Of a stretch of 64,000 bases of DNA, positions 1 through 64,000 are shown one piece after another. The stretch's first letter is position 1, and every line of letters begins with the position of its first letter. The stretch comes from Mactromeris polynyma. Its lineage: Eukaryota; Mollusca; Bivalvia; Venerida; Mactridae. The notes beneath the pieces were generated by a model. It was not told the DNA's origin. It saw only the letters and a list, made by a program, of their open reading frames with translations, and did no database searches. The position numbers and the translations under genes are program-made. The stretch covers positions 36,894,619-36,958,618 of the forward strand of contig JASFXZ010000001.1 in assembly GCA_032209605.1 (NCBI GenBank), written 5' to 3'.

Positions 1-215
1 CTTGGGACATAAATTGTCAGTAAGATCTTGGGACATCAGTCATTAGTAAGATCTTGGGACATCAGTCGTCAGTAAGATCTTGGGACATCAGTCATCAGTA
101 AGATCTTTGGACATCAGTCGTCAGTAAGATCTTGGGACATCAGTCGTCAGTGAAAGATCAGCAAGATCTTGGGACATCAGTCGTTAGTGAAAGATCAGCA
201 AGATCTTCAGACTAT
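1..215. repeat. 26-bp tandem array (cut by window edge)
   Basis: About eight imperfect units containing CTTGGGACATCAGTC and GTCAGTAAGAT. The last units expand to include GTGAAAGATCAGCAAGAT. The array runs off the left end. Confidence 0.95.
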
Positions 216-1959
216 GGTTATATCTTATTAGTCAGAAAAATTCTAGTACAAACGAAACTGAACCTTATAAAAAGGTATTTGGAATACAGAATGATGAAAT
301 GGAGCAGACATTGTATATACTCCATTTGGTTCATGTTGATGTGGATAACAAAGAAAACCAAATTTGCCAATTCCATACATGAACATATACGATAGCACTT
401 GAATGATAAGTGTTTATCAATGCCCATTTTTCAGAAGGAATAGTTTGCACTGAAAGGATAAAAAATAACAGAATATAACAAGCACTGAAAGAATTCTATT
501 GAACTACGGGAACTTTGCATTACTAATATATAATAATGTAATATAAATTATACAGTTGCAAAAAGGGCCATGGTAGGGGTCAAACAATATATATATGAGG
601 AATGAAATGGAACATCTTCTTAACGGGATTACCATTTCCAGAGGCAGTTCATTATGAACTATAAGCTGAGAGATAAAGTAAAACATTATAAGATGGGAAT
701 GGTTCAACAAAACAATTCCTTTAATGCATTATGAATTCTTAAACTATGCTAATGAGACATACATGTACATTATCATTTTTACAACAATTTGTAGTCATTA
801 AGACCACTGGAATGTATTATTAAAGAAAAATTACACATTTTTTTACAAAGTAAACAAACCGACAAATTGATGGAGAAAATATTACTATAACACCTGTTTC
901 TACCTACGAGCATCAGATACTGGACAGAAGTACATGTAGTCTTTTACGTCAAGCAAGTTATATGTGGAATGCAATACTGGCCCATTTAACAATGGTAAAC
1001 CGTTCTGAAAACTGAGATTTTTGAAGCATAGCATTTGTAGATTTAGAAGAATAATACTAAAACAACTATTTCAGAAATATATTCAAGAATATGATTGTGG
1101 TTTCAATAATAACATGGGGTCAGGGTTAACGGTAGACTACGAGTGTTCCCTGCTCCAGGTTTGATCTTACCAAACAATAACAAAAGCACATAGAGAAATA
1201 ACAGACCCAGACAGCTGCCATATAACAGACACAACAGTGTAAAACTACTATGTAACAATGTATTTTAAAATGTTCCAGAAAATCTGAATTTTCTGTACAA
1301 ACCATCAAATGGCCCATTGTTGAAGCTAAAAATTACTCTGTGACAATCTATAAGCTGTCAATATCTTACATTCATATTCCTGTCAAAACATTAATGTGTA
1401 GTACTGTGAAATCTTCACTTCATACTCCAGCTAAAAATATTGAATTTGAGCCTCTGTCAAAACCTCTACTTTCATTTCTATTTCAAATTCTAATCAAGAA
1501 TAATCCATTTAAAACACAGTTAAACAAATTTGTAATTCTTCAAACAATTCTGGAGAACAAATGACAACAAAACAATACCTTAGTTTGAACACAAAAATTA
1601 ACAATCGAGTGTAACCTTCATATTTCCATCAAAATGCCCTTATTTGTCTGTATGTATGGTTGTCATTTAAATGTTGTAAGAGATAAATACAGATGTCCAG
1701 TGCATTTTGTTTCTAGATCAGCAATTTATTTCAAGTTTTAAACCAGACCAAAGCCATTTTGTCTGTAAAGTTACCAGGCCACAACACTGTACAGAGTTCT
1801 ACAAGACTATTATCTGATCCATAAATGAGTTCATAAGAATTCTACAGGGTCAAAAACTGAACTTAAGAGTATGGTTAATGTTTTCATAGGCCGCATGACT
1901 AAATCTGAACACAAAGTGAAAGTAACCGAAAGTATTCATTCTTTATGTATGCAGACAAT

Positions 1960-2145
1960 AAGTACATTTGTTTTGTTTTGTTATTATCTGTTTATACAAT
2001 CACTTGTATAACGTATGTAATATATGATCAACAATATTACTATGTAATTGATGTTATTCATATATTCATTACTATATGTATATATTTTTCCACATCACAT
2101 GATGATGACTTGTAATAATAAACTTTATGTTCTGTTCTGTTCTAT
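1960..2145 (+). repeat. possible 3' tail of a non-LTR retrotransposon
   Basis: A plus-strand stretch ends in GTAATAATAAACTTTATG followed by a short TTCTG microsatellite. An AATAAA-like signal plus a pentamer tail is typical of LINE 3' ends in invertebrates. No reverse-transcriptase coding is visible. Confidence 0.35.
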
Positions 2146-2865
2146 GTAAGTTTGATTGATACAAACTGAGCAAAATATAGCAAGTAAGAGAAGTATGCTT
2201 GTCTGAAAGCGATTATCATAATGCACATCAACAGTGAGTGTTAAGACGTGTATCTAATGGATTATCAAACTGCCGTAATTATCATGTTAGTAAAAAAGAT
2301 TATCATTTCAGTGATAGACTAATATGTAGACGGGGCTGATTATTTCAAAAACATACTTACAATTAATAATCAAATTGGAATATTATCATAAATGTAAATT
2401 GGAAATATTTTATTTATGAAACAATAGTAACAAAAAAACAATTGCAAATAAGTGTAAAATTATAAGTTAAAATAACACACCTTTATACCTGTAAATATTG
2501 CTAAAACAAAGATTGATATTCAATAATAATGAAAACAATATACAGATTTCTAAACAAAACATAAAGAATCTTGAATATATTCTATAGCTCTGAGATAATC
2601 AGATTGCACAACGAGTCCGATTGCACAAATTATGCGAATAAATGCCATCTTACATATGTACCAGTTCTTGTGGTCAATCATGAAGAACTTATACAAAAAT
2701 ATGACCAGTCCTTCCACAGTAGCTCCCAGTCAGAGAGCAACACATGTTATGGGAATCAATACGCATTCTTTTAATGCTCTCATAACATTTTGATCTTCAT
2801 AACTTGCAACAAATGCTTTTTCATTGGTAACAAAAAAAATGATTTTTTTTTATTAATAAATTCAT

Positions 2866-3012
2866 AAACCTTGTTAATTTCTGTGTAATGAAACAAAATA
2901 CATTTGAAATAAATTAACAGTCTTGATAAATATATTAATAAACCTTGTTAGTTTCTGTGTAATGAAACAAAATACATTTGAAATAAATAAAAATTAATAG
3001 TCTAGATAAATA
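2866..3012. repeat. two-copy tandem duplication, about 75 bp
   Basis: Two adjacent near-identical copies sharing ATAAACCTTGTTA, TTTCTGTGTAATGAAACAAA, ATACATTTGAAATAAAT and GATAAATATA. The second copy has a few extra bases. Confidence 0.9.
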
Positions 3013-6000
3013 TACGTAAGTTTATTGTATTTCATAGTACATGTAACTGAATAATGTATGAAGTATTTTAAATAAAAATAATAAATATAAATACAACATA
3101 TAATAAAAAACAATAGAACCACAACCTTAAGGATAAATAAAAGGGCTATAACTTTGTACACAGCTCCCCCCAATCATTAAAAATACCCTGTCATTAAAAT
3201 TCAATTACCTGGTGATGATTATGAAGCTTACAACAGTTGGTAATGCTTCAGCAATTGACTAGGCCTTATAAAGCACGAAAAAAATGCATGATTTTTTCCT
3301 GATTCTTTTGCCATATATTTTGAAATAAAATCTGCTGAGAGTGCATTTCGTATGTATTTTATGAATTACTCTAATTTACAATGTACTGAAGTCAATTGTT
3401 TGCATTTTTTTAATTTTCACAGTATGTTCTAGATGATTAAATGGTAATATCCAAAATATAAACACCCACAAAAAAAATGATACAAAGTAAAACATAATAA
3501 TAATAAAAAAATCTAAATCAATGTAAATCAACATCACTATGGAATTCTTGGAAAAACTAAGGATTTCAGAGTAATTGTCATGGTAACAAAAGTCATGGTA
3601 ATTTAATAACATGCAAATATAGAGATTTTGGTAAAAACTTCTGGAATTCTGAAACTACAATATAAGTGAAAAAAACACCCATTTATATAAACAAAAACTA
3701 CAGACATTATGAAAAAATGAATAGAATTCTGTAAATCAGTAATTATACAAAAGCCATGGCAAAAACGTAACATTTGCCAAGTAAAACTACAAAAAAAATC
3801 ATGTGAATTAGAAACATAATTAACTTCTACAGATTGTCAAGAAAATCTTTTTCTGTCAATTCAGTGTTAAGTTACAAAATAAATAGCCAGCTACCATATT
3901 CTGTCACTGATGATAGTATTGACACCATGTATACTGTATAAACAAATTATTCATTTTTATCCCCCGATAAATGTCAGAAATTTCAAATAATAATTTATAT
4001 AACCAGATATATTCACTGCCCTCCAAAAGTTCCTTCATAAATGTATTTTCATATTTGTTTCACATGCAATAAATCGAAAATTCTTTTTAACACAGCAATA
4101 ATTTTCTGTAGAAGTATTTATAAATTTGTACAGAAACAAATTATCCAATTTTCTGTGTCAGATCAATCAGTTACACACATACATCGGTTTCGGATGCATG
4201 CCGATTGATGCTGCTGCCGAGATGTGCAAATTGTTAATTCTTAACTATCCATCACAGAAGTGGGATGAATAATTTTACTTCATGGTCATACATGTTTATT
4301 TGAAATTCTGTAAGAAAAAATAACATAATTCAAAATACTCAAGTGTGAAGAAACTTCGGAGGTCAGTGTAGAAGTACGGACATTATAAGTCTTGTAATGC
4401 ATGCATTATCAATCTATGCTCAAACCTACGTTTGTGACCTTTGACTCGGGGACCTTTCATTGTCTAGACTGGATGCATAAAATCAAGTCTAACCAAACAG
4501 CAGACATTAAACATCATTTGTTCGAGATATTTGCATTCAGGAGCTTTGATGTATATGAAGTACATGGAATTGTTAGAAACTTCCATGAATTAAAAACAGT
4601 CCCGAAATACCAACCCGTGTCATTATCCTCCTTCACAGAAGTGCATAGAAATTCTATCACTATGTTACACAACATTCATTTTGGTGATTCAAAAACATTT
4701 CAGGTAGTAAATGTCTGAAAAACGTAGGTTCTTGAACATTTTCACTTGCCAGATATATCCATTTATTGTACAGCATTTCAGTGTAACAAGTAAGTTCTAG
4801 GTCACAAACAACAGAACAACCGATAATTTAAAAACTGTAAAAACAGAAACTTAATATTAACAACAATCACATGGCTAACATTTTTTTTGATAAATGCCTC
4901 AGCATGAAATAAAACACAGATAAAAATTAAGCTTCTCATCAACATTAAACCATTCTTTTCACAACCCGATTTTACTTATACCAGTTAGTAAGAAGATATC
5001 ACAACATTTTCTCAATGTAAATAGGGTAACTATGTTTAAACTATCCGTCTTTATGTTCTTGGAAGCCAGCACCAGGAAAACAGTAGTTGCTGGTTTTTGA
5101 GAATTTTTTGACCTATCAGTTCATTTTTAGATTGGAATATTCCATTTTTGGAAACAGGTAGTCAATGATATGGGCTTCAACTCAGGTGGTTGTAATCACA
5201 CATTTGTCTACATATTGTCAAGTTTTAAAGATGAATATCACACTACTGCTGTGAAGTAATGGGTAGGACGCAGAACTTTAGCGCCCAAGGGATCGAGTCC
5301 AATCCTTGAAATGACACAAAAATAAACAAATACCCCTCAACCTAAAAATAGAACAGACCATTCTAAAAATAGAACTGACATGTCAGTGAAATTTCGCAAT
5401 AACAAAATTATAAATTTTCTATAAAGAAGAACAGACGAAAATAACAAGTAATAACACATATAGATCTATTGCACAATAAAGTAGGTAACATAATGTATAT
5501 AAAATATTGTGTTACTTTTTAACATGATATAACAATCAGATCTGAGGCAATGAACTGTAAGTATGTACAAATAATATCACTGTTAAAAATGAAGAAACTA
5601 TAAAAAAAAATGTACTTGAAGTGATAGCACACAATAAAGTAGGTTGAGCTTTTAATAAGTTAAATGCAACCAATTTCGATAATGTCGGCTTTCAAAAAAT
5701 TACAATGTTGAAAGACTTTTCATATTCTGTGATATAATGGTACACAGACATCTTTTAAAGCTTGATTTTTAAGAGTATTGAACAGAAAAAAATTCCACAC
5801 AAATATTTTCGATCATTATGTAAGTATTGTTGTAAACAACACAATAACTTATTGATCCGAACACTTGCATGAGCAGTAAAGAACAAAGACGATTTCTTCT
5901 ATCTATTACACGGTTGATTTTAACACTATATTTGTAACCTTTATCTGCAGGTAACATATAATAAAATGGTCAATTTAATTTCAACAAGAGTGAAAGACAC

Positions 6001-6303
6001 ATATTAGTATAAAACAGTAACTTACTACAGTATAATAGATAAATGTGGGACTCTTAGGCGAAAGATTACACAGGGATAAAAATGACCTATCAATCCTATG
6101 GTATACTAAATAACAGCAAGTTATATTCACATGTATGAGATTCACGAAAATAGTGAGATAACTGAAAAAATGTAAATAATTTGGCTTAGAAACTGAAAAA
6201 CGAACAATAACAAGTATATATGGTCGTTATATAAAAAAACTGCATCATTTACTAAGGAATGCATATCTTATAAATTCCATGTATATACACAGTATAAAAC
6301 TTC

Positions 6304-6601
6304 CTATTTCTTCTGCATCATATGCTCCTCCAAATGTCTAACTTCTGACTTCAATTTGACAAACTCCTTAGCCACTTCGTCATTAGTTCTCTGGGACAAA
6401 ATTCGTAAAATCGTCCAGCCAGTTTCGTCAAGTTGAAGACGTTTGCCGAGTGAGCACCAGCACGCACAGCTTCCTTGCTCTGTAATGTCTCGTAGCTGCA
6501 TAACAGCCATACCGATAAGGCGATCTTCACGTGCAAAGCAATAGTCCTTAACACATATGTGTAGCTCATATGAGCTTGGCTCATCTTCATTACCTAAAAT
6601 A
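6304..6601 (-). CDS. unc-13: unc-13 exon 28 (C2C end and stop codon)
   Basis: Residues 1150-1248 and TAG. It encodes [20 protein letters not shown], then [20 protein letters not shown], and later T-I-L-R-I-L-S-Q-R-[TS][13 protein letters not shown], all conserved in UNC13. The tail [13 protein letters not shown] is species-specific. The acceptor is TTTTCCAG. A second AG seven bases downstream (TTTTAG|GTAAT) would break frame and is not used in this model. Confidence 0.97.
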
Positions 6602-6747
6602 CTGGAAAACAAAAAAAACAAATAGATGAGATATATGCTTCAAATATGTATGACCAATGACAATTTTTAATTCCTTAGAAAAAAACTTACTTTTTAAGCT
6701 CAATCATATCTCATATTATATCTGAATATTTGTTTATTCATTATCGT

Positions 6748-7012
6748 ATTAGCCCACTAAGTCAGCTCAGTCAGTGAAGTGCTTGTATGCCAATCCCCTG
6801 GTCAGTAAAAATGTTTGTCATTATAGTTTCACAAAAGATAATTCATAAAAGCCTTTTGTCCACTACCAGTGATAAATAATGGGAAGTATTCTATGTACTT
6901 AAAGCAGAACTCGTTAGTACTGGTTGGTAACTGAAGAACATTGGTTAAATCAACTAACTAAAATAATACATAACTGAAATACTGTTAAGCGCATAAAACT
7001 CTAACATGACAA
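6748..7012 (+). mobile_element. tRNA-derived SINE, copy 1
   Basis: A tRNA-like head (GTCAGCTCAGTCAGTGAAG) leads to a body containing TTAGTACTGGTTGGTAAC and a tail ATAACTGAAATACTGTTAAG. The body is shared with the element at 16381. It lies in intron 27. The same body is, to my recollection, widespread in bivalve genomes. Confidence 0.65.
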
Positions 7013-7091
7013 ATTCGTCATTATATTACACTGCCTGGTAAAAAAAGCATCATTACAGATCTACAAGCTTCTTCGTGCAATTTTTACTTAC

Positions 7092-7251
7092 AAATGGAAT
7101 GTTTCATTGAATTTTGGTGACCAGTTGTTGCTCTTTGACTTCGTAGAATGTTTGCGTTTTTTGTCACTGAGATGTGGTCCAATCATGTTGACCTCAACAA
7201 AAGGTCGGAACATGCCCGTTGTCTGCCATTTTAAGTCATTAGCTGCAACAA
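7092..7251 (-). CDS. unc-13: unc-13 exon 27 (C2C)
   Basis: Residues 1097-1149: [20 protein letters not shown], then [20 protein letters not shown], then [13 protein letters not shown]. The loop that would hold Ca2+ ligands reads [11 protein letters not shown], with no aspartates, as expected for the Ca2+-independent C2C. Acceptor TTTCAG, donor GTAAGT. Confidence 0.96.
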
Positions 7252-7343
7252 CTGAAAGAAAAAAATATTTGAAATTTATACATAGTCTTTGGGAAACTTC
7301 AACATCCCTTCAGCATCAATAAACTTGGTAGTCATGCTTTGAG

Positions 7344-7448
7344 GTCAAACCTGAGACCAGCCTCAGAACGAAGCATTTCCATTGGTCTGAGCTCTGAAAC
7401 AACCAATCAAATGCTTCAGTTTTGAGACTGGTCTCCAAACTCATGTTT
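7344..7448. mobile_element. palindromic MITE family A, copy 1
   Basis: Left arm GAGACCAGCCTCAGAACGAA-GCATTT..CATTGGT is the inverted counterpart of the right arm, which holds ACCAATCAAATGCTTCAG and GAGACTGGTCTC. The whole element is a roughly 105-bp imperfect hairpin in intron 26. Two more copies sit at 25108 and 63327. Confidence 0.75.
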
Positions 7449-7787
7449 AATAATCTCTGCACAAGAAGCTACATATAGCTTTAAATCATATTCAATCTCA
7501 AATGAATCTTAGATGATTCAATAAGTATGATATTAGTTTTACATTTGTGGCAAAACAAATTCAAATCAGTATTGACACTGTATGGAAGCAATTCACGATC
7601 TTGTGCCAATACTCCAGAGCCACACCCTTTGAGAGACACACATATTGGCTGGTATTGAAATGTATGAACTATCCTCCTACCATGTAGATCAGTAATACTT
7701 TTACAAGTAAATATCTATAATTCCCAGCTGAACACTCAGCTCTAATTGTACAACATTTATCATAAACAACATTGATACTTTGCATAC

Positions 7788-8109
7788 CTTTCACAGTGGT
7801 TTTGTGTTCACCAGTGCCGGGATGTGTAAACAGATCAACCTGTATCGACACTTCTCCGACAGCCTCACTCTGGCTTGGCTGCTCCTGGGACGTCTGTGAA
7901 CCTACGAATGTCTTGATTAAGGTGTCTGTAGTCTGAGTGTACAGAGAGAGAGCATATCTCAGTGACTGTAGCTCTGAGCTCTTCTCCAAGAAATTCTTCT
8001 TGAGCCCCTGGCCGCCAGCGTGGAAATATAACTTGATTGCCTCCAGTGCCATATCTAACACTGCACATTGCTTTGGCGTAAGATTCTTCTCCGCTTCCTT
8101 CGACATATC
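7788..8109 (-). CDS. unc-13: unc-13 exon 26 (pre-C2C helix and start of C2C)
   Basis: Residues 990-1096 plus one base. It encodes [20 protein letters not shown], a run containing [17 protein letters not shown], then [23 protein letters not shown], and ends with [12 protein letters not shown] in the first C2C strands. All are UNC13 signatures. Acceptor TTATCCAG, donor GTATGC. Confidence 0.97.
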
Positions 8110-8829
8110 CTGGATAACAGCAGAAATAAATACATATACTTTTAACACACTCTAACCTACGTCCACACTACAGAAACATTTTCTTCATTTTGTCAATTCA
8201 TTTTAACGTCTTAATTTAGTTAATTCATTTAAATATCGTTTTCTCCTTTTTTTCTACAGAAATTGTGTAAGAGTAATATTTGATGATAGATAGAAATTCT
8301 AAGTACACTTACAGTGCATTGCGCACACAATTTTTGATGAATTAACAATGTAATTTATTTTATCATAATTTTATTAGACATAATGTCACATGTATGTCAT
8401 TTAATATTCATTTTGAGGGGTGAATGTTAAAACAAGTCTATCTACTTCTTTAGTTTTGATAGGTAGAAAGACTAGTTTTGCTTTCACCTCTCTATATTCA
8501 TTATAATTTTTAGATAATAAACATAACTGAAAAGTGTGAAAGAGATACCAGAGTTATTTGTGGCTAGAATGTACAAGACAAATAATAAACAACATGATAG
8601 AACAACAGGATGGAAGAAACAGCTGTGAACACAAATCATCTACATGTATATCAGCTAAATGTAAAACACATATGGTGATATAAATACAACAAGAAATGAA
8701 AAATCAATCAACATAATACTGATTATAACACATAGAAGCAAGTATATTCCTTGAACTGGCATCCCCAGTCAGATGGGTTTAAGGCAAGGAGTGGGAAAGA
8801 AATGCAATGTCATACTGCTTATAAATTGT

Positions 8830-9360
8830 AAGAAATTGTTATATTGTTGGTAACAACGACCTTGATCTCAATATCTGAGCTTGATATTGACCAAGTTCTC
8901 CTTGGGCAGTTTGATTGTACCAAATTTGGTCACAGTATCTCATTGCTAACTGGAACTATTCAGCATAAGCCATTTTCATTATTAGAATTATAATGACCTT
9001 GACCCAAGTTCCCATCCAGAAGCAATTTTTATTATTAGTGACCTTGACCCAAGTACCCTTCCAGAAGCCATTTTTATTTTTATTATAAATGACTTTGATC
9101 CCAGTTCCCTAAGGAAATTTATATGGAGTCTATAAGGCACCATATATAGTTACTGCTATATAAGGTCAGATGACCATTACTAAAGTAATCCTGGTGTCAA
9201 TATGAGTGAAAGTTGCAGGGTCACATTTCCATGTAGCAGTTAACACTTACACCAAGTTTCATAAAAAACTCCAACCAATGTTATCAATTTGGCTTCAGAT
9301 GGACAGACACTGCCAAAACTATGTTCCTCTATCTTGTAACCAAGGATTTTGACAGCACAT
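8830..9360. repeat. dispersed repeat rich in GACCTTGACCC
   Basis: Internal copies of TAATGACCTTGACCCAAGT and TTCCAGAAGC repeat two to three times. GATTGTACCAAATTTGGT in it resembles a segment at about 29740-29765. It looks like a degenerate interspersed element with internal tandem structure. Confidence 0.5.
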
Positions 9361-9674
9361 AGACAATCTTCATGTCCACAACAAAATCAATATACTGGGC
9401 TTACCTAGCTTTATTATTTGTTATGATAAAACATTTCATCACTAAAGGTTCAACTCCATTTATCCCTTTTAAGCAGCAATATAAATTAGTTAAAGTTGAA
9501 TACTGCCACACAGTGCTTTGATTCATCTACAGGTATCATAGCATCTCATGTTAATGGAATGTACAAATCAAATCAAAAGGCAATCAACAAACCTGAACTA
9601 AAGTAAGATATGTTAACATTTTACAGCAAAAAGGCAGTCACAAAGATCATGTTCTAGAGATTAGTAGTACCTTA

Positions 9675-9810
9675 TCAAGGGAGATAATACACAGAAATTT
9701 CATAATCAAGGGAGACAATACACAGAAATATAAAATCAAGGGAGATAATACATGTACACAGAAATTTCACAATAAAGGGAGATTAAATATAGAAATTCAT
9801 GATCATACAC
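9675..9810. repeat. short tandem array (about four units of 30-37 bp)
   Basis: Units start with TCAAGGGAGATAATACA and continue CAGAAATTTCA. Spacing is irregular. Confidence 0.8.
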
Positions 9811-10905
9811 AGAAGTTGAAAAAACAAATGTTGACATATTGAATGTGTAACTCTACAAACATAAAATGTTGTACAACAAAGGATTCAGTGCACATTTATG
9901 TAATACAAATGCAAGCTACAGACCACAGCGAGCCATGGAATTTATATATATAAGTCATCTCCCTCTGAATCAAATTTGCAAACTAACAGAATGCCTGTTT
10001 GTAGATGATTTTTGGTAACCCTCAGATTACCTATTTTTGCATGTTTAAAGTAAAAGGATTAATGACATAATTGCACTATAATCTGTTGGAAGTATTGAAG
10101 ATAAAAGTCATTAATACTTAAAGTGACATGATACTTTCAAACCATCCAATTTGCATTTCATCCTACAACTAGATGTGTCCATAGCACATGGATGCGTCCG
10201 CTATGAGCTTTTCAGTAGAATGCAAATATTTCTTAGCAAATATGTAAAAAAAAATCTACCCACATCAAATGCATAAAATATGTAATGCTACTTAAAAACA
10301 ACATAAATTACTTTCTAAACTTACATCCAAAAACAGAACAATTTTTGAACTAATTTCAATTGCATGGAACATAATTATTCATGACTTACCATTATAATGC
10401 ATGTGCTCAATATAATACACAATAAACTATATAATCACAAACACAGCGGTGAGAATACGCAGTCACAAAAATAGTGCTTAATACAACATGGGGATTATTC
10501 ACAAACATTATAAAACTGAAACTAAGACTTAGACTTTAAAAAATTATATTTACCAGCTTTTTGTTTTCATGAAATCTAGAAGATTGTTCATAATAACCCA
10601 CACAACATTCAAGCTAAATTTTATTAAAATCTATACAGTACTAACCATGTAGGAGTTCAAGAACATTTTACATTTTAAAGTCTAAGTCTGTTTCAGTCTC
10701 ATAATGTTAATGAATAAGCCCCCTGTTCACAAATATGGTAAATTTTTATACAAATTTGTGCCAAGAAAAACTCCCAGAAATCATCTGAAAAGAAGACAAT
10801 TCTCACCCCTGTGAAAAATAAACACAAAACTTAAGGAAAACATTGTATACACAAGTGAACACTACAACATTGATAGCTACAGCATGACACTGAGTGAGTT
10901 ACAAC

Positions 10906-11007
10906 CTGGATCATAGGGACATTCATTGGCATTTGGCTGACGTGGTTGAGAAACAGTCGCGATACGTCCTCTATCTTGGCCTGAGCGCTGCCAGGTAGGG
11001 GTATCAG
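10906..11007 (-). CDS. unc-13: unc-13 exon 25 (MUN-C2C linker)
   Basis: Residues 956-989, 34 codons, phase 0 at both ends: LIPLPGSAQAKIEDVSRLFL then NHVSQMPMNVPMIQ. This segment differs in length and sequence among UNC13 proteins; A-K-I-E-D-x-x-R-L-F resembles invertebrate versions. The acceptor is CTTTTTACAG and the donor GTTGTA is weak. It could be skipped without a frame change. Confidence 0.88.
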
Positions 11008-14000
11008 CTGTAAAAAGTAGCCTTGTATGTGTAAGATATCAAATATATAATCATACCACAACTTCAAGGAGGCTTCATTCATAATAATCAACTAATTATG
11101 CTGTGGCCTACCATAATTACTTCTGTATTAATTATGTCCGATCTAAATCTACCATAAATTGCTTATAGTTTTACTTTGTGTTACTTTTATTTAGCCCATT
11201 GCTCTGTCTGGTTCTTATCTAAGCAAGGTCTTGATACAAGTGAAACATTTGTTTTTATGTTTGGGTCCATTTTGTAAGCAAAATTTCGCATTATAGATTA
11301 GCTACCTGGTCCATGTGCAAATAGTGAAAATAACACTTAATAATAAAACTGAATTAACAGCAACTAAAATAGCCCAGAATGTGAGTCCAAAATTAATGCA
11401 CCTTCTATATTTAATGATGCCCTTTGACGAAAATATCTTAAATTGAGACATTAAGCATCAATGAGTTCAAAGATCAATTCAGTTCTGTATCAATAGAGTT
11501 AAAAAGAACAAGATTGTATGTTATACACGCTATTAAAATTAACTTGATTGCCAAACAGAGCAGTAATCAGTTCTTGGTAAAAACGGTAACAACTGATTGA
11601 GCATGATAAAGTGACAGATCAGGACATATTTGATACAGAAATAATCAAGCACAAACTGGTAGGCAACACTATCGAAGAAAGGGTAAAATATACACAGGAT
11701 TATCAATGAAACTTGACACAAAAAGAACTAAACGTGGAACAGTCCAAACATTCTACCAGGGGTTGAACAATCCATGGTATAAGATGCTTGGCACAGCCAA
11801 AGTGAAAATCCATGGATCCCTAAGCTAGAATTTTTAATCAACCTGTATCACTGTCAACTATTTTACCAATGGTAGGCTTTAACAATTCTTCAGCCTAGTT
11901 CTTTTGTGTCAAATTTCTAAGGAAAGCACAATTTTGTATGAAGAAACTTCGAGGCAAGCCATATTCTGGCGGATCACAAAAACTGTAAGCCAGGTAACCG
12001 TGACAATGTCATGAGACTCTCTTGTCCAACTTACTGCTGCAAATAATAGGATCTTGGGCAAATACATGTCATCGTGGACTCGCCTAGCGGCAAGAGTTAG
12101 AAACTGTAAGAGAAACACACCTGATATTGTTGTTGTTGGAACAACACTAATACGCATTAAGTCCAATGATAAGAGTTATCATGAATACAAATTAGCATCA
12201 ATTTACAGAGATATTCACATTTATATTACCTGTGAAAATAATGTGCACTTTTTTGCATTTAATGAATAACAAAGACATTATTATTGGTTCATTAAAATCC
12301 AATTTCATCCACTATGAGAAAGATGTACATGTATGTCGAACAGTAAAATAGTTAACACCTAATCTGCTTTTTTGAACTACCACACAATTTCTGCATAAAA
12401 TGTCTACTACCTAGAGTGATGTGGAAAACAGATTATCTTGTAAGATTAGTGGACAAGTAAGACGGTATTTGTATTTACCAAACTGTCTCAAGTATATTGT
12501 TTGCAATTTCAAAAAAAAATGGCAACAAGTGATAACTACTTTAGACGCAAAATGTTAGTGACAATTATCAAATGACTACATGTTAACAGGGATTAGTAAA
12601 ATCTGTTTGATATCAACATGGTTCATACAGAATATCTGGGACACAATTCAAGGACGTTTCAAGGAGTATTCAAATTTTCAAGGACGTCTTCAGGGCTCTC
12701 ACTAGAATGTCAGAACAGGGAGAAGTTTTTGTGATTTTAGGGAGAAATTACAGCATTTTCACCCTGTTTAAGGAATTTTTATGTATGAAAACTTCTCCCT
12801 CAGTTCAAATTAGGGAGAAGTCAGATAATTTTGGGAGACTATTTCTCCCATTTCTCCCTCTAGTGAGAGCCCTGGTCTTTTTATCACCAATTCCCTAAAA
12901 TTTAACAGAATTAACCAGTTTTGGTAGAATAATGGCCCTCCATGTAGATCATGATAAAAATGTGCTACCAAGACATATGAGGATTGATAAGTGACCATAA
13001 AGCTTTTGTTCTAAATTCATTTTCTTTTTTCCTCGACTTTTATAACTTTATTCTTTCCACATAAAGCAAAGATACGATAGAACATGGATTTTTTCAGGTT
13101 TTATTTAGGGTTTGAAATATATTTAAGGACTTCTCATGGCCTGTATGAACCCTGCATCAATACATGACATTCCCGTCCCATCATCACACAATATACAATG
13201 GAAATGTTCAATCCTTTACCCATGCTCAACAAAAATACATTTTATTTTGGGGAGGGTGGGGTAATTTAATAAGGGAAGCATCAGCTGCAAGCTAGATATA
13301 ATAATTCTAAAAATAGTAACGTAGAACTTGTTGATTACACTCAAAAGTGGGAAGAAACGAAATATCGGCACTTAGCGTTTGACATCAGGAGTAAAACTCA
13401 AAATATTTATTTCTTTTTCCTCATTATTTACATGTGATAAACATTTTAATATCGTCTGCTGAATGCTAACTAACCAACTTAACAGATTGAAATGGACTGG
13501 TCCAAGTTGTAATATGGATGAGTTCATTGCGCAAATTTAGTGAGTTCAAGGCTGAACTGTCACAGACAAATTGAATAGCCTTATAATACTTAACAAATGA
13601 TACTGTACCTACAAATATAACCCTGAATTGACCAATCAAGAAGACAATAAAATGTCATGATTACTAAAAACCAAATTCATGTATTCAAGCTGAAAGCTCT
13701 ATGTAATACATGGGTGGGGCTATTTTACAGCATACAATTGAGCCATAGTGTGTAAAAATTGTCTTCAGATCTATAAGACTAGTGTAGGCAACAGCAAATC
13801 ACTCCAATCCTTCAGATATCTAATGGAGTACATAGTTAAACATTGTGTGCAAGAATAGAGTTCCCAGTGAAAATGACTTAAGAAAGTATTTGACATTTTG
13901 GAGAAATGAAGGGAGTTTGCCAAAACTTACCAAAATGAACAAAATTTAATGTCAGTGGAATTTCAATGAAATTCAGTGAAATTTCAGTGTGATCTTAGTG

Positions 14001-15990
14001 CAGCCATGACATACGCTACCCAAAAACTAAAGATTTAAACCATGGTTTTACATTTTTTTTATGTCATTGCACGAAAACTTGAAGCACACAGCATAAAAAT
14101 CCTAGTACTACACTAACCTAAATCATTGATGTTTTAGAAGGCATTTTTACAATAATTGGCTCAAATAAATTTGCATTAATTCTACATGGTACAGTAATTT
14201 TCATACTAACTACCACAAAATTAATATCTTACAAAATAAGTAAGTATATGGAATAAAATATATGAAACATAGTTGCGGTTTTTGAAAGTTAATCTCTATT
14301 AGCGACAAGCATGGTCATTGGAATTGAAATATGCATTGTAGATAGGAACACCAAACCAAACCAATATTCTGTGAAATCATACATACAGAGAGATTGTCTT
14401 CAACCAAACATTTCTGGCCTCAAAATCTCAAATCTTCCTGAAACTGTCTCAAGCCAAATACTTTCGGAAAAATTCCCTTCACTCAATTTTTAGTAAAACA
14501 GCATTTCAAGTAAATACTCAATGTTGAGTGCAAGTATGGATTTAAAATCTTGTAAATATGGGAGCAGTTGTGTTTTTAGCATGAAATATTATAGCCAGGA
14601 TAGTACAGCTTTCACAAACTGGAGTCCTTCCATCCCCCCAACCCTTGATTCTTTCATAACCTTCAGACCAGATGAAAGCATGTCTCAGTCCCAAATCTCA
14701 AGTCCCAAGGATGGAACATTTCAAGAGTCAAAATAGAGGTAAGTCATGACTAAAAACAAAATTTCCATACGTCACACAGTTTATGACTTTTACAGTCACA
14801 GACTGATTCTGACTTATACATATGAGTTCACAGTATATATACACCAGTAGATAAATGATAAGGCTATTAGAATGTTATAGAAGCCTCTGCTGTAAAACCT
14901 ATACCCTACCTTGTCTGAGTTTTGCTGTGAATAAACCATGATATCAATATAAAACATGATCCAGCAACACACAACGTAAACATACAATCAATCCTAAGTT
15001 GATGTCCATCATTTTGATTACTGGATGTCACTCAGACAAACACATTCACACTATAATAACAGGGTCAAACCTTCCTGACCACTGATGGTCAAGTTCATCC
15101 ACTTGTTATTCATAGTATCTACAAAACCAATAAAATCTTCTTCCAACACAAAACAGTCCTCCCTCTGGAGAGAACATGTTTGGAACATTCTATTATATCA
15201 AAAGCTAGTTTAAAGATGAAATCAATAGATAGTTCCCACATTTACAATATTTACCTCCCTTGTTCTGAATAGTTCGCCATATGGATAGAATATAATATAA
15301 ACAATGATAAAATAATCAGATATAAAAGTAACTTATTCATCATGCTTATGAGAGCAGTTGGCTCATTAAGTTGATAAAAAAGTTGATGTCACATGCAAAT
15401 TCTCTTGGTATTTTCTCAATAATTGCATACTTGGGAATTACTACTATAAGTGCTTATCAGTTTTGCCTATCAAAATGGCTGATGATTTAGAACAAGGGAG
15501 GTAATTATCTTTTAAGAATATTTTGTCATCTCATGACTACCATATCCAGGTTTGAAGCATATTTTCTTTAGTCCAATAATTTAAATCATTGGTTTTTAAA
15601 GTAACATTCATATAGGGAACAATGTTAGACAAATTTGGTTTACGTAAAACTGAACAATACATCGGTACATAATTATATTTAAGCATAAATACTAAAGAGG
15701 TCTTTTTTCTCAATTACCATGTACATTTTCATATGGCAGCTCTTGAGAGTAATCGCGTGGCAATAACTAAAAACCCCGGATGTTTAATAGAATTAAAACC
15801 AAGTCCTGACAATACGTAGAACCCCATTTTATTACATGTACATGTGATCATACAACATGTAAGTACAATCAGATGATGTAAGTAAGATCACATGACATGT
15901 AATTTTGATGACATGACATAAAGAAATATCAAAAGACATTTAGAACGATCACATGACACTACACAAGACCAAACAACATAAAGTACACAC
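11008..15990 (-). other. intron 24 (5 kb), no gene seen
   Basis: Apart from the transposon at 12691-12874, this stretch is AT-rich without clear exons, tandem arrays or RNA genes. Short ORFs in it have no recognisable similarity. Confidence 0.65.
12691..12874. mobile_element. intact non-autonomous DNA transposon with TIR and TSD
   Basis: Perfect 16-bp terminal inverted repeats: CAGGGCTCTCACTAGA at the left and TCTAGTGAGAGCCCTG at the right. Both sides are flanked directly by GTCTT, a 5-bp target-site duplication. Length is 184 bp. The inside is built of GGGAGAAGT/ACTTCTCCC motifs and has no transposase. The CAGGG start is hAT-like, but hAT elements usually make 8-bp duplications, so the superfamily is open. 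Confidence 0.85.
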
Positions 15991-16062
15991 CTGTCTCGGA
16001 TCTGACAGTGGGGGGAGTACAACCGTCTTCTCCATTGTATACATAACTATCCTCCATAACTC
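15991..16062 (-). CDS. unc-13: unc-13 exon 24 (end of MUN)
   Basis: Residues 932-955, phase 0: ELWRIVMYTMEKTVVLPPLS then DPRQ. E-L-W-[KR]-[LI]-V-M-x-T-M-E-[KR]-T-[IV]-V-L-P-P-L-[ST]-D is conserved. Acceptor TAATTGCAG, donor GTGTGT. The next intron is 5 kb. Confidence 0.95.
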
Positions 16063-16380
16063 CTGCAATTACCATATACATATGCATAACAAAACTTCAA
16101 GATAAAGGGGAATAACTCATAAAATAGTAAAGCTTAAGTTATCATATGGCACTTAACAACTTTTACATCTCAGAACAGACCAAAGTCTACATACAATATG
16201 AAATGGTGTATGAATAAGTATCAATATTATTATTTACTATTATATGAAAGGTCAACATTTGCATTTTTGATTATTTATCTTTTTACAAGACGTGGAACCA
16301 TCAACTATTTTTGAGTATAACCGAAAAATGTTTGATAAGTTAGAAGTGCATACTCCGATATTAGGAATATGGGATATTTT

Positions 16381-16672
16381 AGGTCAGTTGGTTGAGCACT
16401 CGACTGCTAATCTAGAGGTCATGGGTTAAAAACCTGGGCAAGGCGCATGTTCTTCTGTGACAATAGACTGAATATAATGCATCTAAAGTCATTTGTCCTC
16501 CACCTCAGAACTCTGATTTATGGAAAGTTGTCAGCTTAGAGAGGAGCAGGTTAGTACTGGTTTGTAACAAAGGAGCACCAGCTTACAGAGGAGCAGGTTA
16601 GTACTGGTTGGTAACAAAGGAGCACCGGCTAGCTTTACTGACCATTATATTACTGAAATAATGTTAAGAAAT
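16381..16672 (+). mobile_element. tRNA-derived SINE with internal duplication, copy 2
   Basis: The tRNA-like head reads GGTCAGTTGGTTGAGCACTC and, later, GAGGTCATGGGTTAAAAACC. The body holds GAGGAGCAGGTTAGTACTGG twice, in two tandem units of about 42 bp ending AACAAAGGAGCACC. The tail is TACTGAAATAATGTTAAG. It lies in intron 23 in the sense opposite to the gene. Confidence 0.75.
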
Positions 16673-16685
16673 AACTTCATGGTAG

Positions 16686-16965
16686 TGCATCAATGGTCCA
16701 GTGGTAATGCGCTGGACTAGTAATCCAAGGATCGCATGTTCGATTTCCCGCTCCACCACTGACAGTACTAACAGTCTTTCGGTCGAGACTTTGAAAACAG
16801 AGGTCCCGTGTACGATGCTTTACATCGGGCACGTAAAAGAACCAGGTGTGCTTCTGGAACTGGGGCATCTCCTGTATCATGCACTATCCTCCAAAAATCT
16901 AAAATGACTAACATTCTTCCAGAGGGTTCGCCCATATGGGAAACCTGTGGCTACAATAAATAGAT
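16686..16965 (+). mobile_element. tRNA-derived SINE, second family
   Basis: The head TGGTCCAGTGGTAATGCGCT..GTTCGATTTCC has A-box and B-box-like sequences, too degenerate and unfolded to be a functional tRNA. It is followed by CGGTCGAGACTTTGAAAACA, GAGGTCCCGTGT and GGGCACGTAAAAGAACCAGG, a SINE body. It directly follows the preceding SINE. Confidence 0.7.
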
Positions 16966-16977
16966 GCACATATTTAC

Positions 16978-17032
16978 CTTGAGCAATCGTTTCAGTACAG
17001 TCTTCTCACAGACTTGAGCAAACATTGACAGG
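16978..17032 (-). CDS. unc-13: unc-13 exon 23 (MUN, 55-nt exon)
   Basis: Codes for S, then LSMFAQVCEKTVLKRLLK. C-E-K-T-V-L-K-R-[LV]-L-K is invariant in UNC13. Acceptor ACTTGCAG, donor GTAAAT. Confidence 0.95.
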
Positions 17033-17089
17033 CTGCAAGTAACACACATTCATGTTAGTAACATACATATCCAAACAATGAAGATGGTT

Positions 17090-17474
17090 ACATCACAGGA
17101 GATTGTCATGACTTCTCTCCCTATATCCCTTCTAGACTTCTCTCCTTTATCACCTCTAGAGTTCTCTCCCTTTATCCCTTCTAGACTTCTCTCCTTTATC
17201 TTATCCCCTCTAGAGTTCTCTCCCTTTATCCCTTCGAGACTTCTCTCCTTTATCCCCTCTAGAGTTCTCTCCCTTTATCCCTTCTAGACTTCTCTCCTTT
17301 ATCCCTTCTAGAGTTCTCTCCATTTATCCATTCTCGAGTTCTCTCCTTTATCCTATCAACAGTTTTCTCCCTTATCCCTGCTACAGTATATGAATATATA
17401 AGGAATAAAGGGAGGGGAAGCACTTTCAAAAGGATAAAGGGAGATAACTCATGACAATCTCCTGTGGGTTACAT
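17090..17474. mobile_element. inverted-repeat element containing a CTCTCC(C)TTTATCC minisatellite
   Basis: Left end ACAGGAGATTGTCATGACTT and right end ATGACAATCTCCTGT (17444-17465) are inverted copies. Between them, about 17112-17385, lie some 12 units alternating CTTCTAGACTTCTCTCC and CTCTAGAGTTCTCTCCC with TTTATCC. The reverse complement of the right terminus reads GAGTTATCTCCCTTTATCC, close to the repeat unit, so the array appears to have grown from the element's own terminal sequence. Confidence 0.8.
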
Positions 17475-17599
17475 GCAACTGTATGGATATACATAAGGCC
17501 ATCCTAAATTATTGTTACATTTGGTACCAAGACCAACCCACTAAACTTGACTACAACTAAATTTATTTTAATTTTTCACATGATTTTTTTTATTTGTAC

Positions 17600-17905
17600 C
17601 ATTACCTCCATTTGTTCGTGTTGTACAAAAAAAATGTGTCCATTGGACATGGATGCCCCTGTTATGGGATTTTCAGTTAAATGCAAATATTTTGTTTGTA
17701 ATGGTGATACAAAGTTGAAGCTATACACATTGAATCCATCTGTCAAGTGTTATTGATCCGAAATGATTTTTTTAAGTCAAAAAAGGGTCATAACTCAACC
17801 AAATATCGGTGGATTTTAACCAAAATTGAACTTGACCTGTATATTATTATCCCATGCTTATATGCTAAATTTGAATTGAATCCATTCATCATTGAAACCA
17901 ATTTT
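17600..17905. repeat. interspersed repeat ('gggtcataactc' family), copy 1
   Basis: Contains AAAAAGGGTCATAACTC, GGTGGATTTTAACCAAAAT and ATTGAATCCATTCATC. It aligns with 22404-22660 and in part with 25985-26170 (AAAGGGCGATAACTC). Such phrases are very common in bivalve genomes. Confidence 0.7.
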
Positions 17906-18585
17906 TCACACGGGCAGAAAGGGGCATCACTTTATGCCCCTTTGTCATTCTTCGAATGGTGGGAGTATAGAAATTGATTTAACTGAAACAATTTCTCCTA
18001 GATATTGATGATATTGAGAAGGTGTCAGAACATCCCAAATCATAATTCAATAACATTATAGTTATAATTGTTATATTATCTAATTAACAAAGGTTAGTCA
18101 ATGGCAAAAAAAACAATGAAACAAAAGCAAACAACAGGAACCTAAATATTGGACAGAGATACTGGGCAGAAAGAAAGTGACTGTCCTAAAACCAATAGGC
18201 ATGCAATGGTATAGGCAAAAATGAACATAATTTAGTAAATGTTGTTGACAACAGAAATAATTGCCAAGAACTGAGAATAGTGGAGGTCAGCTATTTTGTT
18301 CAGAAGAATTTATATGTACTGGCAAGTGTTATGACATCTAAGTGGATGACAAATTGCGTGTACTACAACTTAGGTGAATGACGACTTTTGAATCCATAGG
18401 ACTAAGATGCCATTGCTATGGACTTTTGAAGCATAATTGATAAGTAATAAATTAGTCTTCACATAAATATCACATTCAATTATTAGGCATTGAGATTAGT
18501 CAGTAACAAATACAAGAGATGCATGGGTCAGAATTATACACAAAATACATATTATATGAAAGTCGTATGGGGCCATCAGCATTAC

Positions 18586-18836
18586 CTGCCATCCAATAGA
18601 TCCATTAGGGGTCGCAACACCATGTCACTCTCCTGCTGTATACTGGTTCTCTGACTTGGCTGGGACAGCGACACCTGGCCAGCTCCCTTCACTTTGGACA
18701 GTAGTGTGCCGAGTTCAAGCATACTCTGCTGAATTTGTGGCTCTAAAGATTTGGCAAAGATGTTGCTTAATTCGTCAAGAACACTATTTAATTTCTGTTG
18801 TAGTTCTTTTAGAATATTGGCTGCTTCTGTGTCCAG
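18586..18836 (-). CDS. unc-13: unc-13 exon 22 (MUN)
   Basis: Residues 830-912 plus two bases. It begins LDTEAANILKELQQKLNSVL-D-E-L-S and ends D-M-V-L-R-P-L-M-D-L-L-D-G. The donor is GTAATG. The acceptor ATATTTCAG lies only about 12 bases from the start of a 2-kb, 32-bp satellite, so the upstream part of the 3' splice region is repeat sequence. Confidence 0.96.
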
Positions 18837-18847
18837 CTGAAATATAC

Positions 18848-20898
18848 AATACAGATCTCTATGTGAGCACTTCCACAACAATACAGATCTCTATGTGAGC
18901 ACTTCCACAACAATACAGATCTCTATGTGTGCACTTCCACAACAATACAGATCTCTATGTGAGCACTTCCACAACAATACAGATCTCTATGTGAGCACTT
19001 CCACAACAATACAGATGTCTATGTGAGCACTTCCACAACAATACAGATGTCTATGTGAGCACTTCCACAACAATACAGATGTCTATGTGAGCACTTCCAC
19101 AACAATACAGATCTCTAGGTGAGCACTTCCACAACAATACAGATCTCTATGTGAGCACTTCCACAACAATACAGATGTCTATGTGAGCACTTCCTCAACA
19201 ATACAGATGTCTATGTGAGCACTTCCACAACAATACACATCTCTATGTGAGCACTTCCACAACAATACACATCTCTATGTGAGCACTTCCACAACAATAC
19301 ACATCTCTATGTGAGCACTTCCACAACAATACAGATGTCTATGTGAGCACTTCCACAACAATACAGATGTCTATGTGTGCACTTCCACAACAATACAGAT
19401 GTCTATGTGAGCACTTCCACAACAATACACATCTCTATGTGAGCACTTCCACAACAATACAGATGTCTATGTGTGCACTTCCACAACAATACACATCTCT
19501 ATGTGAGCACTTCCACAACAATACACATCTCTATGTGAGCACTTCCACAACAATACAGATGTCTATGTGAGCACTTCCACAACAATACAGATCTCTATGT
19601 GAGCACTTCCACAACAATACAGATGTCTATGTGTGCACTTCAACAACAATACAGATGTCTATGTGAGCACTTCCACAACAATACAGATCTCAATGTGAGC
19701 ACTTCCACAACAATACAGATCTCTATGTGAGCACTTCCACAACAATACAGATGTCTATGTGTGCACTTCCACAACAATACACATCTCTATGTGAGCACTT
19801 CCTCAACAATACAGATGTCTATGTGAGCACTTCCACAACAACACACATCTCTATGTGAGCACTTCCTCAACAATACAGATGTCTATGTGAGCACTTCCAC
19901 AACAATACAGATCTCTATGTGAGCACTTCCACAACAATACAGATCTCTATGTGAGCACTTCCACAACAATACAGATGTCTATGTGAGCACTTCCTCAACA
20001 ATACAGATCTCTATGTGAGCACTTCCTCAACAATACAGATGTCTATGTGAGCACTTCCACAACAATACAGATCTCTATGTGAGCACTTCCACAACAATAC
20101 AGATCTCTATGTGAGCACTTCCACAACAATACAGATGTCTATGTGAGCACTTCCTCAACAATACACATCTCTATGTGAGCACTTCCTCAACAATACAGAT
20201 CTGTCTATGTGAGCACTTCCACAACAATACAGATGTCTATGTGAGCACTTCCACAACAATACAGATCTCTATGTGAGCACTTCCACAACAATACAGATGT
20301 CTATGTGAGCACTTCCTCAACAATACAGATCTCTATGTGAGCACTTCCACAACAATACAGATGTCTATGTGAGCACTTCCACAACAATACAGATGTCTAT
20401 GTGTGCACTTCCACAACAATACAGATGTCTATGTGAGCACTTCCACAACAATACAGATGTCTATGTGAGCACTTCCACAACAATACAGATGTCTATGTGA
20501 GCACTTCCACAACAATACAGATGTCTATGTGAGCACTTCCACAACAATACAGATGTCTATGTGAGCACTTCCACAACAATACAGATGTCTATGTGAGCAC
20601 TTCCACAACAATACAGATGTCTATGTGAGCACTTCCACAACAATACAGATGTCTATGTGTGCACTTCCACAACAATACAGATCTCTATGTGAGCACTTCC
20701 ACAACAATACAGATCTCTATGTGAGCACTTCCACAACAATACAGATCTCTATGTGAGCACTTCCACAACAATACAGATGTCTATGTGAGCACTTCCTCAA
20801 CAATACAGATGTCTATGTGAGCACTTCCACAACAATACAGATCTCTATGTGAGCACTTCCACAACAATACACATCTCTATGTGAGCACTTCCACAACA
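18848..20898. repeat. 32-bp satellite, about 64 units
   Basis: Units join CAATACAGATCTCTATGTGA and GCACTTCCACAA. Variable positions give three main forms (CAGATCTCT, CAGATGTCT, CACATCTCT), plus CCTCAA for CCACAA and GTGTGC for GTGAGC. The variants recur in blocks, a sign of unequal exchange. The array starts 12 bases beyond the exon 22 acceptor. Confidence 0.98.
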
Positions 20899-21115
20899 AA
20901 ACCTGTATTGGTGACCAAAAACCATTTGTACATTTTTACATTTTCTAGCAGATATATCTTTCTACTTTCATTCAATAACAAAATCATTACAATCAGACGT
21001 CTATTTTTCTTTTTATAGCGATTCCAATATTAAGAACAAAATGTGAAAGTAAGCAACAAAAGGATGGCATCAACTCGGAAATGCAATACTCATATGTACA
21101 TTAATTCTTAAAAAA
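20898..21115. repeat. dispersed repeat family B, copy 1
   Basis: AAACCTGTATTGGTGACC..CAGATATATCTTTCTA..ATTACAATCAGACGTCT..CATATGTACATTAA aligns along about 200 bp with 55366-55566. It begins exactly where the 32-bp satellite stops. Confidence 0.8.
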
Positions 21116-21435
21116 TCTTCTGTTCTTGAAATGGAAAAACAAATATGTCATACTTTTACTTGTGAGGTGAAAATAAATTTTTGTTCAGACAATAAAGGGA
21201 CACAGAACTGGAATATAACATGTTTAGCGATAAAATCTGTCATGGTGTCATAGGTTATTATAGCCCAGACATATCCATTTCATTCGATTAATCCATAAAA
21301 TAATCCATAAAAAATCGTGAAAATAGAATTAAACATTTCGTGATTCAAAAGAAAGATCTATTACACATATATTCTTATGACAAATTAAGTCTGGTAGAAT
21401 GAGAATTTGAAAATATAAATAAAATGTTGCCAAAC

Positions 21436-21513
21436 CTTTTCACCTCCCATGGATTCAAACACCTTTTCTAGCTGAACACGCAATTGTTGAATATTATTCA
21501 TCAAAATACAAGC
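21436..21513 (-). CDS. unc-13: unc-13 exon 21 (MUN)
   Basis: Residues 804-829, phase 0: [20 protein letters not shown] then SMGGEK. [16 protein letters not shown][MV]-F-E-x-M-G-G is a strong family signature. Acceptor ATTTTACAG, donor GTTTGG. Confidence 0.97.
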
Positions 21514-22081
21514 CTGTAAAATAAATAATACAGAATTAACAAGATCTATTGCTTGAAGTGATAATACCACCAGCAATACCACTTTATAAGAGGACACCTA
21601 GACTCATGCATATCTATACTTCATGACCATCATTTGTATATATCGTTGAATTGGAACCCCTTAACAAGTGTGGAAGTAGTTCGCCCAGAAAACATTACAA
21701 CTGATTGTAATAAAACTTCATTTGCAGCGGCATAATAAAAAAAAAACAATAAAAATACATTAATTTTATTTTTCCAGGATCAGTATGGTCTATTTTCAGG
21801 AAAAAGTAAGTAAAAATCGTGTTCACTAAAATATTTTTAGTAGTGAAAACAGGATTGCCAGATACAAAATTAATTGTATGACCGACAATCGGTACAGTGT
21901 TAAACATAAAAAATGACTGAAATTAATGTTCAGAACATCAACATGACAAATATTTCTGCAATATTATCCTAAGCAGATGATAATGTTCAATTAGTCGGAC
22001 ATATGATCTGACAAAAATCAACAACAATGTGTCACAACAGTATGTGGTAGTATGATAAATAGGAAAATGTACGACACTAAC

Positions 22082-22159
22082 CACTTTTTGATGTCCTGTG
22101 TATTCTTTGAAATCTTTCCTGACAATATCAGCATAAGCTACAAGCACCTTGTTCACCGT
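22082..22159 (-). CDS. unc-13: unc-13 exon 20 (MUN)
   Basis: Residues 778-803, phase 0: TVNKVLVAYADIVRKDFKEY then TGHQKV. V-L-x-x-Y-A-D-I-V-x-K-D-F is conserved. Two donors three bases apart are possible (AAA|GTGGTT and GTG|GTTAGT). I chose GTTAGT because the extra Val matches the K-V-[PA]-C-I-L-M-N-N context of the family. Confidence 0.93.
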
Positions 22160-22403
22160 CTGAAATGATGAAATCACGTCTTATCATAGTTTATCTAAAT
22201 GACAACATATCTCAAGTCTCACTTCTCATGATGTGCCACAAGTTAATGTAAGGGAAATTTAGAAACAATTTTCCAATTATAATAAAACTAGCCTGGTCCC
22301 AACATTAAAATAGTTACTTTGATTTAAATAATAAGATACAAGTACACAGTCTAGTATTGGTAAATACAAACACTGTACGACAAACAGCAATAACTCAAAA
22401 TTT

Positions 22404-22660
22404 TATTTGACAACTAAATGCGTCCATCAGGCCTTTAAATCGAAAAAGGGCCATAGCTCCTCCAAAAATTTGGTGGATTGTAATCAAAATCGATTATGAC
22501 CTGTAATTATATGCTTGTATGTGCCCAATATGAATTGAATCCATCCATCGTTTAAAGAGTTATTGATCAGAAACCAATATTATACATGGACAGACAAACA
22601 GACAGGATAGAGGGACAGGAGTAACACGTGACTGCCATTCTTTGAAAATCTGGTGGGGAC
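22404..22660. repeat. interspersed repeat ('gggccatagctc' family), copy 2
   Basis: Shares AAAAAGGGCCATAGCTCC, TTGGTGGATTGTAATCAAAA, TGAATTGAATCCATCCATC and TTATTGATCAGAAACCAA with the copy at 17600, in the same orientation. It ends in GACAGACAAACAGACAGGA. Confidence 0.7.
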
Positions 22661-22752
22661 CTAAAGATGCTTGAAGAATGAAAATGGTATACCAAGATTC
22701 ATAAATTTGTTCAAAGCCAACAAGTGTCCAATGAAATAAACATGTGTCTTAC

Positions 22753-22896
22753 ATTTGAGAACCTCGCCATGCATCGTTTGAGCATCTGAGGATCAGGACA
22801 TTCTAATTTCCTGATGACATCAAAACACTGATTGAGCTGTGTAAATACATCCACCACACTGGTAGAGAATAGGGAATGTTCGGAACTCTTTTGAAA
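22753..22896 (-). CDS. unc-13: unc-13 exon 19 (MUN)
   Basis: Residues 730-777, phase 0: [20 protein letters not shown], then [20 protein letters not shown], then [11 protein letters not shown]-[AS]-L-F-S-x-S-V-V-D-V-F-x-Q-L-N-Q and K-L-E-C-P-D-P-Q are conserved. Acceptor TTTTTTTAG, donor GTAAGA. Confidence 0.97.
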
Positions 22897-23052
22897 CTAA
22901 AAAAATAAACAGTATAACATTCATAATACAATTTGGTTAAAAAATAATCCACAAAATTAATGTATGGTATTTTCTTTATCATTAACTCATGTCCTGAGAT
23001 ATTACTTTATTATGCATTGTGCAGTCAATAAATAACTTCCACAAAATGCACT

Positions 23053-23225
23053 GTCTGTGGGGGCCAACACCAGACTTGCCCTTCCTCAAGCAGCTGTCAA
23101 CTATACCACATGAATCAGAGGTGGAGAACAAACGACTGTAGCCAAAATGTCACCCAAGTACATGACTTGAACCTTCACCTCCTGGATGACAGCTAAGCAC
23201 TCTACCCACTATTACTGGGCAGGAT
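23053..23225 (-). mobile_element. tRNA-derived SINE, minus orientation
   Basis: The reverse complement carries a tRNA-like head: AGTGGGTAGAGTGCTTAGCT with a B-box-like GGTTCAAGTC. The body covers about 120 bp to the left. In intron 18. Confidence 0.55.
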
Positions 23226-23355
23226 ACGCACAAATTACAGCAATATGATACAATAACTACATGTAGTTTTAAAACCCAAAGCTAAATCTGGTCAGCATAC
23301 CTATTCCAAACAACACATAGAGACAAGGATCATAAAATGAAACAAGAAGTCATAC

Positions 23356-23452
23356 CCCATCACGTTTATCTCTCTCATAAGCTCCATGTAGATAATCCAT
23401 GGACACATCATCATTCTCATTCAACCACTGCATGACAAAAGGCTCAAATGAT
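23356..23452 (-). CDS. unc-13: unc-13 exon 18 (MUN)
   Basis: Residues 697-729: [20 protein letters not shown] then [13 protein letters not shown]. Where most UNC13 proteins have YPAWFEPF, this reads YPASFEPF. The E-R-D-K-[RK]-D-G end is conserved. Acceptor CAATTTTAG, donor GTATGA. Confidence 0.95.
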
Positions 23453-23477
23453 CTAAAATTGTTCAAAATAGCAACAT

Positions 23478-23764
23478 TTATTCAATAAATAGTACCATAC
23501 AATCAATATATGGGAAAATATCATCTATAGATAAAATTATGGTCAAAAGTAACATATAATCTATATATAGCAAAATGTCATCTATAAATAAAATTATGCT
23601 CCATAAATAGTAACATTTAATCAATAGATAATAAAATATCATCTATAAATAAAAGTATGCTCCATAAATAGTAACATATAATCAATAGATAGTAAAATAT
23701 CATCTATATATAAAATTATGGTCTATAAATAGTAGCATATAATCAATAGATAGTAAAATATCTA
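23478..23764. repeat. about 60-bp tandem array, 4-5 units
   Basis: Units share AATAGTAACATATAATCAAT, AGATAGTAAAATATCATCTA and TAAATAAAATTATG. The array begins about 30 bp upstream of the exon 18 acceptor (transcript sense). Confidence 0.9.
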
Positions 23765-23942
23765 TATTTTAATTCGCATGCCACACACCAGCACCAAAAC
23801 TTAACAAAGGCCCTTAAAGGGAATAGGAACTGGGCTAATTGACTACATTGCTTGCCTAATTAACATTTTATACTAATTTAGTAAAACATCCCATGAAAGG
23901 ACAACTGTAATCTAATCATATATGTACACAATGAATACTTAC

Positions 23943-24069
23943 GCTGGATATTCTGGTACAGTGTTCTTGAACTGAGGAATCTCAGCTATATATTTACTGT
24001 ATAACCATTTAACTTTGAAATGTAGATTCATGTAATCTGTACTTTTACACGTCTTTGTTTTCTCATGCT
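23943..24069 (-). CDS. unc-13: unc-13 exon 17 (MUN)
   Basis: Residues 655-696: [20 protein letters not shown], then [20 protein letters not shown], then YP plus two bases. C-K-S-[AT][13 protein letters not shown] is a family signature. Acceptor TTATATAG, donor GTAAGT. An interspersed repeat lies about 65 bp upstream of the acceptor. Confidence 0.97.
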
Positions 24070-24132
24070 CTATATAATGTGAAGTAACAATATTAATAGT
24101 ATGCTGTCCAATATTCATAACAGAAAATACAA

Positions 24133-24241
24133 CATATGAGCGCTGCTGTACGATTTCCAACCTATTTTTTAAGTGACTAATTTCCAGAAAATGTCACATG
24201 CGACATCACCATGTACTGACAGTAAGCAATAATTGCCCCAT
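24133..24241. repeat. dispersed repeat family C, copy 1
   Basis: GAGCGCTGCTGTACGATTTC..TTTAAGTGAC..TTTCCAGAAAATGTCACA..GTACTGACAGTAAGCAATAA..GCCCCATA. A second copy in the same orientation lies at 39927-40040. Confidence 0.8.
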
Positions 24242-24679
24242 ATGGCAATATGAAAATGAAATGACCATATGGAGGTAAACATGGTTTCCTGCTTGCAAAT
24301 AGTGACATCACATGTTGCGCTTTCTTGAAATGACGTCACTTACAGAACAGTTTCATGAAAATCCTCCATAAACTGTAGAAATAGTTTGCTCTACAAATCT
24401 TTGAGAAATCAAAGATGGCAGCCTGTCGGCCATCTTCAATGTCATTGAACAAAAAAAGTTAAGCCACCCACTATATGTTATTTACATATAATTATTCCAT
24501 AAAATATGAAATGCCGCCTGAATCAAACAGAATTAAGAATGTTGCGGCATAATTAAACCAAAAATTTACTCAAACCAACATCAAAACTATCTTAAAAAAT
24601 GGATTGGAGAATGAAATAATGATTTCAGTATGGAATCTGTTCTTAGTTTTATATTTGATACCTTTAAAAAAATACATAC

Positions 24680-25037
24680 CTTGTAAGGCGTAAGTTAAAT
24701 CCTGTGCAAATAAATCCCACATCATACCCGCACTGACTTGTCCTACATTTAAATCTTGCGGGAACTGATTAAGAACTGGCGTGTAACTATTCTTATCCTC
24801 CTCTATCACTGACACTATGAGTGCGATGAGTTTATGCCAGAAATCAAGGTTCTTTGTGCTCGGACCCTCTTGTTCAGGATTCGGCTCTTGTTCCCCCTCC
24901 TTGGTCTCCACTTGGAACTCCCGTCTATACAGGTCACAACAATTATCAAACAGGAACTGGTATGTAGATTTCATACACGCTATAACACAATCCTTGACAA
25001 CAGCGCTGGCACGTGGAGGACTTGTAAGCTCTTGCAC
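24680..25037 (-). CDS. unc-13: unc-13 exon 16 (MUN core, longest exon)
   Basis: Residues 536-654 plus one base. It begins [20 protein letters not shown] and ends [18 protein letters not shown]. It contains N-L-D-F-W and [22 protein letters not shown], both diagnostic of the MUN core. An acidic stretch ([17 protein letters not shown]) is longer than the matching loop in Munc13-1. Acceptor TGTTTTAG, donor GTATGT. Confidence 0.97.
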
Positions 25038-25107
25038 CTAAAACATAAACAAGGACGTTATATCATGTGCATTTTGCTGAGTATGCCAGGCAGCAAAACA
25101 CGAATGT

Positions 25108-25228
25108 GGTTAAAAGTTTTAGTCTGGACCCCAGTCTAAAAACTCAAGCATCTGATTGGTTGTCATCGAGTTCAATTTAAAAACTGACCAATGGCAAGGC
25201 TTCATTCAGAGACTGCTCAAATTCACAA
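25108..25228. mobile_element. palindromic MITE family A, copy 2
   Basis: Arms AACTCAAGCATCTGATTGGT and (right) CTGACCAATGGCAAGGCTTC, with outer CAGTCT/AGACTG motifs, match the copies at 7344 and 63327. A tRNA-like SINE head in minus orientation (about 25226-25288) follows directly. Confidence 0.65.
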
Positions 25229-25360
25229 CCTTCCTGACCTGAGGCAAACACTTTACCACTGAGACTTCCGCTGAGTTGTGCACCGACATTACATCAATAC
25301 ATTTGATCTGAGAAGTCAATAACTCATTCCATGAGATATTGCGTGAAGAACGTATTTTAC

Positions 25361-25450
25361 CTTCATTCTGAAGAATGTGATACTAGTGAGCAGATCTACT
25401 GTTGACTTTAAATCTTGTAATCGTGTCGGATCTGATGCTGGGAAATTATT
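25361..25450 (-). CDS. unc-13: unc-13 exon 15 (MUN)
   Basis: Residues 506-535, phase 0: [20 protein letters not shown] then [31 protein letters not shown] is almost invariant in the family. Acceptor TTATTTCAG, donor GTAAAA. Confidence 0.97.
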
Positions 25451-25984
25451 CTGAAATAAAAAATTGAGCATCTCATGTACTGTTTTCTTCCAACTTAATC
25501 CACAATAATAATTCAATTTTTTGTTTTATAAAAATAATATTGTAAACATATTAGAGGATTTACTTATGATGACACCCTTTACGTTGTTAATCTTGTTATC
25601 AATAACTGTTTAAAAATATCCACACCCACTCTTCAATCCAGAAGGGCATAAAAAGACATGTAAGCATAATTTCACTTGCAAAGATAGGATAATTCTGGCT
25701 CAATGCATTCCACAAAATACACATTGGGAACTTACAAGTCCACGCATATACCATAAGGAAGTAACCATTACCCTATTAATCCAGTTAGCACTTTAAACTA
25801 CACATTTACTTTGTTCACAGCTTTTTTACTGTATAAACAACCCCTTTAATCTGGTTAACATTTTTCTCAAGGTACCAGACATGGGACATGGTTTATGGGA
25901 CATGGTTTTATTAGCAATATAGATATGTCCCAATAAAAATCACACAAATACGGAATGCCCTTAACCCAGACATTTTTATCCAAA

Positions 25985-26210
25985 CCAGACAAGACCTATT
26001 TTAGGTAATGTCTATAATCAAAGGGCGATAACTCCTGAGTGACTCAAGCGATATGGCTGGTTATCAAACTTGTAAGAGATATTATGCACATAGACCTTCT
26101 GACCATCATTTAGTGATGATTGGACAAATGCTTCTAAAGTTATTGATCAGAAAACTAACTAGACACACAAGTCAGCCCGCCCGCTGAACTGCACGCTGCA
26201 ACTATAACAC
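25985..26210. repeat. interspersed repeat fragment in intron 14
   Basis: TCAAAGGGCGATAACTCCTG, GACTCAAGCGATATGGCTGG and TTATCAAACTTGTAAGAGAT are phrases I recall as common in bivalve genomes. The end TTATTGATCAGAAAACTAAC matches copy 2 at 22404. Confidence 0.6.
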
Positions 26211-26221
26211 GTCTCGTTCTA

Positions 26222-26446
<225 letters not shown>

Positions 26447-26642
26447 CTATAAAGAACAAAACACAAGCAGGTTTATATACAGCTGTAATACAGTCCACTC
26501 TGACAGTTCCATTTCACAACACAATGTGAGAAACATTCATTGAAAATAAATTCAAGTAAATAAATCATCACAAAATCAACCCCTAACATTGAAGAAACAT
26601 ATCCCATGCTTGTGTATACAGCAGCAATTGTTCCTAAACATT

Positions 26643-26770
26643 TCATTGGTCAGTCACCATCCCATATCATTATTATGGTCAGTAAATATGTACAACATTT
26701 CTATAGCTACCCCAAAATTTGAAGCAGAAAAACTTACACGGGTTTAAACTACAGCAAATACTGCTGAAAG
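26643..26770 (-). pseudogene. decayed tandem copy of the 3' end of exon 13
   Basis: Plus-strand CATTGGTCAGTCACCATC..CTACCCCAAAATTTGAAGCAG repeats the order found at 26775-26865 (CATTGGTCAGTTACCATC..GTACCCCAAAATTTGAAGCAG), where it is the exon 13 end and its intron. The copy keeps the bases of S-N-F-G in a shifted context. Its donor has decayed from GTACGT to GTAGCT, and later exon bases have diverged. Confidence 0.7.
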
Positions 26771-26843
26771 TTTTCATTGGTCAGTTACCATCAGATATTA
26801 ATGTCATTTTATAGTCAGAAAAAAATGAAAGATTTGTACGTAC

Positions 26844-26997
26844 CCCAAAATTTGAAGCAGCAAATCTATCACTAGCTGAAACAGCAGCAGTAGTAGCAGT
26901 GGTATGAGCATAGAATGCATTGATGTTTGCTAGAAGGGTACTCATCACAGCAGGTACTCCAGGACACATGTACTTAGTGGACAGACATGAAAAATGG
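26844..26997 (-). CDS. unc-13: unc-13 exon 13 (MUN)
   Basis: Residues 431-482: [20 protein letters not shown], then [20 protein letters not shown], then [29 protein letters not shown] and [12 protein letters not shown] are UNC13 hallmarks. Acceptor ATTTTCAG, donor GTACGT. A decayed copy of the 3' end of this exon and its donor lies about 130 bp downstream in the transcript (26700-26770). Confidence 0.97.
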
Positions 26998-27690
26998 CTG
27001 AAAATGTAACACAGTATATAGTAAAAGGCATAGAAATGACTTCAAAACACAGGGAAAATGGCTGAAAATGTAAATAAAATACACATTGGAAAGCATGTGT
27101 GGATCCAGAGGGAGTCCGGGGGTGCGAGTAATATCCTTGGGAACGATTCATGACAGGTGGGAAATAGACACATGCCGGTTCCAGAAAATAGACCGGGCTA
27201 GATTTTTTAACAGATCCCAGAAGTGCAGCATTAGCATCTCCCACTGCAGGAATTTAGACAAAATGCTTGGCTCTGGGGTGGGGAATTATACCCCAAAAAA
27301 GACAAATGACTGCTGATGTTCCCTGTTATTTCATTCAACATCATATTGCAGTTATAGATGAAAATATTGTTCCTAAACCTCAAGCCAGTACCAACTTGAT
27401 CCTTTGCAAACAAATGTTAAATACATCAAATAAACAAGTGTTGAATGACAAAATACTTTAAATCAATTATCTTCAATCTAAATCATAGCGGAGAATTGTA
27501 CAATTTGACAGGGTTACCAACTCAAGTCCTCCAGACACCCAGGTGAACTATCTACTGATTGGTCAAGCCATGTCTGATGTCATAAATAATAACAAAATTA
27601 ACACAAACCTACGCGTAAAAAGACAATAAGTATCAAAAACTAAATATTTCAGTTTTCGCAAATTTCCCAATGTTTTGTATCCATACTTAC

Positions 27691-27788
27691 GTCATAGCTT
27701 GATATATTGACTCTATCCCATAACGCATAGCAAACTCGTCAACAATCTCTTGGGCCGGTTCATCGAAATATGTCTTCCATGCTTCGTC
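27691..27788 (-). CDS. unc-13: unc-13 exon 12 (MUN)
   Basis: Residues 399-430 plus two bases: [20 protein letters not shown] then [12 protein letters not shown]. This is nearly the UNC13 consensus ([30 protein letters not shown]). Acceptor TTTATAG, donor GTAAGT. Confidence 0.97.
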
Positions 27789-28811
27789 CTATAAACAACA
27801 GTAATATATATGTAATAATACATATCGGTAGTACAAATGGCATAAAGTAGAAGCAGCAAAACCTGTTATAATAGAAAGGCTGGAGAGAGAACAAAGTCTA
27901 AAAGGGGTACTCTCTTATAGTCTAGGTTTATAATCGTAACAGTAAGCACTCAACAATAAATCGTCACACGATACCTCAAATCTAAACACTTAAGACGCAG
28001 ATGATTAAAGTCCCAGTGCAGAGAGTTGTATATAATCCTGAGCTCTGTTGGGCAAAAGTGAAACACAGGAATATCAAATTACTCCTTTTATGTTGTCAAT
28101 GAAATGCAGCACTGAAATTGCAAAAAAATCCTTAAAAAGAAGAGTCAAGAATCTTCATATTTGAAGGTGAAATAAAACATGTCTCTCTGAACATAACTGA
28201 AGAGACAGGAAGGCTTTCTCATATTTCCTGCTAGTAATTATTTCATAATGCATCGCAAGAAAAAGTTGTTTTATCAAGAATATATAATGACTCAAGAAAA
28301 AACAAACTTAACTTTACGTATTGCAAATAGAAAATTATTTAAAAAAAAAAATATCTTAAATCCACAAATAGCTCTACAAGTAAACATATGATTTTTATAC
28401 AAAAAATCCACGTTAATTTTTCCTCAAAATCTCCAAAGCTCATATCTGTTTAAATACATGTACATTAAAGTTCTATCAAGAGCCAAATACTCTAACAACT
28501 CCAAAAAAATAATGTGAAATTGTAATTTCAACAAGTGAATTTTAAAATATACAAAATACTTAAACTCAATATTTTTGGTGCTATGTCTTTTTTCAAGTCA
28601 TATTTAAATATAATCATCTTAATTATTTAGCCACAATACCTGTTTTGTAAAAGTCACATTGTCTTAGCCTTGGAATTGTCATTGTGTCCGTAATTATGAT
28701 ATTTATTGTAAAGACGCAATCCTATCTCCCCTTTCTCTTTCCTTTTGTTATTTAACAATTGCAACAATTAAATGAAGTTTGAATACTTTTGATTTTTTTT
28801 TCTCACTGTTA

Positions 28812-29122
28812 AAAATTGGTTCGGTGCCGCCATACGAGTATTCGGTACAAAACGGTTCTTATTCCTGAAGCAATATTCTAGTCAGAGAACTCACAAATTT
28901 ATATGCATTATCTTCAGCAATAGGAATTGTTTACTTTAATTATGGGACATGAAATTCTATTTCTAGTCATTGATCTATTTTATATTATAACACATTATTC
29001 TAATCCTACTTGACCAGTCAAAAATTCATGCCTGGTCTTAACAAGTCATAAAACTAACAGTTGTTGTGAATTTAATGTATTCCAAATATTCATAAAACCG
29101 TTCCGAATAACCAAAAACGACC
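28812..29122 (+). mobile_element. inverted-repeat element family D, copy 1
   Basis: Contains ATTCCTGAAGCAATATTCTA, whose reverse complement is found at 42244-42266. Similarity continues for about 300 bp in opposite orientation. The ends are related inverted motifs (TATTCGGTACAAAACGGTT near the left and AACCGTTCCGAATAACC at the right), so this is probably a non-autonomous DNA transposon. Confidence 0.7.
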
Positions 29123-30782
29123 AGGATTGTAATAGAAAATGAAGCAAGAGACACCTATATCATTGTAGCCTTATCTTATACCCAGACCTTCTCTGCACTT
29201 CTCTATCTCACTTATGAAAAAAAGGCATGGCACCAAACTATGAGTCAGATCATTTATGACTTCATTGTAAAAACTTCAAAAATTAAACATATTACATTAA
29301 ATTATCATAACGGTTCATATACATTATGAGTTGGCAACGAAAGGTAGACCACCGACATCAACACAATAAGCTCTGTGGGAACAATTAAGGTGGGGGAAGG
29401 AATGATTATTACATTGACAATGTATCAGCCCACTTGTACCAGAAGTTGACAACAACAATTATGATTAAAGTCAAGCAATACATGTTGGTAGAATCGACAA
29501 TCAGGTTAGGAAAGACATTGATAAGGTATACAAGAATATATTTAAATAGCAATAGCAATAAGACACACATGGAAACATTGCAGTTAACAAAGTCAATACA
29601 CAACTTGTATAGCATTTAATGCAATCAGTTGATACTGCTAGAAGATGGATAACGCTGATATAAACTGGTCAAAAGTGCTATAACCTGAGCAAGTACTATT
29701 TCACATACACTGTACTTTCTAAAACCATACTGGATCATTCTTGTACCAAATTTGATTACAGTTAGCAATGACAGTTATCATTCAAATGGATTGATTAATC
29801 AAATTATGTCCAAGAATCATGTTTATCATTCAGATCAAGACTCTCTAAATACGATATGGTGGGTTTTGACCAGTATGTTTACATGAAATTATCATGACCC
29901 AGTTTCATTATAACATGAAATTCAAAATGTTTAGTTAAATAGTTGGTGCTGTCTATAGTATACCCTTAGCTACAGATACATAAGTAAGCAGCCCCGTGAA
30001 ACCAAGCTTAATAATTCCAAGCCCTATTAAATATATAATATCATATTCACAGAAGCGAAGTGTGATTATAATGCTATGCTCTCATGTTTCTTATCCAACA
30101 AAAAGCCTTGAAATGTTCCACGTTTGGGTCTTATAACCAAAAACAAAATAGAGCCATCATTTGTTTGGTTGGTTACAAGATGTACTAGCAGAAATTTGAT
30201 CATATGTTGGATACCTGCTTGCAACAGGAAAGGACAACATCAGGTACATTGTGCGCAATCGGTACTTCAATGTACCTTGGAAGGACAACATAATGCTCTG
30301 CAAGCAAGCTGAACAATTCTACTCTCTGGCGAAACTCAGACCCACAACGGTATAAGTAATTCATGAATAAACTGAGTTCTAAGCTTATACACTATGCCAC
30401 CGAAACCCTTAACATAGACTGTGAGTGGTACTGAATATAATATGGTGCTTGGAATAAAAACCTCAAGAATTTGTGTAGTAATTGCACATGTTGTTACCAT
30501 CGTTTGCAAAAGGTCAATAAAACCAAAATGCGGCTGCAGTAGAATATCATATATCATTATTTAGTAACAGTATATAGTTTATTTATTCACCAACGCAGGC
30601 TATATGTATCATCATTAATAATGGCATAACTTCAGGCATGATCTCATAAAGAACAAATAAATTTAGAGGAAACAGTAACACTGTGTTTTACCTTTAAAAT
30701 GGTTTGTAAAGCAACAAACTTTGACATGACAATAACATCATTGCATCTGAATAAATGGCCACATATTAGGCTATCCTTATAA

Positions 30783-30989
30783 ATTGTTTGTTTAGCATAA
30801 CCTTACCCAGCAAAATTTAGGAGGGTAACTAGTTAGGTAATTATTTGTTTTAAATATTTTTTGGTCATACTACTAAGTGTTAACTCTTTATATGCTACTT
30901 AAAAAGAGTTCCAACTTAGAACCCTCAAACATTTTTTTAAGTAGGGGCCATTTTCATGGGTTAAGGTAGGGTTATGTAAAACAAACAAT
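30783..30989. mobile_element. MITE family E, copy 1
   Basis: Left terminus ATTGTTTGTTTAGCATAACC and right terminus GGTTATGTAAAACAAACAAT are inverted repeats matching at 18 of 20 positions. Length is 207 bp, no coding. A copy with the interior inverted lies at 58304-58462. Confidence 0.8.
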
Positions 30990-32084
30990 ATTTTAATTAC
31001 GGCCTTAATTTAGAAATTTGTAGAAAGATTTACAGTTATTTTACTAGCTTATTTCCTCATCAATGAATATATCAAACAGTTGGCATAAACATCCCATGAA
31101 ATACTTTTGCATTCATCAAAACAAACCAACATATATATACATATACTGAATAATCACTGCATAAATCCCCACCTTTTCAGATAAAGGATTTGAAAAATTC
31201 ACAGTAGATCATTATAAACTTCAAATTGTATTCAACTTAACACTCAACGTACTGCATAATAAAAGCATGAATTATATAAAACAGTAGTTAATGAGTTGTG
31301 TATGGAAGTACAAGAAATGGGTATGCTTATATGCACTATAAAATATCATTGTTTCTGCTTTCATGCCTTGGGAAAACAGGAGGAGGATGGGAATATTTAA
31401 AGAGAGGAAAATGGATTCCACATCAGATACACAAAACTTGACGCGAAATGGCAGCAACATAAATATATAAATTGTTTTACAAATGAGGTGTTCAGGCACG
31501 GAACATCAATGTTACATTTGGGTATAAATATTAAAAAGAGAGATTTTCATATCAATAAATTACCGTATCGTTTTCACTCATCTAAAACAAAATAAGTTAA
31601 TACTGGAATGAGAAATGCTTTTTTTTGTTGAGGTATAACATATTATATTAAAATCTGATTTTTAGAATTGAATTTTCGCATCCAAGGAATCAAACATACA
31701 GTCCACAGCTTATAAACACTGATGTCTTTAACGAGACATATACAATCCTTTGACAGGCCCATATCCCCTTGCATCAGTCAGGGATGTAGAACATAGTTGG
31801 AGTCACTTGGAGTCCTACTCAAAACAATAACGTATTAAAAAGTTTTGGCTACAAAACTGTTTTTTCCCACAAAACAAACGATACAACAGTTATGCACCAT
31901 GCCCTCAATATACTCAATCTGGAGGACAGAAACATAATTGCTGTATACAAGAATTTTCTTTATGTCCAATTGAAAACTTTGACAAGTTAAAAAGTAGACA
32001 GTTGTCCTTTATCTCCTCTAATTATGAGTCATATAACATGTACCAAGGTAGGGCCGAAAGTTGCACTCAATATTGCCATTGTTG

Positions 32085-32880
32085 CCTTTAGTACAGGAAC
32101 TATTGCAATTTTGGGCTTTGATACAGGACATTTTGCCATTTTGGGCTTAAATACAGGAAATTTGGTCATTTTGGGCTTTTAAATACATGAAAAAATGCCA
32201 TTTTTGGCTTTAATACATGAAATATTGCTATTTTGGGTTTTAATACAGATAATATTGCCATTTTGAGATTTAATAAGGAAATATTGCAATTTTGGGTATA
32301 ATACAGGAAATATTGCCATTTTGGGTATAATACAGATAATATTGCCATTTTGAGATTTAATAAGGAAATATTGCCATTTTGGGTATAATACAGGAAATAT
32401 TGCCATTTTGGGTATAATACAGGAAATATTGCCATTTTGGGTATAATACAGGAAATATTGCCATTTTGGGTATAATACAGGAAATATTGCCATTTTGGGT
32501 ATAATACAGGAAATATTGCCATTTTGGGTATAATACAGGAAATATTGCCATTTCAGGTATAATACAGGAACTATTGCCATTTTGGGTATAATACAGGAAA
32601 TATTGCCATTTTGGGTATAATACAGGAAATATTGCCATTTTGGGTATAATACAGGAAATATTGCCATTTTGGGTATAATACAGGAAATATTGCCATTTTG
32701 GGTATAATACAGGAAATATTGCCATTTCAGGTATAATACAGGAACTATTGCCATATTGGGTATAATACAGGAAATATTGCCATTTTGGGTATAATACAGG
32801 AAATATTGCCATTTTGGTGGGTATATTACAGGAACTATTGCCATTTTGGGTATAATACAGGAACTATTGCCATTTTGGGC
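32085..32880. repeat. 29-bp minisatellite, about 27 units
   Basis: Units consist of TATTGCCATTTTGGG plus TATAATACAGGAAA. More diverged, longer or shorter units (GGGCTTT, GAGATTTAATAAGG) occupy the left third and homogeneous ones the right. The right end is 107 bp downstream (transcript sense) of the exon 11 donor. The unit has no stop in any minus-strand frame, which explains the 221-codon ORF here. Confidence 0.98.
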
Positions 32881-32986
32881 TTAAAAGCCAACAATAAATG
32901 AAAACCCAACAATGGTCAGATATAAAATTAATAATAAAAGCATAGAAAGCGTAGGTATCATGCATACATACTAATTTTTGCTTTAC

Positions 32987-33049
32987 CCCAGTGGTATTTG
33001 GCAGCTTGACCGTACCTCCAGATGCTTCAGCTAAGAAATGGAATAGATT
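32987..33049 (-). CDS. unc-13: unc-13 exon 11 (MUN)
   Basis: Residues 378-398, phase 0 at both ends: NLFHFLAEASGGTVKLPNTT then G. NLFH[FY]L is conserved at the start of MUN; the A-S-G-G-T-V stretch corresponds to a variable loop. Acceptor CTGCTTTCAG, donor GTAAAG. It is followed by intron 11 (5.2 kb), whose first 900 bp contain a 29-bp satellite. Confidence 0.95.
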
Positions 33050-33974
33050 CTGAAAGCAGAAAGTCAAATAGAAATACAAAACTATCGATAAAAATATACA
33101 TTGATGTGCTTTTTTGAACGTTTTTGTTACCAGTATACATAGTTTTTGAACCAATTGTTTCAGTTATAATTCTGTAATAATGTAAAAGTGGTAAAGTTTG
33201 TGACAGCTAGGAAATGTATGAGAATTTTGAAAATTCAGTAAAATAGTGAACTTTTCAGAAAGCGTAAACTTCCTAGTTCACAGAGGAACATATTTACATA
33301 CTCATACAATTTTAATAACTCATTTTGGCCATTCCCAAACATTTCCAATCGCAAAACTCCTGAAATTGCCGATTCACAACTTTTGACTCACAAAAATAAC
33401 TTATGACTCTCAAAAATATCCACTTATACCACAAGTTATATCCTACCTTACTATAAATAGTAACAAAATTGTATGGGACAAAATCTTGTAACTTGTGCCC
33501 ATAACTGAAAGCTTGCACAGTAAGTGATTATTCGCACACGACATGATCAATATATTGGCAAATTATGGGCACTATGATTACGTAATATGTATCGATGTAA
33601 CACACAATTTATCATGGCAATAACGATTTAAGTAGAATCTAGTGTTTGTGTTTATTATTTTAATGTGAATATTACTGTTACATATACTTCAATGAACAGA
33701 TTAGTTGAGGCCACATACTTATTGTTGTGGTAATGTTAAAATAACATAACATAACATAACATATAGAGTGATGGACCTATCCATTATATGCAAGTACGCA
33801 GTACATTCCTGTATGACATCTATGTAGATTTACTGATTTCAATTTGATACATTTGGTACACAGTTTAACAGAGTACTCGATATTTCACTGAAGCATGCAA
33901 TAAACTACTCAACAAACAGCAATGGCGTGCCTTGAGTGGATATTTGCACTCCAAAACACATATCAGAACTCCCG

Positions 33975-34070
33975 CTACGTCCTCGTGCCAATATATGGTA
34001 AGTTGTGCCAATAAATGGTTAGTCTTGCCAATATATGGTTAGACGTGCCAATAATTGCTTACAGCATACC
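33975..34070. repeat. short array, four units of about 23 bp
   Basis: Units share GTGCCAATATATGGTTAG. It ends about 50 bp downstream of the exon 10 donor. Confidence 0.8.
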
Positions 34071-34108
34071 ATTGTAGATCGTTTAAAGTGCATAATATTT
34101 TAACATCA

Positions 34109-34246
<138 letters not shown>

Positions 34247-34764
34247 TCATGAAACAGACTTAAATCACAATGCAAAGAGACACGTTTTCTACATAATATG
34301 AAAGTCTAGTACTGAGTATGAACAAATGCTGACTTGCAAGACTGTAGCTTTAACTTTCCATCCTAGTAGAAATACAGGATGAAAATTTCGGTAACAATGA
34401 ATAGATGCATGGTACTTAAACCATTGACAGACAAATTTCTGTGATGAAAGATGTTTTTTAGTATGACATTTTTACCTATATCAAGTATCAAATTTATTGA
34501 GCATCCATACAAGTGAAAAATACATTTATATATAATTAACAATATATACATGGTAGTATACAGAGACAAATATAATTACTTCAAGAATGCAAGATTAAGG
34601 GTTGATTTAAAATTTTAGTTGAGTATACCATTATTGTGTACACAATGTTAATTGGTCAATATTTTGAAAAACATGATTTCATTGCTCAATTACCTCACTG
34701 TTTATTCAAAGCCATTCTTGAGTAAATAAAAAACAGACTATACCTTACAAAGTAATTTATCCAT

Positions 34765-35380
34765 TGTTTGATATCAACATAAATGTTTGATATCTCCATA
34801 AATGTTTGATATCTACACAAGTGTTTGATATCTACATAAATGTTTGATATCTACACAAATGTTTGATATCTACATAAATGTTTGATATCTATATAAATGT
34901 TGGATATCTACATAAATATTTGATATCTACAAAAATGTTTGATATCTACACAAATGTTTGATATCTACACAAATGTTTGATATCTACACAAATGTTTGAT
35001 ATCTACACAAATGTTTGATATCTACACAAATGTTTGATATCTACACAAATGTTTGATATCTACACAAATGTTTGATATCTACACAAATGTTTGATATCTA
35101 CACAAATGTTTGATATCTACACAAATGTTTGATATCTACACAAATGTTTGATATCTACACAAATGTTTGATATCTACACAAATGTTTGATATCTACACAA
35201 ATGTTTGATATCTACACAAATGTTTGATATTTACACAAATGTTTGATATCTACACAAATGTTTGATATCTACACAAATGTTTGATATCTACACAAACATT
35301 GATATCTACACAAATGTTTGATATCTACACAAAAATTTGATATGTACACAAATATTTGATATCTATGCAAATGTTTGAAA
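34765..35380. repeat. 19-bp minisatellite, about 32 units
   Basis: The unit is ATGTTTGATATCTACACAA. The core is nearly perfect; the left edge carries ATAAA variants and the right edge is degenerate. It sits between alternative exon 9A (about 195 bp away) and exon 10. Confidence 0.98.
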
Positions 35381-35575
35381 ATGGAAGAAAAGACAAAAAC
35401 AACACTGTATTACTGACAATTATTCTACAAAACCAGTTATGATTAGGAATAAAATGCAGGTCAATTAAAATAAAATTAGCACTATGAGAACTTTAACAGC
35501 AGACTTCTAATGAGCAAACAAAACATAATTATATATTGCATATAAAATTCATATACGGTACAGGTAATACCCCAC

Positions 35576-35703
35576 CTAGATTATACCAAACTGTCATCTC
35601 GCCACAAAGTTGCGCAATCTCAATAATCTTTTGACCAAGGAACTCGTCGGGTTCAGGTGTGAAAGCTTTACGTATTCGAGACTTTAGATCGTAATCTTCG
35701 TCC
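35576..35703 (-). CDS. unc-13: unc-13 exon 9A (alternative C2B Ca2+ loop 3)
   Basis: A second 128-nt exon with the same phase, 683 bp downstream of 9B in the transcript. It encodes [20 protein letters not shown], then [20 protein letters not shown], then NL. Twenty-seven of 42 residues match 9B. Changes cluster in the loop-3 helix: K309A, L310F, R312P and S314P, so TRES becomes TPEP. The last loop aspartate becomes Glu (D316E), while D297 and D299 are kept. The acceptor is GTTTTTTAAAG; the donor GTGGGG is weak. The surrounding introns of 9A and 9B do not look alike, so the duplication is old and the coding has been kept by selection. I infer a mutually exclusive alternative exon. Confidence 0.9.
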
Positions 35704-36386
35704 CTTTAAAAAACAAATACACCAAACAAAAATATACAGAACTAAACGAAATAAAACAGACATCACACAGTTAAACAAACTCACCTGATCAGTCAAGTGC
35801 CTTCAAAGTGACTTTTATCACACAGAAGACAAAACCAAAGAAAATAAGTTTCACTTGAATGAAAAATAAAATACTAAAAACATAAATCATAGCAGGGAAA
35901 GGTATACTCAAAGTATTCTGCATAGATATGATAAGAATTCATAGAAAACATATTCATAATAATATACAAAGTCTTAAAACTTAATTTATATAATGTTTTA
36001 AATATTTGGGAGCTATTTAATGTGATTTCAGGGAAATAGTAAAATTTTTAAAAATTGGATAACATTTACATTATGCAGAATACTTTAAGCCTTTCATACC
36101 ACAGACTTCAGTAGAGAACTAGTAACAAGAAAATACATAATGGAGTGTTTGAAGCAATTTTAGCGAATTCCAAATTTAGTCTCTTGAGTAACTAAGTCTG
36201 TAGTATGAGCATATGAAATACAACAATAACAACGGAGGCTACTTCAAAACGTGGGTTTGTTGCAAAACTGTTTCTCTACCTGAACTGAATTAAAATACTT
36301 TTGCATCAATCCCTCGATAAATGAAACAATATTTAAGAGGTTTTGACACAAGCATGCTCAGTAATCAAGCAATGTTATAACCTTAC

Positions 36387-36514
36387 CTAAATTATACCAA
36401 ACATCCATTTCACCGCTCAATGTTCGTACTTCTATGATAGTTTGACCGAGAAAATCATCAGATTCTCGAGTCAATTTTTGGCGTAACTTTGATTTTAAAT
36501 CATTATCTTCATCC
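36387..36514 (-). CDS. unc-13: unc-13 exon 9B (C2B Ca2+ loop 3, canonical version)
   Basis: 128 nt encoding [20 protein letters not shown], then [20 protein letters not shown], then NL, with one extra base at each end. Acceptor CATCCAG, strong donor GTAAGG. It carries Ca2+ ligands D297 and D299 and the last loop-3 aspartate, D316, just before FLG. D297 and D299 are 52 and 54 residues after D245, matching D757 and D759 of Munc13-1. Structural work on the Munc13-1 C2B domain found an unusual amphipathic helix in this loop that contributes to phosphoinositide binding; here it is basic (K303, K305, R307, K309, R312). This version looks like the UNC13 consensus. The next copy, exon 9A, has the same length and phase. 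Confidence 0.95.
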
Positions 36515-36585
36515 CTGGATGTAGCATGCATCAGAGGAAACATAGTTCATAATTGAACACAAAACTAACTTGTAAGATAACTTTT

Positions 36586-36663
36586 GATTGGTTGAAAAAT
36601 ATCACATGACATATAAAGATGTAATGAATCTGATTTCATTGGTTAAAAAAAATATCACATGAC
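36586..36663. repeat. direct repeat pair upstream of exon 9B
   Basis: ATTGGTTGAAAAATATCACA-TGAC and ATTGGTTAAAAAAAATATCA-CATGAC lie 53 bp apart, 72 to 150 bp upstream of the exon 9B acceptor in the transcript. Confidence 0.75.
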
Positions 36664-36916
36664 TTGCAAAACATGTACAATAATTTGATTAGGCAAGGCA
36701 AATTGAACAACTTAAAGTAAGTATCTTTTAGTTTAGATGGATGAATTTAAAAATGAAATCCCTAAAATCAACCTTTATAGAAAGAAAAATATTGATTCAT
36801 TTTCTAAATGTTACTTGTCTAGATTATTATCAGAGCTGCATAAGACTTTCATAAGTCAATAAAACAGGGCAAGTTTTCATAAATGGATGAAAATTTATGA
36901 CGAAGCGTTGACTCAC

Positions 36917-36958
36917 CAAACTCGCACTTTAATCCTGTCGGATGAATTGTGGCACTCA
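36917..36958 (-). CDS. unc-13: unc-13 exon 8 (C2B, 42-nt exon)
   Basis: A small exon encoding E-C-H-N-S-S-D-R-I-K-V-R-V plus two bases (TG) of a Trp codon. Acceptor ATTTCAG, donor GTGAGT. The trailing TG is completed by the first G of either copy of exon 9. If both copies were skipped, TG would join AG of exon 10 and make an in-frame TGA. Confidence 0.95.
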
Positions 36959-37949
36959 CTGAAATATAACACAATTATCTGGTAAAACAAATCTAACAGA
37001 ATGTACGTTTATATCCATTAAACATTTATGGATAGTTTATCCTAAATTTTGTAATAGATGGCAGTAAGGTCTTTTTCTTAATATTTTAATTGGGTGAAAT
37101 TGAACTTTATGTCCCTGATGCTACACTTGTAGGCCCTAAAATGTCTAAGACGATGGATGGGCAGCATGACGGGTTGATTGTCAAGCAAGTAATCTATCAT
37201 GGTCAGGATATACTGACAAGAATTGATGTCTGACTGAACCTCAATTAATCCAAAATTTAAGTTTTTTGTACCCCTTATGAAAACCCAATATTAGCGAATT
37301 CCAGATTTCATCAAAAGCTAATCAAGAGGGAGGTAGTCAGTAGATTGGGTGGGTGTCTGTCTGCACTTTTCTCACTGTTCATTGGTTTAAGCATCACCAA
37401 ATCATTATGCTTTCTGGAAAAGGGCAACTGATCATGTTCCTTGAAATTACATAGTTTCATTTATCTATTATATCATACATTATCACATTATAAAGATAAC
37501 TATCATACTGCCACTGGGATGTAATATCTAAAATGGAAAGTACGTATTTGTCATCAGACATACATAACATTTACTACTCCTTTAGCGTCTGGGGCTTTAA
37601 TTCTAATACCTTCATAATCATCCTCTGCTTTATTGCTCTACTACAACTGATATTTTCTTTTTTAGACAGGCGAATGGATATGCGTCCATGGCCAGTGGAC
37701 AAGCTGCTTGCAATGACTAGTTTATGTCCGAATATTGTGACAGTAAACATGTGTAAATAAAGATTATGCAACTGTGTACTGAGTAGAGAGCTCTCACTGT
37801 CACAGTAACCAGTGGTGTGACAATGTTAATTGGTAGAAAAACAAAATAAATCAAACATAAAGTGACTACTGTTATAGCGAATGCAAAATTATTTTCTACG
37901 GAGTATTTTATTTTTGTTGGACAGACTTGTGTATGATCCCTATACTTAC

Positions 37950-38091
37950 AAATAAAACTTTTCATGCCACTCAGGATTGAGATCTTGAGGAACTGTTTTG
38001 GTTCTTTTCTTCACTTTACCCACTTGGACTGTGACATACGGATCACTGGTGCCTGTTTTATCTTTCCCTATCAAACCTTGGGCACAGATCA
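37950..38091 (-). CDS. unc-13: unc-13 exon 7 (C2B, Ca2+ loop 1)
   Basis: Residues 235-281: [20 protein letters not shown] then [20 protein letters not shown] then WHEKFYF. Loop 1 keeps both Ca2+-ligand aspartates, D245 and D251, spaced as in Munc13-1 (D705 and D711). A Lys follows the first Asp, as in Munc13-1. The acceptor is GCTTGCAG and the donor GTAAGT. A tandem array sits about 70 bp upstream of the acceptor. Confidence 0.97.
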
Positions 38092-38159
38092 CTGCAAGCA
38101 ATATCAATATGATACAATTAACTGACATAAACTTTAACTCACCCATTGTCACAAGAAAC

Positions 38160-38818
38160 AGAGCTGAGGATTCAATTTTAACGTGTTATTAAATTTGTGT
38201 ACGTTGACTCTAGTAACAGAGATGTGGATTTAATTATAAAGCATTATTAAATTTGTGTACATTGACACTAGTAACAGAGATGTGGTTTTAATTATAAAGC
38301 ATTATTAAATTTGTATACATTGACACTAGTAACAGAGATGTGGTTTTAATAATAAAAGCATTATTAAATTTGTGTACATTGACTTTAGTAACAGAGGTGT
38401 GGATTTAATTATAACGCATTTGTGTACATTGACTCTAGTAACAGACATGAGGATTCAATTATAACACGTTATTAAATTTGTGTACATTGACACTAAGTAA
38501 CAGAGATGAGGATTCAATTATAACGCGTTATTAAATTTGTGTACATTGACACAAGAAACAGAGATGAACATTCAATAATTACTAGTTAATTTGTGTACAT
38601 TGACACAAGTAACAGAGATGAACATTCAATAATTACTAGTTAATTTGTGTACATTGACACAAGTAACAGAGATGAACATTCAATAATTACTAGTTAATTT
38701 GTGTACATTGACACAAGTAACAGAGATGAACATTCAATAATTACTAGTTAATTTGTGTACATTGACACAAGTAACAGAGATGAACATTCAATAATTACTA
38801 GTTAATTTGTGTACACTG
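38160..38818. repeat. 54/60-bp tandem array, about 11 units
   Basis: Two unit types share GTAACAGAGATG and AATTTGTGTACATTGACAC. The left units contain TTTAATTATAAAGCATTATT; the right five are 54 bp with AACATTCAATAATTACTAGT and almost identical. It lies in intron 6, with its near edge about 70 bp from the exon 7 acceptor. Confidence 0.97.
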
Positions 38819-38962
38819 AGGGAAGTTAAATAGAGGAAACTGGCTAAAAAAAGGAAGATTCTAATGCTTCAGCTTCTTGAAAAATAATATTATCTATTTA
38901 TAAAATGTACTATATGTTTATTTCACATCACAGTAGGCAAGAAAGAGTTACTATGTACACAC

Positions 38963-39069
38963 CAGTGATGGCTATTTTGGCTGACCATTTAGACGTTCCA
39001 TCTAGTACACTCTGTTTGACAGCCTTCATGTGACCAGAATGGGATTTCTTATCCACACTAAACACATGA
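38963..39069 (-). CDS. unc-13: unc-13 exon 6 (linker and start of C2B)
   Basis: Residues 199-234 with split codons at both ends. It encodes [20 protein letters not shown] then [15 protein letters not shown]. The [12 protein letters not shown] run is the conserved lead into the first beta strand of C2B. The acceptor is TTTTCAG and the donor GTGTGT. Confidence 0.94.
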
Positions 39070-39416
39070 CTGAAAATATAAGGTATAAATATATAAACTG
39101 TATACACGAAATCTCAATCTAAATCTAATCCATTCTCAAATCCCTCTCCTTATTTCATCATAAAGCCTCTTTTTTAATAATATATTTTTCATAATAGATT
39201 GAAAAATATATTGATATGGTATCTGACTGACCGATCGATCGAACATAGCTCCTAACATAAGCATCTGTGAACTTCACCACATGAATCATATGCTGTCAAG
39301 GTCAAACACAACCATAGGGTTTAAGCTTATCACCTCCAGATTATTGAGTAAAGTTAAAGATGTTTAACTGTATTGATTGTTTTTAGTGGGGCTTTAAGTA
39401 GTATAAATAGTTGAGG

Positions 39417-39612
39417 TCATGTAACGACTAATCCAGCAATTAGGGTAGAGGAAAACCCCAGACGGTCACCTGGGTAGAACCACTGGCTATCTGTTAACCA
39501 GCTAGCTACCTGACTTCCTCACATTCTTCTGGGGTAGGATTCGAACCCACCATGGTGATGGCAAGTGATTTTAGGTCACTGACCATAACCACTTGACCAC
39601 AGAGGCCCCAAT
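39417..39612 (-). mobile_element. tRNA-derived SINE, third family, copy 1 (minus)
   Basis: The reverse complement starts GGGGCCTCTGTGGTCAAGTG and has the B-box-like GGTGGGTTCGAATCCTACCC. The body, read on the plus strand, has GGAAAACCCCAGACGGTCAC. It ends 38 bp before the exon 5 donor in plus-strand order. Confidence 0.75.
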
Positions 39613-39649
39613 TAAACTTGATCAATTACAAAAATAAATTACAACAAAC

Positions 39650-39770
39650 CTGATTAGTTCAAATATGTCTGGCTTATTACGTTCTCGCAATTTCATACGA
39701 TCTCTCATTGCTTTAATTATATTGTGTGTCTTATCCTCCGCTCCGTGCTTGGAACTTTTCTCAGCCGCTC
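39650..39770 (-). CDS. unc-13: unc-13 exon 5 (C1-C2B linker)
   Basis: Residues 159-198. It encodes [20 protein letters not shown], then [20 protein letters not shown], which is highly conserved in UNC13 proteins. The acceptor is ATTATAG; the donor GTTTGT is weaker than most others in the gene. The leftover AG joins T from exon 6 to give Ser, where other UNC13 proteins usually have Arg. Confidence 0.95.
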
Positions 39771-39926
39771 CTATAATGTAAGACAACAGCTTTACTTCAA
39801 CACCCACATCAGAATACCAAACACTACACATCCCAACAATAATATGATTCCTGCACAAGCAATACGACATGCCCATTTCATATCAATTGAGAAAACAGCA
39901 CTATTTATGTGTTTAATTTGAAAGTA

Positions 39927-40040
39927 TATATGAGCGCCGCTGTAGGATTTCCAACCTCTTCTTTAAGTGACATCATTTCCAGAAAACGTCACAAGTGACA
40001 TCACAATGTACTGACAGTAAGCAATATTTGCCCCATAAAA
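39927..40040. repeat. dispersed repeat family C, copy 2
   Basis: GAGCGCCGCTGTAGGATTTC..TTTAAGTGACATCATTTCCA..GTACTGACAGTAAGCAATAT..GCCCCATA, same orientation as 24133-24241. Confidence 0.8.
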
Positions 40041-40974
40041 CTAGGAAGGACTCCCAGCCCATCAAAATGGGCAGGAATCTGGCGTTCCTAGATAGTCTGT
40101 TTAAGGAAAGCCCTTAACATTTTACAAAGAACAAAACTTGCAAAATATATTCAAATATAACTAAATACACTGTTTAAAATACTAGCAGTGAGTACAGAGG
40201 GCAATGTTTGTACATATAAACACCAAGCATATAATTAGCCTAAAGCTGGAAATGTAGCAACAACATAAACAAAGATAAATATCACCCTGACAACAACTCC
40301 CACATTTCTTCAACAACAACACCAAATAAGTTCTCACAAAATCCTCAGATACAACATGAACAGAGCAGGCTTCATGTCGAGAAATCTCTTAGATAGATAT
40401 AAGGTAACCAGTTTGGTTCAATTACAGAAAGCGCCATGACAATACATGTACATACAGCAACCCTCATTTAAAGAACACCATGAAATTAAGCGGCTAGATT
40501 AATAAAACCAGATGTTTAAATTTTCTTTCATTTTAACTCAATAATCAAACCTCATAACTAACAGCAGCTTTTCTCAGAAACAAAGAAGGTTTCACAGTAC
40601 ATGACAGGGGTAGCAATGTTGTTCTGCAGTGCCAAAACATGTCCGAGGTTATCCCTTTATACCAATAAACTGCTTACTGACCTAACTGTAGACACAACTC
40701 ACTTCCAGCAAAGGTCAGTCACAATCACAGATGAATATTTTATCCCCCTTCCCATAAAACATGGTTTTATTTCTGCTATAAATACTAAATTACTTTGTAC
40801 TTACACATGATATTGACTATAAGTATTAAGGATACTTGAATCACAGAATGAGAGTTATTGTAAAATGGCAAGCATACAATAGTTTGAGTATTGTCTTCAT
40901 GGAGTTCTTACAGTTTATAACAACATAAAATTGTCATTACTCCAATTTGTTACGAATATTTGGGCCCAAATTGC

Positions 40975-41200
40975 TTGTCTCACGAAATGAAGAATCCAAA
41001 AGTTGTGTGTTTCACAAAATGAAGAAGCCCTTATTGTTGTATCTAATTAATCCTCCCTTTTTGCCTCACGAAAAAGCCCCTTTTATTTTGACTCACAAAA
41101 TGAACAATTACCCATTTATTTAATTAATTGTCTCATAAAATGAAGCAGTCTGAATGTTTTGGCCTCATAAAATGAAACAGCCCCAATTTGTTGTCTCACA
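40975..41200. repeat. degenerate tandem repeat 'tcacaaaatgaag'
   Basis: Five to six diverged units containing CTCACAAAATGAA (or CTCATAAAATGAA) with spacing of about 35-50 bp. Confidence 0.65.
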
Positions 41201-41957
41201 ATTGGAGAAGAGGGGCCCAAAAGCCTAGATTCAGAGACAATAAGATGCATTTTCAGATATAAAAGCTCTCTTTCTTTCTTCTTAACATCTGTAATCAACA
41301 TCTTCCAGCATCAAGCAGTCAATTTAAAGCAACAAAACGTAGATGAAATGTCATAAGCTGATACTGACAAACCAGCTGTAAAATTGGCGCTAGACTACAA
41401 GATTCGCATAATAGAAGCTACTATACGTATCATCCAAATTTACATTTATGATTTAGCTATAACTGGTACTAAATTTCCGCCTAGACATCATTCTGCACTA
41501 GAGTACAATACAGATATAACTACATTATTTTTAGAAGCCCCTAGGTAATATATCTTAGCGTATGGGTAATACATACATTTAGAGACCAGACAACGAGGGA
41601 CTAACAACAGCACAAGCCAACAACAAGCATAATGGCAGTTCGGAACAAAACTATGGTAACTCAGTAAATCAGAAGTTACAATAGTTTTGAACTCAACTAT
41701 CAGGGTAACGGAATAGAACATACTACTTACTGTATTTATACTTTTTTCGGCCCAAAACTATGATAACAGAAGCAAATAAAAAATAAAAAACAACAAAATC
41801 CAATTGAAAGTAAGCAGACAACATAAATAGAAGAACTAAAAGATTTATATGAAATAGTCATACAATTAAATGAATTAAACGAAAAATAATGGTAGAGTGA
41901 GAAGAAATGTTGTAACATAAAGTAACTAAAATGTAGCATTCATATAAACTAGGGCGC

Positions 41958-42335
41958 AAAGATACAGGTGTCTCTCGGGTAGGTTCAGCTTCGATTGCTA
42001 CCCTTTCGGTTATTTGGTTCGGTTGTATATATAAAATACATAAAATTCTCAATGACTGATAGTTTAATGACTTGTAGTGACCAGACAAGAACATCTGACT
42101 AGGCAAGTAGAATTAGAACAATTTGCTAAAATATAAAATAAAGAAGAGCAACAACTAGATATAGAACTAGATCTCCCGTAATAAAAGTAAACACTTCCAA
42201 TAACCGTGTAACTAAAAGATAACGAGAATAAACTTGTGAGTTCCTTCACTAGAATATTGCTTCAGGAATAAAAATGTCATCTGACATACCGTACCAATTA
42301 TTCGAAAGACCGATATACGGGAAAAAGACCAAAAA
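41958..42335 (-). mobile_element. inverted-repeat element family D, copy 2
   Basis: The reverse complement aligns with 28812-29122 through ATTCCTGAAGCAATATTCTA, CTCACAA-TTTAT and TACTTG-CTAGTCA motifs. Termini carry GGTTATTTGGTTCGGT and ATTATTCGAAAGACCG. Confidence 0.65.
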
Positions 42336-43529
42336 TGTTTTCATTGCATCCCTAATATAAACATACTGAGGGTTGGGTACAAAGCTACGGTCACTCCTTC
42401 ATTTCTGAAACAGAGTTACCACAGGTGAGAACCAAACACTCAATATAAGAATAGTAAAGAAAAACTTAGATCATAGTACAGGAAATGATATAATTTTATA
42501 TAGTATCAATATTATTACAAAACAAGAACACCCGATAGAGGATACTGACGCTTGTCTGAGGGATATATAGTCATTGAGACTTTCTCGGAATCTGAGCAAG
42601 ACGCAATCATTTACATTCGTAAGGACGCAGATGACAAGTACGACGTCCAAGCTACGATAACAAGTCCTTCTCGTTTAAAAGGTGAGCTAAAATTGTGACT
42701 ACAAAAGGCTTACAAAAAGTAAAAATTTGTAGCAAACCTCATGCAACATCAACAAAAAATTAAAATGTCACAAAAGCAGCATACTTATGTGTCATTACAG
42801 GAATGACAGGTTAAAAAGGAACTGATCTATGAAACAAATAACACAATGTGTAAAATATAATAAGAATACAAAATGGTCTTGCAATAAACTCTGTATGTAT
42901 TTCTATTGAACTATCAGTGGCAAAACCAAACAATGGTAAAATATTTTGGCATAATGGAATGTATCACCAGAAGCAAAATTCTGATACAATAATTAAAACA
43001 TTTTTGTTAACTATTGGACAATTTGGCAAAGCTTATATTAAAGGGATCTTCAATAAAATGAGGTCGCCAACTCCTGACCCTGTCCATTCAGTGTAAATAT
43101 AGAGCTTCTGTCATAGACAGGTTGCTGTATCTACAATGACTAAATTATAGACAATTTTAATTGTCAGTCTAAGACCATTTGGATTTAATAATAATTATCT
43201 GATTGTAAAAATTAACAGTTTCAGAGTTGATCCAAGCCAATATTATCCTAAAATTAGAAAAGAATGAAATAGGGCCACGTTAAGAAAGTACTTGTTTACT
43301 GTCCCCCATTCCTACTTTGTGAAACTTTTAAGATAGGTAGACAATTTAATCAACACTTAGTAAGTAATTATTCAACCATATTTCTCTAAATAAACACTAC
43401 AAAATTCCTGCCAGGAAAGCTATTGAAGCGCACCATTCTTAGTGGGTAGGTACCAGGACAGTAAACATACACTTTTTATTTTGGCCAAAGTTTGATTTAC
43501 ATCATGCTTGAGTTAATGAAAGAACATAC

Positions 43530-43749
43530 TTTGCAAACAGTCGGCATTCAGGAGAGCTTTGCATTTTTCATGGCACTTGACTCCACACTCTGTGCAACGT
43601 ACACCCTGTCTCGCTAAACCCCACAGTAGACCTTCACATTCGAAACAGTAAGTCGGTGACGTCGCAGTCCAAACAAAGAAATTATGTGGTGTTGTACTGG
43701 ATATTGGATAAATAAGAGCTTGAAGTGTTTTCTTGTAAACATGCATTTT
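43530..43749 (-). CDS. unc-13: unc-13 exon 4 (C1 domain)
   Basis: Residues 86-158 plus one base. It opens [16 protein letters not shown]. The C1 zinc ligands fit the pattern H-X12-C-X2-C-X13-C-X2-C-X4-H-X2-C-X7-C exactly: H107, C120, C123, C137, C140, H145, C148 and C156. C1 binds diacylglycerol or phorbol ester and two zinc ions and recruits or activates UNC13 at the membrane. A tryptophan (W128 in GLLWG) sits where Munc13-1 has the residue reported to tune access to the ligand pocket. The acceptor is TTTTTTCAG; the donor GTATGT leaves A, completed as AGA (Arg) in exon 5. A 27-bp satellite begins about 60 bp upstream of the acceptor. Confidence 0.97.
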
Positions 43750-43810
43750 CTGAAAAAAGAGGAGTTTTTAACAGTTATTTTAATGTACACTTACATCAAA
43801 ATACAATTTT

Positions 43811-44620
43811 CATGGGCCCATAGGTATGTACATCTTTATGTAAGGTATACAACAATTATGGTCCGATAGTTATTTCAGTCATGACAGACTTATGTATGTA
43901 CATAATTCATGGTCCTATATATAGTTACGTACACATTTCATGGTTCTATATAGGTATGTACATATTTCATGGTCCTATAGTTATATACATAATTAATGGT
44001 CCTATAGGCATGCACAGGTACTTCATGGTCCTACAGGTATGTACACATTTCATGGTCCTACAGGTATGTACACATTTCATGGTCCTACAGGTTTGACGCA
44101 TTTCATGGTCCTATAGGTATGTACATTATTCATGGTTCTATAGGTATGTACACATTTCATGGTCCTATAGGTATGTACATTATTCATGGTCCTATAGGTA
44201 TGTACACATTTCATGGTCCTATAGATATGTACATTATTCATGGTCCTATAGGTATGTACACATTTCATGGTCCTACAGGTATGTACATTATTCATGGTCA
44301 TATAGGTATGTACACATTTCATGGTCCTATAGGTATGTACATTATTCATGGTTCTATAGGTATGTACACATTTCATGGTCCTATAGGTATGTACATTATT
44401 CATGGTTCTATAGGTATGTACACATTTCATGGTCCTATAGGTATGTACATTATTCATGGTTCCATAGGTATGTACACATTTCATGGTCCTATAGGTATGT
44501 ACATTATTCGTGGTCCTATAGGTATGTACACATTTCATGGTCCTACAGGTATGTACACATTTCATGGTCCTACAGGTTTGACATATTTCATGGTCCTATA
44601 GGTATGTTTGTATTTTATGG
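43811..44620. repeat. 27-bp minisatellite with 54-bp higher-order unit
   Basis: Units read CATGGTCCTATAGGTATGTA followed alternately by CACATTT or CATTATT, so the true period over 44100-44560 is 54 bp. Because 27 is divisible by 3 and the unit lacks stops, long ORFs appear on both strands. The array lies about 60 bp upstream of the C1 exon acceptor. Confidence 0.98.
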
Positions 44621-45364
44621 GCATGCTTGCATCTACAATTTAGCTAACTTTTCCAACCATATCTTCATGTTGAGTTTATACTAGCAGATAAAACCTGATA
44701 CCATTATCACATGTGTAAGGTTATATTATGTAGAAATTTTATCTCTGTTTCATGCTGGTAAGGAAAGGAAATTGAAGGAAAATTACATAGAAATTATTAA
44801 CTCATAAATAACATCAAGGAATATCAAAGTACATTAATAACTGGGAATTGTTCTTGCATGCATGCAAAATTTTACGTAATATCAAGTGCTTTATAGGAAA
44901 AGCAATATCTTATCACACAAATACTTAAATGTAGGCCATATTACAAGAAATTTAATGTCAATGTCTCTCAACAGCACAAATATTATGTCACATTGAGCAG
45001 ATCTAGCAACCAAGGGGAAGATGTTAGATAGGAATCAGTTTATGACATTTTCGTACTAGTTTCCATCAGTTTAATTTAATGTGATACTTAAATATACTCG
45101 ACAAATCTAGAACAATATGTACGCAAAACGAGTAGATTTCTAATTCATTTTCAAAACCAGATTCTAATGCTGGCAGTTATTTATTTTCCTGATACTGATA
45201 AGATTAGACGTCCAATAAGTGAAGTCAAAAATCAAGCATTTCATAACAGAATTCAATGACAGTTGAATACTTATAATGACACATGTCCGTGCTTCTATAT
45301 GTGTCGATCTTTTTATGATAACAATAATGATCATATGTATAGACAGAGATGATTTCAATTTTGG

Positions 45365-45600
45365 GCATTACATTTTGAGGAGGGGGGGGGGGGGTGCACA
45401 TTTAATAAAAGTAAAAATCGCTAAAGGTCACGTATTTTTAAGTCTCATATGCATCTATTAGAATAATTACGGTACTGACTAGCTGTTTTCTAACCTTTGG
45501 TCATGTTTGATATAAAATGACAGATTCAAGTAAGAACTTATTGTTTTTATATTCAAAAGGGGTGAGGGCATTTATTAGGGGAGGGGCGTTTATTGACTCT
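45365..45600. repeat. G-tract and possible short mobile element
   Basis: A run of 13 G at about 45382-45394, then 150 bp later GGGGAGGGGCGTTTATTG. Such GGGG-CATTTATT/GGGGCGTTTATT motifs look like the ends of a short element. I cannot define termini. Confidence 0.35.
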
Positions 45601-45622
45601 AATACAAAAATATGTCACTTAC

Positions 45623-45700
45623 CAGTTCCTCATCGTTTAAAGATTGCCTAGCAACCATGGCAGATGGCACTCCAGCATTTCTCTTACTTGCTTGCATTGT
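45623..45700 (-). CDS. unc-13: unc-13 exon 3 (linker before C1)
   Basis: Residues 60-85, 26 codons, phase 0 at both ends; acceptor TTGCAG, donor GTAAGT. It encodes TMQASKRNAGVPSAMVARQS then LNDEEL. The K-R-N-A-G and L-N-[DN]-E-E-L motifs are typical of UNC13 just before the C1 exon. Skipping it would remove 26 residues and keep frame. Confidence 0.93.
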
Positions 45701-46904
45701 CTGCAATAACACAGAGTTAAACTTCAGTTATAACATGTTATTTCCACTGATAATCAAAACCAAATGTTCTACAGCAATTCTAATTTAAAGCAAACGATAA
45801 TTAAGAAGCAATAAATACGCAAAAGCATAGAAAAAGTTCAAACTCACCAACCTGAGTCTAAAATGAATTATATGACAGATATTCTAAAATCTAAAACAAT
45901 TCATTCATACAACAGTTAAAATATGCATAGAATAAAAAGTTTTGCAAAATAGAAATTAAGAATGACTTTGTTTCAGTAATTCTTCAAACAGTTGAGTTCA
46001 TTGATTAACAGCACAGCTTTTTCACCCAAAATGGTTCTTTTTACTAAAGGGTCCACTGTTAAGTCCCAGTACACAGACTTTTAAAAAATTATTTTAGAAG
46101 ATTATAGATAAATATTTCTGAAAATATGACACATTGTTAAGTTTTTCGTACAGTCATTTCTTCCAAAATTTTCTAGCCAGGAAAAAGCATGAAAAAGCAT
46201 TGCAGTCAATTCATCATCCAAGAAAATGTGTACATCAAGGGACCAGGAGAGAAACTAGCTGCTCGATCCTTTATTGATATTCAGATAGGACCAGTTTCAC
46301 TTTCAACCCTCGATCAGGAAAAATAAACAAAGTCATTCAAAATAATCAATTCACAAACACCCATAAAATCCAACTCAACTTACACATATTGTTTTTCTGA
46401 ACGCATTAATCTCATACTTAGAATCACAATTAAATGTTTCAATACAACCAAGATTGTACTTTTTCAATGAATAACCTGGTTAACAAATTATAGGAGAGTA
46501 AAACAGTAACGGAGCCTTATAGCTATGTAGCTATGTATAACACCTACGCTTAATCGAAGATGGTGCAATCTTATAGACAATAAAACTGCAACAATTATGC
46601 TGTCAAAACCTTAAACACAGTGATTATGTCAAGCCAAGCATAATGTAAACATTCTAACAAGACATATTCAAAAAGTTGTATTATTTCAACAACACACAAC
46701 ATATAAAACATGAATTATTGAATAAACTGCTAAATAAAATGTATATAAAATGCATATATTTAAAAAAATATTTTAATACGCATCAAAACAGACTATATCC
46801 AATAACGTGAAATTAAATGTCACTTCAGAGGAAATAGATGAGTAAGAGCTTGTTGACTGAGACTGCAACACCATACCAAGTAATTAGTAGAACTTTTGTT
46901 TACA

Positions 46905-48703
46905 GTACATACAGTCATCAGTACATACAGTCATCAGTACATACAGTCATCATTACATACAGTCATCAGTACATACAGTCATCAGTACATACAGTCATCA
47001 GTACATACAGTCATCAATATACATACAGTACTATGCATGGAACACATACAGTCATCAGTACATACAGTACTATGCATGGAACACATACAGTCATCAGCAC
47101 ATACAGTACTATGCATGGAACACATACAGTCATCAGTACATACAGTACTATGCATGGAACACATACAGTCATCAGTACATACAGTACTATGCATGGAACA
47201 CATACAGTCATCAGTACATACAGTCATCAGTACATACAGTACTATGCATGGAACACATACAGTCATCAGTACATACAGTCATCAGTACATACAGTCATCA
47301 ATATACATACAGTACTATGCATGGAACACATACAGTCATCAGTACATACAGTCATCAATATACATACAGTACTATGCATGGAACACATACAGTCATCAGC
47401 ACATACAGTACTATGCATGGAACACATACAGTCATCAGTACATACAGTACTATGCATGGAACACATACAGTCATCAGTACATACAGTACTATGCATGGAA
47501 CACATACAGTCATCAGCACATACAGTACTATGCATGGAACACATACAGTCATCAGCACATACAGTACTATGCATGGAACACATACAGTCATCAGTACATA
47601 CAGTACTATGCATGGAACACATACAGTCATCAGTACATACAGTACTATGCATGGAACACATACAGTCATCAGCACATACAGTCATCAGTACATACAGTCA
47701 TCAGCACATACAGTCATCAGCACATACAGTCATCAGTACATACAGTCATCAGTACATACAGTACTATGCATGGAACACATACATTCATCAGTACATACAG
47801 TACTATGCATGGAACACATAAAGTCATCAGTACATACAGTCATCAGTACATACAGTCATCAGCACATACAGTACTATGTATGGAACACATACAGTCATCA
47901 GTACATACAGTTGTCAGCACATACAGTACTATGTATGGAACACATACAGTCATCAGTACATACAGTCATCAGTACATACAGTCATCAGTACATACAGTCA
48001 TCAGTACATACAGTCATCAGTACATACAGTCATCAGCACATACAGTACTATGTATGGAACACATACAGTCATCAGTACATACAGTACTATGCATATAACA
48101 CATACAGACATCAGTACATACAGTACTATGTATGGAACACATACAGTCATCAGCACATACAGTACTATGCATGGAACACATACAGTCATCAGTACATACA
48201 GTCATCAGTACATACAGTCATCAGTACATACAGTCATCAGCACATACAGTCATCAGCACATACAGTACTATGTATGGAACACATACAGTCATCAGTACAT
48301 ACAGTCATCAGTATATACAGTCATCAGTACATACAGTCATCAGCACATACAGTCATCAGCACATACAGTACTATGTATGGAACACATACAGTCATCAGTA
48401 CATACAGTACTATGCATATAACACATACAGTCATCAGCACATACAGTCATCAGTACATACAGTACTATGTATGGAACACATACAGTCATCATTACATACA
48501 GTCATCATTACATACAGTCATCAGTACATACAGTCATCAGTACATACAGTCATCAGCACATACAGTCATCAGTACATACAGTCATCAGCACATACAGTCA
48601 TCAGCACATACAGTCATCAGTACATACGGTCATCAGTACATACAGTCATCAGTACATACAGTCATCAGCACATACAGTCATCAGCACATACAGTCATCAG
48701 TCA
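46905..48703. repeat. composite satellite of 16-bp and 23-bp modules
   Basis: Module A is CAGTCATCAGTACATA (16 bp; GTACATA or GCACATA). Module B is CAGTACTATGCATGGAACAC-ATA (23 bp). The left half is mostly an A-B 39-bp repeat; the right half is mostly runs of A with sparse B. A variant, TATGTATGG for TATGCATGG, marks the right half. The long ORFs here are repeat artefacts. Confidence 0.98.
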
Positions 48704-50213
48704 CTATAACTATCACTCAGCCAATTTCAATTGTCATACAACAAACTTCAATTATACATTGATCAAATATTTTGACTGACTGAATGGAGTTACAAATGTT
48801 TCTACACCAACAAATGCTCAATGACATCAAATCACCAGTAATTAGACAGTGTGCAGGTTAAATTACAGGAAGGATAAAAACATTTGTTATTATTGTGCAC
48901 AGACAACTTTTCTCACACCCCCATTATGTGTGTTCAGTCCATAACCAAATCATAACAAATAAATCATTAAACACATTTTAAAATCACTCCTTTATTATAT
49001 GGGTCCAACCACAAGTTATTTGTAACTGGGGACATATATAAAATTAACCTCTGTCCTTTTGTTCTGAAAATGAATAACATATATAAACCACATGACTGTT
49101 TACATCTGAGAGAGCGAACTGAAACAACTTTAAACTGTGGTATACAGTTATAGCAAACGTGAACTGTTTCATATGATTTACTGCGATAGTTTCAATTGAG
49201 AATATTCCTTTAAACATGATATAATGATACGAAGAGTACATTAAATCAGTAAATAGTAGAATATTACACTGCTAAGTAGGGTTCCCAAACATATTAAATT
49301 TGTTAGTTTAAATAGCATAGATATTACATTATATAATCTGGCAGATATGCTAGATATTCTGAACAATGTTCCACAGTAGTAACAAATCTCTCCAAGAGTA
49401 GAAAGCCAAAATAGTCCATCAGCATATAATTAAAGTAGCACACAGACTGAATTAACTTGATCATATGAAATGTTAACCAAGTTTGGCATGACGTAATTCA
49501 GGTCCAAACATAAATTCAGTCTCTTATTAAATATGAAGCCAAAGTTGAACATTAACAATGTCCCCCTTTGCAAAACATCAGAGAAACAGTAGAAGTTGGC
49601 TAAAATGTCATTCAAAACCATCAGACTATACCAATTTTCCTGAAGCTTATAGTACGTTTCCTCACTAATTAAGCCTGCATAATCCTTAGGATAAGCTTTT
49701 ATGGCACCAAATCTGCTTCAATATTTGTCAGTAAGTTTGTTAAACCTGCCATCATTGTATTGCATGGCTACTTATAATTTTTTAGCATTTATTTATTAGT
49801 ACAACACTATAGGAAATGCTACCTAACCTTAAAACACAGTCAAACCCGGGAAATGCCAAAATGGTGCATTAAAATAAAGGAAATTGCATTGTGTGCGAAA
49901 GTGCCATTTAAGTATTTCATACAATTGCAAAATCTACTTGTGCTTAATTGAAAAACTTGTGTTATTATAAAATAAGAGTTTGCAAAGATAAGTTCATGAG
50001 AAGAAAAAGAAGCTCAAAGTGGTGCATTTGATATTTTTTTATGTCCATTAATTCAACTTTTTGCGTTTTGAAAGTTATTAAAAAGATTGGCTCACACAAG
50101 GAATAACTACAGTACTTCTATTTCTATTATGTAATTTTTGACAGATTTAGCAAACTGCTATTGAACAGTCTGAATGAACAGCACAGAACAGTGAAAACAT
50201 ACTGATTTTTCTT

Positions 50214-53045
50214 GATAGATCAATGAAGAGATACTGTTTTGTCCTAATAGAACAGTAGATACTGTTTTGCCTTGATAGAACAGTGAAGAGATACTGTTTT
50301 GTCCTGCCAGTGGAAAGATACTGCTTTGCCTTGATAGAACAGTGAAGAGATACTGTTTTGTCCTGCCAGTGGAAAGATACTGCTTTGCCTTGATGGAAAA
50401 GTGAAGAGATACTGTTTTGTCCTGCCAGTGGAATGATACTGCTTTGCCTTGATGGAACAGTGAAGATACCATTTTGTCCTGCCAGTGGAAATATACTGCT
50501 TTGCCTTGATGGAACAGTGAAGAGATACTGTTTTGTCCTGCCAGTGGAAAGATACTGCTTTGCCTTGATGGAACAGTGAAGATACCATTTTGTCCTGCCA
50601 GTGGAAAGACACTGCTTTGCCTTGATAGAACAGTGAAGATACCGTTTTGTCCTGCCAGTGGAAAGATACTGCTTTGCCTTGATGGAACAGTGAAGAGATA
50701 CTGTTTTGTCCTGCCAGTGGAAAGACACTGCTTTGCCTTGATGGAAAAGTGGAGAGATACAGCTTTGTCTTGATGGAACAATGGAGAGATACAGCTTTGG
50801 CTTGATGGAACAATGGAGAGATGCAGCTTTGGCTTGATGGAACAATGGAGAGATACAGCTTTGTCTTGATGGAGCAATGGAGAGATGCAGCTTTGGCTTG
50901 ATGGAGCAATGGAGAGATGCAGCTTTGGCTTGATGGAACAATGGAGAGATGCAGCTTTGTCTTGATGGAACAATGGAGAGATACAGCTTTGGCTTGATGG
51001 AGCAATGGAGAGATGCAGCTTTGGCTTGATGGAGCAATGGAGAGATGCAGCTTTGGCTTGATGGAACAATGGAGAGATGCAGCTTTGTCTTGATGGAACA
51101 ATGGAGAGATACAGCTTTGGCTTGATGGAACAGTGGAGAGATGCAGCTTTGTCTTGATGGAGCAATGGAGAGATGCAGCTTTGGCTTGATGGAACAGTGG
51201 AGATATGCAGCTTTGTCTTGATGGAGCAATGGAGAGATGCAGCTTTGTCTTGATGGAACAATGGAGAGATACAGCTTTGTCTTGATGGAACAATGGAGAG
51301 ATGCAGCTTTGTCTTGATGGAACAATGGAGAGATACAGCTTTGGCTTGATGGAACAATGGAGAGATGCAGCTTTGTCTTGATGGAACAATGGAGAGATAC
51401 AGCTTTGTCTTGATGGAACAATGGAGAGATGCAGCTTTGTCTTGATGGAACAATGGAGAGATGCAGCTTTGTCTTGATGGAACAATGGAGAGATACAGCT
51501 TTGGCTTGATGGAACAGTGGAGAGATGCAGCTTTGTCTTGATGGAGCAATGGAGAGATGCAGCTTTGGCTTGATGGAGCAATGGAGAGATACAGCTTTGT
51601 CTTGATGGAACAATGGAGAGATGCAGCTTTGTCTTGATGGAACAATGGAGAGATGCAGCTTTGTCTTGATGGAACAATGGAGAGATACAGCTTTGGCTTG
51701 ATGGAACAATGGAGAGATGCAGCTTTGTCTTGATGGAACAATGGAGAGATACAGCTTTGGCTTGATGGAGCAATGGAGAGATGCAGCTTTGGCTTGATGG
51801 AGCAATGGAGAGATGCAGCTTTGGCTTGATGGAACAATGGAGAGATGCAGCTTTGTCTTGATGGAACAATGGAGAGATACAGCTTTGGCTTGATGGAACA
51901 GTGGAGAGATGCAGCTTTGTCTTGATGGAGCAATGGAGAGATGCAGCTTTGTCTTGATGGAACAATGGAGAGATGCAGCTTTGGCTTGATGGAACAGTGG
52001 AGAGATGCAGCTTTGGCTTGATGGAGCAGAGAAGAGATACAGTTTTGGCTTGATGGAGCAGTGAGACTGTTTTGTCTTGATGGAGCAGTGAAGAGAGACT
52101 GTTTTGTCTTGATGGAGCAGAGAAGAGATACAGTTTTGGCTTGATGGAGCAGTGAAGAGAGACTGTTTTGTCTTGATGGAGCAGAGAAGAGATACAGTTT
52201 TGGCTTGATGGAGCAGTGAAGAGAGACTGTTTTGTCTTGATGGAGCAGAGAAGAGATACAGTTTTGGCTTGATGGAACAGTGAAGAGAGACTGTTTTGTC
52301 TTGATGGAACAGAGAAGAGATACAGTTTTGGCTTGATGGAACAGTGGAGAGATCATATTTTTGTCTTGATGGAGCAGAGAAGAGATACAGTTTTGGCTTG
52401 ATGGAGCAGTGAAGAGAGACTGTTTTGTCTTGATGGAGCAGAGAAGAGATACAGTTTTGTCTTGATGGAGCAGAGAAGAGATACAGTTTTTGGCTTGATG
52501 GAGCAGTGAAGAGAGACTGTTTTGTCTTGATGGAGCAGAGAAGAGATACAGTTTTGGCTTGATGGAACAGTGAAGAGAAACTTTTTTGTCTTGGAGCAGT
52601 GAAGAGAGACTGTTTTGTCTTGATGGAGCAGAGAAGAGATAATGTTTTGGCTTGATGGAGCAGTGAAGAGAGACTGTTTTGTTTTGATGGAGCAGAGAAG
52701 AGATACAGTTTTGTCTTGATGGAGCAGAGAAGAGATACAGTTTTGGCTTGATGGAGCAGAGAAGAGATACAGTTTTGTCTTGATGGAGCAGTGAGGCTTG
52801 ATGGAACAGTGGAGAGATCATATTTTTGTCTTGATGGAACAGAGAAGAGATACAGTTTTGTCTTGATGGAGCAGTGAAGAGAGACTGTTTTGTCTTGATG
52901 GAGCAGAGAAGAGATACAGTTTTGGCTTGATGGAGCAGTGAGACTGTTTTGTCTTGATGGAGCAGAAAAGAGATACAGTTTTGTCTTGATGTAACAGTGG
53001 AGAGATCATATTTTTGTCTTGATAGAACAGTATAGAGATACAGCT
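50214..53045. repeat. 2.8-kb satellite of 32-bp units in three domains
   Basis: The basic unit joins CTTGATGGAACAATGGAGAG and ATACAGCTTTGT. Domain 1 (50214-50750) is a longer compound with CCTGCCAGTGGAAAGATACT. Domain 2 (50750-52020) is the homogeneous 32-bp form. Domain 3 (52020-53045) uses GGAGCAGAGAAGAGATACAG with TTTTG. About 85 units in all. Stop-free minus-strand units generate ORFs up to 887 codons. Confidence 0.98.
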
Positions 53046-53687
53046 TGATTTCTTACTGAACAGAAAGAGAAGCAGCTTTAGTCTTCATTTAATTGTGAAG
53101 AGAAACAGATTTTGTGCTCACGGAACAATGAAAATGTACATATTTGTTCTTAATGTACACAGAAGAGATACAGTTCTGTCATGATATGTATGTTTCTATA
53201 ACACTAAAAACAGCTTCTACTAAAACAATTAAAACATTTAATCAATTTAGTTATATTTTCTTGTTAGTGCAAAGTGTACCTAACAGTTCACACAAATATA
53301 TAAACAACACTGTACCAGCCCACTCTTTCAACAATTGAATTGTTATTAGTACTAACTGGTGGAGAATTTTACTGAATTAGTAACTTATGATTCAAGTTTT
53401 ATCATTCTTACTTGCCTGTGTCTCAACATAACATGGTAAGTGTTCTTATAATGTCTACACAGCTCAATGTGAATCAGATATAATGCAGGGTAAAAACCAG
53501 ACAGTTTATAAATTTACAGACTAAATGGTGTACATTACTGCTAAGTGTGGTTTAAGTTTTCAGACTTAGGATCCATTATGAAACACACAGTTGCTCTGAG
53601 GCCCTTAAAATTGTAGTCTCTTAATAGTATCCAATAATAGTCATCTGCACAGATCTATGTATTTTATGTTACAGGGCTTTAGGTCAT

Positions 53688-53936
53688 ATAAACGGCCAGG
53701 GTCAAATAATAACGTTTCCGACTATTCAGGTGGACTAGAACGCTATATGCACTTTCTAGCATTATTTTAGGCATAATCAGGCACATGTGTAGAATCATTA
53801 ACCTTTTCAAGCCCGCTAGATGACTTCCTAACATACATATTCTACATCCAAGGTAAGATTTGAACATAAAACGGTAAGGGGTAAGTGCTTTGAAGTCAGC
53901 GGCCATTACCACTTGACCACAGAAGCCTCCTACATG
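53688..53936 (-). mobile_element. tRNA-derived SINE, third family, copy 2 (minus)
   Basis: The reverse complement begins GGAGGCTTCTGTGGTCAAGT and contains the B-box-like TATGTTCAAATCTTACC, parallel to the copy at 39417. Confidence 0.65.
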
Positions 53937-54789
53937 AAATGTTTGTTCCACTAATGATTGTAGCATCAATGACAAAAGTAAACAAGTTAACTTGATGTCT
54001 TTGGATTATAACTACAGATATGCTAACATTGTGGACACATAACAATTACAAGACATAAATAAAATGGATCGAAACTTCAGGGACATTTGTTAGAGAGCAA
54101 TTGGTTAAGTTAAACCATTCAAGGAGAACTATATATGCCATTAAGCATTAAAGTTATTTCCCTTTGGACCAGTGAATGCACTTCATGAAACAATAAACAA
54201 GAGACAAACAAGAGACAAATTTTCAACCTTAAATTTGGAACTCTAAGAAATATATAAAAGAACTCGTACAAGCTTTTAAAATCTATGAATGTTTGTGTGA
54301 GTTGAGACATCATTACACATGTCATATTATCACATAAATGAAAATATCTATAAATCTATCATAAATTGTTAATAGTACACATATATACTTATAAATGGGT
54401 GAACACTGGGCTAGAACAGCTCTACAAACAAACCAATACATAAAAATATGTTGCAGTAATGCAAGCAAACACAATGGAGAAATATCAGTAAAATATTCAA
54501 ATTCTCATCTCTGCTTGTAAGAAATAATACAATCTTGTTCATAGCATCATAATTGTAAATGATTGAATACCATGTGATTAAATGAAAACAATCATAAACT
54601 ATGGTAGCAGTAGCAAAATGGGCCTGGTGTATGCTGAACAACACCAAGAGGTTGTGGGTTTGAGCCAATGTCAATGTCTTACAAAGATCTCTAACTGATT
54701 ACTGATATTTCTTCATAAGATATTGTAGTTATATAACAGTGAGTTAAAAATGAAAGAAAAAAAAGTAATAAATGATACAAGATGGATAC

Positions 54790-54798
54790 CTTCTGCAG
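54790..54798 (-). CDS. unc-13: candidate 9-nt microexon m2 (LQK)
   Basis: The transcript strand reads TTTTCCCCACCCACATGCAG, then CTGCAGAAG, then GTATCC. This would be a phase-0 microexon adding L-Q-K between exons 2 and 3, alone or together with m1. An internal CAG gives a second possible acceptor six bases in. It has the same size, phase and donor start (GTATC) as m1. Confidence 0.33.
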
Positions 54799-55365
54799 CT
54801 GCATGTGGGTGGGGAAAATAATCACAGACATCAAACACCAATAATTGCAGGGTGATATATATATATGTATCAACATCATAGCATTCATGCAAAGTATTTA
54901 ACAACATCATATGAAACACATATTGAGCAGCCAAATATAATAAAAAGCTTGAAAATCTATTTGAAATTTAATATTTTTATCAAGATATTTTGATAAACTA
55001 AGGTCGTCCTTAAAAAATGTTTGTTTGCAGTAACACATGCAACCAATCGTCTTATCTGGAGCATGGCAAGGATTGCATGCAACACTCCCCCTGCTCATTC
55101 AGACACAGAAAAAGATATTTAGTAACTCAACATACTTACACATACCATACATTATGGGTGTGGGGACCATAAACCAACATTTTTTAAGAAGGGCCTAATA
55201 AGGGTATAACATCAAGACATAGTAATTATAAGACGTAATAGGACAATGTCTTCTAATAAGATTAGACAAAACAAATCCACTAGTTACACACAAGGTAATA
55301 GCATATGGTTTAAGAGGGACAAAAGATAAAAAGCATCCAAAGAATAAGAGCTGTTAATTCCACAA

Positions 55366-55566
55366 TAAAACCTGTATTAGTGACCTTGAACCTCCATACA
55401 CAGATGTTTACATTTCCTATCAGATATATATTTTTCTAGTTTCATTTAATATCGAAAATATTACAATCAGACATCTGCTTTTTTTTATTCAGAGCAAAAT
55501 GCAAAAGTAAACTCCAAAATGACATTGTGTCAGAAACGCTTTACTCAAATGTACATAAACTTTTGC
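55366..55566. repeat. dispersed repeat family B, copy 2
   Basis: AAACCTGTATTAGTGACC..CAGATATATATTTTTCTAG..ATTACAATCAGACATCT..CAAATGTACATAAA matches 20898-21115 in the same orientation. Confidence 0.8.
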
Positions 55567-57537
55567 AGGGTTTTCCCTAGGATTTCTCAGCTACGGGGTC
55601 CTTGGACCTTCATGTTTGATAAATGAATGAACAGACTAGACAAAACATGAAATAAGAATGATAATTGGTATGTTTCAGCTTACTCAGGTTTATGTTTTGC
55701 AATACATCTGAGGAATTTGGAGTTGAATAAAAGTATTCAAGTAAGAAAAATATCTACTGTCAAACCTTAGGATAATAAAGCAATTTATTGTGGCATGCTT
55801 CAGGCGTATGGTGACAGCCCTACACTTAAGTAAGTGAGAATGATGGTATAAAACTGAAGCAATCAACTAGAGTGATTAAAATAAGTTACAGCAACTTGTT
55901 TCACAATCGATGTAAAATAAACAAGTTTAAAATTAAACTGACAGATATTGGTAAACTTGTGGAAGGGAATCCATGTCACAGACAATTCCTATTTAGGAGA
56001 GTTTGTATTGCTATGGAGAGATCCTAGACTTAGATAAAATATTGATATTTCATCAAATCATTATCCCCGAGACTTTATGGTCCAATCTATACTTATTCAA
56101 TTTTTCTACAAGCATGCTGGATGCAGACAACTATCAAATAACACAAGGAAAAAATTTAAGATTCTGAGGGAACAAAACGTGAGAATGTGGAAAGGTTTCC
56201 AGTGACTGGAACAACGTATATATTAGTTCTCTACAATTTCTACTACGAGATAATTCCATGGCATAATATCAATGTAGTGCTAACTTATAAATCATCACAA
56301 TAAACCAAAATGAATGATCAAAGAACAAATGGCCATACATTTTTACCTTGATTTTCATTCAAAATATTCCCATACAAAAACACTTTTTCAAAACCAGGCG
56401 TATTTTACCAGAAATATAATACTAGAATTACAAAAGTTGATATTTGTGGTTTTTGGCCTAAGGCTTTTAAGTCCAAGGCCATAGTATCTATGTAACCTTT
56501 CAGATGCTGTTTTGTTTTTATTTTCAGACATATATTGAAGAAAACAATGAAACAACGTTAAAGGAATGTGTAAAACTTCAAGATGGAAACAACAACAATT
56601 TTGTCTGTTTAAAAATTATGTTGTATTCATTCAAAAAAATAGTAAAAATTTAGAGATAAACAAATAAAAGTGTATGGCCAGATAGAGAGAACAAAGAGTC
56701 TGGTTCAATTATTAAATACCATTTCATTAAAACCAACCATTTTTAAATAATTTATTAGCAATCCCTATGGTGTTTGAAACTTAATATACTCGGTATATTA
56801 AAGAGTCACATCATAAAATTTTCTATTTTATTTTCCAAAATTTACATAAATGATTGAGTCCTCGGAAAAATTAAAAGTCACATGGTGCTTCGGACTTCCA
56901 GACAAATAAACATATATATCAAGTTTTTTTCACACTCAACAATTCGTCTGCCCATTTTACATTAGAAGAAAACTATTGAAGCAGATGAAACGGATGTCTA
57001 CAAATTCTTCATCCAGATGAAATATTTCACATCTTTATAAGCTGCCAAACTCTTTTGTCCTCCCGCAGGAAGAAATTAAAAATATATTTACACCCAGGCA
57101 AACCTAAACATATTTGGTAATTTAAAACCGAAATAAGGTATGAACAAAATCAATGAAATAACAAAAATAAAACACCCAAGCAAAACTTGTGTTTGTTTCC
57201 AAAATAAACAATAATCATCTAAAATTAATATTTTGATGCCAAGAAATATAGATCTTAATAAATCAACTTGCAGACTTACATCTAATTTTGAGAAAGAATA
57301 TCATATCACTTTAGGTTGGAGTAGAATGTGTGGTGCCGAAATTTATCATAATTAATAGTCTAACTTTAATTACTTGCATCAAATGGTAACAAACAGTTGA
57401 ACAACAGAAAGTGCATCCTGCCCTTTGATTTCTAAACATCAACTTATATAAAGTGAGGACAAGAAGAATAAATTAGTACAACATAACACAATACTAAAAT
57501 ATAACTGCTAAAAGAATATGTATGTATATATAGATAC

Positions 57538-57546
57538 CTTCATCAC
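57538..57546 (-). CDS. unc-13: candidate 9-nt microexon m1 (VMK)
   Basis: On the transcript strand a strong pyrimidine tract, TTTCTCTTCTCTGCCAACAG, is followed by GTGATGAAG and then GTATCT. That is an acceptor and a donor only nine bases apart. Nine bases in phase 0 would insert V-M-K between SDL (exon 2) and TMQ (exon 3) without a frame change. It lies in intron 2, in the right order. Splice-site pairs this close can occur by chance, so this needs transcript support. Confidence 0.4.
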
Positions 57547-57718
57547 CTGTTGGCAGAGAAGAGAAATAATCATGAACATTTTGACATTCAGCAGTACATA
57601 AAAGAACAGAGATTTGATCTCACTATGATGTAATATCTACTATTTTGAGATCCTTTGTTATGTCATCCATCTCTATGAGATTGTACTTAAGCGCACAATT
57701 CAACCACAATGTTCCAAC

Positions 57719-58226
57719 CATCATCATATGTGAGAATAATCTCAAGATAACATAGCATCATCATATGTGAGAATAATCTCAAGATAACATAGCATCATCA
57801 TATGTGAGAATAATCTCAAGATAACAAAGCATCATCATATGTGAGAATAATCTCAAGATAACAAAGCATCATCAAATGTGAGAATAATCTCAAGATAACA
57901 CAGCATCATCATATGTGAGAATAATCTCAAGATAACAAAGCATCATCATATGTGAGAATAATCTCAACATAACATAGCATCATCATATGTGAGAATAATC
58001 TCAAGATAACAAAGCATCATCATATGTGAGAATAATCTCAAGATAACAAAGCATCATCATATGTGAGAATAATCTCAAGATAACAAAGCATCATCATATG
58101 TGAGAATAATCTCAAGATAACAAAGCATCATCATATGTGAGAATAATCTCAAGATAACAAAGCATCATCATTAGTGAGAATAATCTCAAGATAACAAAGC
58201 ATCATCATATGTGTCAATAATCTCAA
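57719..58226. repeat. 37-bp minisatellite, 13-14 units
   Basis: Units join ATCATCATATGTGAGAATAA and TCTCAAGATAACAAAGC. They are very homogeneous, with ACAAAGC/ACATAGC variants. There are no unique spacers. It lies about 170 bp upstream of candidate microexon m1. Confidence 0.97.
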
Positions 58227-58303
58227 GGGGTAATTCTGTGCGTAAACTTTGTGCGCTCTCCACATGAACATGATCATAATAAGTATAAGGCCATATGTAA
58301 ACA

Positions 58304-58462
58304 ATTGTTTGTTTAGCATAACCCCTGCCTACACATGAAATGGATTTTTAGAAGCGTATTAACAGTTAACACTAGTATGACCATAAAAACAATAAATACA
58401 AATTTCAATTTATAACCTACCCACATATGTTTTGCTGGATAGGGTTATATCAAATAAACAAT
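58304..58462. mobile_element. MITE family E, copy 2
   Basis: Left terminus ATTGTTTGTTTAGCATAACC and right terminus GGTTATATCAAATAAACAAT form the same inverted repeat as 30783-30989. The interior (GTTAACACTAGTATGACC) is inverted relative to that copy. Confidence 0.8.
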
Positions 58463-59923
58463 TGATTAAGGTTGACCTCAACACCAATAAGTTGTTTAAT
58501 ATAATTGAGTTTAAACGAAGCAAATATTATAAAGCTTTGGAAGTTTAGTAATGTAAAATATGAGTTCCAGAATAAATATCACCAACAACATGTTTATAAA
58601 ACAAGTATTATAACAGTTAATCTATAAGGAAATGGACATAATTTTTAAATTCAGATATTTAAGACTTGATGTACATTTCTAACCTTCTCTGCAAAAAAAA
58701 ACAACCACACAATATAGGCTAGCTAGCAATGGTATAATCTGTTATTCAACCAAGTAACACAAAAGTATTATTACATACTTCATCATATACACAAAGAAAC
58801 ATATAATGAATTATTCTTGGTTCATGTAATTAACCAAAGCGATCTAGATTATAAACAACTTAGTTACTTATTATGTGACCAAGAAACACAAAGTAAAGGC
58901 AATGCAAATTAATTTCTGATAATTTAGTTCAATGCTCATGAATGTTATAGGGCAAACTGTTAATTAATGGAAGAAAAAAGTCAGTCAGTTAATATATTCA
59001 GTTTATATTGTTTGAACAGGAAAAAGTACCAACGTTGTTACATACAACTTCATAAGGCCGAAAATGTTTTTCATAAATTGCTAAATCAGCATTTTGTCTG
59101 ATCTTTGTTATAAGGGGTCAATTTGAGGTAATGATTAAAGTGTCTGCTATGCTATGTAAAAATGCAACATATTGTTGGATCTAATTTCATAAACAATGGT
59201 TTCTCGGAAATAATGAGAAAGTTAATGTGATAAAAAACACTCAGAGAATAAAAGATTTAAGAGCCAAGAAAGCCTAACTGTATTTTCATATCATGGGGCG
59301 AAACTAGTCTATCTGTATTTAAATAAAGAAGCAGACAGTTTTTTTTCTTTTCCCATTTCCATATGCATTAGGACCCTCTTGATATTTCACCCTCAAAATC
59401 ACGTTATCTGCTACTAAGCAGTTTTAATCAAAGCACTGAAAGTGCTCAATGGGGCAGGCATTGCAGTTCCTGAAAACTGTTGTCAATTTGCAAAGGCAAT
59501 AGACACTATCAGGTTAAGTGTATCATAGACATTTAAGTGCAGTCTACTTTTTACTATAGTTGCTGGTTTGATTATTTCCCATGGATGTTCATGTTCTGCC
59601 CTCTTTAGAAGAAGCATCGGCAAACTATTATTGAGAATGACAACCAGAGAATGAGCTTATTGAACTTGAGTTTAATCTCTAAACTAAACCCTCATGTTTT
59701 GCGCTTAAAGTTTCTCTCAACTTAATACTCTTACAAATATTAAAGTGAACATATAATATTCTGTCATCTGAATATATACTCAAACATAAGACAGAAGTAT
59801 ATATTCAATTAACTTAAATTGAGAATGAGGAGTAGTCTTGAGCATGGTAAATAATCTCAAGTTAACAACTGGCCTATATTTCAACCAATCAAAATTCAGT
59901 TTGAGATCTCACAAACAGCTTAC

Positions 59924-60017
59924 CAAGTCACTGACAAGGATGACCGACTTTCTGGATGGGGGTTTGATCTCTGGCATACTGTCTATTGATGTGTAGAATT
60001 CATTTCTTACTGGAAAT
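59924..60017 (-). CDS. unc-13: unc-13 exon 2 (conserved pre-C1 motif)
   Basis: Residues 28-59, ending at a phase-0 donor GTAAGC; the acceptor is CTCTCCAG. It encodes NEFYTSIDSMPEIKPPSRK followed by SVILVSDL. The F-Y-x-S-I-D-S-M-P run and the closing L-V-S-[DE]-L are a recognisable UNC13 motif just before the C1 region. This exon anchors the gene on the far side of the large repeat-filled intron 2. Confidence 0.9.
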
Positions 60018-61198
60018 CTGGAGAGAAACAGATGAAAATATGGATGCTCATTAGCTGTTGCTTGTCTTTAAGTAATAGAAGTATTGTAACATAATATTCC
60101 CAAACCATAAGGTGATACTTACAAGCATGGTTATTAATGAGTGCCGCCATGACAAACCCTGTGTTAGTGACGTTGATCATGTTGTTGAGTATCTTCAAAT
60201 GAAACTTCCAGGTCACAAACTTAGAGCTTATGTGATTTTGTGGCTTAGTTTGATTTATAAAATAAATGAAAATAGAAGTCGTGTATTTTTTTCAATTTGA
60301 AAAACACATTTTTTTTAAAGATTAATGTACATTAGAGTTAAGCGTTTCTGAGGTGACGCCTTATTTCGTAGTTTACTTTTACATTTTGTTGTTTATATTG
60401 GAGCTGCTAAAAAAGAAAAGTGGGTGTCCGATTATAAAAAAATATTGGTTAGAAAATGTTAAATTCGATAATGGATTCTTTGGTCACTAATGAAGGATTT
60501 GTCATAGAACTGCCCCCAATAGATTCTGGACGAATCAATACTAAATTTTGGATGTGCAAGGTCTCTAAATATAAATGCATTAATAAAAACCAAAGACTTG
60601 ATGTCAGTTTTTGTTGGCTATTTCACTTTATAAGCTATGCTTTTCATGCATGTTTACTGGTCAGAAATGGGCAAGTCCTACTGTTTGCATGTGAATCACA
60701 TTTTTATATATTAGGAATAGCTTAGAAGTTTATATTTGAAGATCAAGCACTTTTAAAAGCTTAACTTAAGAATGGCAAGTCTTTTAATACATGTACTAAA
60801 TTAGGACAATAACCAAGTTAGACTACGTTGACAATATCAGGGGGAACAATACAGGTTTTTGTTACAGTCTATGTAACCACAAGAAGGACAACTCTGTTTA
60901 TCTTGTATAACTAAATTAGGGGCAATAATCAATAACATGGCAATATAAAGTTTGTTCACCTAGAAAACAGCAGTTAAATGTTTTATCTATTTAACATTTG
61001 AAAGGCACATAGACATCAAACAGAGCTAGCACTTTTCCAGGAAATACCAGTTTTCAAAACCAATAATGGTTCATGTATCAAACACATAGTCAGTCTTTGT
61101 CAGGAAACAGTAGTAAAAAAACAATCCTGGAGTATTAAACTGTCACACACACACATTTGCCAGTCAGTGTTAACAATGGCATCCTTGATTGTACTTAC
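60018..61198 (-). other. intron 1 (1.2 kb), nothing recognised
   Basis: AT-rich with no repeat arrays. A plus-strand ORF of 89 codons at 60456-60725 has no recognisable similarity. Confidence 0.6.
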
Positions 61199-61281
61199 GC
61201 TCCATTATAATGTGTCCACGACCGAGAATCTTCAGGATGTGTCCGTAGCAGCTGGTTCTGTCCATTCCCCAATGTACCAGT
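61199..61281 (-). CDS. unc-13: unc-13 exon 1 of window (N-terminal linker)
   Basis: Residues 1-27 plus two bases of codon 28. The acceptor is TTTTAG and the donor GTAAGT. The frame reads TGTLGNGQNQLLRTHPEDSR and so on, and the leftover GC joins the A that opens exon 2 to give alanine. I do not recognise the peptide; this stretch of UNC13 is poorly conserved. Support is the good splice sites, the phase match and one stop-free frame that fits. Other frames either hit TGA or do not fit exon 2. Less certain than the other exons. Confidence 0.62.
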
Positions 61282-62671
61282 CTAAAATAAGCAAATATAG
61301 ACTCCTTTACCTTACGATTATATTAAAAAATACTACTCAATACAACTAAACATCAAACCAGTCCAAAACTGCAACAAAACTAATAAAAATAGCATAAACA
61401 TCGTTTTAAGTACATCAATTTAGCTACACATCAAATAAAATGACGGTGACAGAAATAGTAAACTAATGTCTTGAAAAACTTAATAATTTTTTTTATTTCA
61501 AATTAAAAATCAAGTCAAAAAATAAAATAATGTCTCGTCTAATTAAGATTACGTATCTCTAATAAATGTCTGCAAAATGATATACATGCACATTTGACAA
61601 TTTTCAACAGTCACAAGTCATCACAAGATAACAAAATAGCCAACATGCTTCTCCTGTAGCATCCTAATTTACTTATTACCACTGCCACTGCCTTAAAAAC
61701 TATTGCACATATAAACAATCACTATTTTTACTTAGAATTAGATAATATCAAATACATCATCATTAAAGGCAAGACTACTTTCGAAATATGCAGAATGTAG
61801 ACCTCAATTTTATTGAACCGTACAAGACGGAAACAAATTAATTAACTACATATCTCGTCATTGTTCAATTATGCTGTCCAGTCCAAAATCCCTACATATA
61901 ATAAGTGTTTATTTAGAATTATGGATATAAAGAGGGTCAAACCCTACATTACAAGGGTTAGTATAAATAGCATCATTAAAACACCACAAATCATGCATAA
62001 AAATTCCTTCAAGTAAGATATTTGGATAAAATACATGTATACAAAGTAGTTAGATTTCATCACACATAATTTGTCAATCTTTAAAGAGCATATAAGAAGG
62101 GACAATTGATAAGCCAAAGTATAACCATGGCCTTTATTTCAAGATGCACAGACCCCTCCTCTAAGTACAGCAGCTACATTATCTCACTTTTATTCCCTCT
62201 CCTAACATTTTCATAAAACATCTACAGTATACCTTCCCTGTAATGACTGTTTGTCATGCAGAAGATTCCACATAAGCAAATTTGCACTTAATAGGCAGAT
62301 GCTAAAGAAAGGAGACTAATTTATTCTGATCAGATGAAGTTCCATTCAGATTGTCTATGCATAATCTAGCACTGACTATAAACTTTCAAAGAGAAATAGA
62401 AAATGGGTTCCAACATTGTTTGGCAAATTGTGGTCTGCTTTCTTTCCCTGTTAAATTTCTGTGCCATCCGGTGTTGCCCCCTAAGCAACTCCTTTTTTTG
62501 ATTTAATGCCCATCCATTTTTTGTTTCATTTCAAAACCTAAGTATCTGTAGTGAGGACCGAGGTGACCCAGTTATGCAAGTGTCCTCCCTGCAGTTTCAT
62601 GTATTTTTATCACCAAGATATGACCTTAGGAATTATTTCATTTACCATCCTACTGAGCATGCATCTGCATT

Positions 62672-62752
62672 GCCATAGGCAATTGTAAACAATCTGAATT
62701 GCCATAGGGACAAGTAGACAATCTGAATTACCATAGGGACTTGTAAACAGAT
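62672..62752. repeat. three-unit tandem repeat, about 31 bp
   Basis: Units contain CTGAATTGCCATAGGGAC and AAGTAGACAAT, or close variants. Confidence 0.85.
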
Positions 62753-63326
62753 TACTATAAGAGCCATGTTTTACATTGTCTGGTCATACTAGAGAACATG
62801 ACAATCAGTTAAAACATGCAACATATGGTCATTTTCCTCTGGCTAAGGAGTGCAAGAATACAATGGATGGTCAAGTATTTTAGAACAAACACCAGAGGTC
62901 AAACACAGACCAGGCATTGGTAGTGCACTAAGACAAATCATATAGGTGCAGTACCAACTGATTATACAGCCTATTTCATTCATTAATGGTCCAATGATAT
63001 TTTTCAACATAGACTTTCACCCTTAGGTTGGTGTATATGTAAAAGGATGACCTTCATATTGAGAAGCCAGTGCAAAACCAGATAATCTGCTTATAAACAG
63101 AGAAGCAGATTGGATGACTTGTTTTGCTTTCCCCCATTGATATATTTGCACCAATCAAAGTAAGGGCACAGTGAAAGCTGTTGTAAAAACCTTTATTAAC
63201 ACATACAGTCAATTATAAAGCACATAGTCCAGCAGATGTGATATATTTGTACATTAAGTAAGGCTTAGTCTCTTCTCTTCTTATGATGGTAGGATAGAGA
63301 ACCTAGACCAAAACTTATTATAAACA

Positions 63327-63468
63327 AGGTTAAAGGTTAGGAAATTGAACCTGAAGACCAGTCACAAAATGCAGCCTTGCCATTGGTCAATTTTATCAGT
63401 GAGCAGAGAACCAACCTATCAGACACTTGAGTTTCCCGACTGGTCTTCAAACATATGTTTAAACCTTA
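63327..63468. mobile_element. palindromic MITE family A, copy 3
   Basis: Left arm AACCTGAAGACCAGTCACAA..GCCATTGGT pairs with right arm ACCAACCTATCAGACACTTG..GACTGGTCTTCAAAC. The order of motifs is the same as at 7344 and 25108. Confidence 0.75.
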
Positions 63469-64000
63469 AGCCCTGGTTAGACCTCTGATGAGCAAAAATG
63501 GGGTTATATAAATAAGTGTATCCAGTGTGTTAGTACATTATGAATGTTAATATAAGGGTTTAAGTCACAGGGTCACCATGTTTCCTCCAACATTCATTAG
63601 GTTCGAAAAATAGCATGAATGTTAACAAGCAATTCCAGGGTTCAATGCAAGACTATCCTAACTCCTGTATTTATATGGGAGTTAGGCTTGCACTGAACAC
63701 TCGAATTGCACTGTATGGCAGTTAATAACAGATATATAACATGGACATGGTCGCATACAAATCAGTAACAGCATGGGGCAAGATTATTGTGCAATAATAA
63801 TCCCTCAACCAGTATTGCAGTATAAATTGATATTATACAAGTGTCAGCATTCCAAATGTCTTACCACATTCCATAAATCTACCTGATATACAAATACAGA
63901 ACCAATTACATGAAATTAATACAATTGCAAATAAGAACATAAAGAAACAGCACAATTTATTTCATGTAAGTTGAGTTTATGGCTGATTCTTCAACAGTGT

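Follow-up and report, generated by a model that had tools for sequence, protein, structure and literature searches.

Homologous mutually exclusive exons are already known as a kind, and the nearest case in the pathway considered here is exon 5 of vertebrate SNAP-25. It is a tandem-duplicated exon of an exocytosis gene, and one of its two copies is obligatorily chosen; passages of PMC2581893 give 39 residues for exons 5a and 5b, nine of which differ. The clam unc-13 exon pair described below is likewise a tandem duplication in an exocytosis gene, with a probable choice of one copy, but belongs to another gene and lineage. The SNAP-25 swap spans palmitoylated cysteines and not a C2 domain, and it is known from RNA and mouse genetics, whereas the proposed clam switch rests on sequence and annotation.

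The homologous exon clusters of Dscam, Mhc, unc-32, and other genes share with the clam pair the three features by which WebScipio searches for such exons, i.e., comparable length, conservation of splice sites and reading phase, and sequence homology (passages of PMC3228551). Unlike the clam pair, many of these clusters come with RNA evidence and some with docking-selector RNA structures, as described in part of PMC6071210.

Isoforms of the same gene family are also on record, and in UNC-13/Munc13, as here, the isoform choice alters regulatory domains. In the worm, UNC-13L is a long and UNC-13S a short isoform (passages of PMC11991699), and the alternatively spliced loop of Munc13-1 lies in MUN (passages of PMC5344669); neither of them, unlike the clam pair, swaps C2B residues. 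No description of a C2B exon switch in unc-13 was found in the literature searched, an absence which is provisional, as most subscription papers lay outside the search. Nothing on the C2B exon site was found in passages of PMC12084633, PMC6025963, and PMC10839115. The isoforms of relatives that carry the alternative exon are already present in public annotation, where they stand without comment.

The unc-13 locus and its duplicated C2B exon

The window, i.e., the whole stretch of 64,000 nucleotides that was analysed, comes from a bivalve close to Mactra; its minus strand holds the larger, C-terminal portion of an unc-13 gene. Its unc-13 exons, from 61281 down to 6307, correspond to residues 509-1752 of the Mactra antiquata protein (1752 residues) and run through C1, C2B, MUN, and C2C, following the domain layout of rat Munc13-1. 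Two exons of the C2B region, named here 9B and 9A, are copies of each other, and they lie between neighbours common to both forms:

36917..36958, minus strand: exon before the pair, common to both forms, 42 nt, ECHNSSDRIKVRVW; placed by the spliced model against Munc13-1, matches Mactra P0001
36387..36514, minus strand: exon 9B, the canonical version, 128 nt; peptide identical in 144 of 214 copies (205 proteins, rank-biased lists)
35704..36386, minus strand: intron between 9B and 9A, 683 nt, with ordinary GT-AG ends
35576..35703, minus strand: exon 9A, the alternative version, 128 nt; conserved in Mactra, Mercenaria, and Dreissena
34118..34233, minus strand: exon after the pair, common to both forms, 116 nt, matches Mactra P0001

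The intron before 9B has 402 nt and the intron after 9A has 1342 nt. Each exon has 42 whole codons, preceded by the third base of a codon whose first two lie in the exon before and followed by the first base of another split codon. The acceptors read ...ACATCCAG/GGATGA for 9B and ...TTTTTTAAAG/GGACGA for 9A, and the donors TTAG/GTAAGG and CTAG/GTGGGG, respectively. An earlier note on this DNA had described two 128-nt exons of the same phases with 27 of 42 residues identical, and the splice sites, phases, and peptides bear this description out.

At the nucleotide level 9A and 9B agree at 81 of 128 positions; the 47 differences are distributed over the three codon positions as 14, 7, and 26. The NG86 method gave a dN of 0.26 and no finite value of dS, which is consistent with saturation. 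Since 27 of 42 residues are shared and only 11 of these 27 are written with the same codon, 9A and 9B are, judging by the sequences, an old exon pair held by selection on the protein. Among the three introns around the pair no similarity was found at E 0.01.

The assembly (792,805,942 bases in 299 contigs) was searched for further copies of the exon. At E 0.001 or better the 9B peptide had two matches in the whole genome, 100% and 64% identical, both inside the window, and no third copy was found in this search. The 9A peptide alone matched the solved Munc13-1 C2B at E 1.2e-11, and a 44-residue 9A query matched three clam proteins at 91-98%; a chance resemblance of 9A is excluded by these two sequence comparisons.

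Some other features of the same minus-strand gene were observed. Its MUN region has two alternative in-frame exons, dissimilar to each other, at 12035-12103 (69 nt, FLTLAARRVHDDMYLPKILLFAA) and 10906-11007 (102 nt, LIPLPGSAQAKIEDVSRLFLNHVSQMPMNVPMIQ). An exon like the first is used in Mactra P0001, and an exon like the second in Mercenaria, Dreissena, and Mya P0012; these alternatives are probably the loop which passages of PMC5344669 call alternatively spliced. In the stretch 32972-33049 an exon ends at 32987, and a second possible donor at 32972 would add VKQKL, at the place of which Mercenaria P0002 reads VKPKL. Another tandem array, with a 32-nt unit in 64 copies (18846-20899), stops some 10 nt short of the acceptor belonging to the exon at 18836.

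Exon choice and candidate signals

If 9B and 9A are alternatives, how does the transcript read with each combination of them? Either exon alone, joined to the neighbours, lets the frame read through and leaves C2B intact. With both exons together a premature stop follows after GTKITI, and with neither of them the stop comes at once, so nonsense-mediated decay would be expected to remove these wrong choices. The pair shows three features of mutually exclusive exons, i.e., equal length, compatible GT-AG sites and phase, and homology. Inclusion of one exon only is the reading on which the frame logic and the annotated proteins of relatives agree; seven predicted proteins hold both copies and are considered below. 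The likely mutually exclusive switch proposed in the earlier note is supported by this frame logic and by the relatives' annotated proteins, which are predictions and in Mya include both choices. That 9B and 9A are a real tandem-duplicated, mutually exclusive splice switch is, on these sequence grounds, very probable. Exclusion by steric hindrance or by two spliceosomes seems unlikely, because the middle intron measures 683 nt and the splice sites of both exons are of the ordinary GT-AG type.

Signals that may govern the choice were sought in the introns around the pair, and the motif, hairpin, and TGTGT leads given here come from a single species and were chosen after looking:

36525..36530, minus strand: TGCATG in the weak 9B acceptor, a candidate RBFOX-type site; the only TGCATG in the three introns
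35907..36089, minus strand: hairpin-forming inverted repeat in the middle intron, arms 35907-35924 and 36072-36089, 17 of 18 matching
35570..35575, minus strand: 9A donor GTGGGG, the lowest-scoring of 21 donors by a small matrix built on sites of the same gene

RBFOX proteins bind TGCATG and tend to repress from upstream. Shuffling placed a TGCATG in the last 30 nt in 34 of 2000 trials, and among the 20 introns of the model only the one preceding 9B has GCATG in its last 40 nt. Scored by a small matrix of this gene's sites, the 9B acceptor is the second lowest of 20 and the 9A acceptor is ordinary. The 9A donor, weakest of the gene, together with a weak 9B acceptor that carries TGCATG, suggests that 9B would be the default exon and that an RBFOX-type factor at TGCATG could mask it and shift the choice to 9A.

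The inverted repeat of the middle intron (17 of 18) was equalled in 3 of 200 shuffles, and the folding of this intron has a z value of -2.55, with none of 20 shuffles as stable. Eight inverted-repeat pairs lie in the region 34200-37000, and seven of them, with lengths of 14-19 nt (81-93%), extend across 9A, 9B, or both. No docking-selector set was recognised among these eight pairs in the single species. The intron after 9A contains a 19-nt tandem array of 32 copies (34765-35378), which supplies most of the 25 TGTGT words on the transcribed strand of this intron; CELF-type factors might bind such words.

Alternative copies in relatives and the origin of the pair

The 44-residue 9A stretch, taken from the spliced model of 1118 residues, identified three proteins among six candidates: Mactra antiquata (98%), Mercenaria mercenaria isoform X6 (91%), and Dreissena polymorpha isoform X4 (91%). 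In all three annotated proteins 9A sits between the same neighbours as 9B elsewhere; the length of clam proteins with 9A is 1752-1842 residues. Frame-breaking changes of 9A in close relatives, looked for at the protein level, were not seen, and Mactra keeps 41 of the 42 residues of the window exon. Mactra is represented by a plain gene model and the other two by numbered isoforms, all of these protein models being predictions. Mya has both kinds: X3 and X14 carry a diverged alternative (DLRSKVRKTFTREGDD...AQLCGETTVWHNL), X8 and X10 carry 9B, and all four are listed on contigs of equal size.

The wider survey combined the best 120 of 3641 hits of a C2B-wide protein search, the best 120 of 3577 hits of a search with the Mytilus alternative exon, and the 9A matches. 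It comprised 205 proteins with 214 exon copies found by pattern, and 144 of these copies are letter-identical to 9B, a proportion which comes from rank-biased lists and is no census. As the lists stop at a given rank and the protein database, clustered at 90% identity, may conceal isoforms, a form missing from the survey tells us little. Mytilus trossulus X5 and Solemya have one common alternative form with five differences from 9B, and Magallana X5 has an alternative form with eight. M. californianus X11 and X12 have 9B, the M. coruscus model has 9B followed by an alternative copy, and Solemya and Magallana show only the alternative form among the matches listed. The peptides of Lingula, a trematode, Clonorchis, Daphnia, and Lepeophtheirus lie 1-3 residues from 9B and may be either alternative copies or single exons. 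A further alternative-like exon occurs in the JGI protein P0126, which apparently derives from spliced RNA, as its 1161 residues lie on a contig of 3955 bases.

Two exon copies were found by pattern in nine of the 205 proteins. Bulinus P0004 and Acipenser P0005 were dropped as gene-model or assembly artefacts in which long unc-13 stretches including C2B are repeated. Microcebus P0122, whose second C2B stretch is broken, was set aside on the same ground. Adjacent copies are present in seven proteins: three of Macrostomum and one each of Mya, Mytilus coruscus, Dimorphilus, and Didymodactylos. Flatworm, annelid, and rotifer gene models are all represented among these two-copy proteins. At all seven joins exon-end residues are missing (Mytilus, Dimorphilus) or extra residues are present (the others), and for this reason we take these proteins as cases of gene-finder bridging of frame-incompatible exons; they speak for the presence of both copies in the DNA and not for their joint use.

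Did these pairs arise once or several times? In a tree of 23 exon peptides the heterodont alternatives, including that of Mya, stand together at 0.96, and they join the Mytilus/Solemya form, Magallana, Macrostomum copy 2, and Lamellibrachia at 0.72-0.76. Macrostomum copy 1 lies next to this alternative group, Dimorphilus copy 2 and rotifer copy 2 lie elsewhere, and upstream and downstream copies are not cleanly split. Judged by such a tree, an exon of 42 residues is too short to decide between one origin and several.

We give an even chance to the view that the pairs of bivalves, flatworm, annelid, and rotifer are separate duplications of the same exon and not one early spiralian event. The second copies of Dimorphilus and the rotifer, both outside the bivalve alternative group, and the place of Macrostomum copy 1 beside that group speak for it, as do the two rotifer copies, each of which differs from 9B by six residues. 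It has to be set against this that the same exon is duplicated in every lineage and that the first copy lies nearer to 9B than the second does in six of the seven two-copy proteins, i.e., in all where the distances are unequal; the bivalve alternatives also group with Macrostomum copy 2 and Lamellibrachia, if only at the modest values given above. The alternative history is an early spiralian C2B exon switch, canonical upstream and alternative downstream, which bivalves, annelids, flatworms, and rotifers would have retained as a device for two priming factors, with the heterodont copy then diverging fast and losing the charge equivalent to R769 (see below). We regard this history as possible but rather doubtful, the more so as upstream and downstream copies are not set apart in the tree.

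C2B residues and the possible effect of the probable switch

The C2B domain of Munc13/UNC-13 controls vesicle priming and release probability. Passages of PMC11991699 name D834, D840, D886, D888, and D905 as the Ca2+-ligand aspartates of worm UNC-13 C2B. By spacing, the last three correspond to exon positions 1, 3, and 20, and the exon thus holds three of the five ligand positions. On the same spacing the 9B form has five ligand Asp, and the 9A form of the window has four Asp and a Glu at the fifth position, which may still bind. The first two of the exon ligands (D297 and D299 in the numbering of the earlier note) are the same in 9A and 9B, as had been stated there. The change of the last loop Asp to Glu, also claimed there, holds for the window, Mactra, and Dreissena and not for Mercenaria and Mya, where Asp is retained, so that Glu is found in three of five heterodont alternative forms.

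From the aligned rat chain and the residues named in passages of PMC8648301 we infer that rat R769 is exon position 13. According to these passages, R769 lies in a C2B Ca2+-binding loop and touches lipid in both modelled modes, and R769E strongly lowers the readily releasable pool and impairs priming in mouse neurons. 9B has Lys at position 13; 9A has Ala there in the window, Mactra, Mercenaria, and Dreissena, and the Mya alternative has Thr. Since the Mytilus/Solemya and Magallana alternative forms have Lys at this position, the loss of charge at the R769 equivalent is, in the sequences compared, a heterodont trait and not general to alternative copies. Both losses of basic residues that had been ascribed to 9A (K to A and R to P) are present, but a Lys gained at position 12 (Q12K), which partly offsets K13A, had been missed; net loop 3 charge falls by only one, from +1 in 9B to 0 in 9A, and the net charge of the whole exon stays at -4. 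The basic stretch of 9A is still amphipathic, with an Eisenberg moment of 0.53 vs 0.30 for 9B, and the two prolines come after it.

The FLGQ and VWYNL motifs are the same in both exons, and the PF00168 profile scores the 9B form at 90 bits and the 9A form at 82.2 bits (cut-off 22). The 9A protein would still fold as a C2 domain, with the first four of the Ca2+-ligand aspartates in place. Its lack of the R769-equivalent basic residue, with Glu as the fifth ligand in some species, could alter the grip of C1-C2B on the plasma membrane and the Ca2+ dependence, and cells using 9A would then have a differently tuned priming factor. We guess that 9A gives weaker Ca2+-independent membrane binding. The direction of the effect is not fixed by the published mutants, as far as passages of the two papers go: worm ligand mutants release more (PMC11991699), and mouse R769E primes less (PMC8648301). 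That the switch retunes C2B in a way cells use appears likely, with some help from the published mutants at the equivalent positions.

Other readings of the pair give the 9A peptide less weight. Were 9A mainly a poison exon, its inclusion beside 9B would shift the frame and lower the unc-13 level, and the peptide would matter little. Such a role would suit the stop after GTKITI and the weak 9A donor; it would need neither a 42-residue C2B peptide, nor equal length and phase, nor 41 of 42 residues identical with Mactra, and the annotated proteins have 9A in the place of 9B, all of which makes it improbable. The weakness of this donor, lowest of the gene, would also be expected of a dead, never-used copy or an assembly artefact, which we consider practically ruled out by the open frame, the intact splice sites, and the conservation in other genera, and equally by the 47 of 128 nucleotides that differ, the flanking introns dissimilar at E 0.01, and the presence of two copies only in the genome search.

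A stronger rival, though still an unlikely one, is that the exons are true alternatives whose proteins are near-equal in function, the switch being neutral or only timing expression. The retained ligand positions 1 and 3, FLGQ, and VWYNL are in keeping with this, as are the small fall of the C2 score and the equal net charge of the whole exons. However, 15 of the 42 residues of 9A depart from a peptide that recurs unchanged in 144 of 214 copies (in rank-biased lists), and its specific differences are common to the window and three other genera. The explanation which we prefer as a whole, and hold to be probable, is that of an old tandem-duplicated pair, used one exon at a time, which would retune C2B.

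In the papers cited C2B has been probed with engineered mutants; a natural swap would offer ready-made variants over three of the five ligand positions and the R769 position. With such a switch, unc-13 would join SNAP-25 among the exocytosis genes that a duplicated exon tunes, and would do so in animals whose ganglia are simple and well mapped.
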